Source: Monodelphis domestica (taxonomy: Eukaryota > Chordata > Mammalia > Didelphimorphia > Didelphidae). Taken from it: 64,000 bases of DNA. The notes under the pieces were generated by a model. It saw only the letters and a list, made by a program, of their open reading frames with translations. It did no database searches and had not been told where the DNA came from. Where the stretch lies: NCBI RefSeq assembly GCF_027887165.1, contig NC_077235.1, forward strand, positions 5,572,378 to 5,636,377, given 5' to 3'. Position 1 is the stretch's first letter, and every line of letters begins with the position of its first letter. Positions 1-64,000 of the stretch are shown in pieces. The translations under genes and the position numbers were made by a program.

Positions 1-2531
1 CCTCAGTTTCTCCAGGCTGTAAACAGAAGGGAAGAGTACTATAACCCAGATCTCCATTTACGGGCTCTTGTGAAAAGGAACAGAGTCCCAGCAGAGAAAA
101 GCCGAGGAGCATTAATGCAGCTTTGGGGCCAAAGGGAGACCTGAATCCCCCTCCACACAGAAGGTCCCAAAAGCAGCCTACCTGGCTGCCACACTAACCG
201 TGCAAACTAAGCAGGGGCGGACAATAGCATCACATGATCCCAGGGGCTGGGCCCTGACCTCAGGCACTGTTCCCCAGCAGCTAGTCAGATCCTAAGTCGG
301 CCGAGGTGCCCGCGGGGCCCTTCCTAAGTCAGTCTCACGGTCAGGTCCGTCTGTCCCCTCACACACAGCCTGTGCTCGCTCGCACGCATGCCCCCACGCA
401 CGCACGCACCGGCGCACAGGTGGCTAGGAGCCCAATCTAGGCTCCCCACAGGCTCGGCGGCTCCTTTCTTTCGCAGCCCCTCGGGGGTGAATCAGAGAGG
501 GCCGGGCATTCCTGCAGGAGGCTGCCTTCTCTTGCACAAACTGTAAGGTCACTCAGAAATTCCAGCGAACAATGACTGAAAGAAACCTCAGACCTGGGCA
601 AGGGTTCAACAATTGAAAGGAGGTGGCTGCTTTCTTTACAAACAAAAATAATCTTTTTTCGCCAACGTTTTCGCCTTTTCTTTGCTTAACAAAGCATTCA
701 ATCAATGGCTAACCCTAGTGGGCCGAGAGGGAGCTCGGCAATCAAGGAGGACAAAGGTTTGGACCTCTTCCGGCGGCGCTCTTGCCCGGACTCCCATCTG
801 GAGGGCTGCGCGGCTGAGCGCGGCTCCCGGGTGCAAGCTTTATGTTCCTCCCCGCTTTCTCATGGGGGGACTCTTTCGGTGGCCCCGGCTGCTCTAAAGT
901 TCTCCCATTTTGATTCTTCCTCTTTTTTCTTTTCTTTTCTTTTGGGGGGAGGAGGGGAGGAGGGGAAATAAAAGGATTCTTTTTTCTCTTGAGCTCACCG
1001 GCTAATCTCCAGACCTTCTTGGAGCCTCCACTGCTGGAAGGATTTAGCCGCAATTTGCTCAAGGGTTCCTCTCTACCCCCAGCTCTGTCATTTGCGGATT
1101 AAGGAGCGAATTTCCACCTCTAATTGGGGGGCTTCCTGGCAGAGGCACCCACGAGGCCGCCGGCCCAGCCTGGCCTCCTTCCGCGCAGCCCCGTTTGCCC
1201 ACCACGCCCTGCTGCTCTGCATGCGAGCTCCCTTCTCCCACAGTCAGAGTCCAGTCAGAACAAAGCCACCCGCTTCCCCACCCCAAAAGCGAGGGGCCTA
1301 GGTCTCAGGGGCGCAGGCAGCACACAGGGCCACACGAGGCATACCCGCGGAAAGAAATCTTGCTAAGAGGCCCGCTTTCCCGGATGGGCTTTTTCCGGGA
1401 TGGAGAGATCAGCAGATAGCTGAGAGGGAAGAGACAAGGAAAAGTTATTCTCCTGGAATTTTGGCGTTGAAATTTCCCCGGTGGGGGGGGGAATTTCCCT
1501 CACTGGCCCTCAATTATTTATTTAGAAAGATCAAAGGGCTTTTCCCATCCACATTCAAGCTCTAAATACCCTGGGAGTTGGGGCAGATCACAAACAATAC
1601 CGGTGAATGACTTCTGAAAATAGCTTTCCTGAGGAGGCGGGTGGGCCACTGAAGCCACGGGCTGGAGCTCCTGCCCCCCCCCCCCAGGACAGAGAGAGAA
1701 AACGCCGGGCCACCGCCCCCTCTCAGCGCCCGTCCAGCTTCCCTGACGCCAGCCTAGCCACAGCTCCCTCTCATCTCCCTGGGGACAGCAGGAAGGACCC
1801 CACCAGCCCAGACTGGTGCTGTCCAGTGGCCCACTTCCGGCTCCTGCCCCATATCGGGCCAGTGGCTCAGGAGGGTCTGGACTTCATACCTCACCTTCAC
1901 CCTATTCTTCCCCCAAAGGGGCCTCTTCTCCTGAGGCACCTCTGGGACTTCAGGCCAAGGGGACGCCGTGGGAAAGTGGCAGAGCTCAATTTAGAGCCCT
2001 TGATTGGAGAGTAGGAGCTCAGCTTCTCTCTACTGCACTACCTGGAGTGATACCCCAATAATTCTCCACTGCCTAGGTCCCTCACAGGGAGTGCAAGCAA
2101 CAAAAGACCAATCCACCAGCCCGGTCTCCTGAACTCCAAGCTGTTGGGTTTCTCTCCTCTCATTGAGCTTGGTGGATAATAATAATTCAGCTGGCTTCCC
2201 TAGACAAAGGCAGAAGTGCTGCCAGACAGATCACAAAATAGGGGTGAGCAGGAGGAGGGAGCATTAGCACATCCTCAGCACTCTACAAAATGGAAGAAAA
2301 CACTTCTGCGACCAAGGGGTCCAACTCGAGTTCGAGATTGGACTTTAGGAGTGCCTGGGATAGTAGGCATTCAATATAGTGGTTGAGCTAGAAGGTCAGG
2401 GATTGGGGTGCAGAACAAGAAGCTACCCCCCCCACTCTGAGATTCTTTCCCATCCCATCTCTTAAAGTGCCCCCAAACTACAAGAGATAGTATGGACAGG
2501 CAGAGCGGTGCAGGGCAGAGACACTGCTCAC
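1..2531 (-). other. AMOT: AMOT intron (downstream of the N-terminal coding exon)
   Basis: The donor GTGAGC is at 2526-2531 and the intron continues out of the window to the left. No further AMOT coding segment was recognised here. The stretch 280-1400 is CpG-enriched and is listed separately. Short C and G runs occur at about 1484-1491 and 1675-1686. The other open frames here look like chance frames in GC-rich sequence. Confidence 0.8.
280..1400 (-). promoter_or_regulatory. CpG-enriched intronic segment, candidate alternative AMOT promoter
   Basis: CpG clusters lie at 300-490, 660-840 and 1140-1210, against a CpG-poor flank. A minus-strand donor-like GCCG|GTGAGC occurs with the junction between 999 and 998, so an exon covering roughly 999-1300 could splice to downstream AMOT exons. 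A shorter angiomotin isoform (p80) lacking the N-terminal exon is known in mammals, and this is where its first exon could sit. The assignment is inference only. Confidence 0.3.
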
Positions 2532-3487
2532 CTGCTTGCTCCATACTCAGGGGGATGCTGGTACCTCATCATGGGCCCCTCCATTCTTCCAGGCTGGCTC
2601 ATCCGATGTTCACTGAAGAAGTGCCCAGGTTCCTGGGGCTTGCAGACCAGAGATGGGTTGGGCAAACCCTTGAAGGGATACTCAGGAGGTGGGCCCCGAT
2701 GCTCCATGACCTTCAGACTGGGCTGAGCTGCTGCCGGCCCTGGGTTCTTATAGAAGTCGCCAGAAGTGGCAGGGCTCTTATAAAGGTCACCAGGCTGGGG
2801 TGGGGAGTGTGGAGAGCTTGTCACAGGGGCATGAGCCTTGACCCCGCTGGTGGCCAGTGACAGCTGCATCAGGCGCTCACTGAGGGAACGGACATGGCCT
2901 TGCTTGAGATCTCGGAGCCCTTCATCCTGGTGGACCTTCCCCGGGTTGAGCCGCTGTACCGCGGGCCGTCCCTCTGTTCTCATCTTCTGGTTAGTGACCC
3001 CAGTGACATAGAAGGCAGCCCCAACGCTGGCATGCTGCTGGCCTCGAAAGTACTGAGACTGGACCTTGGCTTCCTCATAAGTGGGCAGATCCTCACTATT
3101 CTGCCTACGGGAGGGCAGCTGCTTCTCCATGACGTTGTTGTCTACCTGGATCTCTTGACCCTGGGGCTCTTGACGGGCAGCATGGGCCCCGAGTTGCTGT
3201 GGGTGTGAGTGTGGGTGCACGTGCGGGTGTTGGTGCGGGTGCACATGAGGGTGCTGGTGTGGGTGCTGGTGCTGGTGGGGGTGCTGATGATCTTGGGGGT
3301 TCATCCCCTCCCCTTGAGATCCAGGGCTCCCGCCCCCACCACCAGGGAAAGGGGGAGCATTTCCTGTGGCTTGTTGGTGTAAGGCCAGGAGGTTACGATT
3401 ATCATTGGGGTTCCCATAGCGTAGCTGCTCCTGCAGCAGCCGCTGCAGCACAGTAGGGGTGGCTGGTGGCTCTTCGGAATTCCTCAT
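2532..3487 (-). CDS. AMOT: Angiomotin (AMOT), N-terminal coding exon of the long (p130-type) isoform, partial
   Basis: Angiomotin is a junction and actin scaffold that binds YAP/TAZ and is phosphorylated by LATS kinases in the Hippo pathway. The exon encodes 318 codons plus two bases, from the MRNSEE start (ATG at 3485-3487) to PPEYGAS. Visible motifs are the conserved block [15 protein letters not shown] (13-27), a histidine-rich insert (67-96), a tankyrase-binding-like RQEPQG (105-110), the three WW-binding motifs LPTY (134-137), PPEY (267-270) and PPEY (312-315), and the LATS site HVRSLS with Ser203. Recalled human positions for these motifs (106, 239, 284, Ser175) are all exactly 28 lower, so the insert accounts for the length difference. 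The acceptor is a long pyrimidine tract ending TTTGCAG (intron ends 3547); the donor is AG|GTGAGC (intron starts 2531). The open frame continues left of the start to 3619, but that part is intronic. The coiled-coil, lipid-binding and PDZ-ligand parts are outside the window. Confidence 0.96.
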
Positions 3488-3546
3488 CTCCAAAGCTGGG
3501 GCCTTGTGGGTGGAGAGTAAAAGTGGCTGCTTGGGCTGCCCTTGAC
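3488..3546 (-). other. AMOT: AMOT 5' untranslated part of the coding exon
   Basis: Between the acceptor AG (3547-3548) and the ATG lie 59 bases. They are open in the ATG frame but contain no other ATG. If they are joined to the leader exon ending at 19929, the frame meets a TGA at 19936-19938, so the MRNSEE methionine is the first in-frame start. The start context has G at -3 and A at +4, which is moderate. Confidence 0.85.
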
Positions 3547-3751
3547 CTGCAAAGGGGAAAGAGGGAAAAGCTGAATTAGGGAACCGATGAGAGAATTCAG
3601 GCTCTCCCACTCCAGCCAAACAGACTTCTGGTCAACTAGTGCCCTGGGGGATTGGGGTGGCCAGTGTCTAGAGTGTTGGGCTTAGGGTCAGGAAGTCTGG
3701 GGTTAGAGTCCTGCCCACTGCCATTCCCTAGCTAGGTGATCCTAGGCACCA

Positions 3752-3895
3752 GGAGAGGAGAGGAGGGGAAGGGAGAGGGAAGGGGAAGAATGGAAGAGAG
3801 GTGAAGCTTAGAGGGAAGGGGAAGATGGGAGGGGAGGAGAGGAGAGGAATGGAGGGAGGGGAGGAGAGGAATGGAGGGAGGGGAGGAGAGGCTTT
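3752..3895. repeat. GA-rich purine tract with short tandem duplication
   Basis: About 145 bases are almost pure purine on the plus strand. Near 3828-3892 a unit of about 25-30 bases reading GGAGGAGAGGAATGGAGGGA is repeated at least twice. It lies in the AMOT first intron, just upstream of the coding exon's acceptor. Confidence 0.8.
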
Positions 3896-6440
3896 CCAAA
3901 GGAAAAAAGACCCAATGCTCCAATAAAGAGCTTTTTCATGGCTATATCAGGGAATGTAGTGCTGGAGGTTTTCTGGTTTTCATCAATTGTGCATTACAGT
4001 ACTGGCACATGGCTGCTAATGGAAGGGACTTCTCAGGCTGCCTTCAGCAGTGATCTGACCATCCCTCTAATATAGAAATTGGGGGGAAGCAGGGATGATC
4101 CAAGGGCCCACTCAGGCACCTTGTACAGGTATTAGGGGCTCATTACTGTTTCTTGAGTTGTCGGGCCAGACTCAGCGGCATTGGACTCGAGTTAGCTAGC
4201 CCTAGTGCGGCAGTGATGGGAGGCACGAGGGCCCAGGGTCTGAACCCTTGACCAACAGCAACATGGGGCCATCCCTGCTCCCCCGCAGAAGAGAGCTAGT
4301 TGCCAGGGGGTAAGGATGTAGAGGGGGCCTTGCTTGATCCATTCTCTCTCACAGAGAGTTCACCTCCTTGCCAATTCTCCTTGGATAGCCATTTCACAGT
4401 TATGTGGACGAGGGTCAAGGATCAAAGCAGCTGGGGTCAGGTTCCTGGATGAGGACTCAGGTATTGGGTCCTGGGCTCCTCATTTCTAAGCACTGCCTTT
4501 GTGATTAGCTCCAGCTCTGCACACACAAGCCCCTTGCCTTTGAGTCACCACGGAAGGGCAGGTGGAGCCCACTGGAAGCCCAAAGTTGGGGCTGGCTGCC
4601 CCATTCCCCACCTTCCCCCCTACCTTCATGCCATTGGTCCTGTACTCCTCCCTTGAGTCTATAGGTCCCCGTACTATAACACTGGCATTCTTGTTCCTGG
4701 CCACTTCCTCCTCCAAGATGGCAGGCCCTGCAGGGTCCCACCCAGGGAGGCCACTTCACTTTGTTTCCAGAAGCCCTTGGTTGCTAATGACTGGGTTGGG
4801 GTTTCTCCTGAGCCCTGCCCGCTTTAACATGCAGACCCCCTCTGAGTAAAACCCCAAAGAGATCCATCCACAGGTCCAACCAAGAACACTACAAAGGCCT
4901 CCAAAAGCTGGAACGCTCAGAGATGGGGCTGTCCTCCCAGCTAGCCTTACCTATTTCTGCTTTCCTTTGGGAAACCTTAGAGAAGGAAGCGGCTTTTGGT
5001 TCTAACAAGGACCAAAGCCTGGTCCGTCTGCCTCTCAGCTTGTCTTGTCCCCGAAGGCTTCGTGGGGCTGACTGTGGCCGATCTGCTTCTGCCGGGAGTC
5101 TGACCGCTGGCCGCTCTGAAATATTTTGAAGGCAGGGAGAAAGAAAAAGGCTTAGTTCTCTTGTACTCCCGGTAGGCCAGCAGTCAGCCAGAGCAGGTCT
5201 TATGGTGGTGGCACCTGACTCCTGCTTCCTCCCACACTCCAGACGTTTAATGAGTTATAGATTGCCTCCACTGGAGCAGAAAAGGAACCTCAGGGTCCAA
5301 CAGCCATGTACAAGAGTCTGCATCTGGCCCAAGGTGTGGCAGAAGGCTGGCTCTGGGACTGAAGGAGCCTGCTAGCTTTTCCCAGGCCTCCCAGCCCTCT
5401 AAGAGGTGAGCAGGGACAGGCAGTGCCTGATGGTGGCACTGGCACTGGTGTGTGGGGGCACAAGCATGGCAGCCTTGAAATGGCTCCTTAATAGCTCCAG
5501 TCAACACCAATACTTCCCCCTTCAACCAAAGGGATGAGCCAGGCTCCACTGAACCCTAAGCTGGCCCCCAGTGTCACCACCTCACTTAGACAGGGGTCTG
5601 TCCCTGGATATTGGCAGCTTGGGGAAGTCAAGAGGACAAGAATTATTCTCTCTCATTTGGCAGATGGGGAAACTGAGACCCAGGGAGGGGAGGGGAGGTG
5701 CTAATCTAAGGCTACTCAGTGAGACCTGGACTTGATGCTAGATACTTGGGAAGCCAAGAGGAGACTAACAGAATAAAAGGAGTGATCTGTCGTCACCACT
5801 CGGGGTCCCTCCTGCCCTTATGCCAAAGCATGTTGCCAGCCATCCAGACTCCCACCTGGCTGGTCCACATCCTGAAAACCAACTCTTCTCTTTCTCAATC
5901 TGACATGGCTCTGTCTTGGCCCTGTCTGGTCACTTAAAAAGCCTCGGTGGTGAGAGCATTACAGCTCTGTGTATGTATGTATGTGCATGTGGACATGCAT
6001 GCGTGTGGTGAGAGGCACCCAGAGCTCCAACCCCAGCTTTGAGGGTGATTGATGTCATTTCTAGTTGGAAGTAGAAACTGACGGCCAAGGAGTGTGGAGG
6101 CAGTGCCAGGCAGCCCACGTTTTTAAGGCACAACCCAAACAGTAACATGCGTAAAACCAGAGCACCAAATCACAAAGCCCAGTGACTAATGCAACCCAAT
6201 TTCCTGGCATTGCTGCCAACAATTAAAAAAAAAATTCACAAGGACTTGGCAACCAGGCAGAGGTATCTCTCCATCTCAGTCTGGCCCTGGGCATTACCAC
6301 TACTCAAGGCAAAATGGCGGCTCTGTGCACCATCAATCTTCTAGGGCATTAGACCCCACTTGGGAGAAGCTTTGAAATAGGCTACATTGTAGACTAAGGA
6401 GAACCCCAAGAGGAGGATGGCCACTGTCAAATTCTGCCCC

Positions 6441-6644
6441 AGGGGGCAGCTCAGTAGCTCAGTGGATTGAGAGGCAGGCCTAGAGATGGGAGGTCCTGGG
6501 TTCAAATCTGACCTCAGACACTTCTCAGCTGCGTGATCCTGGGCAAGTCACTTGACCCCCAATGCCTAGCCCTTACCACCACTCTTCTGCCTTGGAGCCA
6601 ATACACAATATTGACTCCAAGACGGAAGATGAGGGTTTTTTAAA
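6441..6644 (+). mobile_element. tRNA-derived SINE, marsupial type, full length
   Basis: The 5' part carries box A- and box B-like sequence (TAGCTCAGTGGATTGAGAG and GGTCCTGGGTTCAAATCTG). The 3' part ends with the conserved GGAGCCAATACACAATATTG block and an A/T tail. Perfect 12-bp target duplications AAATTCTGCCCC flank it at 6429-6440 and 6645-6656. Confidence 0.95.
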
Positions 6645-7580
6645 AAATTCTGCCCCGGATAATTTGGCCTCGCTGACCCAAGGGCACCAATGGGAGGGTC
6701 CCTCAAGGCAGTGCCAAAACATTGTTCATTTCTTCAGAACCAACAATCATTCCTGGTTTCCTCTCCCTCACCTGGGCCTACCTGAGCAGCCTCTCCTTGG
6801 TTCTTCAATGAGCAATAGCCATCAACTGCTCTCTAGGCTTGAGCAACTCTGCCAGCTGGATGTGGCAAATTCCTCCCCCCTGTAGTCCCCTGCTTTTTAA
6901 AAAGCTGCTATTTTAAAGAGGAAGCAAAATCAGCCTGAGGAAAAGCTTTCTGTATCGCTTTCTATTTAGCAGAATTTTCTCAAAGACTCATGGGTCATCT
7001 CCATGTCAAGAGGCATAGATGGGTGGGAGGGTACTGTTTATTTTGCTTTTCAGAGAAAGAAAAGGAACAGGAGCCCTTCCGTGTTCAGAAGCTAAAACAG
7101 AATGAATTCAGCAACCTTCAAAGAGCAAGGCAGCTCCAGGCACAGAATGGTTTGGGCATGGCTGAGACACAAAGCTAGGGCCTGGGAGGGCAGGATGTCC
7201 AGGGTGCTCCTTCTACAAGTAGTTGGGAACATAGACTGAGCTAGTTCTACAGGAAGAACAACAAGGTAGCCAAGCCAAGCTAAATGCTCCCCTCTGGGTC
7301 CCAACCTCTGCCCTCTCCCAGCATACCTGGGAGAGGTTTCCCAGGGCCAAGTCCCAGAGGTTTGTCGTTATGAAGTGGTCATGGGTACAAAGCACATTCC
7401 CATCCTCAGAATAAATCCAGAGAACGTGACCTAGCTAGAGAATCCCTCCCCCACTCCCCACCACAATGGCCGACAGAACTCATTTGCCTGTGAAATCCTG
7501 GTTAGCTGGTCCCATCCAGATGGACTCCCAGTTAAATTGCAGGAAACCAGTTTAGAGCTGAACTATAGACATGCATTTAG

Positions 7581-7584
<4 letters not shown>

Positions 7585-7663
<79 letters not shown>
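7585..7663. repeat. (TC)n(CA)n compound microsatellite
   Basis: An uninterrupted TC run (7585-7620) is followed directly by a CA run (7622-7663). Confidence 0.98.
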
Positions 7664-7666
<3 letters not shown>

Positions 7667-7754
7667 TAAAACACATGGGCAAGGTGGCCTCAGTGAGTTT
7701 GTTCTATCCTTTCAGTGATCTGAACCAAGCTATGCCTAAGCAAGTCAAGAAAAT

Positions 7755-7835
7755 CGAACCCTCTGGGCCTCAGTTTCCTAATCTTCAAAATGAGGGAGTT
7801 AGACTAGATGACATCAGAGCTCTATTCTAGGTCTG
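7755..7835 (+). mobile_element. MIR fragment
   Basis: It contains the typical MIR 3' part: GGGCCTCAGTTTCC, then AAAATGAGG and a GATGACATCAGAG block. Confidence 0.7.
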
Positions 7836-8129
7836 AAGCTGTGAGTTAATAACACTGGTTCGTTTAACTCTGGGGAGGAGGATGAATGGCCTTGTGGAGC
7901 AAACCTGGGTCTTGGTTTCCCCAGCTGTCTTTTTTTTTCATGGTTCAGGACAATTCTAGGACTTAGTGCCAGGCCTGCTTCGTCCCTCTCTCCCCCTTAC
8001 CTGGCAGTCAGCAGCCCTGGGACAGAATCTAAATCACAATCATCTCCTAGAACTTAAGATCACAAATACAAAGATTTGAAATTGGAAGGGGCCTTGGATG
8101 TGACCTAATCTAGCTTAAGGGAGGCACAG

Positions 8130-8335
8130 TGAGGAGAAGCATGGGGGAACAGAAAGAACACTTGAGTAGGAATCAGAGGGCCTAAGTTCAAATTGCAGCC
8201 CGGCTATGAACCACCTGTGTGATCTTGGGCAAGTCGCTCCTCATCCTTGGGTCTCAGTTTCCTCCTCTGTAAAATGAGTGAGGAGGACTAAATGACCTCT
8301 AAGGTCTTGGCCAGCTCTAAATCCTAGGAAATGAC
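8130..8335 (+). mobile_element. MIR element
   Basis: The MIR core order is present: GAGTAGGAATCAGAGG, GTGTGATCTTGGGCAAGT, CTCAGTTTCCTCCTCTGTAA and AATGACCTCTAAGG. Confidence 0.85.
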
Positions 8336-10529
8336 TGACTCAGCCCATGACCCAAGTGCTGGGCCAGAAGACTGAGTGAGGATCCCTAATCAACGTCCTT
8401 TCCTGCTCCAAATCTACAATGTTTTCATGGAGGGGGGCTACAGACTCCAACATGAAAACAGAGACCCTCAGCCTCGGCATGAGTGAGAATCCCTGGGCCA
8501 GGCATTATTGGCATCTGCTGGAAAATTCCTCTTACTTAACCAACATGGCTCAGATAAGGGCTCCCGGCCAGGTCCCAAGTCTCTGTTAGCACAAGCAGGA
8601 GAGGGTTTCAAGGTCTCCCATGAGGCTGGGTGGGAGGCACTCCCCTCTCTGGGAGGCGGCCATTCCCAGGGCCCCAGGCTGATTCTTCAGGTCCCCAAAC
8701 AAAGGAGTAGCCTATCTGCTCAGCACAAGTCCCGCCAATGTACATTAGACCCAGGGAAGGGCTCGGCCACCAGACCACCCCAGAGTCATTCCCTCCCCCA
8801 CTGCGAAGATAGGAGGGAGGAGTTTGGGCCACCTTGTTCCGACCCTTATCTTGGTCAAGACAGTAAACGATCTCTTGGCCGGCTCTCAGGAAAAGAAGAG
8901 ACCTCTGTGAATGTGGGCAGGAACTACTGAGCACACTATCTCCTGCACCCCAGTGCACTTTTCCCTGGTCTAGGGGTGTCACCTAGTAGGGGGGCCGGGG
9001 AGAGGGCACAGTGGAAATCAGGCTCTGCAGGGAAGCCAGCTTGCAGGCATTTGGCTCACACTGCTGGCTAGTCTAGGCACCAATTAGGAAAAAACCTTCA
9101 GGTGAGTGAGAACAAGTTCAGAACTGTGGCACCCTCTCCCTCTATTGGATTTCAGCTGCACCCTGCGAAAGTTCTGCACTCTAGGGGCCTATCTGCTTTC
9201 AGTAGAACTTCCATATTGGTAGGATACTAGCCCCAGAAAGAAGCCCAAATCTCTGGGATTGAGAAGCACATGCTGTGCCCGGGCATCCAGACCGGTCTGA
9301 GAACAGGCTGCAGAGCCACACCTATGGGCACATGGCTTTTGGGTCATGGGATTAGCTGGCATCTGTCTTCAATGGTCAGTCTGGCACGTTATTCTACCCA
9401 GAAGGGGATTTGAAGAATAGACCAGACCATGAGCCAAGCAGCACAATGGGCATGGGCAGCACCTGGTGCCAGCTATTCCGTAAAGGAGAAAGGCACCAGG
9501 CCCAATGACCAGTGGCACTGGACATGGGGGTATGTCTGGCTCAGCTGGGGTTGGGAGGAGTCTGCCTTCACCAGAGTTTTGGGGAAGAGGCAGAAAGCTG
9601 AGGTGGCAGGGGCTCTACAAGGCTAAGCCAGGCACAGATGTGTGCCCGCCCACTCTCCTTTCAGCGTCTTGGCTTTCTCTAGGGCCTACTTTTTTCTAAA
9701 GGCATCCAGACTCTTCCATCCCATTTTCCCCTCGCATCCATCAAATGAAGTGAAGGCAGGCACATTCTCCCCGTTTAACAGCTGGGACAACTGAAATCCA
9801 GGGAGTGCCAAGTCTGCCAGATGACTTCCTAGACTCTGGTTTACAGGTAGAAACCCACCTCAGAGGATCTCTGGAGCAGTGCCTTCATTTTACAGAGGAC
9901 AACACTGAGGCCTCAGAAGGGAAAGTCTTTTGGCCCAGTCATCCAAGTGGGGCAGACAGGTGGAGAACCAGGACTTCAAGATCTCACAGCTCTGAGGGAA
10001 CAGACCACCTCACGAGACTGGCCCGCAAGAGGAACACATCAGGCAGCATGCTGCCTACGAGGCCAGAAGAGGGCCTAAGGGTTGGGGGACTCTGCCACAA
10101 TGACTCCTTGGCTCAGGTGCTGGATGAGCACAGGTGTGCCATGGAGCAGGTGCAGGGCTGGCAGCCAATGTTCCAGACGTTCATACCAAAGGGTCTGAGT
10201 CACTCCCCAAGGAGGTGAGGACAGAGCAGAGCAGAAAAGAAGAGAGATTGGAGAGGAGAGGAGGCTCCCTCCCGCCCCTTCCCTCCTGCTGCTACCTGTC
10301 CTGACAAAACTCTACAGGTTCTCTGGCCTGCCCCAAAAGGGTTGGGCTGATCAGCTAAAGCACAGGGAAATCCTCCAGTCAACTTTCTCCTCTCACTGAG
10401 CCTCCCAATGGCTGGCTGCTTTCAGGAAGCTGGAACACCAAAAGAACCTGGAAGACAGGTGTTGTCATCTTAGGTGCTGGGCTACAAACTTTCGGCCTTT
10501 CCTAAAGAGTCATTCAAGTTCAATACGAT

Positions 10530-10720
10530 ACTAGAAGCTTGGAGATAGAAGAGACCCTTGATCTAGTGCACTAGATCTAGAGATCTAGAGATCATCTAGT
10601 GCATTTCCCTTGGGTCCCCTCTCTAATACAGAGGAGGGAATCAAAGACCCACAGACCTTGCCCAAGGTCAGACAGTGAGAAGGTGGCAAAACTACGGTTA
10701 GTACTGGGCCCTTCTCACTC
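10530..10720 (-). mobile_element. MIR-like relic, antisense
   Basis: It shows the antisense MIR order: a GATAGAAGAGACCCTTGAT block, then GAGGAGGGAATCAAAGACC, CTTGCCCAAGGTCAGACAG and AACTACGG. A local 33-bp duplication with a perfect palindrome (10560-10577) lies inside it. Confidence 0.6.
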
Positions 10721-12434
10721 TCAGGCCCAGACTAGGCTGGAGAACGAAGAGACTCCACCTTGTCTGTTCTCCAGTGGCCAGCCACACTTCTCTTCCCAGG
10801 GGACATGACTGCCCTGATCCCCCTGAAGTAGAAACCTTCACAGACACCATCGCCATGATCGCCAAAGGCCAGTCCTTAAGCACTAACTAAAGTGTCTTCA
10901 AACACGCATCCAGGAGTAGATGACCAAAGGCCCTTCCCATGACCTGTTCTGACCCAGTGGCCTGACTGGTCAGAAACATAAGTGTCTCTTTGTCTAACTG
11001 GACACCTTCTGGCCAGCCAAGCCACCAGCCCTGGGCCACTGCCCAGCAGGCCCAAAATGCCAAAGGCTGGTAAAGCTACCGGGAGAAGAGGGCAGGGAAG
11101 CCAGAAGAGAGAGGGCAAAGGGAATGACGGGGAAATGAGATTTCTCCCAGATGGAAAAATAAGCTCAGGAGCTCATCTCTGCTACCAAGGCCACAGTGCT
11201 GCCCCCCCCCCCCAGCCTGCGACAGAGATCTTGATCTGGTAATCAGGGAGGAGGGGCATGGCAAACTTCTACTCTCTCAAGTGAGTGGCGTGGAGTGGAA
11301 TGGGATGGGCTTGCTTCCTAAGGGGCCGTCTTGTACTCGACTCTCCCGTCCCAACCAGCAGCAAAGTTTCCAGGGCCACTTCCTAAGAGCGTGTCCGCCC
11401 CGGCCAACACTTTTATGGCCTCTTTGCTTTTCTCTAAGAAAGGAGACGAACAATTGGAGCACACCCAGAACACCAGATCTCTCGCCACAGCCCCTGTTAA
11501 CACTCAGCCCACTACATTCTGTGATGTCAGCAGCCCCCTCCCCACAAATATGCCAAGCATGCTCTCTCCCCTCACCCCGAGGCCTGGGGTTTTTCGGCTC
11601 CTTCTCTGATGGAGTCCAGGCCTCTGGGATAATGAGGACCATGTGCAGGGAGAATGGGCTTTGGGGGGGACACCCCCCAATGCCTCAGCCTCAGCTGCCT
11701 CAGGAAGAGTGAGCAAAATGTTTTTGGCAGATCATTTGTCCTTATCAAGGGGGATCAAACTGCAAGCTCTCAGGGCAGGGGGCTGTCTAAGAAAAGCAGC
11801 CAAGAGGCTAAAGGGGTGGCCAGAGGCTGGGAGAAGGGTGCTCGGAGGTGCTCAGTCCCCTTTCTCAGGTTGTCCACCTTGACATTGTGTGTTATTCTTG
11901 ACATCCCTTTGGGGGGATTCCAGGCCTGCCAAGCATGGCAAAGCCCGTGCTCCCTCCACAGAGTCCAGCAGAAAGATATTCTGGCCCTGATAAAAGCCAG
12001 TTGTGTCGAGGCCCGCTGGATCCTGGCTACCATCAAGAAGTGACACAAGGCAAATCTTACTCCCCAAACTTGGCTTTTGTTCTCCCCCCCCCTTCTTTAA
12101 TCTTTTGGGCAAGGTTGAAAAGCTTTGAAACCTCCTCTGGGTGCATTCCATTCCTCGGCACCCCAGCAGGCACCTCTTAAGGACCTCTCCTGTAGACCTA
12201 GAGTTAGCCAAGTATGCTGTTCACCTGAAGTGGTGGGGGGGTTGAGGCAAAAGAGGGAAGCTGGACAATCTTACCTATAATCACTCCAGCTGCAGGCCGC
12301 CACAGAGTGCATCAGGGAGAAGAGTAGAGAATCAGCAAAAAAAAGACAATTCGTTAAAAAAAGAGCAATTGTTGGCAATCCTACTACAAATAGGAGTGAG
12401 ACTGAATAGGGCACTGACTGCTGCCTTTGTTCAT

Positions 12435-12575
12435 GGGGCCTGGCTTTGGAATCCCAGCTACCTGAGTGACTGTGGGTAAGTCACTTTCCTCTGTCAGCCT
12501 CAGTTTTTGCCCCTGAGAAATGATAGGGTTAGACTTAAAGACCCCTGAGTTCTGGCTCTAAACCTACAATCCTAA
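12435..12575 (+). mobile_element. MIR fragment
   Basis: It contains GTGACTGTGGGTAAGTCACT, then CAGCCTCAGTTTTTGCCCC, GAAATGATAGGGTTAGACT and CTGGCTCTAAACC. Confidence 0.8.
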
Positions 12576-12609
12576 AAAAAGTCCCAATGATTGCTAAGTG
12601 TGCCACGTA

Positions 12610-12720
12610 TCAAGGATCACAGATTCAGAGGTGGATGGGACCTCGGAAATCATCCTGCCCAGCATCCTTCATATGGGGGAGGAAACTGAGGTCTGGAGAG
12701 CCGGAAGCTTCAGACACTCT
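12610..12720 (-). mobile_element. MIR fragment, antisense
   Basis: The antisense MIR signature is visible: ATTCAGAGGTGGATGGGACC, GAAATCATCCTGCCCAGC and GGAGGAAACTGAGG. Confidence 0.65.
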
Positions 12721-13079
12721 CTGAATCATCAATATTCTTTTTTCCTACAAGGGTAAGCTAGAGTGCAGAGAGCTTGAGTTATCCTACGTGACAGAGCAAG
12801 TGCAGATGGCACTGGGAATGGCCCCTCAAATCCTGACCAGGCCCCTACATAAATGCTTCAGGAGTTGATGGCACAAAACAACCCAGCATCTCCAAAGCTA
12901 GCACAGGAAAAGTCATGGCTTTTCCAGTCCTTATCAGTAATCACAGCTACCATTTAGACATCTCCCTAGATCCTCTTATCCAGCCCAAAGAGGTCACTTC
13001 AATTTCCACTTCCCAATGAGCTAGAACCAGTCGCCATATTGCATAGAATGGCAACCTGGAATAGCAGGAATTTGAACTC

Positions 13080-13215
13080 AGAGGACTATTATTTGCACTA
13101 ACCAGGAACCAGCTGTAGGTGCTATTATTATCCTCATTTTAGAGATGAGGAAGCTGAGGCTGAGAAAGGTGGTTTGAGTTGCTCAGGATCACACAGTTAT
13201 AATCACATTTATATA
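13080..13215 (-). mobile_element. MIR-like fragment, antisense
   Basis: It contains TATTATCCTCATTTTAGAG, GATGAGGAAGCTGAGGC and GCTCAGGATCACACAGTTA. Another piece with the same signature lies at 13340-13445. Confidence 0.6.
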
Positions 13216-14858
13216 ACTGAGGTAGGATTTAAACTCAGTTCTTCTTACCAAACCTAGTACACTGGATCTTCTATGCTACAAGCTGTCCAGAGGTCTGTGC
13301 TCAGCAAGCTCATCTATTCTAATGATCAGCATGTCCTAGAGTTAGAGATGGAAAGGACCTTAGAGAGTGGGATTAACACCCATCATTTTTCAGAGGGGGA
13401 AACTGAGGCCCAAGGTAATGAAGCCACTTGCTAAATTTAGGTCACATAGGTGGCAGCCAACAGAGCAGAAACTGGAAGGAAAGCCCACCCCCCCATTTCA
13501 GAGCCAGAGATCTCACCACTAATTCTCAGAATACTGGCCTTCCCATTCCAGCAGAGGCAATCCCAGAATTCATTGGCCTGGAAGTCTTATGTAGACAAAA
13601 CCAGGAGAAACAGGAATTCCTGGAAAGCTTGGCTATACAGCCTACAGGGCCAGGAGCTTAGCCCTGGATGGGACAACTCACTTGCTCCCCAGGCAGAAGA
13701 TGGGAAGTTCTGTTACTCATTGGGAGCTCCTCCCATTCTTTCTCCCATCGGCCAATCCTGGGTATCCCAGGCATAGCAACTTTACCTGTCATAGCTCAGG
13801 TATGCCCCAATTCACAGAGGCAGGCCTCCCTGCCAGCTGCCTGTGCCCCAACCTCCCAAGCAGACAACCACAACCCCAGGCTCTCTGCCAGAATCCCAGA
13901 AAAAAGCTCATTCCTGAAAAGCAGCAATGAGTGGCAGAGGACAATGGCAAGCTGGCGCCCAAACCTCCCCTTGTAGAGATGTCCCCCGGATGGCAGTTCC
14001 ATCCCCTCGGGATTGGCCTTCTGTACCTGCAAATCTTCCCCTAGGGTTCTGTCTCCTTCCTGTAGCTAAATCTCATTTAGACAGGTCCCATTATTCTCAA
14101 GGTCATTAAAGAAAGTGATTTGTGTTTTCCCCCCCTTGCCTCCTCCTCCGGGGCCTCCCTCATTCCCAAAGCATTCCTGGCACACCCAGGCTGAGGTTGT
14201 CTTTACAGGGATGTCATGACACCCTGCCCTAAGAAGCACTGCCAAATGATTTAGGAGCAAACCACAAGCCTTGCCTTTCCCTTTGGGTGAGTGGAAACGA
14301 TGGCCTGGCAAGATATGGAAGCATCTTCAAGGCGAAGTAAGGGAATGGGGCTAACTCACCGAAGCTGCTAGGCTCTCTCAGGACTCTGGGAACAAATCCC
14401 CACCACTGATCTCACAGGGCAGATGGATGGATGACAGGACGACAGGACGACAGGAGGCACTGCTCTACGGTACGGACCTCACCTGCACAAAGGGATATTG
14501 AAAGGCAACAAATGTACTGGGGTTAGCATCTCCCTCATGCTTTCTGCTTTCCATCTAAATGGCCAGCCCTGCAAGCACGGAAGGTCCAAGCGTAAGCTGA
14601 ACTGCTGAAAGAGAAAGAAACAACCCCAAACTGCACTTTTGGGAGGCGCGCTGCCCACACTTACAGAATCTTTTGAACTCAGAAACCATCCAGTCCAACC
14701 CAGATCTGAAGAATCCCCTTCATGACATCCTGGACTAATGGGCAGCAGCCTCTGCTGGAAGAACGCCAGTGAAGAGAAATTAAACTACCTCCCCAGGCAG
14801 CCCAGTCCACTCTGGGATAGCTCTCATTGTTAGGAAGTTTTTCTTGACATCAATCCTA

Positions 14859-14861
<3 letters not shown>

Positions 14862-14929
<68 letters not shown>

Positions 14930-15180
14930 CTCCTCTCTCTCTCCCCCCTCCCTCTCTCTCTCCCCCCTCCCTCTCTCTCTCCCCCTTCCCTCTCTCTCTC
15001 CCCCTCCCTCTCTCTCTCCCCCCTCCCTCTCTCTCTCCCCCTTCCCTCTCTCTCCCACCCTCTCTCTCGAACTCTCACACTCTCTCTCTCTAACTCTCAC
15101 ACACTCTCTCTCTCTCCCTCTCTCTCTCTCTCCCCCTCCCCCTCCTCTCTCTCTCTCTCTCTTTCTCCCACCCCCCCTTT
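14862..15180. repeat. Long CT-rich polypyrimidine microsatellite
   Basis: A pure CT run of about 66 bases is followed by roughly 250 bases built from CCCCCTCCCTCTCTCTCT-like units and short CTCTCACAC interruptions. It is almost entirely pyrimidine on the plus strand and so could form triplex (H-) DNA. Confidence 0.95.
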
Positions 15181-15289
15181 CTTCCTTCCCTCCCTCCTCC
15201 CCACTCCCCACCCCAGCTGCCACAGCCTTTCCCTCTAAGGTTACCTCGTACCCACTCTCTCTATTAGGAACAGATCTATATATGCCCAT

Positions 15290-15416
15290 GTCATCTCTTC
15301 TGTTAGAATGAGAGCTCCCAGAGGGCAGGGGCTAATTTCTGCCTTTCTTTGTATCTGCAGCGTTTAGCAGAATGGGTACACAGTAAGCAGCATTTACTAA
15401 AGCTTGCTGATTGATG
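15290..15416 (+). mobile_element. L2 LINE 3' end
   Basis: It shows the L2 terminus: TAGAATGAGAGCTCCCAGAG, GGCAGGGGCTAATTTCTGCC, TTTGTATCTGCAGCGTTTAG and a final GCTTGCTGATTGATGG. Confidence 0.85.
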
Positions 15417-16248
15417 GCAACTTCCCCTACTGCTCTAGTTCTTCCTTCTGGGGTCAAACAGACCAAGTCTAATCCTTCTATGAGACAGCTAGACAGTGGA
15501 TCATCTCCTCCCTCCCCCCTTCCTTTCTTCTCTCCCCCCCACCCCATCTTCTTTTCCAGTCCCTTCAATCAATCCTCATATGGCAAGAGTAGAAACTTGG
15601 GGCCAACACAGTGAGGAACATCACAGAATTTTAGAGCTCAGAGGGGGAAACTGAAGCCCTGAGAGGGGATAGGGCTTGTCCAAGGTCATGTGGGGAATCG
15701 GTGGCATTAAAGGGCCTCATGAGTTGTTCCTCTGTGCCTCGGCTTCCGTCCTAGTGGCCATAAAAGCCCTGTCCCTATCCCAGGCTCACTCTCTGCAAAA
15801 GTTTCAGAAAGAATGTCAGTTCAGAAGTAGGGGAGCTGTTGTGACCCACTGGGGGGCTCTCCTGGGTGTAAAAGCCAATGCTTATGCTGGAACCTGGGGA
15901 ACACTGGCTCTATGAGGAAGGAAGCAGCCAGACAGCAACGCCCCACCTCCCAGCCCCCTACCCTGCTGCCCCTGCCCTCAATCATCCAACCTATGGCAAG
16001 GGAGCCTTCCCTGCTTCCCCTCACGGGAACCCCTGGAGCAAAGGTTATTTGTCCTTGACTTGGGAGTGGCAGGCTTGACTGGGATCATGCTGGGTCACCC
16101 AGCCTGAAGCCCTTAGGCTGGGTATGGCACACCAAACAGACTGCTAAGCCCTAGACAGCCAACTTTTCCAAGGGGGCCCCCAATACCAGGTGCCTCTCCC
16201 AGGCCTACAATAGGTGTGGCCCTGAAAAGGCAGTATTATTGCTGTGGC

Positions 16249-16274
16249 GGCTGCTGCTGCTGCTGCTGCTGCTT
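16249..16274. repeat. (GCT)n trinucleotide repeat
   Basis: About seven to eight GCT units follow a GGCGGCT lead-in, in the AMOT first intron. The length is short. Confidence 0.9.
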
Positions 16275-18064
16275 AATTGAGTTGGTATAAAGCAAAGCCT
16301 TTTCAAGGGAGCTGGCTATTTTAGACAAAGCCCCAGAGCTCCAGGGCCCCACAATGGCGATTTGGGGCATCTCAAGGGCCCCTCAATACAAAGGCCAGCT
16401 CCCACTAGTGCACTAAAGGGCTTCAGTTTAGTCTGTCTTCAGTATTCATCTTCACCAAAACATAAGCGGGGGAGGGAAGCAGATAACACGAGATCCCCAA
16501 AGAGACATGGCTCCCCTCCTCTCCCGGGACCGAGGAATCAATAGGAATCGGGAGGGGGAGGGGACTGTTTTAAGTCCTCAGAGGCCGGGAAAGTTTACAT
16601 TGTCTCCTTTGACCCTTAGAGCAACCCTGGGAGATGGGTGCTATTGTGACCTCCATTTTTCAGGTGTAGAAACTGAGGCTGAGCTCTGTGTGTATGAGGC
16701 AGGACTGAAAGCCTGGGTGCCGTGTGCTTGAGCCACCCTGGCCACACTGCTTTTACAATAACAGCAGGCAGGCATCTCTACCTAAAGAGAGACTCGGAAG
16801 TTTGTCAAATGATTCCATCCAGTCTCTCGATTGGGCATCAGATGACTTTGGGGAGAAATGGGCACCTCTGACTGGTGCTCAATCAAAGGCCTCGATTTGG
16901 GCGGAGATGTGCCAGGAGACATCCAGAAACCAAAAGGGATAGGACCAAAGGTAAAACACATGGCCACAGTCAGTTGGAAGGAGGAAACCCTCTACTCCCA
17001 ATCAGCAGGGACTCAGTGTAACTTCCCCAAGAACTTGTTTGGCAGTGGCTGAATGGGGGAGGAGAGTGGTGGTGGGCAGAGAGTCCAAGAAAGGAGATGC
17101 TCAGCCCACCGGCCTGGACACATTTGCCCAGTCACCATTCCGAAAGACCTCCCCCTTCTCACCCCAGTGCTACAAAGGGCTTGGACTGGGCTCAATGGGT
17201 GCAAAGGCTGCTTTCTTCAGCAGTCGGACCCCAAGAAAGCCTGTTCTCATGCATTCCAATTCCTCGATCACCATGGAGGAAGGTACCTGGCTGAGAGCAG
17301 AGCATTTCTCAAGCCGGGGAATTTTCTCTGCTCTTCCTCAGACTCAACCCCCCCCCTCACCCCGCCAAAGAACTGTAGAACTTTGGGGAAAATTGAAGAG
17401 ACCTAGAGCTAGGGAAGAGTGTGAGAAATTCATCTTGCATCCAAATTGGGGGGGCAAGGGGGAATGCCTTAAAAAGCTGGATCAAAGGAAGAATGACAGC
17501 AAGGAGCAGGGCTGAATAATTACAAAGCCATCCTTTTAAAGGATGAGCAGGCCCTGCAAGGGAGCACAGAGGCTGATGGAGCCACTCTAATTCAAGGGCT
17601 GGCAGGGATAAGGAGGTCAGTGAGTCCATCCCCCTGTCTTCGGGGTCCAGTTGGTTTCATCCTATTCTAGAAAAAGAGTTGTGGAACTTCCTCTTCAAAG
17701 CCTCCCCCCCCCCAGCCCCTAGCAAATGGGCAAAGTCTAGGATAGCATTTTTTCCAAAACAGTGAACTAGGTTTTCTTTGAAAAACCTCAGATGGCAAGT
17801 AGTGAATTCGTAGTGAATTCTTTACTGCAAGGATCCTCCCAGCACTTGAATGAAACAAGGAAAGTTTCCAGCCCATGGGGAGAATTCTGTCTCCAAAGGG
17901 GATACATTCAGGCTACTTAGTTTTTCTGACACCCCCAAGAGTTTCAGCACCAGGAATTCTCTATACTGGAGGATACTTTGTTTTGTTTTGTTTACAAAGA
18001 CAAAAAGCTGCAGAAGGGTTGGAATCAGTGCCTTCCACTGGATTAAATAGGAGTTCTTTTAAAG

Positions 18065-18089
18065 GTGTGTGTGTGTGTGTGTGTGTGTG
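18065..18089. repeat. (TG)n microsatellite
   Basis: Twelve uninterrupted TG units. Confidence 0.97.
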
Positions 18090-18194
18090 CAATCTCACAC
18101 AAGAGCAATGTTGGGGATCCACTTAAAAAAGAGAGCTGCTTTCTACAGTGGGGGCTACAGTCACTCCTATTTGGATCAGGCAACCAAAAAGTCA

Positions 18195-18315
18195 GCCATT
18201 CGTCCAAGTGTGACCTTGGCCAAGTTGTCTTGCCTTCTCTGGGCCTCAAATGTTCTCTTGGGTAAAATGAGGAGGTCAGACTAAACGCCCTCCTCAGGTC
18301 CCTTCCACCCCTGGA
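18195..18315 (+). mobile_element. MIR fragment
   Basis: It contains GTGACCTTGGCCAAGTTGTC, CTGGGCCTCAAATGTTCTC, AAAATGAGGAGGTCAGACTA and GGTCCCTTCCACCCC. Confidence 0.8.
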
Positions 18316-19439
18316 TCTACAAGCCTTCCTTCCCATCCTCCAACTTCTCCAAAGAAATTGAGTTGAGGGAAGTAGAGGTACAGAAAATGGCACTAAAGGT
18401 CACTCTGCAGGCACTGCTCTGGATTTGGGCTGAAATAGGAGTTAGCAGCTGGAAATGGAAGGAACCACTCCATAGAAGCACCTGGCCAATAATGAGCCCC
18501 AGGCTGCCTATAAAATGCACAATTTGGTCAGCCCAACTCTTCTCTTCCAGCTGATCTGAAATGCTATACCCTTTAAAATTGGCACCCAATAACCTCCCCT
18601 TTCCCCTGCCTGCCTTCGTGCCAGCCCTCCCCTTCCTCCTTCCCTCCTCCTCCCCCAAGTCAACCAAAGAAAAACTCTAAAAGGCAATTCGAGGGCTGGG
18701 GGCGGGGGGGAGGCAGACGACAGGCTCCTAGCTGGGCTGGGACCACAACCCCTGCCATGGTCTTAACCAAGTCCTAAAAATAACAAGAGGCGGAGAGCCC
18801 CTCCCCACCTCTCCTTTGCCCCAAATAAGATTTCACACTACTTTGTAGGGACCAGATGAGGCTGCTTACCAGGTGGCCTGAGGAGACCTGACAAGAGCAC
18901 ATCCCACCCTGTCAAATGTGTGTCCCCCAACTGTGGCCTTGGTTCTAGCAATTAGGCTGCCTGGTTAGCCAGGGCTTTTACCCATACGGCATGCTCAGAT
19001 GGATTCAAGCCTCCCAGCACACTCCCTGGTGGGCAAATGGGAAGTCCAAACCTATCTCCAGTGTACTGGATAAGGAAACTGAGGCACAAAGTGGGTGGCT
19101 GACTTAGCTGATGCTTTAGACTCAGAACTCCAGGCCCAAAGTCCCCACCCAGCTCCCTAATTCGGGTCACATTGGGCCCCCTCTCCCAGCCTGGAAGAAT
19201 GACTGTGATTTATGGATGGGAGGCTGGGTGGGGGGCGCTCAAGCCATGAACCCCTGAAGCAACTGCTCCCCAACCCTGGCCCCCAAGCTCAAGTCCAAGG
19301 GCCTTCGAGAGATCTCAAAGTTGAAAATGCCAGCTAGGAGGAGAAAGTGACAAGCAGCCAGAAGCCCTTTCTGCCCTGGGCTCATTTGCTCCGCAGAGCC
19401 TTGGCTTGGTAAATTCATTCTCTGGTGGTGCCAGTCTAT

Positions 19440-21260
19440 CCCGATTGGCATGGACATCGCCTCTACCCCCGCCCAAGGCCACGGACTCTCGGGGTCCTCG
19501 CAGAGTTCCGAATCGGGCGGGCCACATGCACTGCAGGTTCCTTCCTAGCTGGTCACTGGGAGCGCTCCCTCCGACCCCAGAGTAAGGGGAGTGGAGGGAG
19601 GGAGGGACGGAGGGAAAGCGGGAAACGCCGGCCCGGGCCAAGCCCAGAGGGTTAAAGGAGGTGGAGGCGGAGCAGCAGGGGCCCGACTCCCCGAGGATCC
19701 TTCTAGGGGACTCTCCAAGGCGAGTTCCACCTGCCCCGGGCCCGGCCGTGGTACCCATGGAGCTGTGACAGGGCTCCTAGGCTGCATCCTCGAAGAGGAA
19801 CGAGGATGCCCACGGCCGGCCTCTCGTACTAGCAGAAGTTGGGGCCACCCTCCCGCCCCCGCCCCCCACCCCACCCCCGCGCCGGGCCCTGGCGAGTGAC
19901 GCCGCGCCTGCCCGCCCGCCTGCCTTACCTCGGGCTCAGGTGGCTGGAGCCGTGAGCTGGGCGCCGCCGCGCCGCCGCCGATGCCCTTGGGGTTGTGCTC
20001 CCGGAGCGGACGGCCGCCCGAGAGGGAGGGATGCGGGAGCCGGTAGGGCTGGCGGCTGTGGGCGCTAGGAGGTGAGCTGGGCTCCGGGCGGGCAGCGGCG
20101 GCCGGAGATGCGGGGACTACCCCAGCCCTTCGCAGAGGGAAGGGAAGGGGCGTGCCTGCTTCGAGGGCGGCTGCGGTCAGCAAAGGCACTGACGGAGCGC
20201 ACGGAGCCACTGACGGACAAGACAGGGCGGCCCAGCGAAGGTGAGCGAGCGACTGCGGACACTGGCTGTCTGTCGGGCTATTATTCTTCTGGTGGGGAAC
20301 GGTTCGGCCCGCCCCCGGCCAGGGGGGTGGGGCAGGGGGCGGCAGGGGGCAGTGGGAGGAGGGAGGGGGAGGGGAGACGCCGGACCCAGTCCGGCCCGAT
20401 CGGCCGTTCGCCTTGGGGGGGGGGGAAGAGGAGAGGGGAGAGGGGAGGGGCCGAAGAGGAGAGGGAGAGGGGGCGGAGAAGAGAGAAAGAGGAGGGGCCG
20501 AGGGGCGGAGAAGTTTCAAACAATTGAGCGGCGGGGTCCCGGGGACCGGGAGAAGGCGGAGGGAGGAGGGCGGGGGCCGGTAGGCCTCCTGGGGGGGCCT
20601 CCAGGCGCACCCAGAAATGTGGTAGCCTGGGGTGCTAGGAGCCTCGGAGCTATCCGCGGGATGGGCACCCAGGGCGGAGGCCAGCAGCAATCCTGCGGGC
20701 CAGGGGGAGCAGCAGGACCTGGAGAGGAGGAAGAAGAGGAAGAGGAGGAGGCGGGGGGTGGGAGGAGGAGGAAGAAAAGAGCGGAACCGAGGAGCGGGGA
20801 AGCCACGCAGCTTTCCGGGACCCGGCTCCCTCCGGCGTGCTCCTGGGCTGCTCGCTGCGCTATCGCGGCCGCTGTTGCGGCCCTGACCCGGCCCGGCCCG
20901 GCCGCGCAGCGATTCTCCTCGGGTAGTTCCCGCAGGGGAGTGGAGGCGGAGCGCCGCCCAGTGCCCACCTCCCAGCCGGGCCAGATCCCGGCCCGGCCCG
21001 GCCCGACCCGGGCCAGTAAGCCGCCCGCTGGGGCAGCAGCGGAGGAGCCGCTGGGGAAGGGAGGGGGAGGGGGCCGCGGGGGAGAGGGGATTGGGAATGG
21101 GGGAGTCGGGATGAGGGCTGGGGGCGGGCAGGAGGGAGGAAACTCCACCTACCTGCCCATTGTCGCTGCCTATTGGTGAGGCTTGGCCCGGGAGCAGCGG
21201 CCCATTGGCCCGAGGGGCTGTCCGTCATCTCCCCCCCCCTCCCCGCCCTAACCTACCTCC
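19440..21260 (-). promoter_or_regulatory. AMOT: CpG-island promoter, probably of AMOT
   Basis: This 1.8-kb block is very G+C rich with frequent CpG, GC boxes (CCCGCCC/GGGCGGG types) and long G runs, unlike the sequence on either side. Two CCAAT boxes read on the minus strand (ATTGG at 21172-21176 and 21204-21208). Their 32-bp spacing is typical of paired NF-Y sites. They would drive transcription to lower coordinates, the direction of AMOT. G-rich tracts at 20415-20480 could form quadruplexes. Good donor-like sites also exist on the plus strand (GAG|GTGAGC at 20071/20072, AAG|GTGAGC at 20240/20241), so divergent transcription is possible. Confidence 0.75.
19929..20285 (-). other. AMOT: Probable AMOT leader (5' UTR) exon; right-hand limit (TSS) approximate
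   Basis: On the minus strand a GC-rich stretch ends in GAG|GTAAGG, a near-consensus donor with the junction between 19929 and 19928. No CAT trinucleotide (an ATG on the minus strand) occurs from 19929 to about 20290, which suits a leader exon. Splicing to the acceptor at 3547 gives ...GCC CGA GGT CAA..., with TGA one codon further upstream, so the leader is non-coding. An AATAATAG stretch on the minus strand at about 20278-20285 could place a start near 20250, but starts in CpG islands are usually dispersed. The link to AMOT is inferred from strand, distance and splice compatibility; no transcript evidence was available. Confidence 0.6.
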
Positions 21261-24200
21261 AAATTAATAAAGGCAAACAAGAGGCTATTGTCTTTCTCCT
21301 GGAGCTCGGCGCCCAAGGAGGGAAGCCTGGCCTGGGCTCCTGGGCCTGGCAGTCGAGGTGTGACAGTAGCATGGCCGCTGCTCCTTTAAGGCCCAGCCAA
21401 GGAGGCAACTCCCTCCCTGCCCTCCCTCCTCCGGCGCTCAGCACGGGGTGGGGGCACCCCGTAGAGTGGCTGCAAAAAACGGGAGAGTTTGGGTCCTGGT
21501 GCCCTGCTCAGAAGGGCCCGGGAAAAGACAGGTGGCTCACCTCAGTTTCCTCATCTGTATTTAGCGATGGCTGGTGCCGGTGATTTTCCCAGTCTTCAAT
21601 CCATGTAACGAGATCCCTACCCCATTAGGGCCAGCTGATCCTTGCCTAGGAGACCGGGCCAGATTCTAAGGATAAAGGAAACTGAGGTGCAGAAAGACAC
21701 CGGGTCATTCTTGGGGAATTGATGCAGATCCGGGCCGCTCAGAATCCGCCACTTAAGCACCATTTAAAAAGCATGTTAATGTCGGGTAATGAAAAAATAA
21801 GCCCATTCCAACCCTACAGCTTAGCCCAAGGGCCAGGCAGGCACTTAGGGAGAACCTCCCTACTTTATGGATGAGGAAACATGGGCCCCAAGGGGGTTAA
21901 GTAAGTGCCAAAGGTCCAAGCAGATAGTAAACTGAAGAGCGGAAGCAGGATTTGAACCCTGGCCCTCCACCCCGTGTACAAACGGAAACTAGTTTTTGGA
22001 TTTCCCAGATCTTGATTCTGATCTCTTTCACATTCAGAAGTTTTGTCAGTTGTTAATAAATAAAATAAAAGCAGTCTTTTCCCCAGGGTCAGAGGGGGTG
22101 CTGTGTGTGTGTCAAACTGGGGGGAGGGAGTCACAGGCCTGCAATTGGAAGGATTTCACAGCCTATCTGGTTCAACTTCCCCATTTTACATAGCAGGAAA
22201 CTGAGGCCCCAAAGAGACTTGACAAGAGCACCACAGCCCAAGTTAGAAGGAGAATGAGGACTGTGGCCTGATTTGAAGTTCAGCCATGTTCCCAAAGCAC
22301 TGCCTTGCCTCCCAGGATCCTCCCCAAATTAGCCGCCAGCCTTAGGAAAAATGAATTCTGTTCCTCTTTTCCAACTGAGCTAATGAAGGCTCCTTTTTGA
22401 ACCCTGACTTATATGGATGGCAACTTTGGAAAGACAGACAAGCAGGCCTTGGGGTGGGGATTACGTGTGTCCTTCAAAGGGGACTTGGGGAAATAAACAC
22501 AGCTGAGACCATTTACCATGGCAACCTCCCTCCACTGCAGATCCCCCCTCACCTGGAAAATTTCACATGTAACAGGGAAATCTAAACAGAAAGGCCTGCA
22601 GAGGGGCCTGCTGGGAGAGATTCCACAGCTAGTGTGTCTTGACCCCCCTCCCCCCCCAAGCAGGAAGAGTCCCAATCAAGGCTGGTTCAGGCCACAAGGG
22701 AGCCCAGTGCCCAGCTTCTACCAGCACCAAGAATCTGGCAGATGGAAGGAGAGATGCCCCCTAAAAGGTAACATGCCTCTGAAGAGTGTGGAGAAACGGA
22801 ACTCAGGGCCTGAGGAAAGCTGTGGAAAAGCTGATCACCCTTACCCCACCATATGCTCAGCTACAGAGAGTGCACAGGGCTGGTGGAGGGGCTACAGGGT
22901 TGGGCCTGACATGGAAGCAAGCCCCTGGAAAGATAGGTAGGGAAAACCCAGGATTCTGGCTTGGCCTGCATTAGAAACCTATTTGGGCAAAGGGCATTTG
23001 CCGTGATCTTGGCCCTGTCCTGGGAAGATTTCAAAAGGGAGGTAAATTTTGAATAGTTTCAAAGGTCCAAAGAAATCTGGTTTCTTTCTGTTTAATTTTA
23101 CTAACCTTTGTTAGTGGAGAAGGAAGGAAGGAGGGGAGTGAGGGAAAGAAGGAAGGGAGAAAAGGAAGGAGGGAATGAAGAAGGAAGAAAGGCCAGACAG
23201 TGTATTTTTGAGCTGGGCATCTCTGATAGGCAGCCTGGATAAGGGAAGGAGCTAAGGACCAAAAGGAGTCTAAAACCTGCACTTCCCACCCTCCCTACCT
23301 CATGCAGTCCCCTTTAGGCACTCTCTGGTGACTTAGCACTGAGACCCTAACCTTCCCAGGCCTTCCGTGCCCCTCCTTACCTTCTGTCCCACCCAGGGGT
23401 GAGGTAAAGATGAAAGGAGATGCTGGCACTGGCAAGCAGAAGGCGCTGCTTATCCACATGGGTGGGCATTTATGAAACTCCTGCTGTGTCGGGTCCTGTG
23501 CTAGCATGGGAACAAGAGATGAGCCAACTGGAATTGGGAGTGAAAGGAAGGGAGGGCGTCTTGGAGGTCCAGGGTCAGGTTGAAGAGCAGGAGACAGAAT
23601 CTGTGTGAAGGCCCCAGGGTGGGAGATTGTTTGGTGAGTCCCAGCGTAGCTAGGAGGCCAGTTTGACTGGACTTTGAGGCCTATGAAATCAGTCTGGAGA
23701 AGTCCGTGGGATCTGAGGGGCCTGGGCCCCATCTTCTGCCTGCCCAGAAACTCTCGAGCCCTTTCTTTGGCTCCCTCTGCCCAGGGACCCTGAGGCCCCT
23801 TCTCCCCTCTCAAAGCTCAACTTGTTGTTTTCCCAGAGAAAACACTTGAATCTATTTAAATTGCTGCTTGAATTTAGAGCTCCACTCAGCAGGCCCCTCT
23901 TACAGGGGCTCCTCTGCCTGCCTGTCCATCACCTGCACATTCTGACCGAGGGCCTCTGAGGGGCCAGGATGGATACAAAGCTTAATCAGGCTTGGCCCTT
24001 GCCCTCCCTGCACTCTCTCATTAGTAAGGGGATGGGCCCAAAGTTCTCTCTTTGGGTCTAGTAACACAAGACAACACGGGAGCAGAGCCTGAGAATTCAG
24101 GCATTATTCTCCCCCCTTGGCTGCAGACCATAGGCAGGTCCTTTCTTTCTCCAGGCCTCCCTTCCTTTTCTTTTCTAGTAAAAAGATGGCGTGGGATTCT

Positions 24201-24561
24201 GGGGCTTCTTCCAGCTCGAAATCCTGGGATTCCAGGTGTTCCTGGCCAAAGTAGTCGGGCTAATAACATTTGAGATCTCTGAGCTGGAAGGGCCCAGAAG
24301 GCCATGTGGCCCAACCCCTCCTTTTACAGAGAGGGAAAGAGACTTGCCCAAGGTTTCTCAGGCAGACCCGAGCTAGCTTTGATCCAGATCCAGATGCAGT
24401 GTTCTTGCAGGGGAAGGGCTGGAGGAAACTGTCCTTAGGGGCAGTAGGGCAGTGCTCCCAGCATCCCCATATCTTGACGCCCAGGTTGAAGATATGACCA
24501 CCCCTCTGGGGAATACCAGTCTGCTGGTAGAGTCAGAGCTTTGTTTAAGAGGGGATAAGGA

Positions 24562-24692
24562 GGGGGCAGCTGGGTAGCTCAGTGGATTGAGTGCCAGGCC
24601 TAGAGACGGGAGGTCCTAGGTTCTAATCTGGCCTCAGACACTTCCCAGCTGGGTGACCCTGGGCAAAGCTGAGGTAAGGGCTTAAAAAGAGT
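24562..24692 (+). mobile_element. tRNA-derived SINE, marsupial type, internally deleted
   Basis: The 5' two thirds match the family (GGGCAGCTGGGTAGCTCAG, GGTCCTAGGTTCTAATCTGG, GTGACCCTGGGCAA). It then jumps to AGGTAAGGGCTTAAAAAG, missing the CCAATACA..TATTGAC block. Target duplications GGATAAGGA lie at 24553-24561 and 24693-24701. Confidence 0.92.
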
Positions 24693-27539
24693 GGATAAGG
24701 ACTTGCCCACCCCCCAACCCCCCACCCCCGCCAAGGCTGCAGGCAGATCTGTCCTCCCAAACTGAGCTGTCTTGTCTAATGCTTGTCGACCAACGTGCAT
24801 ATGTTTCAGGCTTAATATGTGGTCCTGCTGCATTAGTATACAGGAGGGCCAGCATCTGTCCTCGGTCTCCCCCATCTCCTTGCAGAGTATAGTGAAGTGA
24901 AAAGAAGAGGCCTGAACTGGATCACTTCCTGTTTGAAGAAAGACCCAAATCAGTGGCTGCGCCTGAGTGGTACTCCCACCCCCAGCTGCCAGGGAGTTCG
25001 AAATTAGCACATCTTCCTCCAATTGCCTGGTGAACAAAGGAATCTCAACAGCATTCCAAAGCCCAGGCAAAGGAGGACTCAGACAAGGAAGAAGAAGAAG
25101 CATCTTCCCAGGCTCATGCCTCCAGCAGGCCCCAAGTGAGGCGGAGCTTGAGCTGGACTTGTCCAGGACAGGTTATCCTTGGGTGGGCCGGGACACTGGC
25201 CCAGCGCATGCTGAGACCAGCTGACCCGAAAATAACAGCTTTATCTAGACGGGAAAAGGACAAAGTGGGCTACACGGGATCCCAGCACTGACTCAATTGG
25301 CCTTCCTTTCAGGGCTCTCTCTCCCCAGCCCCAGTCCCCCTCCCCCTTTCCCACGTACGAACACACGCCTGGTCCAGACACAGGAAGCCAGAAGCATGAT
25401 CCATGTGTGGAAAAAAGCAATGTGGGAATTCTATTGGTGTTTCCTGAGCCATATCCCTTAGCCAAGTTCCTGGGGGGGTCAGGACCCCCCCCCTCCCCTC
25501 TGGAAGCCAAACAGCTGCAGCTGCCTGCAGCCTGGTCCCCAAGCACCTGCGGGAGTAACCTGGGATCACCTCTGGGTGATGCAGGGCCCTGAGGACCTGC
25601 CTGGGAAGAGGGGCCTGTCTTCAGTTTAACTAAATACCATGTCTGCTCTGGCAGCTTGAAGAGACCCAGGCTAGCTGGGCTCAGGGGAAGGATGATTTGC
25701 CCCAGTCTGAGGTTAACCAGAGCCAGTGGGAAGCATAGGGAAGGCGAGTGCACGGCCAAGCCTGTGGCCCCAAGGTGGGAGGAGGAGAAGGATCGGACAC
25801 CTACAGGAAATAAATGATGATGACAAAACCAAACAAGCCCCTAAAAGGAGTGCAGGTGGGAGAGGGGAAGGGCTGAATTCCTGGACCGCTCAGCAAAGGA
25901 AATGCATACGGTTAGTGCACAGGCTCTGGGGTGGGCCCTCACGGCTATGGCCTGAGGAAGCCGTGAACCTTCCCCAAATCAGTCCTAGAGGTAAAGAGTC
26001 CACGGTCATCCCATCCGACGCTTGATAGGGGAGGACGCTGAGTTTCAGAGATAGTGCTTGACTTTTCAAGGCCTCTCAGCTAATGGGTGCCAGAGCTCTG
26101 GACAAGCGAAAAGATGCAGGGAAACGGGAGGTGAACAATGACTCTTTTACTAGCTTCCCTTTCCCATAACTTGGATCTCAGTCTGGGTCAGATGATATGT
26201 TGGGCCATCAAATACTCAGCATTTGCATTGGTGCTGTAAAGGCACGAAGATAATGCAAAGCACAGGATGGCCCACAAGGAGCCCAAAGTGATCAGCTTTT
26301 GGTTTTGAAGCTGATTTAGCCACCGTCTCTCCCAAGGACGTCGTTTTACAGAGAAAGAAAGCGAGGCACAGAAAGTGGAAGAGATTTAGAGGCAGAGACG
26401 GGGAGCTCTGGAGAGCTCATCTAGGCAGCAGATTAGAGAACATTTGGGAAGGGATCTTTGAGGCCATCCAATCCTACCCTCTTATATTACAAATGAGGAC
26501 AGTGACCTGCAAGGAGGCAAACGAGTTTAGGATCCTCGGCCTGTGAGTTGGAAATGATCACATGTAGCTACTTCATTTGGCAGATGAGGAAAAGGAGGCC
26601 TCGAGGAGCAGGGCTTTATTCATGTAAGAAGTGCTGCTGTTCGAACCCAGATCCTCTGAGTCCAAGCTCAGGGCTCAGACTTTATGAGTAGAGGCTACAA
26701 GTCAAAGCTGTATGAGGCTGTGTGTGTCAAAAGAGCCATTGAGCTCTTGAGTCAAAAGCTTACTGCCCTGATATGAAGTCACTGTCCCAACCCTTCAGGC
26801 CTGGCAGAAATTGACTGATGCTCCTGCTCGGCACAATCGGGTTGACCGATGGCCATTCCTGAATGGCCTGGGCTTCACATGCTTGTGATTATTGATGAGG
26901 TATTTGCACTTCTCAAAGAATAAGCAGTCCTCTGAGGTACAGCAGTGGCCACATATGTCAGGAATCTCCAAGCAGGAATCACCAGAAGAGGTTCTATTGT
27001 CCCACAGGTTCCCTTCCTGCTTTTCGCTATTCTGGGAGTTCCTGGGGACCGTCATGGCCCAGGGAACATGCTATGACCCTCAGCTCCATCTGGCCTCCCT
27101 CACTTGGGCTGGGGGTCACTGAATCCGCCAGAGCTCTGGGCAGAAATAGTGGCCACAAACTCCCCCACTCAGCAGCCCTGTCAACTCTCAGCAGGGGCTC
27201 ACTCCCAAACCTTTGTTGCCAGATGCTCAGAGAGAGCATTTGTCCCATTTTCCAGAAGAGAAAGCGGCTTTTCCATGCAGCTTTGCCAACAGAATATTCT
27301 CTGGTTAGCCATGGAGCCTAGTTCAGGGTAGGGAAAATAGGGCCCCTACTTGTGGACTCCATTTCCTTGTCACTCCCTCATCACCAGGGATTATCTTGCA
27401 ATCTGGCTTTGACATCTCAGCCACTCTGTCCAGCGTCACCAGTGGCCTCTTCATTGCGAAGCCACCTGCCTTCCTGAGACCTTTGTCCTTGACTTTTCCA
27501 CAACATTCTTCGCTGTTGGCCATTTTCTTTTCCTGGAGG

Positions 27540-28250
27540 CCATCTCCTCAATGGACTTCCCAGTTTTCTTTCTCCCACTAGACTTCCAGCTTTTTCTCAG
27601 TTTCCCTTGCCGGCTTCTCCTAGTGACCCCAGAACCTCCAATGGTTTGTCTTGGCCTGTGCTTGCTTCAGCAGCCCATATATTCTCTTTCATTTCTGCTC
27701 TCTGTGCCCTCAGCAGCCCCAGTGGTTTCCATGACCTTCTCAATGGAGATTCCTCCCCATTCTAAATATCCTCCTTCTGCCTTCTCCCCCTCCACCCCCA
27801 CCCCACTTTCGAACCAGTTTTGGATTCAACTTCGCCTTGGACGTCTCCTCTCCCCTCCCGTGTCTGGCTCTCCTCCAGACTGTCATGGCCTCGGTTAGAT
27901 TGTTTTAGCACCATCCTAAGTGAGGGGCGCGAAGTTGTGCTCAAATTGTTCTTCCTGCCTAACCGATCTGTCTTTACGCAGCTGCGGGAAGGAACTTTCC
28001 AAGTCTCAGGCCTGCTCAGAAATCTCAGGCCCCCCACAATGCCATTACAACCTGACTTGCCAGGATTGTATTCTCCTTACTCCCCTTTCCAAGCTCCACA
28101 TCCTAGTAGAAATGGCCCAATTGCTGTTTCCTGAGCTTGACCTGCCTGGAATGCCCTCCCTCCCAATCAGCCTTTGGCTGGTTCAGGCTCCCTTCTTTCC
28201 TTCCAAGTAGAGCTCTGGGGCCATCTTCTCTATGACATGGCCTCTGTTCC
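27540..28250 (+). mobile_element. Probable L2 LINE relic
   Basis: This pyrimidine-rich stretch ends with the L2 3' phrase GCTTGACCTGCCTGGAATGC followed by CCTCCCTCCCAATCAGCC. The upstream part is diverged and is assigned only by continuity. It contains no intact reverse-transcriptase frame. Confidence 0.5.
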
Positions 28251-28514
28251 TCCATTTCTCAGTACCCCTCAGATGTTACTCCGAAGCCTCTACCTGCATC
28301 TGTCAAGCATCCTCTGGCTCGCCTTTCATAGTTGCAGTCTCAGCTTTGGCAGGAGGCCTCAGTGGCGGCGTTCTGGTCCATTCCATGTGCCCAAAGCAAT
28401 CCCTCTTCAGGTCAGGGAGCAGTGGCCACCTAGTATCTGACTGAGTTCTTCCCCTGAGGCTGCCCTTCTTCAACTGAGATCCTGGACTTTCAGCCCAAAT
28501 CTGTCCTTTGCCCC

Positions 28515-28735
28515 TTCCCCCGTGGTTCTCTGGGGCCACGTGGAGGAAGTCCAGCCCTCCTCCCTAGAACAACCTTTCAGATCCTGAAAGGCAGCTATTA
28601 TCCCCCAAGCAACCCCAGTGGCTGCAATGGTGGTCTCAAGGCCCTTCACCATCCTATTGCCCTTGTGTGGAAGCTCTCCAGCTTACCAATGTCCTTCTCA
28701 AGCTACGGCGACTCTCCTTTTTTGATCTTCCTGTC
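28515..28735 (+). mobile_element. CR1/L3-clade LINE 3' end fragment
   Basis: It carries the CR1/L3 order: CTCTGGGGCCACGTGGAGG, CCTGAAAGGCAGCTATTATC, GGCCCTTCACCATCCTATTG and CCAATGTCCTTCTCAAGC. Confidence 0.65.
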
Positions 28736-28781
28736 CCTGGTGACTCCTGGAGGGCTTGCACATAGTAGGCACTTAAACTTG
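28736..28781 (+). mobile_element. L2 3' terminus
   Basis: It contains the L2 end GCTTGCACATAGTAGGCACT immediately before an antisense SINE. Confidence 0.6.
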
Positions 28782-28948
28782 TTTTTAAACCCTTCCCTTC
28801 CATCTTAAGATCAATTCTGTGGTTCTATAATTTCCAAGGTTGGGGGGTTAGATGACTTGCCCAGGGTCACTCAGCTAAGAAGCATCTGAGGCCACATTTG
28901 AACCCAAGACTCTCTCATCACTAGGCCTGGCTCTCAAAATGCTGCCCC
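28782..28948 (-). mobile_element. tRNA-derived SINE, antisense, diverged
   Basis: Read on the plus strand it begins TTTTTAAACCCTTCCCTTCC, runs through GACTTGCCCAGGGTCACTCA and CACATTTGAACCCAAGAC, and ends AAAATGCTGCCCC. Confidence 0.85.
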
Positions 28949-29104
28949 ATACTTAATGAAGTATCGTCAGAGATCATGTTTCTTCTAGCGTTGGCTCTCT
29001 CTCTGCCTTCTTTCCCCTTATTTTTCTGCTGGCTCTCTACCTCACTAAGGAAGCCATTTCTCTTTGTTTGGGCTCCCATTCCAATAGGTGGCAGTGCAGT
29101 GCCA

Positions 29105-29220
29105 GGCTAGAGCAGCCTGGGGCCTGGCATCATCACAAAGACTCATGTTCCTGAGTTCAAATCTGGCCTCAGACACTTACTAGCTCCATGACCTTGGGCA
29201 ACTCACTTCACCACACCCTG
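29105..29220 (+). mobile_element. MIR-type core-SINE fragment
   Basis: It contains CTGAGTTCAAATCTGGCCTC, AGACACTTACTAGCTCCATG and ACCTTGGGCAACTCACTTCA. Confidence 0.75.
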
Positions 29221-29544
29221 AGAGATCCTTGGAAGGACCAGAATATGGTGGCATCATTGCAAAGCTGACAGAGATCATGACATTCAAACTCTTCTTTTTA
29301 TAGACAAGGAAAGAAAGACTGAAGGAGAGGAAGAGGCTTTGGATTTGCATTAGAATTTCTGCTTTGCCCTTACTGGACTGGCTGAAGGACCTGGGACAAA
29401 TCCTTTCCTCTCACTGGGCCTCAGTTTCCCCCTCTGTAAAAGATTCCTTTCAGCTCTTACCCTATGACCCCGCCAGCAACAGAGATGCAGCTTGAGCTGG
29501 GTCTCTGGTGCCTCCCCTGCTTCTCTGCCCACAGATTCCCTAGG

Positions 29545-29710
29545 AAGTGGAGAGTGCTGGATTTGGGGTCAGACTGGCCGGGGTCACATGGCAGTTATTG
29601 CTGTCGTGGCCTGGGGGCAAGTGCGCCGGCCTCAGTTTCTTCCTCTGTAACACAGGAGGCCCCTGGAATTCTCAATCGGTCCTTCTTCCCTCTGAGAGGC
29701 CATCCTTGCA
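29545..29710 (+). mobile_element. MIR fragment
   Basis: It contains GAGTGCTGGATTTGGGGTCA, CCGGCCTCAGTTTCTTCCTC and TGTAACACAGGAGG. A second MIR tail lies at 29395-29465. Confidence 0.65.
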
Positions 29711-31818
29711 GCAGGCTACAGCTGGCTGCAGCTGTGTGGGTGTGGCTGTCTGGTGACCCAGTGATTTGGGCAGAGGCCCCTTTTCTTCCCGCCCCCACCC
29801 CATTGGTATTTTTCCCAACAGCCCAGCTCGCTTTGTTTCCTTTCTGCAAATGGACGTTGTCAGGTATTTGGGATTTCGTCCTCATGTTCCCAGACATCCA
29901 AGTCCCCTCCTCCCCCCACTTCTCCTTAAGCTCTTTCAGCAAAGTTCAAGGTAATAAGAGATTTCCATTTTTCCCAGTGCCCAGTCTGGGTCAAGGACGG
30001 GGCCCTTTTCCCCCTCTAAGGGTTTATCCCAGCCCCACCCGGCCGAGCTGGTGGCGGGCCTGTGTTGAGAGGCAAAAGAGGCCCCACTGAATTCCATCCG
30101 TCCAGGCCTTTTACAAACCCCAGCTACCTCTTCAGGCTCTCAAAAATGTTAATTGACGCCTTTTGTTTCTCCTTGGTTGTCTACATTTCTCCCAGAATCC
30201 GTCCCCCTCCTCCTCTCCTGTAGTCATCCCGGGGGATATTCCCAAAGAAAGGGAGAGAGAGAGAAAGAAGGGGCAAAGCAACCCGCTGTCCCCACAGCTG
30301 CTGCTACGTGGCTGAAAAACCGAGAAGATAGTCAAGGGCAGCCCCAACCTGTGTAGAGGCTTCCTTGGAGCCCTGTGCCACACTCTGTGGACTTGGGCCA
30401 CATTCACGGTGGATGCCCTTGTGGCCCTTCAGGCCTTAAGTTGCTCCTCCCTCTCTCCTCCTCACTTGCTTCACTGGGCATCACTTCCTAGCAGTTTTCC
30501 CATGCTCCTCGGTATGCAGCACAGTCTTCCTTTCACGGGGCCCAGGAAAATCCCATTTGGTGGTTTGGCCATTCCTGGAGCCATAGCCACCTCCTCAGTT
30601 TCTTGTTCTTTGCTGTGACCAAAAGTGCTGGTCCGGGAGATCTCACTTGGAGGTTTTCAGGTCAGTCTTGGGCGTCCTTGGGATGTCTCTTCCCTTCCTC
30701 AAAGGCATTTGGGCATTTTCAGGTGGGCAGGACTGATTCAAACTCTCATTTTCTATAGGGAGAAATGGAGGGTAGGTGACTCCTCCTGGGTCTCTAGGCT
30801 TTGCCTCTTAGCTTTGTTGATCAGAGCTGAGTCCTGAAAGACCCTCTCATCATGAAGAATCCCAGGTTAGTACCCTGGTCTAGGCAGCCTCAAGGTGCTG
30901 GCAAAGGAGGCAAGAGGTGGTTAGCCTGTTTGTTGTGTTAGAGAGACACCAACCTGCCATTTCTCCAAGAAACTGTATGTTGTCTTTTTGTACCTGCTTC
31001 ATGTCTGAATTGTCCCTTCCCTGCCTAGGGAGCCGTCCCAGAAATGGCGACTTCAAAGAAATGCTACAGCAAAGCAGATCCCGCAGACCAGTCAGCGGGC
31101 CCTATTCCACACCCAAAGCCCTGCACCCTCTCTCTGCAGTGAAGCCAGCTGGATTTTGTAATGTTCGCTTTGTCCTAGGTGGGCATGACTTTGGCGGCAG
31201 GGCGGCCGTGGGATGCCCCAGGGATCTGCGCTCAGCTCCCTCCTCTCCTGAACCTCAGATCCCACGGTGAGCCCTCTGAGTTGGGGCAGTTCAGCCCTTC
31301 GGTCACCCTTCAGCTCCCCTTATTTCCCAGGGAAGCCATCAGTATGATGCATGTGGATGGAAGGAGGCTGACAGAGCACGGGGAGGGTACCCTTGTGTTC
31401 CCTGTGGCCAATGGAGAGACGCTCCCCTTAGGGAAGATGGCAGACAACAGGGCATCTCTCCCATGAACCCAAGAGCTGCAGCTGACAGGACTGGGGAGAC
31501 CCCTTTGTCTGTGCGGCCCAGGAAACCCTAGTAAATGGTTAGTAATGGACAGAGTGTAGCTAGAGTCCCTTTGACAACATGAATAGACCCCAGGACGCTG
31601 CCAGGCCAGGAGACCAAGAGTAAGTGTCAACCTCTGTAAACCTCAGTTTGCTTCTTTGTGAAATGGAACAATGATACCTAATCACCCACCTACCTCAGAG
31701 CTGATAGTGAGGCACAAAGGAGTCATACTCACACCTCTAATGTCAGTAGTTGTTGTTTGGAGGCCACAAAAGCAGGAAAAGGACACCAGTATCACCCCAA
31801 AGCACCCTTTATGGAGGA

Positions 31819-32370
31819 GAGACAGACACAGAGACACAGAGACAAAAAGAGAGACAGAGACTGAGACAGAGATAGTCAGAGAGACAGAAACAGAGAGACA
31901 CACACAGAGAGACACAGAAAGAGACACAGAGACAAAGACAGAGGCAAAGACACAGAGATAAAAAGAGACACAGAGACTAAGAGAGATAGACAGAGAGACA
32001 GACACACAGAGAGATAGAGACAGGGACAAAGACAGACAGAGAGACTGAGAGAGAGATAGAGACAGAGACAAAGAGAGACAGAGACAGAGACAAAGAGAAA
32101 CAGAGAGAGATACACAGAGAGATAGAGACAGAGAAATAGACAGAGAGAGACAGAGACAGAGAGACAGAGAAAGAAAGAGACAGAGACACAGAGAGACAGA
32201 GACAAGGAGATAGAGACAGAGAGAGATAGAGAGACAGAGAGATACAGAGACAGAGAAAGAGAGACAGATATAGAGACAGACAGAGACAGAGACAGACAGA
32301 GACAGAGAGATAGAGAGACAGAAAGAGACAGAGAGAGATACAGAGACAGAGACAGAGACAGAGAGAGACC
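31819..32370. repeat. GA/CA-rich purine array, about 550 bp
   Basis: It is built from 6-10 base words such as GAGACAGA, CACAGAGA and GATAGAGACA, without strict periodicity. Its composition matches the longer array at the right end of the window. The long minus-strand open frames here are an artefact, because the words rarely make stop codons on the pyrimidine strand. Confidence 0.95.
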
Positions 32371-32394
32371 AACCCATGCCCTCTAGGATCCAAC

Positions 32395-32640
32395 TTACTC
32401 TTCCCCTCAAAGGACACTCCATCTCTTGTCTTTATGCCTTCATCTTGACCCCATGTCCAAAATGCTCTCCCTTATCCTCCCGCCTCCTAAAGCATCAGCC
32501 AAAATCCTGCCTTCTGCAGGCCCTTTTCAGTATCTGTGGCTCTTAGTGCTTGTGTTCCCCTCCGAGATATGGGTATCTTGTGTTCTGATTGTAACTTGCA
32601 TGTTATTTTTCCCTCATGAGTTCCTAGAAATTTCTTGAAA
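32395..32640 (+). mobile_element. L2 LINE 3' end
   Basis: It contains CCCATGTCCAAAATGCTCTC, ATCCTGCCTTCTGCAGGCCC and ATGAGTTCCTAGAAATTTCT, an L2-like 3' region. It directly follows the GA/CA array. Confidence 0.5.
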
Positions 32641-35430
32641 GCAGCAAGGGGCAGTGGGCAGGCACAGCAGAAGTAGTGCTACTGGTGGTGGTGGTGGTGA
32701 GGAGTATAGGTGGGGTGTGGGAAGAAGACCAAGGATGTGCTTGGTCTTATTGAGCCTAGGAAGGTTGGCGAGATTACCAAGCCAGACGGCTCAAGGAGAA
32801 GAAAAGAAGACCTAGGATGAAGCCTTAGAGGTACCCACTGCTAGGAGGCATGGTGGAAGGAGGATCCCTCAGAGCAGTCGGAGAGGTAGGAGGAGAACCA
32901 GGATAGGAGAAGGGCTATATGTGTCTGTGGGGGGATTCGTGGTCGCCCCAGTTCTATTTGATGGTCTCTTCACTAGATCCTTCTCTGCCCCCTCACCCTG
33001 GGTTCCTCTAGTAGGGGAGACTGCCCACAGTTCCCTTTGACTTGAGAAGACTCTAGGGACACTTTGGAGCCTAATAATGGAGAACGAATGGGGGGTTGTG
33101 GAATGGACTCTCAAGGAATCAGAACATAATGACTAATGTGGAAAAAGTCAATGGGTTGGGTCAGGCCACTGGCATGCAGTGCAGTGTGGAGAAAGCACCG
33201 AGCTGGGGGCGTGAGACCTGGCGCTAAATCGTGCTCTCCCAGAGCGGAGCATCAGTGTCCTATTAAACGAGAGCCATAGCCGCCTCTCTGAAGATGAAGT
33301 ATGGTCATGGAGCCAGCTTTGGAGCTGTGAAGGCTCACCCGGAGGCCCAAATCAAGTCTGTGTTATTGATGAGCAGAAGGAGGCCCAGAGGCCGTGGGTA
33401 AATAGGAATTTATGAGAGGCTGGGCCAAGTGCCCCAAGTGGTCCTTGCCCTCAATCTGTTTAAGTGACTTCCTCTGGATCATGCGTAGCTATCGGCCTGT
33501 CTTCCTGCCTCAACGTCCTGCACTGTGTCATTCGGCCACGCCGATGGACAGATCTCTGGTGGCGCTCCACTAGGGAGCAGGCGCCAAACAAACATTGAAC
33601 TATTAGCGTCTATACCTCTCTAGGTACATCCTTCGGCCCCTTCTAGACTCATGAGAGTCACTTCTTGTCTCCGGCCCACCTCTCCATGTGTTCCCTTTTG
33701 AGCATTCCCAAGAGAATGGGATACCAAGGCCAAGGACGCTTCCCCTTGGGCAGGCAGGCCCCTGCCCTGCTAATGCCGGAGTCCTTCCTCGGCCCCAGCC
33801 CCTTCCCCCCAAACGGGAAGCAAGTCAAGCAAGGGTCTGGCTGACGGAAGCCATTGGGATTTGTTTCCCAGCCCCCAGCATGTGTTTGACATTATATGAA
33901 GCCAGGCTCTATTGGTTTGGAAGTGAGTGTTTGCTGGAAAGGGAATAACCAAGGTCTCGCAATTAAAACTCAAACAACCTGTCAGCGTTTCTGTCACACT
34001 TCAGCCGGACGGCAAAGCTGTTGCTTGGGAAATAGGCCCAAGCTGCTTTTACAATAAAAAGATGAGGTCTGGGAAACCGAAGGAGGCTTGACTGGCAGGA
34101 TGTCATTAGTGCCTGACAAATAGCCTTCCATTTTTTAATAGGAAAAAAGTTTCCTCTTAAGAGGAGCTTGAACTTTTTGCTCAACTTTCTTAAAGGCCTT
34201 TTCTTCAACTTCCTTCTGTTTTAGTGTCAGCAAATGGAGCTGGCTCTTCTCAGAGCACACACGTTGACAGCAAAGTAATATCTTAGACTGTGACCGCTGG
34301 GACATGGGAAGGGGACTAGCCAGAAGTAATTGCTCCGACCATGTGGGCTTTGGGGATGCATCTGTTTTTGTCCCCATAGTAGGATGTATTGGCGGTATGT
34401 TTCCACCCTGATTACAAACCCTGATGGAAACCAGGGAGTCATTTCCAGGCTCTGACCTTTTGGCCCTCAGAGTGGTGCATCCCTTTTGGCGAGCCCTCAT
34501 GCAGTCTTAGGCAAGACCCTTCACCCATCTGGCCCTCTCGTCCTCACTTCTTTGGGCTGCTTCCTGCCAGGGTAACTTTGGTCAAGCATCTTCCCCTCTC
34601 TCCCGCCTTCTCCCTCTCCTAGCTAATCCCTAAGAATGACTGGAAAAATCATCGGCGAGCTCATTGTGGGCCAGGTACTGGGGACATAAACACAAAAGCT
34701 CCCCATCCTCAAGGAGGGAAACCACACACAAAGAGGACTGGTAGCTGGGGGTGGGGGACCCCTCTGATCCAGAAAGAGGCAAAAAATACACTGTCTGCAA
34801 GTGGGACTGTTGTGGGGGGAGGCGACTGCTATAACTCATGCAGGAACAACGGCAGTGTTGATTTGATCATGATTTGTGACTCTAGAACTAGGGGAAAGGA
34901 GAGGGTACTCCTCTGGCAAGATGGCTATGAAGGAGCGGCTTGGAAGTCACCATCTGCTAGAGCTTAGGAGAATAACTCTAGAACTGACCACAACCTCAGA
35001 GGCTATCTAAAGTCAGCTGCCTCATTTTACAGATGAGGAAACTGAGTCAGGGTGGTAAATCAACTCATCTAAGGTCCCAAAGATAATAAGCTTCAGAGGC
35101 AGAATCTGAACTCAGCTGCAGTGTCATGGCATTACAAATAGAGAGATCAAATCCATTTTAAAACAGACAAAATAACCACAGTGGATTTGGTCACCAAGGA
35201 TCTGCTTCCACTTCCTCATCTATAAAATGGAGGCTTTAGATTGGCTGACCTGGAATATCCCTTTCAGCTCCAAATGGATGAACCGATTCCATGCAACTCA
35301 TGTGACTCTGAAATGTTAAGGTCAAATAAGGAGCAGGTACCCTAGATACCATCTGCAATTCACTTGGGCATTCTTGTAGATTCCGGGATTCAATAAAATG
35401 AGGACTCAAGCCCTCAATTCAGTATGAAAC
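32641..35430. other. No gene recognised
   Basis: The stretch is mostly unique-looking, with an antisense MIR signature at 34975-35115 (GCCTCATTTTACAGATGAGG, then AAACTGAGTCAGG) and a short GTG repeat at 32683-32698. I see no exon with conserved protein content. Confidence 0.5.
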
Positions 35431-35431
35431 T

Positions 35432-35685
35432 GGACAGGTAGCTGGTGGCATAGTGGATGCGGTGCTGGGCTTGGAGTCAGAAAAGGCCAGAGTTCCAATC
35501 TAGCCACAGATACATTTGAGCTGTGTGACCTTGGGCAAGTCACTTAACCTCTGCTTGCCTTCATTTCTTCAAATGGACAATGGACATAATAGCACCTACC
35601 TCGCTCAGGGTTGTTGTAGAGATCAAATGAGATATTCATGAAATGTGTTTGACATAGTGCCTGGCACATAGTACTTGATTACTAA
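35432..35685 (+). mobile_element. Core-SINE (MIR/THER type) with L2-like tail
   Basis: The body reads GGTGGCATAGTGGATGCGG, GTGTGACCTTGGGCAAGTCA and CTTAACCTCTG. The tail reads GGTTGTTGTAGAGATCAAAT and GTGCCTGGCACATAGTA, which is the L2-type end expected of this class. Confidence 0.8.
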
Positions 35686-35714
35686 AAGTTGGTTTCCTTC
35701 CGTTTCTCCCTTTT

Positions 35715-35913
35715 TTTTAAACCCTTACCTTCCGTCTTGGAGTCAATACTGTGTATGGGCTCCAAGGCAGAAGAGTGGTCAGGGCTAGGCAATGGGGGTC
35801 AAGTGACTTGCCCAGGGTCACACAGCTAGGAAATGGCTGAGGCCAGATTTGAACCTAGGACCTCCCATCTCTAGGCTTGGTTCTCAATCCACTGAGCTAC
35901 CCAGCTGCCCCCT
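35715..35913 (-). mobile_element. tRNA-derived SINE, marsupial type, antisense, full length
   Basis: Read on plus: TTTAAACCCTTACCTTCCG, then CTTGGAGTCAATACTGTG, AGGGTCACACAGCTAGG, and the end GAGCTACCCAGCTGCCCC. Target duplications GTTTCTCCCTTTT lie at 35702-35714 and 35914-35926. Confidence 0.95.
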
Positions 35914-37672
35914 GTTTCTCCCTTTTAAGTCATCTCGAGTCCAGATACTCAGTTATGACTATGCTAATAAAAACCGAGGCTGACCATGGAGTAGAAATGG
36001 TCAGAGCGTTTAAGTGAATCTGGAAAGGAAATGAAACAACCATTCGAGCTTCTCCGGAGCTGTTCCCCAGATGAGCGCATTCCTGCTCGCCTCTTCTCCG
36101 GCTTCCCTTCATTCAGATTCCTGCCTGCTAACTAGGGAAAACAACATCTTGGCAGCCATGAGGCCCGTCCCTTGGAGCTCTTGGCTATCACTCCACTCCA
36201 GCTGCTGCTGTGCTACAACATTCTCTGCTGCTCTGGAGTCCCACCTTGTAGCGGGCAGGCTGCCCAGAAGGGGATCTAACTCAAGACTCTTCTCCCTGCA
36301 TCTCGTCCATCCCCTTGCTTCCTGCAGCCCTCTTTACCCCCACTTAGCTCCTCTCTTCTTTCTCTTCCCAGGATTACCATCCATTTCCTGTCCCCAGGCC
36401 CCAGGCTTCTGGGAAATGAAGTCGTGGTCACACGTGGCCTTGTGGTTGCTACAGAGCACACCAAAGACTATCTGTTTGTCCTTGGTTGTTTCCCATCCCC
36501 CCCGCCCCCTCCTCTCATCACATGTACTAAGAACTAGTTGGATAGGATCAAGAAGGTCCAGTCAATTCCTGAGCTGTAAACATTAAGTACCTGCCATGTT
36601 CAGGACCACGTGCCTCTGAGCCACAGAGAGTCAGGGAGGGAGCACTTGTCCTCAAGAAGCTCTGCAGTCTGGTGGGGGTTGGCTTGGCGGGGCAAAGACT
36701 GTAGGGCTACTCAAGGGGAGTTATTTAGCCTGAAGAAGGGGTGATGTGGTTGGGGCCGGGGTAGGGGATGGATAGCTGTCCTCAAGGGCCGGTGCAAGGA
36801 AGAAAGCTCAGCAGTGTTCTACTCTGTCTTGGAGGGGACAAGTGAGAGCTATGGCAGAAAGGGCAGCTGTAGGGAGTCCAATGGAGGCTCGGTGTCAGAT
36901 GAAGCTTCTTCCCAGTTAGAGTTAGGCCCTTCCCATGCTGCGGAAGCTAGTGGGTTCCCCTCTCTGGAAAGCCTGGAGCAGATTTGACTGGACTCTTCTG
37001 GCATTTCACGTCTGAAGAGAGAAAGATCATTTCTGCCTGGAGCAGGGCACCTAGTTTGCATCAGAAACCTCTTCCTTTCACAGTCCTGACAGCAAAAGAC
37101 TCAGCTTCCCCTGGAAGAGGCAACTTAACTGGCTACCCTTTCCATCTCTGATTGTGCTTCCGCTTAGACCCCCTGGTTGAGGGGGGGGCGAAGACCTGGA
37201 TGTCTTGCTCTTCCAAACTCTGGCCTTGAATCATCCCCACCATCCGCCATCTTTAGATCTTGCTTCTGTTCACTTGCTGCTTAATGGAGATGGAGAAAAA
37301 TCACAAAACCACAAAAACAACAACTGGGGCTGCTGCAAGTTTGGGTTACATAACTGGGCCCTCACTTCCGTGAGACAATCGTTTCTTGACTTCTTCTAGG
37401 TGATGAACTCTCCCACTTACCACAAAGGTTTTCATCTCTCCTTCACCTTCCCATGGCTCCTCCACTTCCATCCTCTCAGCTTATACCCTGGCCTCATATT
37501 TCATTGAAGAAACTGTGGACCATTTGCCAAAATGTCCCCTTGTGTCCCCTCCTCATCTGACATCTCTCATATGCCTCCTGCCACTATCTCCTCCTCACTC
37601 CTGTCTTCCGTGAGGTAGTGATGCTTCAAGGCAAACTTCACTGGAGGCCCACATGATGGTATTTCTTTAGCA

Positions 37673-38070
37673 CAGGGTCCCCAAACTTCTTACACAGGGG
37701 GCCAGTTCACTGTCCCTCAGACTGTCGGAGGGCTGAACTATGAAAACCTAACCCTCACCATCACCCTAAGCGGGCAGCGGTATTACTACACAGTGCGGAA
37801 TCCCCTGCCCCAGATCGCCGCTCACCATGCTGACACCTTCCACCGTGCAGCCACATAATCCTTTGCGGGCACCTTGTTCTAAGGCACCACACAAAGGATG
37901 ATGCCACTGGAGGTAGTACCATACGTGAGTGACGCCACGCTTTGCAGCGCCACCACATACAGTGCTCCTCTCACTGACCACCAATGAAAGAAGTGCCCCT
38001 TCTGGAAGTGCAGTGGGGGCTGGATACATGGCCTCAGGGGGCCGCATGTGGCCTTCGGGCAGTAGTTTGG
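37673..38070. mobile_element. hAT-type non-autonomous DNA transposon, about 400 bp, right end eroded
   Basis: The left end CAGGGTCCCCAAACT is mirrored by AGTAGTTTGG at the right end, giving a partial inverted repeat around CCAAACT. The interior keeps typical phrases of this MITE: CAGTTCACTGTCCCTCAGAC, GGGCAGCGGTATTACTACAC, and near the right end GGGGGCCGCATGTGGCC. No clean 8-bp target duplication was found, so the ends are approximate. It resembles the OposCharlie/OC1-like hAT families known from marsupials, but I cannot assign the family without a search. Confidence 0.7.
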
Positions 38071-38306
38071 CAGATTGGCCTTTCTCTCATACCCACTCGC
38101 TCACTTTTCTTCAATCTCACTAGCTGCTGGCTGCTACCAACATTCTTGTTTTCCTCACATTTTCAAAGAATCCTCACTTGATCCTTCTTCCATTCCCACT
38201 AACTATTGTCCCCTACCTCGCCTTCCCTCGGTGGTTCAGCTCTTTGGGGGAAACCATCTCCAACCGGTGCCTCTACTTCTTTTTCCCTCACTCTTCTTAA
38301 CTCTTT

Positions 38307-38368
38307 TTTTTAAACCCTTACCTTCTGTCTTGGAGTCAATACTGTGTATTGGCTCCAAGGCAGAAGAG
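38307..38368 (-). mobile_element. 5'-truncated SINE stub (62 bp)
   Basis: Only the 3' end of the tRNA-derived SINE is present (TTTAAACCCTTACCTTCTG to GGCTCCAAGGCAGAAGAG). A 15-bp duplication TCTTCTTAACTCTTT at 38292-38306 and 38369-38383 shows it inserted in this truncated form. Confidence 0.93.
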
Positions 38369-39482
38369 TCTTCTTAACTCTTTACAGGCTGGCTTTGACC
38401 ATCATTCTCTCCACAGTTCTAATGGCCTTTCTTCAGCCCTCATTCTGTTGATCATTCTCATCTTGATACTCTCTTCTCTCTTAGCTTTCTTGCCGGTTCC
38501 TCTTCTGACATATCTGCTTGTTCCTTCTCTGTCTCCTTTGTTGGGTCTTCATTCACGTCCTGTATGCCAATGATGGGGGGTCCCCAAGGCTCTGTCCTAG
38601 GCCCCCTTCTCTCTCTAAACGATTGCACTTAGTGAGCTCTATGGGGAGATGACTCTCAGATCCACCTATCCAAATTCTGCCCTTTCTCCTGGCCTCCAAA
38701 CTCACATCTATGACTGCCTCTTAGCTATGTGGAATGGTAGGCCCTACAGTCACCTTAAACTCATCGTGTCCAGAACGGAACTCAATATATTCCAACCCTT
38801 CCCCGTTCCTAATTTCCCTATTACCGTCCAGGCTACTGCCACCCTTCTGATCATGCAGGCTCAAACCCTCTGTTACCCTTGGCTCACTACTCTCACATAC
38901 CACTCCCTCCCCCAATATCCAATCAGCGTTGGGTCAAGGCCCGCCATTTTCACCTTCATAACATTGACACTGCCAGCTCCCCGAGTCAAGCCCTCATCAT
39001 CCACCACATCACCAGGAGTCAAGTCTCCCCATTTCAGGCCCTACCCAGACCTCCAAGGCCAAACTGAGGAGCTGGTTTGCTTCTTCCTCCTTAGTCCTAC
39101 TTCTAGACCCATCCCCACACCCCCGCCCTGCCACCGGCACTCAGCAAAGTCCACTCCATCATGTGCAAACCTTTGTTGTGGTCACCTTCGGACTTCGGGG
39201 CTACTCACTTTCCACCACAACAAAGTCAGTGACTGCCACAGAGTCTTCTTGTCTACTCTAGCCAGCCCCTGACCCTTTCAGACACTCCGCTCCTCAACCT
39301 TCTCAATTCCCATGACTTCTGTCACTAGGCTCTCTGAGCCACACACAAGATAGGGCCAATCTCAGACCCTTTGGCCTTTGGATCCCAGTTCCTGGTGCAG
39401 AGTTGGCACATACTAGATGCTTCTTGCCTGATTACTGTAGATGGAAATATGACTTTAGGCTTCCTTCAGGAGGGCTGGATTA

Positions 39483-39664
39483 GGGCAAGTAGGTGGCATA
39501 GTGAATAGAGCACTAGGCCTGGAGTTGGGAAGACCTGGGTTCAAGTATGGCCTCAGATACTTCCTAGCTGAGTAACCTGAACAAGTCACTTAACCCCTTT
39601 GCCTAGCCCTTGCCCTTCTGTCTTGGTGTTGTTATTCAGACAGAAAGTAAGAATCTTTTAAAAA
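39483..39664 (+). mobile_element. SINE, marsupial type, diverged
   Basis: It reads GGTGGCATAGTGAATAGAGC, AGACCTGGGTTCAAGTATG, AAGTCACTTAACCCCTTTGC and CTTCTGTCTTGGTGTTG, with an AATCTTTTAAAAAG tail. Confidence 0.85.
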
Positions 39665-39702
39665 GAAGCCTAGCCTAGGGACAGAGATTTGGGAGTTGTT
39701 GT

Positions 39703-39731
39703 CATCGTCATCATCATCATCATCATCATTA
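39703..39731. repeat. (CAT)n microsatellite
   Basis: It is a run of about nine CAT units with one CGT variant. Confidence 0.9.
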
Positions 39732-40559
39732 TCACTAGGTAACATTTCTATAGCAGCCATTTTACAGATATTACCTCATTTAATCCTGACAACCCCCCTG
39801 GGAAGCAGGTGCCATTATTATCCATATTTGAAAGATGAGGAAACAAGCAGACAGAGATGAAACGTTTTGCTGGGTCACACCACTAGTAAGAACGTAAGGC
39901 TGGGATTTGAACTCATCTTTCTGATTACAGGCCCAACGTCCCCCCGCCCACCCCCCCTGACTCCACCAGCTAGCTGCCTTTGTACAGATATCTCTCTAGC
40001 TAAAACCACTGGAGGGGGGGTTAAGAGGAGATGGCCAAGGTCAAGCCTTCAGGGGCAACCACGTAGGCTAAATTGGGTGCCAATGAAACTTGACTTTGAT
40101 ATATCATGCTAAGATCTGGTGCCAGCACTCTCCCAACTTCGGCTAGGGGAAGATAGCTGGCACTTGAAGCAGGTAGGTGGAGCCTGTAAATGCTGAGTCT
40201 GTGGAACAGGGGCTTACTGCAGGGATGGGCTACCCCCTAGTTAAAGGGCACTTGGAACCCTCTTGGAGTAAATATAAGCCTGTGTTCAGAGGAGAAAAAC
40301 ATTGCCTCTCCCAAATAGGTTCTAGAAATATGTATGCTTGAAATAGACACATTTTGGAAATGTATATTTTATATTACGTACATATATATATACACACAGA
40401 CGTATGAACATGTATGCAGATGTGTATGTTGCCTGTGTACTATTTGACAGGGTAAAATGTTGCCAGCATAAATGTTTTCTCAAAAAGTCCCCATGTCCAT
40501 ACTGCAGCGGCCACTCGGCTGCCAAAATCAAGGCGGAAGGGTGCAGATGCTGACCTGGT

Positions 40560-42445
40560 GATCTCTTGGAGAGACCAGGATGCCAACCTTCTTTCATTTA
40601 TTTTTCGTTTTCATTTTATCATCAATCGAATTTATCCACAAGTGGCCCGACCCCTTCCCTGCATCACAGAAGGCATCATCCAGGAGAAGGACATGTTCAT
40701 GCAAGTTATGTGTTTCCCGTTTCCTCTTTTCAGTTCACTCTCTGGAGGTGACATTCACAATGTCTTCTTCAAGAAGTCAGTCTGGAGCCGTGTGTGACGT
40801 TCTCTTGGTTCCACTCATTTTGCTGTTCATCATTCTGTGTAGTTCTTAAGGAGCTTTAGTAAAATTAGCCTGCGCAGTGTAACATTTAAAATTGGTGAGG
40901 GATAAACTTTAGTGAGTAAAATAGTGGGAGATAGATATAAGAGAGGGTGAGTAAATTTGACCACAGAAAATATGTTTCACTACAGTGTTTTGGTTTTTAA
41001 ATCAAATATAAGGTGGTCACCAGGGAATATATTCCCAAATTATGAATATGCCCAAGTCAACTGGGTTTTATAGATAATTTAATTAATAATACAATGAAGA
41101 ATTAAAGAAAAGGAGAAGGAGAGAGAAAAGGTATTAATGAGAAAAGAATAGGTCAGCCCAGGGCAGGCCTGGCCAACCCAGGCCTAAGCCTTAAGAGAGA
41201 AACCAGTCAGTTATCACTCACCACAAGATTTGTCTTAAGCAAGGATGTCTGGGGAACAGAGTCTCCCCAGAGGGAGTTCCAGCCAGAGCCAGCCTCCCAA
41301 GGGACTTCTTCTCAAGAGATCTTCAAAGGGCCTCCTCTAAAAGGATCTATCTCCAAGGACCCAAGGATCCTATCTCCAAGCCTCCAAGGATCTATCTCCA
41401 AGGATCTCCAAGCCTCCAAGGAATCCAAGGAATCTCCTTTGCTCAAGAGATACCTTTTCTTATATAGGGTTTTTTTCCTATGTCACCTCCCCTAAGTTCT
41501 TCCATCTACCAATCACCGTAGATGTTTCCTAAAGGACAGCCCATCTGAATTCCTGCTAAGTCGACTAATCCCCTCAGTAAGTCTGAACCAGAGAAAACAT
41601 AGCTGAGTCAACTAATCTCATTAAGAGAAAACTTGCCCGACTCTTTTAGGTATCTAGCATCCCATTGTATCAATTCTAAAAAACAGGCATGGCTCAAAGA
41701 ACTCCTTGCCTTATTATAAGCATGGGTCCAAGTACTTTCATTGTTTAGCAAGGAGTTTTCTCCCCTAAAGCAGTCTTAAGTACAGGTGGAGTAGAGGTCC
41801 TCCCATTTCTGATCCTGGCGAGTTCTCACACCAAAATGGGGAATGTTCCCAGTCCAATGGGGAAATTTTTAACATTCACAAGTCTGAGAAATTTCAAGGT
41901 TTACAGCAGTAGTAGCATTCCATCACAATCATAAAGCACAGTTTTATTCAGCCATTCCCCAACTGATGAGCATCCCTTCAGGTGCTCTTTTCCGCCACAA
42001 AGAGAGCTGCTGTAAATGTTTGGGAACATACGGGTTCTTTCCCTTTCCCCCCATCTCCTTGGGAAGCAGACCCAGCAGGTTATACCCAGCCTTATAACTC
42101 TCTGGGTCTAATTCCAAACTGTCCTCCAAAATGGTTGGATCCATTCACAGCTCTACCAACAATGTGGCCATGTCCCCATTTTCCCTATCTTCTAGCATTT
42201 GTCATTTTACCGTTTTGTCCTCTGAGCCAATCTGATGGGTGTGAAATGATACCTCACGATTGTTTTGGTTTGAATTTCCCTAATCAGTCTTGATTTGGAG
42301 CATTTTCTATAATACTGTATGTGGCATTGATTTGCCCATTTCTCAGGTCTCAGAAGGCCCTTATTCTTATAAATTTGACAAAGTTCTCTATATAGTTTAG
42401 ATATGAGACCTCAAACCGAGAGGCTGCTTTTGCTTCCTTTGTTAC
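40560..42445 (-). mobile_element. Old L1 3' part, antisense, split by an LTR
   Basis: The left arm (to 40877) contains TCTTGGTTCCACTCATTTTG. The right arm (from 41875) contains TAGCATTCCATCACAATCAT, CAGCCATTCCCCAACTGATG and GATGGGTGTGAAATGATACC, the antisense of the L1 ORF2 C-terminal region. The frame is broken. Confidence 0.85.
40878..41874 (-). mobile_element. Solo LTR of an endogenous retrovirus (about 1 kb) inside L1
   Basis: The ends are TGTAACATTT and AATTTTTAACA (TG..CA, with a short inverted match). On the minus strand a CCTATATAAG box at 41459-41468 gives the probable promoter, so transcription would run towards lower coordinates. Downstream are short direct repeats of CCAAGGATCTATCT-like units (41340-41450). 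No internal gag-pol-env sequence accompanies it. I could not find a matching target duplication, so the exact ends are uncertain. Confidence 0.7.
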
Positions 42446-42674
42446 CATTCATCATCCATCACATACCTCTAAATCCTCAGAGCCATATTGAAAGTGGGCC
42501 ACTTTAGTCTGGCTACAATGAGAAAAGAGAAATCCTTTGCCTCAGTTGGCTATCTATCCCCTAAAGAGTCATTCTCTGGGGCTCCCTGGACTTTTCCTCA
42601 TAGAAATTTCCTTTCCCCACAGAAATCTTATGTACTTCCAGTAAACCTACTATTATTATTATTTGATTATCTTT

Positions 42675-43720
42675 ATGACAAAAACCTCCGACAAAGGTCG
42701 GAGCTAAACCAGTTGTACAAAAAAATCAAGCCATTGTCCAATGGATAAATGGGCAAGGGACATGAACAGACAGTTTTCAGTTAAAGAAATCAAAATTATC
42801 AATAAGCACATGAAAAAGTGTTCTAAATCTCTGATAATCAGAGACATGCAAATCAAAGCAACTCGGAGGTATCACCTCACACCTAGAAGATTGGCTAAAA
42901 TGACAGCAAAAGAAAGTAATGAATGCTGGAGGGGACGTGGCAAAGTAGGGACACTAATGCATTGCTGGTGGAGTTGTGAACTGATCCAACCATTCTGGAG
43001 GGCAATTTGGAACTATGCCCAAAGGGCGATAAAAGACTGTCTGCCCTTTGATCCAGCCATAGCACTGCTGGGTTTATACCCCAAAGAGATAATAAGGAAA
43101 AAGACTGGTACAGGAATGTTCATAGCTGCACTCTTTGTGGTGGCCAAAAATTGGAAAATGAGGGGATGCTCTTTGATTGGGGAATGGTTGAACAAATTGT
43201 GGTATATGTTGGTGATGGAATACTATTGCGCTCAAAAGAAAAATAAAGTGGAGGGATTCCATGTGAACTGGAAGGACCTCCAGGAATTGATTCAGAGTGA
43301 GAAGAGCAGAACCAGGAGAACATTTTACAAAGAGATGGATATACTGTGGTACAATCAAATGTAATGGACTTTTCCATTAGTGGCAATGCAATGACCCTGA
43401 ACAAACTGGAGGGATCTATGATAAAGAACCCGAGAGCCACATCCAGAGGAAAAACTGTGGGAGCAGAAACACAGAAGAAAAACAACTGCCTGATTACATG
43501 GGTTGATGGGGATATGATTGGGGTTATAAACCCTAAATGATCACCTCAGTGCAAATACCAATAATATGGAAACAGGTCTTTGCCACATGTAAAATCCAGT
43601 GGAATTGCGCATTGGCTATAAGAGGGGGTGGGGGGAGGAAGGGAAAGAACATGATTCTTGTAACCAAGGAAAAATATTCTAAATTGACTAATTAATAAAA
43701 TTAAAAAAAGTAAATTTAAT
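42675..43720 (+). mobile_element. L1 3' end (ORF2 C-terminus and 3' UTR), 5'-truncated
   Basis: A 207-codon open stretch (42741-43364) carries the L1 ORF2 C-terminal signature: MQIKATRRYHLTPRR, NECWRGRGKVGTLMHCWW and LPFDPAIALLGLYPKE. The 3' UTR follows, with ATGATTCTTGTAACCAAGG and an A-rich end. The copy lacks the endonuclease and reverse-transcriptase domains. Confidence 0.93.
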
Positions 43721-43727
43721 TTAAAAA

Positions 43728-43868
43728 GGACATTGCAAAAAAAAGAAACACAGAAGAAAAACCACTGCTTGATCACACAGGATATGATTGAGGATATTGA
43801 ATGATTAGCCTAGTGCAAATATTAATAATATGGAAATAGGTTTTGATCAATGACATAAGTAAAAAATA
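43728..43868 (+). mobile_element. Second L1 3' UTR fragment
   Basis: It repeats the 3' UTR segment of the preceding L1 (GAAACACAGAAGAAAAACCA to AATAATATGGAAATAGG) with several differences. It is a separate truncated copy or a local duplication. Confidence 0.8.
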
Positions 43869-43870
43869 AA

Positions 43871-44056
43871 AAAAAACCTACCTTTTGTTTTGGAATAGAT
43901 ATTAAGTATCTGTTCATAGACAGAAGAACACTAGGCAGTTGGAGTTAAGTGATTTGCCTGGATGATACAGCTAGGAAGTATCTGAGCCAAATGTGAACCC
44001 AGGATCTCCCTTCTTCAGGCCAGGTTTTCTATCCACTGAGACACTTAGCTGCCCCC
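43871..44056 (-). mobile_element. SINE, antisense, diverged
   Basis: Read on plus: CCTACCTTTTGTTTTGG, GATTTGCCTGGATGATACAG, AATGTGAACCCAGGATCTC and ACACTTAGCTGCCCCC. Confidence 0.8.
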
Positions 44057-44323
44057 AGTATACCTCCCATTCAAAATTGCGTGGTATATATGAACTTCCA
44101 GGTGTTTAGGCCTAGTGCTCCTGGCCTTTCAATGAGAAAGGACTTGGGAAGTCTAGGCTTATTTGAACTTCTGCAGACTAACACTTTCATAGACCAAATT
44201 AGATAAAAAAGTGATTAATATAAATAGCATAGAAATTTAGGAGGTTGATATGAGGATCCAATGAGACAATATCTGTAAAGAACTTAGCACAGTACTTGAC
44301 ACATAGTAGGTGCTTAAATAGTC

Positions 44324-44485
44324 CTTCCTTCCCCCCTTCCCCCTTCCCCCTTCCCCCTTTCCCTCCCTCCTTCATTCTTTTGTTCGTTCGTTCGTTCGTT
44401 CGTTCCTTCCTTCCTTCCTTCCTTCCTTCCTTCCTTCCTTCTTCCCTCCCTCCCTCCCCCCCCCCTCCCTCCCTCCCTTCCTTCC
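44324..44485. repeat. Pyrimidine-rich compound microsatellite with (GTTC)n
   Basis: Tracts of CCCTTC and CCCTCC surround a (GTTC) run at 44382-44406 and a (CTTC) run to about 44442. The GTTC units create six regularly spaced CpGs. Confidence 0.95.
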
Positions 44486-44486
44486 T

Positions 44487-46384
44487 CAGTCCAAATATCT
44501 ACCATCATGGTGCTGTTGCCATCTTGGCTCCATCTTCTTACATATCCAGCCTATGATTGACTCCAGGCATACTTCTTGACTTTCCTGTCCAGTGACAGTT
44601 CAAAGTTCTTACCACCATGAGCATATGGTCACTAAGATCAAAAATCATGGAAGCCCCAGGCCCTTCCTGGTCTCTGAAGACTCCAAAAATCAGTTTAAGG
44701 TTTTAACCCTTTTCCTGTGCCCTTAGGGAAATCTTAATACCCAGTTATACTTGCTTCTTTTGTTTTCTTTTCCTTTATTTCTCCATTTCTCTCATATTTT
44801 GGTCACTTATCGGGTCTCCTTCCTGTGGGATTCTGACTTGGGACGCAAGCAGAGTCTGGATTCATCCTGGGAAGATTTGACCCTTAAAAGAGGGGAGTCA
44901 GATTTTGTCCGCCTCTCTGGCTCTTTCTGCCCTCTCCCTGGGAGCAGACCTCCAGGAGGAAATGTCTAAAATAAAGTTTAGGTTCGCCTCATGTTGAGGC
45001 TCTTCCCAGAAGAAAGCAGGGAGCCTCCTTCCAGGAGAGTTGTGATGAGATGTATTAGGGATGCCTTAGAAAAACAAATGAGTACACGGAGATGATGCGT
45101 AACCAGTTCCAATCTGACAAGCATGTGGAGAATGGAAGCCCCTTTGACTGACTGCAGCTATGGGCTGGAGAAACTGGGAGTGCCTTCCAAAGGCCTGAAC
45201 TTAGACTCAAATATTGTGTTCTGCCACTTTTACTCTGACTCTTGCCGATGGCTCCTAGTGAGAGGCCTTGGGCCTTTTTGACCCTCTGAGGTTGACTTGT
45301 GGCCTCATGAAAACAGGCCTTTGTCCTTTGTTTTAGGTGAAAGAGATTAGATAAATTTGAAGGCTCTGATCTTGCGAGTTTGGAAAGGTTGGAGGATTGA
45401 GCCTCTGGGAGGCCAAGAGTCCATGCTGGGTTCTATGGCCCTGAAAAACAAGGAGAGATCTCTGGGAGTCAGTCTTGTGGTAGATGAGACAAGGACTCAT
45501 GAGGCTTTGCAATATTTGGACAGGAACCTGGTGAGATCAATGCTGTGTGGAAGCTGTGCTTAGTCTGAGCCCACTCTCCCCAGGGGTGGAAATGAGATAG
45601 GAGAGGGTGTGCCCCCAGAGGTATTGTGGGGGAAATACTGACACTATCTTCAAAGTCAGTGTCCCTTTGTAAGAGGTAATTGAAGTTAATCAGATACATG
45701 GAAATGGGGCCTAGACCCTTGAGGCTAATAGGGCATGGGGTTCGAGCCCATGGCATTAAAGAAGAGACACCCACTCCTTAGAGTACTCCTAGAACTCTGA
45801 AGGGCAGATAGAGTCTGAATGGCTCCAGGGAACTAAGCCAGAGAAGAACCAAGAGCACATAGTGACAATCTAGAACACTTGACCTTGCATCTGGATTGTT
45901 GAAGCATCTTGGAAACTTGAGGTCTTCTGACCAATCATCTTTGGCCTCTTAAGCTCCTTGGGTTCCGAGTGATCCTGTCCATGGTTGTCTTCCTCAAGAA
46001 CTGGTATTGTTACAAAATGCACGTCCTGCTGTGGAGCAGAGGGTACTGATCCAGGAGTTTGGCACGGTCTTGTTCTTTAGGGTCTGGCCACGCCATATTT
46101 CACTTCTGTTTTTGTAGCTCCACAGTTTAGTACAATTCCCAGCATGTAGTGGACACTCAAGGAGTGCTTGAAGTGCTCTCTTTTTTGTCAATCTCTGTTT
46201 TCCTTTCTTTTTTAAAAAAAAAAGAATTTATGGCTTCTGTTTCTCTTTGTCTCTCTCTTTTCCTGTCTCTCTGTGCCTCTTTCTCTTTCTGTCTCTCTCT
46301 CTCTCTGTCTCTTCCCCAGCCCCCCCCCCCCCCCCGCTTTTTTACTCTGCCTCTCTTGTTTGATCTTTGAGGCCCTTTTTTACT
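44487..46384. other. No gene recognised
   Basis: This looks like unique sequence. The frames are short and show no recognisable domain. A T/C-rich low-complexity stretch lies at 46190-46340 and ends in a C run (46318-46335). Confidence 0.5.
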
Positions 46385-47965
46385 CTTGAATTTTTAAAAA
46401 AATATTTCTATATTTAAAATATTTTCAGATGTTTCTATGATTCATTTTCTCTCCCTCCCCTCTTCCCTTCCTCCTCCAGGAGCCAAGAAGCAATTCCACT
46501 GGGTTGTACAAATGTTGTCTCTTGATACCTCTTTCCATGTTATTCCTCTTTGCTATAGAGTGATCTTTTAAAGCCCAAACCCCAAATCACATATTCATAT
46601 ATACATGCGCTAAGTGATGCCATATGTTTTTTTGCTATTCTGTTCCCACAGTTCTTTCTCTCAATGCTGATAACATTCTTTCCCATAAATCCTTCAGGAG
46701 TGTTCTGGCTTGTTGCATTGCTACTAGTAGCAAAGTCTATTACATTGTATTGTTCCACAATGTTTCACTTTCTGTGTACAACGTTCTCCTGGTTCTGCTC
46801 CTTTCAACATTTTACTCTGTATCAGTTCATTGAGGTCATTCCAGTTCACATGGAATCCCTCCAGTTCATTATTCCTTTGCGCATAATAGTATTCCATCAC
46901 CAACACATACCACAATGTGTTCAGCCATTCCCCAATGGAAGGGCATCCCCTCATTTTCCAATTTTTTGCCACCACAAAGAGCACAGCTATGAATATTCTT
47001 GTACCAGTCTTTTCCCTTATTATCTCTTTGGGGTACAAACCCAGCAGTGCTATGGCTGGATCAAAGGGCAGACAGTCTTTTAGCACCCTTTGGACATAGT
47101 TCCAAATTGCCCTCCAGAATGGTTGGATCAGTTCACAACTCCACCAGCAATGCATTAATGTCCCGACTTTGCCACATCCCCTCCAGCATTCATTACTTTC
47201 CTTTGCTGTCATGTTAGCCAATCTTCTAGGTGTGAGGTGATACCTCCGAGTTGCTTTGATTTGCATGTCTCTGATTATCAGAGATTTAGAACACTTTTTC
47301 ATGTGTTTATTAATAGTTTTGATTTCTTTAACTGAAAATTGCCTATTCCTGTCCCTTGTCCATTTATCAGTTGGGGAATGGCTTGATTTTTGCACAACTG
47401 ATTTAGCTCCTTATAAACTTGAGTAATTAGACCTTTGTCAGAGGTTTTTGTTATGAAGATTTTTTCCAATTTGTTGCATCCCTTCTCATTTTGGTTGCAT
47501 TGGTTTTGCTTGTACAGAAATTTTTAAATTTAATATAATCAAATATATTCATTTTACATTTTTTAGTGTTCTCTATCTACTGTTTGGTCTTAAATTCCTT
47601 TCTTTATCATAGTTTGGAAAGATATGCCATTCTATGTTCACCTAATTGGTTTATGATTTTCCTCTTTATATTTGTCATTCACCCATTCTGAGTTCATCTT
47701 GGTGTAGGGTGTAAGATGTTGATCTAAACCTAATCTCTCCCGCACTGTCTTCCAATTTTCCCAGCAGTTTTTATCAAATAGTAGATTTTGGTCCCAAAAG
47801 CTGGGAGCTTATCATAGACTGTCTTGCTGAGTCACTTACCCCAAGTCTATTCCCCTGATCCTCCCTTCTGTCTCTTAGCCAGTACCAGATTGTTTTGATG
47901 ACCTCAGCTTATAGTATGGTTTGAGATCTGGTAACATTAGGCCTTTGAGGTCCTTTTTCAGCTCT
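46385..47965 (-). mobile_element. L1 3' half, antisense, 5'-truncated
   Basis: The minus strand encodes 223 codons (46724-47395) closely matching the plus-strand L1 at 42.7 kb: SVKEIKTINKHMKKCSKSLI, SNECWRGCGKVGTLMHCWW and PFDPAIALLGLYPKE. Further ORF2 sequence (broken) extends to about 47965. The 3' UTR lies at 46385-46720. Confidence 0.93.
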
Positions 47966-48599
47966 TCCAGAGCTCGGGGCCAATTCCCAGTTCTCTTTGT
48001 GGTTTTTCAGGGGGCTCATTTGCTCCTACTGCTCCCTTCTCAGCCTCTAGTGCTTTCTGAGCTTAGGAGCTTTTCCAGTCTTCCCCTTAGGTGAGCTTGG
48101 TCCCCAGGGCCCAGGAGCACGGGCTCTCCTTTAATCACCACAGCTTCCTCACTGCCACCTTCACCTCTGCTCTGTCAATGAGCTGGGCCTCTGCAGACTC
48201 AGCCTCCCTCAGGGCTGCTCTTGGTAGGCACACTTCACCCTTAAAGCCTTCCTGGGCCTCAGGGCAGGCCTGCATGGGCAGCGGGGAGGCAGGGTGCTGA
48301 GCAGTGCCCCTCTGCTGGCCTGTAGTAGGACTCCTGAAAGAAAGTGATCTCTGCTAGTCTGGGGCTGCTGTCACCCCTTCAGCATTCCCTTTGCGGTGGG
48401 ATTTAAAGGTAGATGGAGGGTGTCTCCATATATTCCACTGCCCCAGGCCTCTAAGCCACCATCTTTGCTCCTGGGCTCCCACGGTGTGTCTCCAAGTCTC
48501 TCTCTGTCTCAGTCTCTCTGAAACCACCTTAAATTCCAGTGCTTTACTCCTCACTTTAGAGCCTATCTCCCCACTCTTCCAATGTTTTTTTCCTAAGGT

Positions 48600-48960
48600 T
48601 GCAAGCTGGATCCTGGACCTCAATGAATGTCAGTGGCTCCCTGCTACCTTCAAGATCAAATAGAGCCTCCCTTTTTGACCCTGAAAGCCCTTCACAATCA
48701 AACCCCTTCACACATTTCTTTTCTTTTTTTAAGCCCTTACCTTCTGCCCTAGTGACAAGGGCTAGGCAATGGGGTTAGTTGACTTGTCCAGGGTCACACA
48801 GGTGGGACGTGTTTAAGGCCAGATCTGAGGCCAGGTCCTCCTGACTCCTGGCCAGGTACTCCATCCACTGTGCTGGCTGGCTGCCCCAACCCCTCTGACA
48901 TTTCTAACCTTCATACATCTTATTCTTCTCCGTGTATTCTGTGCTAGAGATCCAAAATTC
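48600..48960 (+). mobile_element. L2 fragment interrupted by a SINE
   Basis: CAGTGGCTCCCTGCTACC, TTCAAGATCAAATAGAGCC and AGCCCTTCACAATCAAACCC are L2. After the SINE it resumes with TTCTAACCTTCATACATC and TTATTCTTCTCCGTGTATTC. Confidence 0.75.
48724..48887 (-). mobile_element. SINE, antisense, within L2
   Basis: Read on plus: TTTTTTTAAGCCCTTACC, GACTTGTCCAGGGTCACACA and GCTGGCTGGCTGCCCC. The flanks AACCCCTTCACACATTTC and AACCCCTCTGACATTTCT look like a diverged target duplication. Confidence 0.85.
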
Positions 48961-49038
48961 AATAAAAGATCTGGAGGAAAGAATTGAGCAGCAAATGAAT
49001 AGCAGAGAAGAGATAATGGTAACTTTACGGAAATAGAT

Positions 49039-49264
49039 TGTTGTTGTTCAGCTCTTTGTGACCCAGCCAACTATGCTGTCCATGGGCTTTTCTTGGCACA
49101 GATATAGGAACCTTGTACCATTTCCTTGTCTAGTAGATTAAGGCAAACAGAAGTAGTGACTTGCCCAGGATCACATAGCTAGTGAGTTTCTGAGGCTGGA
49201 TTTGAACTCAGGTCTTCCTGGCTCCAGGCCCAGTGCTCTATGGACTGCACCACCTAGCTGCCTC
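49039..49264 (-). mobile_element. MAR1-type SINE (RTE-tailed), antisense
   Basis: It reads TTGTTGTTCAGCTCTTTGTG, CATGGGCTTTTCTTGGCACA, GACTTGCCCAGGATCACATA and GCACCACCTAGCTGCCTC, the antisense of the marsupial MAR1 layout. Confidence 0.85.
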
Positions 49265-49779
49265 TTTTACCTACGAAACAGTCTCCTTACCAAGTTGAGT
49301 AGCGCAAACATACAGTCAACTGAGCATTTCTTAAGAACTTATATGTCCAACCCCATTAAGGGCTCTTATTTTGTCTGGATTGTGTTTTATCTCTTGCTTC
49401 AGTCCTCTCCCCTTTCCCCTTAATCTTTGACGTTCACAGGTCTGCATCTTTAGGGCCCTCTAGGTCAACTCAGACCAGTGTTAGGGACCTCAGAGACGCT
49501 GCACCTCTGACCTGTCTAGGCCAGGTAGATCATTCCTGGGGGATCTGTGGCCCTGGAGCCTGGACTGGTTTGCTCGAGCGCTGCTTCTGCCTTTCTTGGT
49601 GGTCCCCTTTCCTGTTGCCTGTGAGATTCTGGGGGACTTTTGTGAAGTTCTGGGATGGAAGAAATTCCTTAATATAGTTCCTTAATGGATGTGGTGAATG
49701 TTTGGTCTCCCCCAGAGTAGGTAGCTGCCTAGGAGCTGAGAGGTCTGTCTCTATTCAGACAGCCACCTTCTCCTCCTAG

Positions 49780-50290
49780 ACGCCATCTCCTCTCAGGGGT
49801 TTCCTGACTGCTTTCTCCTGGTTCTTTTCTCACCTGTCAGAACATTTCTTCTCTGTTTTCTTTTCTAAGTAATCATCCAAATCATGCCTAGAACCTGGGG
49901 TAACTCCCAAGCCTTTGTCTTGGGCCCTTTCCTCTTGTCCCTCTATGTCAGTGATGGTGAACCTTTTAGAGATGGAGTGCCCAAACTGCAACCCTCATGC
50001 TGCATGTGAGCCTCCTGCCTTACCCCAGCCAAGGGAGGGAGGAAGCGCTCCCACTGAGCTGCCTGTGCAGAGGGGCAGGTGATGAGAGAAATGTTCTCAG
50101 GCACATGTGGAGAGGGGGAAGGGAGCAGCCTCCTCCGGCACGCATGCCATAGGTTCACCAGCACAGCTCTATGCTCGGACCATTTGGTGATCTTGGCAGT
50201 TCTCAAGGGCCATCATCTCTATGCAGATGATTTTCAAAGTTATCATCTCTCCAGCCCTTGGCAATCTCCTCTGGTCCAATGGCAGGAATT
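49780..50290 (+). mobile_element. L2 ORF2 fragment split by a hAT MITE
   Basis: Before the MITE: CTTTCTCCTGGTTCTTTTC and TGTCTTGGGCCCTTTCCTC. After it: GCCATCATCTCTATGCAGAT. Together these are the L2 palm region (the LGP.., YADD-like part), out of frame. Confidence 0.75.
49949..50166. mobile_element. hAT-type MITE, 218 bp, with 8-bp target duplication
   Basis: The terminal inverted repeats are CAGTGATGGTGAACCT on the left and CTGTGCTGGTGAACCT on the right (reverse-complemented), 14 of 16 matching. The 8-bp flanks CTCTATGT (49941-49948) and CTCTATGC (50167-50174) match at 7 of 8, as expected for hAT. It has no coding capacity. Confidence 0.92.
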
Positions 50291-50469
50291 ATCAGGGCTT
50301 AGCTTGGTGGGATTCTATGTGGCTTGTGTCCCCAGGCCAGGCCCAACCCCGCCTCAAGACCTTGACTCCATGGTGTGGCCTGGGAGAGAAGGCTATGTCA
50401 GTGATAGGAGCTGGGGCAGGATTGACCTGTTAACGGTTCTTCCCTTATAGAGGGCTGGCTCCCTGCTTC

Positions 50470-53080
50470 CTGTGGCCCTGCCTTTTTCTGCTAGTCCCTT
50501 GGCACCACCACCACTCCTTGGAGTCAGGACCATGGGGGTCCACTGGCTCTACACTGGCAGAGGAATGCATCGCCAGGAGATTGCATGGCCCTTGGGAGCA
50601 GGCACTGTCCTTGGCCTTACTGGCCTGGCTTGATCACGGGATTCTGGAGCTGGAGCTGGGAGGCGCCTCCTCCTTGCCCTCCCACCTCTCCCTCTCTGTT
50701 GCATTGGGGCAATCAGGAGGGATCAGAGAGGGGCTGGGCGCGGGGACCAGCACACCTTTAGCCAGCTCCAGAGTTGCAGCTCTCCTGTTTTGCCACCAGA
50801 TGTCGCTGTAGGACAACAAATAAGAGCCAGCTCCTGTGGCGGCCCCCTGGAAGAAGCTGGGAAAATTTGGTCAGAATGGCTGCCTGGCCTGGTCTCCCTT
50901 AGTTCCAGCCTCAAGGGATACCACAGTTGGAGGGCCAGGGAATTGGAAAACTGAAGGAGGCCATTGAGACCCCGCTGCCCGATGGGGCATGCCAAGCCCT
51001 GGAGGCCGAGTGACTTGCCTCGGGTCACCTAGGTGGGAAGCCTCCGAGGCAGGACTGATTTCAGCCAGGGTCTCCAGAGTTTGTGAGGCAAGATCACCAG
51101 AGGGGAAGGCCGAAGTTTCAGACTGAGGCTCTGCTTGGCCCTTCCTGTGTCACCCTGGGCAAGCCTCAGTTTCCTTGGCTGTAAAATGAGGAGACAGGCC
51201 CAAGAGATCCCCCAGAACCTTTTCAGCAATCCATCCTATGTCCCACCTTACTTTCAACACCTGCTGTGTGGAGACAAAAGCGATAAAGAAAGCAATCCAG
51301 CGACCCTGGGCGAATCACTTTGCCTCTCGGTGCCTCAGTATCCCCATCTGTAAAATGGGGAAACAATAGCACTTGTCTCCCCTCCCAGGGTGGTTGTGGG
51401 TGTTTGCATGTTACCTGGAGGCTCTGTGTGAATGCTCACTGTTACTGTGACCATGAAGTAACACACAGTCATTCCAAGAGTGTTAGTGACTGGGGGGGGG
51501 TGTGTGAGGAGAAGGGGAACGAGGAGGTTCTTCCTGCTGGAGAGACTGAGGGAAGAAAGGAGAGACGGTGTGCCTACACACAGACCAGTTGGGATTCACT
51601 GTATGAAAGGATTTCACCCAACAACTGGAGTCTCCATACAAGGGGCCTAGAAGGGCCTTGAGGGAAGAGGCTCTACTTTCGCCTCTCTCGCCTTCCCCGC
51701 CCTGACTCGGACCCTGAACCCAGCAGGTACTGGATAAAGTAGCTCTCTTTGGCCTTTTCCATGGGCCCCAAGGCCTCGGGCCTACCCGCCTCCCATTCTA
51801 ATGTCCTTAAGGAAACCCCAGAGTGCCAGGCAGCCGTTTTCCTGGGGAGACAGTTAGGAGAAATAAGGTGCATATTTAGGGCAGGAAAGCAGGGGCCTCA
51901 TTGCCCAGGGGGCCCATCCCTCCAGCCCCTTGCATGGGCGACGTGGCCAGTTACCTCGGAGGCTTCCCCAAGGAAGGGCCCATGAGGCAGGTATCGAGAT
52001 GCTAACACGCCGGGCATTATTTCCACCTGCTTTTCTTCTAGACTAGCAAAATGGGAATTAGGGAGAAGCACTAAGAATGGACGAGTAGTAATTACCTTCC
52101 TCAAGGTGCAGCCATTCCCATCAAGCCATCTTAGCCATGAGCCACTGGCGTTTGTTCCTTTGGAAAGCCTGGGGAAGAATGGGCTCACCCTTGTTACCCC
52201 AAGGTGCTGGGCTCCAGGTGCCTCCAAAGCTCTTGCAGGAGAGGAAAGTTCCGCCACAGATGGGCTCCACTTCCGTTCCTTTTTGGGAAACATTTGCTTG
52301 GGACGGAGGGCTCCCACCAACTTCCCTTTCCTCCCCGCCTCTCTTTTGGAACAAAGGATGTTGGAGAACTGAGTAGAGGGGCAGGAGGTCGCAGTTCCTT
52401 CCTCCCAGGGCCTCCAGAGCTCGGAGGCCCCACTGAGGGCCTTGGCCAGAGTCCATCCATCTGGATTGGAGGCCACCATGCGGAATGCCTGATGGAAGTG
52501 ACAGGGAGAGATGGGATGATTCCAGGTGTTTGTCTCCCTTCAGGAAGCTTCCATTCAAGCTACACAGTAGGTTAATGAGGGTTCCATGAAGTATTTAGTA
52601 AATGTTCCCTTCAGTACTGAACAAAGTGGAGCAGACCGGAAGTTGGGGTAAGCCATTCTTACTGCTTTCATGGAGCTTGGAGTCCAGTAGGACAGCACTA
52701 AGACATGGGGTCGTGTGGCAGAGGCCACTGGAGCAGGGCCCGTAACCACGTCTTTGGGAGAGCCACGCTTCAGTGGAATTGCCCTCCTTGGGAAGCCTGG
52801 GTATTTGATTTGCTGCATTGAAAACTTTGTACCCCAGAGGGTCCAAGCAAGGTGGAGAAGTCTGCCTTGGCTTTGAGAGGCCTGCAGCAAGGTGCCAGGG
52901 GGAGGCCAGTCTGAGGAGACGAGCACTTTTAGAGACGTGCGGGACTGTGAAGAAGATGGTTGAACTCTGAGAAGTTACCGCCCGCAGCTAGTCAGCAGTG
53001 GGGAAATGGACTCTGCAGTTGGTGTTCACCAGAAAGGAAACTCTCCCCTCCCTACTTGAGATGCTAGTGGCTGGCTTCAA
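50470..53080. other. No gene recognised
   Basis: MIR signatures occur at 51140-51215 (GTCACCCTGGGCAAGCCTC) and 51300-51400 (CCTCAGTATCCCCATCTGTA, AAAATGGGG). A G run lies at 51494-51501. Open frames here are short, overlap in many frames and have no recognisable domain. Confidence 0.5.
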
Positions 53081-53091
53081 GAAATCCAGGC

Positions 53092-53223
53092 ACTGGCCTT
53101 GGACACTTCCCAGCTGGGTGACCCTGGGCAAGCCACTTGACCCCCATGGCCTAGCCCTCACCACTCTTCTGCCTTGGAACCAATGCGCAGTATTGACTTG
53201 AAGATGGAAGGTGAGGGTTTAAA
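53092..53223 (+). mobile_element. 5'-truncated SINE, marsupial type
   Basis: It starts within the body (GGACACTTCCCAGCTGGGTG) and runs to AGATGGAAGGTGAGGGTTTA. Target duplications AAATCCAGGC lie at 53082-53091 and 53224-53233. Confidence 0.92.
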
Positions 53224-53639
53224 AAATCCAGGCGCATTCTCCCGCCCAGCGGCTAGAGTCAGGAAGGAGAGTGGGCTTACATGGGTATCGGCTAACCAAG
53301 CCCCTCGTATAGAGAGCCTCTTTTTTGGTGTTACCTAGAACTTCCACAGCATGCCGCCTTCCCTGGGCGTCTTACACATGGCTCTTTTGGACAATGCCAG
53401 CATGTTGGAAGCACTGTCGGGCACGGAAGTCAATAGCAGCAACTTGCTTCCCATTTGGTATGATTCTGCCCTTGAGTGTCTACATCATCTTCTTTTCTCC
53501 AGCATCCCGAGGACTGGCTCTCTCCAAGGGTTCTAACAGCAATGGGGGGGGGGGTATCCCTTGGGGCTGCCCCGTTTGGGGACAGCTGGGACCACACTGG
53601 AATCTCTCCGCCCTCCCCAGTCATTTTACTGAACCATAC

Positions 53640-54200
53640 AGAACTCCTCTGAACTAGAAGGGATCTCCAAGATGAACTATCCAGCCTGGATAAGTCCGCA
53701 TGCCCTCTAGAACACCTTCAAGAGGGTTTGCTTGGAGATTTCCAAGGATGAGGGAGTCCTTTCCCCTTCAGGAAGCCTTTTTGACTTTTAGACAGCTCTA
53801 ACAGCTTGGAACTTCTCCCTCAAATCAGTCCCAAACCTTCTTCCCAGCATTTTCCCCCCACTGATGCTCCCAGATTTTCCCTCTGGGGCCAAGCAGGACA
53901 AAACTATTTCCTTTTTCACTTGAAGATCCTTTAAATCCTTAAAAAAGCAAAGCAAACAAACAAACAAAAGCACTTTCCCATGGGTCTTCCCAAAGACCCT
54001 ATGCAGCAGGTACCATTATTCTCCCCATTTTATGGATGAGGAACCTGAGGTGAAGTGATCTGGCTACTGGCTACCTAGCTCCGCCTTTAAATACTTGAAG
54101 GCAGCTAATGGTGTTTTTCAGCTGAGTCTTCTCTCTCCGCCAAATCAAACACGCCCAGGTCTTTCAACTGAGCCTCATATGGAATGGTATGGGCAAACTG
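53640..54200 (+). mobile_element. CR1/L3-clade LINE 3' end, interrupted
   Basis: It contains CCCTCTGGGGCCAAGCAGG, then after a 150-bp interruption AATACTTGAAGGCAGCTAAT and GAGCCTCATATGGAATGG. The interruption holds a CAAA run (53945-53968) and a MIR-like GATGAGGAACCTGAGG. Confidence 0.6.
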
Positions 54201-54599
54201 GTTGTCTCTAGAATTTGACATTAAAGCTCAGTGCTAGGTACTCGTTCTAGGTGTCAGGAATACAGACACAAAACTAAGGTTCTAGGAGCTATAGAGAAAG
54301 GGAAACTGACAAGACCTAAGGAGGCAGGAGTGAGCACAAGGGCATTGGGAAGGCTTTAAAAATGTTCATCGATGCCTTTTGTTTTTCAGTAGGATCATTT
54401 CCCAATCTATGGGCCCCTTTCTCCTCCAGTTCTAGGTCCTCCACTCTCGTAAACCCTCCTTGTTCAAGAAAAACAACTGGCCCAGGGACAGAGAAGGAGG
54501 CAGTGGCATTGGAGCTGAACATGAAGGAAGAGGATTATGGGGCTAGAAATGATGAAGGCTGATCTTCCAAGCTTGGGAGCCATCTTTGATGAGGCAGGG

Positions 54600-55375
54600 G
54601 ATCATAGAATCATAGATTTAAAGCTTGTCCAGCTTCACATATTAGATCTTTATCATTATATTATTAGAGACCTGGAGTTGAACCCCCTCATTTTACAGAT
54701 GAAGAAGCTAGAGCTCAGAACTGTTAAGTAAGTTTCTCAGGGTGACACAGCCAGGAAGTGTCTGAGACCAGATAGTGTGAATTTTAAAAGTCTCCATCTT
54801 GGTCTAGCACCCAAAAAATTGTGCACACCCACACTACACGGGCATGTGCTAGTCAATGACAAATAAGAAATAACTAACTGCCCACCTGGGCTGTCCTAAG
54901 CCAAGCTAGAGCCACCATTGGCACATGTGAGGCACAGGAAGTGAGGTAGGGAACAGCCTCTGGAATTCGCTCACTTCCTGTGGAGAGAGCGAGACATGAG
55001 TTCGTGTTAGAAGCTTGAACAGAGAGGAGGCCCGCAGACAGCTTCCCTTCAGATCGGTCACGTGAGTCAAGGACTGATTCCTTCCACCTTGGCCCTTTGG
55101 GCCTAAACTCCCTCTGCCTTGGTCAGAGGTTGAGTAGCCCCTTTCCCTTTTCTCCTCTCTCCTTCTCTCCCTCTCCTTTCCCTACTCCCAGTGTGATTAA
55201 ACCTCCATAAACTCCGTTCTGACTTGAGTGTTTCATTTTAGGAATTTCATAAGTAAATTCCTTGGCGGCCATTGTTCAATATTACATCAATCTTAAAAGG
55301 TGAAATTTTCACCACAACAGTAGGAGACCTGTTTTCTGGCTCTCCAAGTCCAGTGCTTTCTTGATCAGACTAGCC
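54600..55375 (-). mobile_element. Antisense MIR split by an LTR
   Basis: The left arm reads CCCCTCATTTTACAGATGAA, TTCTCAGGGTGACACAGCC and TCTGAGACCAGAT. The right arm (from 55320) reads TAGGAGACCTGTTTTCTGGC and CCAAGTCCAGTGCTTTC. Together they make a normal MIR order. Confidence 0.7.
54776..55319 (+). mobile_element. Solo LTR of an endogenous retrovirus (544 bp)
   Basis: It runs from TGTGAATTTTAAAAG to CACCACAACA (TG..CA) and sits between two arms of one MIR. An ATTAAA signal at about 55196 and the CTCCGTTCTGACTTGAG region after it suit the R/U5 part. Flanks ATAG and GTAG would be a 4-bp duplication with one change. No internal viral genes are nearby. Confidence 0.7.
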
Positions 55376-55424
55376 TGAGAGGGAACAGTCCAACAATAAA
55401 GAAAATAGAATTGATGAAGGAAAG

Positions 55425-56018
55425 TCAGATGAAATCAGGTTGGAGGAGTAAGTGGGAGCCAGCTAGGTAAGGGAGTTGAATCCCAAGTTGAAGTGTTTGT
55501 GGAGATGATAGGGAGCCACTGACACTTCTTGAGAAGGGAAGTGCATTGGGCAGATTAATTTGGCAGTTACATGGTGGGTTTGGGGAGGGGTAAGACTCAA
55601 GGGAGGAAGACCAATGTGGAAATACATCTTGGACAACTGCACACTTATAATCTATATCAAGTTGCTTGCCTTCCCAAGGAGGAGGGAGGGGAATTTGGAA
55701 TGAAAAAAGAATGCTAAACATTATATGTAATTTTAAGAAATAAAATAGAAAACATTTAAAAAGTGGGAAGACCAGTGATGACACTATTATTATATAGTCC
55801 AGGCAAGAAGTGATATAGACAGATGATCATGAGAGTGGATAGAAGGGGGCAGATATGGTGGGTGAAGGAAAGGAGGACTCCGGAAATAGAAACCGAGGCA
55901 GTCTGGGAATGTGGGTGGTGGTGCCCTCAACAGCAATGAGAAGGACCTTATGGGAGGTGGGGGTGGGAGCTGGAAAGATAAAGAATTCTGTCTTCCATGT
56001 CTTGAGCTTGAGATGTCA
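55425..56018 (-). mobile_element. L2 LINE, antisense, left part
   Basis: It reads ATAGGGAGCCACTGACACTT, AGTCCAGGCAAGAAGTGATA, GGTGGTGGTGCCCTCAACAG and GTCTTGAGCTTGAGATGTC, the antisense of L2 ORF2. It is interrupted by an L1 tail (55617-55765) and, on the right, by the RAB39A copy. L2 sequence resumes at about 57293. Confidence 0.7.
55617..55765 (+). mobile_element. L1 3' end fragment
   Basis: It contains TCAAGTTGCTTGCCTTCCCA, AGGAGGAGGGAGGGGAATTT and an AAATAAAATAG tail, a marsupial L1-type 3' end. Target duplications GGAAGACCAATG and GGAAGACCAGTG (55605-55616, 55766-55777) differ at one base. Confidence 0.85.
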
Positions 56019-57274
56019 TTACTATTATCTTATCAAAATGTTTGATTTTTTTAGTTTCCTTTCTTTAAAATTATTGGGAATATAATATTCTGATTGTAAT
56101 CTCAGCTATCTATATAAAACTTAAAAAATATATTTCAGAAGCAGTAAATCAATAAAGGAAAATAATATTAATATAATATATAATTTCTTCACATTCAACG
56201 CTTGTTAAAATATGAGAATGCATGAAAATCTGGTCCCTTGAAAATGGACTTCAGTTTTAGTCCTAGTCAAAATCTTTGATATGTTAAGTTGCTAAGTAAA
56301 TATTGCACTTTTCTTTACAAATATTAATGTCTTCAAAATTATATTTTTCTGCTTTAACTATTACTATGTTATCATCTTAATAGTTAAATATCTTATAAAA
56401 GGATGCAAAAACAATGATTAGTGACTCAGGCAAATCAATGATTTTTATGCTTTCATAATTATAATTTTGCTCTTAAAGATGGTATTTGTCCTAAAACAAA
56501 TACCTGATGTACTCATACTCATTCTGGAGCTGCTTATGAATTCAGCAAATACATTGTTTCATAGGTTTGGCTGCTTCTTCTGAAGAATGCACAATATTTG
56601 GAACAAAACCACTTTTAACCCCTTCCCAGCCATCTTGAATACAAATTTCTCCTGTTTTAATAAGTTCATATATATCTCCTGTCAGAATTGTGAAAGATTC
56701 TTCAACATTTGCAGCATCTTTTGCTGAGGTCTCTATATACTTCATACCATAGGCTGCTGACATTTTTTCAGCTTCTTCCCTTGAAACTTGACGTTGTGAC
56801 ACTAGGTCACACTTATGTCCCACTAACAGAAATACAATCCGAAATGGTTGCACATACATTTTGGCTTCTTCTAACCAATCTTGTACATGTTCAAAAGATC
56901 TCCGGTTTGTGATATCAAATACCAGAAATCCACCAACAGAGTTGCGGTAATAAGATCGAGTTATTGATCTGAACCTCTCCTGCCCGGCCGTGTCCCATAG
57001 CTGCAGCTTGATTCTCTTGCCAGGCTCAATCTCCAGGAGGCGAGAGAAGAAATCCACGCTGACTGTGGGGTCGCAGGCAGTGGACAGCATCCTGGGAAAG
57101 CAGCCCTGAGTAAAGTGGTGCAGGAGGCAGGACTTGCCCACCGTGGAGTCGCCGATCACAATTAGCCAGAATTGGTAGATCCAGATGGCCTCCATGGTTC
57201 ACATCCCGTTCACACCCGCGGGGCTCTGGAGCTGGAGGATGTGCCTCTGGGTCCAGCTACCTGGGCTGGGGCAG
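56019..57274 (-). mobile_element. Retroposed RAB39A mRNA copy (whole insert)
   Basis: The insert carries a 79-nt 5' UTR remnant (57196-57274), the frame, and a 523-nt A+T-rich 3' UTR. A perfect 18-bp target duplication CTTGAGCTTGAGATGTCA lies at 56001-56018 and 57275-57292. The target is an antisense L2, whose sequence is continuous once the insert and one duplicate are removed. The expected poly(A) tail next to the left duplicate is only a degenerate T-rich stretch on the plus strand (56019-56065), so the insertion is not very recent. Confidence 0.93.
56542..57195 (-). CDS. RAB39A-like: RAB39A retrocopy with complete 217-codon reading frame
   Basis: RAB39A is a small GTPase of endosome/phagosome traffic. 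This copy has the family's full length (217 residues) in one frame, whereas RAB39 genes are interrupted by an intron, so it is a processed copy. Visible motifs are the P-loop GDSTVGKS (15-22), switch I DPTV with Thr44, WDTAGQE (67-73), GHKCDL (126-131), ETSAK (155-159) and the geranylgeranylated CxC end (CIC). It resembles RAB39A rather than RAB39B (METIW/MEAIW-IYQF, ACDPTV, KMYVQPFRIVFLL). Odd residues compared with recalled human RAB39A are Trp10, His27, Cys32 and Gly173 where Arg is usual, and Ser46 in place of the very conserved switch-I glycine. Several could be CpG transitions. The start context is strong (A at -3, G at +4). No nearby promoter was recognised. It is either a functional retrogene or a pseudogene still open. 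Confidence 0.93.
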   Translation of the reverse strand: MEAIWIYQFWLIVIGDSTVGKSCLLHHFTQGCFPRMLSTACDPTVSVDFFSRLLEIEPGKRIKLQLWDTAGQERFRSITRSYYRNSVGGFLVFDITNRRSFEHVQDWLEEAKMYVQPFRIVFLLVGHKCDLVSQRQVSREEAEKMSAAYGMKYIETSAKDAANVEESFTILTGDIYELIKTGEICIQDGWEGVKSGFVPNIVHSSEEAAKPMKQCIC

Positions 57275-57292
57275 CTTGAGCTTGAGATGTCA

Positions 57293-59480
57293 ATGGGCCA
57301 TTTGGGTGGAATTCTCCAGCAGCTAGTTGGTGACCTGGGACACAGGCACAGCAAAGAGATTAAGGCAGGCTATTGAGACTTGGGTACCAAGTACCAGTGA
57401 TATAAGCAGAAAAGTGAAACAACCCCTGTGCTCAAGGAGCCTCCATTCTAATGGGTTGGGGGGAGAGAGTCAAAACATATGGGAGGTTTTAGATGAATCT
57501 CGATAGTCCTATAGTATAGGTTCAGCAGTAACCATTGATGAAATCTTATTGGTCTCTGACACTGAGATATTTAATGGCATCAGGAATATACTGGGTCTTT
57601 AGTAGCTGTGGTTGCTTTGGGGGCAGGGGTAGGGGGTAGTCTAGGATGGCTGAAGTACCCACAGAGCCAATTGCTAGGTTGTATCACCACAAAGGTGGCT
57701 TCCTTGGGATTTGGAAGTGGAGGCCAGGCTGGAAGCAGGGTCAGTGGCCTGGGATGGTGGGGTGGTGCTCCTGCTCTTCCCAGCCCATTGATAGCAGTTG
57801 CTGGTAGGCCCCCTAGATGATGACTGCTCCAAATCCAAGTCCATTTTGTCCCCTTTGTTGTTCATCCTTCTTCCGGCTTCAGTGGAGAGCATAGGTGTCC
57901 TCAAAGAGAACATCAATTTACCCACTTCTCTTGTGGCTTTGGAATTAATCTCCCAGAAGCCCCATCTCTTGAGTCATGTGATCTTACTCTGATGCCATGT
58001 TGGACCCGTGTTCAGCATGTGCAGTGATCCCCAAGCCCAGGCGAGAGGACAATCCTTCCATCTTTCTGTCCTGGGCAGCTGGGTGTATGCATACATAAAT
58101 CAGTCACTTTTGTTGTTAATAATTAACTGAATGTGAGCTCTATCTAAGAAAGGAAAACTGTATACCATGCCACCTGGCATCCCAAACAGGAGCTGACCAG
58201 GCATAGGTGCCAGTCCATCTGGATCTCAGCCTGAGTATACGGCTCCTGAGATAGTCCTGTGCGAAATGTCGTGAGGGTGGAGGCAAGGGTTTGGGCTGGT
58301 GGTACATGGGGACCTCATTGCCTGGATGATAGTGGCTGGAACTAGAAGAACCGACTTTCTGAAAAATAGAAACCTGAGCAGCAAAGCCCACCTCAAGATA
58401 CAGTTACTCTTTCTATAGTAGGGAAGGGCAGGGGTAGAGCCCAAGGCAAATAGTACATGGCCTATATGGTACTCTGGGCTAGGTGGGGTTGGGCTGCTTG
58501 AGCTGATTTATCTGTCACTAAGTCAACTATCATCCTCCCCAGAGTCAACTGAGGAAGAGTAAAAGGTTGCCGTGCAGCAGTGAGGGGCCACTTGAGGTGG
58601 TATGAGTTTGAAGTGGTTGGATTTCCTAAGCACTGGAGTCAGGGTGGAGAAGGTGGATGGTCAAAGTGTTGTAGGCTTGAGAAATAACAGGGCAGGAATT
58701 ATGGGAGAACAAACAGCACAGGCTTCAAGGATGGAGGCTGGAGCACCACTTGGACCTGGGAAAAGCGCTCCGTATGGAAATAGCAGGCCTCACTGAGGTT
58801 GAAGGGGATCTGCCCTCTGCCCTCTTGCTACTGGGGCTGGGGTTCCCTGCCTGCCCTCCTTTGTACATCAGACATGATTGAATCTGCTCATTGCATGCCA
58901 GGTGGGCTGGGCTCTTTGGGGACAAGTTGACCTTCTCTGCATCCCTCAGACTGCTGGGACCCAGAAGCCTCTTGGAGAGAGTTCCACGTGGGGATTTCAG
59001 TGATCAGGGCAGCCTTCTGATGTGGGGCTTTGCTCTGTTGGGGATGAGGGTGGCACCTACCTCCCAGGGTGGCGAGGGGATGCCATGAGATAAGACTTGT
59101 AGGCACTTCGCACACAGGAAGGGCCAGAGGAGCGGCCTTGGAATGGGAAGGCCTGGGCTCGGGCCTTGTCTGCTAACATAGCCATAGGAGCCGGGGAACG
59201 TGTGCCTCAAGTGTACTGGTGGGGGCAGCTCCCTACATTCTTGAAAGGCCAGGTCTTAGTAGGAAGGGGGAGGGATTGTTGGACCCCAGAAGTAGTGCTG
59301 TGGCCTCTGGGGAAGGGAAGAGCCTTCCCCCCCCCAATATGGCCAGTTCCACCATCCCAGGTTGCCACTTTCCCTTTCATTAAGGCCCTGGCTGTTGGGA
59401 GAGCCACCTCCAAAGCCACTTCTTTGGCAAAACCCCGTGTGAGAAAGGCTTGGAAGGTGACACGAAGCAGAGCCAGTCTT
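57293..59480. other. No gene recognised
   Basis: The first 100 bases finish the antisense L2. The rest has no strong repeat signature and no recognisable exon. Frames of 60-107 codons overlap on both strands without domain content. Confidence 0.5.
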
Positions 59481-60620
59481 TGCCACTAGAGTGTTCCAGA
59501 CCCTTCCTTTGCTGCGAGCAGGCTTTGTTAGGCAGGAGTGGGAAGGGGGAGACAGCATGAAGGCACTAGGCACCCGAGGAAGCTGGGCCAGGGTCCGCAG
59601 GAGCGGGGATGCTGCCGCAGGGGCGGGCAGGCGAGCGCGGAAGATCACTTGGCTCCCTCGGGGCGGAGGGATTCTAGGCTTGAGGCTGGAAGGAGCCCCG
59701 GGCATTTGCATTCAAGGGAAACGCTCCGAACTGTCTTTTCAGTGAACCAGAACTGCTTTTCGCTTTTTTACTCCCCCTCCCCGATTTGGAAAAGAGAAAG
59801 AAATTCCCTCGTGGGCACAGGCAGCAGCAGCTCGCGCGGCCCTCCATGTCTGGCGGAAGGTGGGAAGGGGCCGCTCACTGCGCTGCTCCCGCTCTGCTTT
59901 CTCTCTTCCTTGGTTCTGCAGCTGAGGACGCTGGGCCAGAGGACAAGCGACTTCCCTTCCCTCCACTTTGAACCCAGGGCCCGGGACTCCAGAGCCTCTC
60001 CCTGCCACTGTGCCTGCTTCTCCCAAGTCCGGGTGCGTCGTGCCTCGTCGGCCCCAGACTGAGTGCCATCTCGTGGGCCCAGTGAGGGGCTTGGGACGGG
60101 CTGGATAAGGCACTGGCGAGCCAGCCCGCTCCTGGGGGCCGGGATGGAGCAGCGCGCAGAGGAGGCACGTCTGGAGAACACGCTCGCTCGGAATCAGCGA
60201 GTGGCTGCGAAGGAGAGGCTGGGGGGCTCGCTTGCTTGTTCCCTCGCTCCCTCGCTCCTTCCGCGGCTCCTTCGCCCAGCAGGCCCATCTTAATTAGACT
60301 CGGGCAATCAGCGTGCATATGGCAGCCCCCTCACTGGGAAGCTGCTAGCAGGCTGACTTCGTGAAAGCTCCACGCGCGGCGGGACGAGATGAGACGGGGG
60401 CTCCTAGCGGAAAGGAGCTTGCCATTATCTCCGACGGGGCTCAGCCCTGCTGCCTTCTACAGCCTTGCTAGCCCGGCTCGCTGCCTCATTATGCAAAGCT
60501 GCCCCCCCTCCCCCAAACGAGCTAGCGAGCAAGCGAGAGATCGCACAATGGTGAGCACATGGTGGCCATGGCGCCTGGCTCCGCGGGGGACAGTGATGCT
60601 TGGGTGGCTACAGCTGGAGA
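59480..60620. promoter_or_regulatory. Second CpG-enriched segment, candidate promoter or enhancer
   Basis: CpGs cluster at 59575-59670, 59815-59885 and 60030-60280, and again at 60370-60600. Within it are a homeodomain-type CTTAATTAGA (60290-60299), an octamer-like ATTATGCAAA (60488-60497) and repeated GCTCGCT/CTCGCTCC words. Plus-strand donors ATG|GTGAGC (junction 60550/60551) and AGG|GTGAGT (61080/61081) follow. There is no coding exon that I can defend. Confidence 0.35.
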
Positions 60621-61321
60621 TGGAGAGAGGGAAGGGCTCTGGGAGCCCACTTGGACTTGCAGCTTCACCCAGAGGGGCCTGGGCTCATTCTGAGCACGCT
60701 TCACCTTAGTGCTGCCCACCTGCAGCCCCGCTTCAACGCCCACCCGGAGCCCCTGGAGCTCTGCAGAGAGGTATCGAGGCACACTTAGGCCTTCTGCAGA
60801 GGAGCTGCTTCGAGAAACTTCCCTGGCAGGCTCCAGAAAGGCCTCCCCCTTTCCCAAATAGCTGGGGATGCTGAGGGGGGATGCCAGGCTTTGGGCAGCA
60901 GCACCCCAGCCCTGGACACACTCGCAGGGCACTGGTCCCAGCCCGAGAAAGGAGGGAGCTGGGGCTGGCCTAGGACCCCCAGAGGACAGGGACACTCAAC
61001 TCCCAAGAAGACTCGAAGCTCAGCGCTGCTGGCTGTCACTCCCCAAAGAACCATCCCGAATAGAGGCAGAGCCACAGAGGGTGAGTCGGAATGGGGACTG
61101 AACAGGGGCAGCAAGGGAGGGCCAGGTGTGGGCGGGGCCCACAGAGTCCTTAGATGGGGCAGGGCCAGGACCCCAGGGTGTCCCTGAGCACTGCACTGAG
61201 GCCTCACTGGGCTTCAGAGCTTTCTCCATGAGAACCCAGGCTTGGACTAGAGGGGCACTGCCAGGGCCTTCTAGCTCTGCAGCTCAGGACCTCGGATGTA
61301 CCAGGGGCCCTTCAGCAGACT

Positions 61322-64000
61322 CTGTGTGTGAGACAGAGAGATGCCCTGAGAAACAGAGAGAGAGGGAGGGAGGGGGAGAGAGAGACAGACAGACACAATG
61401 AACAGGGAAAGAGGGAGGAAGAGAGAAAAACACACAGAGAAGCAGAGGAAGAGAAGGAGGGAGGGGCAGAGAGAGACAGACAGACACAGAGAAACAGAGA
61501 GAGAGAAAGGGAGGGAGACAGACAGAGAAAAAGAGACAGACACAGAGAAACAGGGAAAGAGGGAGGAAGAAAGAGAAAGACAGAAAAACAGAGAGGAAGA
61601 GAGGGATGGAGGGAGGAGAGAGAGACAAAGAGACAAGCAAAGACAGAGAGACAGAGAAAGAGACAGAAACAGGGGGGGGAAAGGGAGGGAGAGACAGAGA
61701 GACAGACAGAAATAGAGGGGGAGAAAGGGAGGGAAAGACAGATAAACAGACAGAGAAAAAGAGACAGACACACACAGAGAAACAGAGGAAGACAGGGAGG
61801 GAGGGGGAGAGAGAGACAAAGAGACACAGAAAAAAGAGAGACACAGACACAGAGAAACAGAGAGAGAGAGAGAGAGACAGAGACAGAAACAGAGAGAGAA
61901 GGAGAAACAGAGGGAGAGAGAGACAGAGAGACAGAGAGAAAAAGACAGACACCGAGAAACAGAGAGAGAGAAAGGGAGGGAGACAGAGACATACAAACAG
62001 GAAGAAAAGGAGGGAGGGGAGAGAGAGACAGAAAAAGAGACACACAGACACAGAGAAACCGATAGAGAGGGAGAGGGAGGGAGGGAGGGAGAGAGATAGA
62101 CAGAGAAAAAGAGACAGAGAAAGACACACAGAGAAACAGAGAGGAAGAGATGGAGGGAGGGGGAGAGAGAGACAGAGAGAAAAAGAGAGACACAGACATA
62201 GACAAAAAGAGAGAGTGTGAGAGAAAGAAAGAGAAAGACACAGAGAGAGACAGAGACACAGAGACACAGAGACAGAGGGGAGAAAGGGAAGGAGAGAGAG
62301 ATAGATAAAGAGAGACAGAGAGAGAAAAAGACAGACACAGAGAAACAGAGAGAGGGAGGGAGGGAGAGACAGAGAAGCAGAGGAAGAGAAGGAGGGAGGG
62401 GCAGAGAGAGACAGACAGACACAGAGAAACAGAGAGAGAAAGGGAGTGAGACAGAGAAAAAGAGACAGACACAGAGAAACAGGGAAAGAGGGAGGAAGAG
62501 AGAGAGAAAGAGAAAAACAGAGAGGAAGAGAGGGATGGAGGGGGAGAGAGAGACAGACACGCAAAGAGAGAGAGAGAGACAGAGAAAGAGACAGAAATAG
62601 AGGGGAGAGAAAGGGAGGGAGAGACAGATAGACAGAGACAGACAGAGAAAAAGAGACACACACAGAGACATACACAGAGAAACAGAGAGGAAGAGAGGGA
62701 GGAAGGGGGGAGAGAGAGACAAAGAGACAGGAAAAAGAGAGACACAGATACAGAGAAACAGAGAGAGAGAGAGAGACACACAGAGACAGAGACAGAGAGA
62801 GAGGGAGAAAGGGAGGGAGAGACACAGAGAGACAGAGAAAGAGACACAGAAACAGAGAGGGGAGAAAGGGAGGGAGAGAGAAAGACAGAGAGACATAGAG
62901 AGAAAAAGACAGAAATAGAGAGAGAGGGAGGGAGAGAGACAGAGACACACAGAGAAACAGAGGAAGAAAAGGAGGGATGGGAGAGAGAGACAGAAAAAGA
63001 GATACACAGATATAGAGAAACAGATAGAGAGGGAGGGAGAAGGGGGGAGAGTCAGAGACAGACAGAGAAAAAGAGACAGAGAGAAATAGAGGGGGAGAAA
63101 GGGAGGGAGAGAGAGACAGATAGACAGAGACAGAAATAGAGAGGGAGAGAGGGAGGGAAAAAGGGAGGGAGAGACACAGAGACAGAGAAAAAGAGAAAGA
63201 GAGGGAGACAGACACAGAAACAGAGGGAAAGAGGGAGGAAGAGAGATAGAGAAAGATACACAGAGAAACAGAGAGGAAGAGAGGGAGGGAGGGGGAGAGA
63301 GAGACACAGAAAAAGAGAGACACAGACACAGAGAAATAGAGACAGACAGACAGACAGACAGAGACAGACAGAGAAAGGGAGGGAGAGACACAGAAAGACA
63401 GAGACAGAGACAGAAACAGGGAGGGGAGAAAGGGAAGGAGAGAGAGACACACAGAGAGAAAAAGATAGACACAGAGAAACAGAGAGGGAGGGAGGGAGAG
63501 AGAGACAGAGTCAGACAGACACAGAGAAACAGGGAAAGGGGGAGGAAGAGAGACAGAGACACACAGAGAAACAGAAGAAGTGAAGGAGGGAGGGGGAGAA
63601 AGAGACAGAAAAAGAGACACAGAGAGAGAAAGAGAGAGAGGGAGAGAGACAGACACAGAGAAACAGAGAGAAAGGGAGGGAGAGACACAGAGAGACATAC
63701 AGAGAAAAAGAGACAGAGAGACAGAAACAGAGGAGGGAGAAAGGGAGGGAGAAAGGCAGACAGACAGAGAAAAGAGACACAGAGAGACAGAGACAGACAG
63801 AGAAACAGAACGGGAGAGAGGGAGCGGGAGAGAGACAGGAGACACAGAAAAAAGAGAGACAGACACGGAAAAACAGAGAGGAAGAGAGGGAGGGAGGGGG
63901 AGAAAGAGACAGAGACAGAGAGACACAGAAAAAGAGACAGACAGAGAAACAGAGAGGGAGGAAGAGAGACAGATAATGATAGACAGGCGCAGAGACAGAC
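61322..64000. repeat. GA/CA-rich purine array with higher-order period near 0.9 kb, runs off the window
   Basis: The array is made of words such as GAGAGACAGA, CACAGAGAAACAGAG and GAAAGGGAGGGAGA. Long identical phrases recur: AGCAGAGGAAGAGAAGGAGG at 61441 and 62376 (935 bp), GAAGAAAAGGAGGGA at 62001 and 62963 (962 bp), and the GAGACAAAGAGAC block at about 61814 and 62717 (903 bp). At least two higher-order units are therefore present. The 805- and 880-codon minus-strand frames are artefacts of this composition. Confidence 0.93.

Follow-up and report, generated by a model that had tools for sequence, protein, structure and literature searches.

A tailless, 3'-truncated RAB39A retrocopy with an open reading frame, probably a young pseudogene, on an X-like contig of Monodelphis domestica

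The 64,000-nt stretch of Monodelphis domestica DNA analysed here (the window; C9:5572378-5636377) contains an intact reading frame for a Rab-type GTPase, and the question arises whether this frame is open owing to function or to youth. The window's list of open reading frames (ORFs) holds at this place a single minus-strand frame of 217 codons and 654 bases, the product of which belongs to the Ras/Rab family (PF00071, E 4e-53) and has Rab39B as its closest relative of solved structure. The best named proteins by E-value, among the best 120 of 6842 listed, are vertebrate Rab-39A sequences with 88-90% identity. A search of the genome (3.59 Gb, 13 contigs) revealed a two-exon RAB39A gene on C4 at 246.93-246.96 Mb, exon 1 being matched at C4:246961063-246961368 and exon 2 together with the 3'UTR at C4:246931782-246932737. 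The intervening intron of ca. 28 kb with its GT and AG ends (TTCAG/GTATGG at the 5' and TTTTTCAG/ATCAAT at the 3' splice site) is absent from the window copy, which comprises 1256 bp with the following features:

56019-57274, minus strand: RAB39A retrocopy (part of the 5'UTR, complete CDS, truncated 3'UTR), enclosed by exact target-site duplications (TSDs) and matching parent exon 1 and exon 2/3'UTR on C4
56542-57195, minus strand: 217-codon open frame, from the ORF list, the comparison with the parent and Pfam
57275-57292, minus strand: TSD, 5' copy in insert sense, exact in 18/18 positions
56001-56018, minus strand: TSD, 3' copy in insert sense, the first three bases of which (TGA) also match the parental 3'UTR (putative priming microhomology)
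56019-56541, minus strand: truncated 3'UTR of 523 bases without poly(A) tail, from its boundaries and the comparison with the parent and other copies
57196-57274, minus strand: part of the 5'UTR, 79 bases, by match to the parent
57060, minus strand: CpG transition leading to G46S in the switch I stretch; G in 19/19 relatives with homologous exon 1
57116, minus strand: CpG transition leading to R27H; R in 19/19 relatives with homologous exon 1
57168, minus strand: CpG transition leading to R10W; R in 18/18 relatives having residue 10

The edges of the copy are flush with the 18-bp TSD, TGACATCTCAAGCTCAAG in insert sense, whose two copies are identical and which occurs nowhere else in the window in either orientation. 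With the intron missing, a TSD on both sides and the parental locus elsewhere, the sequence is a processed retrocopy of RAB39A, and chance is not an issue. The first-pass annotation had described an intronless RAB39A copy with an intact 217-codon frame, identical 18-bp repeats around it and a CxC prenylation end, all of which is borne out, and it had made the retrocopy call dependent on a separate parental locus, which exists as the two-exon gene on C4. The possibility that the window copy represents the sole RAB39A of the genome is ruled out by this parent and by RAB39B, both found elsewhere.

The insertion is located upstream of AMOT exons and on the same strand. These minus-strand exons are found at the window's left end and in the adjoining sequence outside it, as indicated by the window ORF 2528-3619 (-), whose best named matches are mammalian AMOT (angiomotin) with 72-73% identity, and by further exons immediately left of the window (L022, C9:5560001-5570000). 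AMOT and RAB39B are both X-linked in human. As both reside on C9, RAB39B at 87.5 Mb with two exons 98% and 99% identical to those of bilby (Macrotis) RAB39B, this contig looks like an X chromosome. Given a parent on C4 and an X-like C9, the copy most likely arose by autosome-to-X retroposition, which had been suggested conditionally at first pass and is now supported.

Processed pseudogenes are mRNA retrocopies mobilised by L1. The window copy shares with them the missing intron, the TSD and the unlinked parent but differs in its missing poly(A) tail and its non-canonical target site. It stops within the parental 3'UTR without any A-run at its 3' end and, lacking the tail, is kept out of the poly(A)-tailed subclass of mRNA retrocopies. 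A comparison with four other copies in the genome (see below) covered 1500 nt past this end, where the parent is matched by L012 over 1500 nt, by L013 over 1485 nt and by L014 from 338 to 1500, the copy on C1 being without a match there. Because other copies match the parent ca. 1.5 kb further, the template mRNA was longer, extending at least ca. 1.5 kb past the 3' end of the window copy. The latter is thus a 3'-truncated, tailless retrocopy. The earlier view of a copy old enough to have lost its poly(A) tail has to be abandoned: the copy is 2.3% diverged, and the tail is missing because the copy ends inside the 3'UTR, ca. 1.5 kb short of the matches of other copies.

A proximal poly(A) site as origin of the 3' end is disfavoured, short of a strict exclusion, as neither AATAAA nor ATTAAA occurs in the last 57 bases of the 3'UTR or near the 3' end in parent or copy, and the only signal-like words are the weak variants AAGAAA, TTTAAA and ACTAAA. 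These variants, and the fact that most mRNA retrocopies have tails, would also fit a conventional history, in which a full-length retrocopy primed at the poly(A) tail later lost its own tail and the distal UTR by deletion. However, the UTR is flush with an intact 18-bp TSD, so that the deletion would have had to stop precisely at the TSD edge, and the copy is young; we consider such a history very unlikely.

Tailless retropseudogenes are a known class, for which Schmitz 2004 is cited in PMC5322556 and PMC2912911. At the junction of the window copy the parent runs on with AGTAATGATAAT, while the target duplication starts with TGACATC, which leaves TGA (3 nt) common to both. The target site AT/TGACATC (insert sense) has a W at the break and no A-run. 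For tailless retropseudogenes, TSDs, internal priming, a complementarity of 2-18 nt and L1 dependence are described in an excerpt of Noll et al. 2015 (PMC5322556), where the derived target consensus TT/WAAAAWW is treated as a statistical trend and not as a defining requirement; 3'-truncated tailless retrocopies between TSDs are also described in an excerpt of PMC2912911. Measured against the former account, the window copy is alike in its 3' truncation inside the source RNA, the absence of oligo(A), a perfect TSD within the range of 8-30 nt and a complementarity of 3 nt at the priming junction. It differs in its origin from a protein-coding mRNA, its complete CDS and a target without the A-run of the consensus, which it does not match.

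We propose the following scenario for the insertion. The spliced RAB39A mRNA from the autosomal C4 gene would have served as template for a LINE machinery, most likely that of L1, which would have used a nick in the X, upstream of the AMOT exons, as the starting point of reverse transcription. There, base pairing of the free target end with a UGA inside the 3'UTR of the RNA might have taken the place of pairing with the poly(A) tail, and cDNA synthesis would then have proceeded back across the CDS into the 5'UTR. A second-strand nick 18 bases off would account for the 18-bp duplication. Roughly 4-5 million years ago this would have produced a tailless copy with a truncated 3' end, on which mutations would since have accumulated neutrally, many of them by CpG decay in the GC-rich exon 1, though so far too few to close the frame. 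The internal priming itself is deduced from a 3-nt match that may also be chance, and in view of a target without A-run the nick may perhaps have been set by another endonuclease or been a pre-existing break.

The window copy is not the only one in the genome. The search gave 11 matches, a lower bound as it scores best candidates only, which correspond to the window copy, the two parent exons, the two RAB39B exons, five pieces at four further loci (C4:307.97, C5:19.88 with two pieces, C5:41.06 and C1:304.52 Mb) and a 43-base match on C7. In all three other loci with coding sequence exon 1 is fused to exon 2. These three older copies deviate from the parent by 7-12% in the CDS with 4-6 CDS indels each, altogether 145 CDS substitutions and 15 indels, 12 of them frame-shifting, and the window copy extends further 5' than any of them. 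A derivation of the window copy from another retrocopy is ruled out, as it differs from the parent in 29/1254 bases compared to the 7-12% of the CDS copies in the CDS. The copy at C5:41.06 (L014, C5:41056000-41061500) is broken off after CDS position ca. 455 and picks up far downstream in the 3'UTR. The C1 copy is a fragment of 475 aligned bases (the last 40 coding plus 3'UTR) with 4 substitutions; this sequence (L015, C1:304513900-304517400) is young, truncated at both ends and without obvious A-tail.

How long ago the insertion took place can be approached from the differences between copy and parent, which amount to 29/1254 aligned bases (2.3%) plus one 2-bp indel. With the other copies as outgroups, 13 of the 17 CDS differences fall on the copy branch, 3 are ambiguous and 1, at a CpG site, falls on the parent branch; the corresponding numbers are 1, 3 and 1 for the 5 differences in the 5'UTR and 2, 1 and 4 for the 7 in the 3'UTR. 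The wombat protein P0081 has the parental state at 4/4 of the replacements in exon 2. For dating we used 12 changes over 1135 sites, i.e. 9 non-CpG CDS changes, all assigned to the copy, together with 3 from the 3'UTR, the ambiguous one included. At the rate of 2.35e-9 per base and year found for the Virginia opossum in an excerpt of PMC13247528 this corresponds to 4.5 million years, a rough estimate given that the rate stems from another genus. The copy thus appears to be young, with an age of roughly 4-5 million years. The parental 3'UTR on C4 (L002) carries 4 derived substitutions and a 2-bp deletion, and the retrocopy has kept the older UTR state there.

An open frame in a copy believed to be old had been considered notable. 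The CDS changes consist of 10 nonsynonymous and 7 synonymous ones, and 8/17 lie at CpG sites of the parent. A model with CpG effect and transition bias predicts 12:5 under neutrality (12.1 nonsynonymous), conditional on no stop, with P(N<=10)=0.20. The dN/dS ratio against the parent, the calculation of which had been recommended, was estimated as 0.58 (approximate 95% range 0.24-1.6); the point value is below 1 but does not differ from it, and 17 changes provide little power. Selection on the frame is unsupported by this value. An omega of 0.06, a value picked to represent strong constraint rather than estimated from the parent, can be rejected (2dlnL 20), which suggests that the copy is at least much relaxed, while weak to moderate constraint on the frame may exist. 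In addition, the CDS does not change more slowly than the 3'UTR: for non-CpG changes the CDS has 9/612 and the 3'UTR 3/523 (p=0.16), and without the ambiguous UTR change the CDS is again faster (p=0.07). The neutral chance of no stop is 0.56. From the three older CDS copies, with 12 frame-shifting indels per 145 substitutions, 1.4 frame-shifting indels are expected per 17 substitutions, and the joint chance of neither stop nor frameshift is ca. 0.14. In view of these chances the open frame is unremarkable at this age, its changes fit neutral decay, and most likely it is open owing to youth and not to protection.

The predicted protein is identical to that of the parent in 207/217 residues. Its P-loop, WDTAGQE, GHKCD and ETSAK stretches, which we take to be the G1, G3, G4 and G5 GTPase motifs, as well as the CIC end are intact, whereas G46 in the switch I stretch TVGVDF is replaced by S; the claim that all core GTPase motifs are present therefore holds for the former and fails at switch I. 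There are 10 replacements. The alignment covered 20 relatives chosen from the 120 listed; of these, P0008 is without residue 10, and in P0081 there is no homologous exon 1. R10W, R27H and G46S affect residues invariant in 18/18, 19/19 and 19/19 relatives with a homologous residue, and P0081 has the same letters at the alignment positions of R27 and G46, though its exon 1 is not homologous. The replacements in exon 2 are milder, as positions 149, 162, 173 and 181 vary among relatives; C149Y introduces the residue of RAB39B, and G at 173 or T at 181 occurs in 0/20 relatives. Compared to the RAB39A/RAB39B GTPases the product is alike in its full-length frame and Ras domain and differs in R10W, R27H and G46S. 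Judged from these residues, it could be a working GTPase, though probably not a plain Rab39A.

We therefore regard the locus, with high but not complete confidence, as a young, neutrally decaying, tailless processed RAB39A pseudogene on an X-like contig, presumably without function. What speaks against this assignment is the lack of any stop or frameshift in 654 bases, a point omega below 1, the 1/17 CDS differences that polarises to the parent, and a target without the A-run of the tailless consensus, next to a 3-nt match that can be chance. The first of these, together with the CxC end, the point omega of 0.58 and a CpG island at 59601-60600 (GC 0.61-0.67, CpG o/e 0.63-0.75), situated 2.3 kb upstream with respect to the sense strand of the retrocopy, could instead reflect a young functional X-linked retrogene, putatively transcribed, perhaps from this island at ca. 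59.6-60.6 kb, and encoding a Rab39A-like GTPase with altered regulation. Since omega is indistinguishable from 1, three CpG-driven replacements hit invariant residues, including one in switch I, the CDS has not evolved more slowly than the 3'UTR, and an intact frame is compatible with chance (0.56 for no stop, ca. 0.14 with frameshifts included), we consider a functional retrogene improbable. A more specific proposal, that of a lineage-specific Rab39A paralogue which is expressed from the X under control of the CpG island, resides on the same chromosome as RAB39B and is turned by G46S into a dominant or effector-altered Rab39A, is hardly to be expected.

The CpG island might as well be an upstream promoter for AMOT or another transcript. 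A non-coding copy, putatively transcribed from the island at 60 kb or within an upstream AMOT isoform, could compete for regulators of RAB39A via the common 3'UTR, 523 bases with 7 substitutions and one 2-bp indel relative to the parent. The orientation of AMOT on the same strand and the upstream island would suit this idea; on the other hand, a second CpG island at ca. 19.4-21.2 kb of the window may be the AMOT promoter, and we give this possibility slightly less credit than the functional retrogene. Under the preferred interpretation as a neutrally decaying pseudogene, the locus provides one more mRNA-derived tailless retrocopy with complete CDS, here from a marsupial, and possibly a useful insertion marker within didelphids. 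It also serves as a caution, since chance may suffice to keep the frame of a young retrocopy open; greater importance would be attained only if expression proves true. A literature search for RAB39A and retrocopy, with most subscription journals outside its coverage, found no report.

The proposed location of the insertion inside an antisense L2 is unconfirmed, as nothing was found across the insertion point in ca. 270 kb searched, where the right flank alone had one weak match. An nhmmer search with the empty site as probe detected no second copy in the window, two matches (E 0.73 and 0.96) failing to reach inclusion; run against 23 loci plus the window without 55001-59000, it gave a single match at L024:7923-8009 (E 4e-4), covering the right flank alone. 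An Rfam scan of the window returned 0 matches at gathering scores, and Pfam assigned no family to seven other window ORFs (7/7). A short A-rich element at 55601-55790 is apparently nested in the left flank, with ends that are near-duplicates by eye (GAAGACCAATG and GAAGACCAGTG). At 61271-63926 a long purine-rich tract of low complexity (A 0.49, G 0.39, T 0.02) accounts for spurious ORFs with lengths of up to 880 codons, and the segment 31682-32422 resembles this tract, as judged from its translation.
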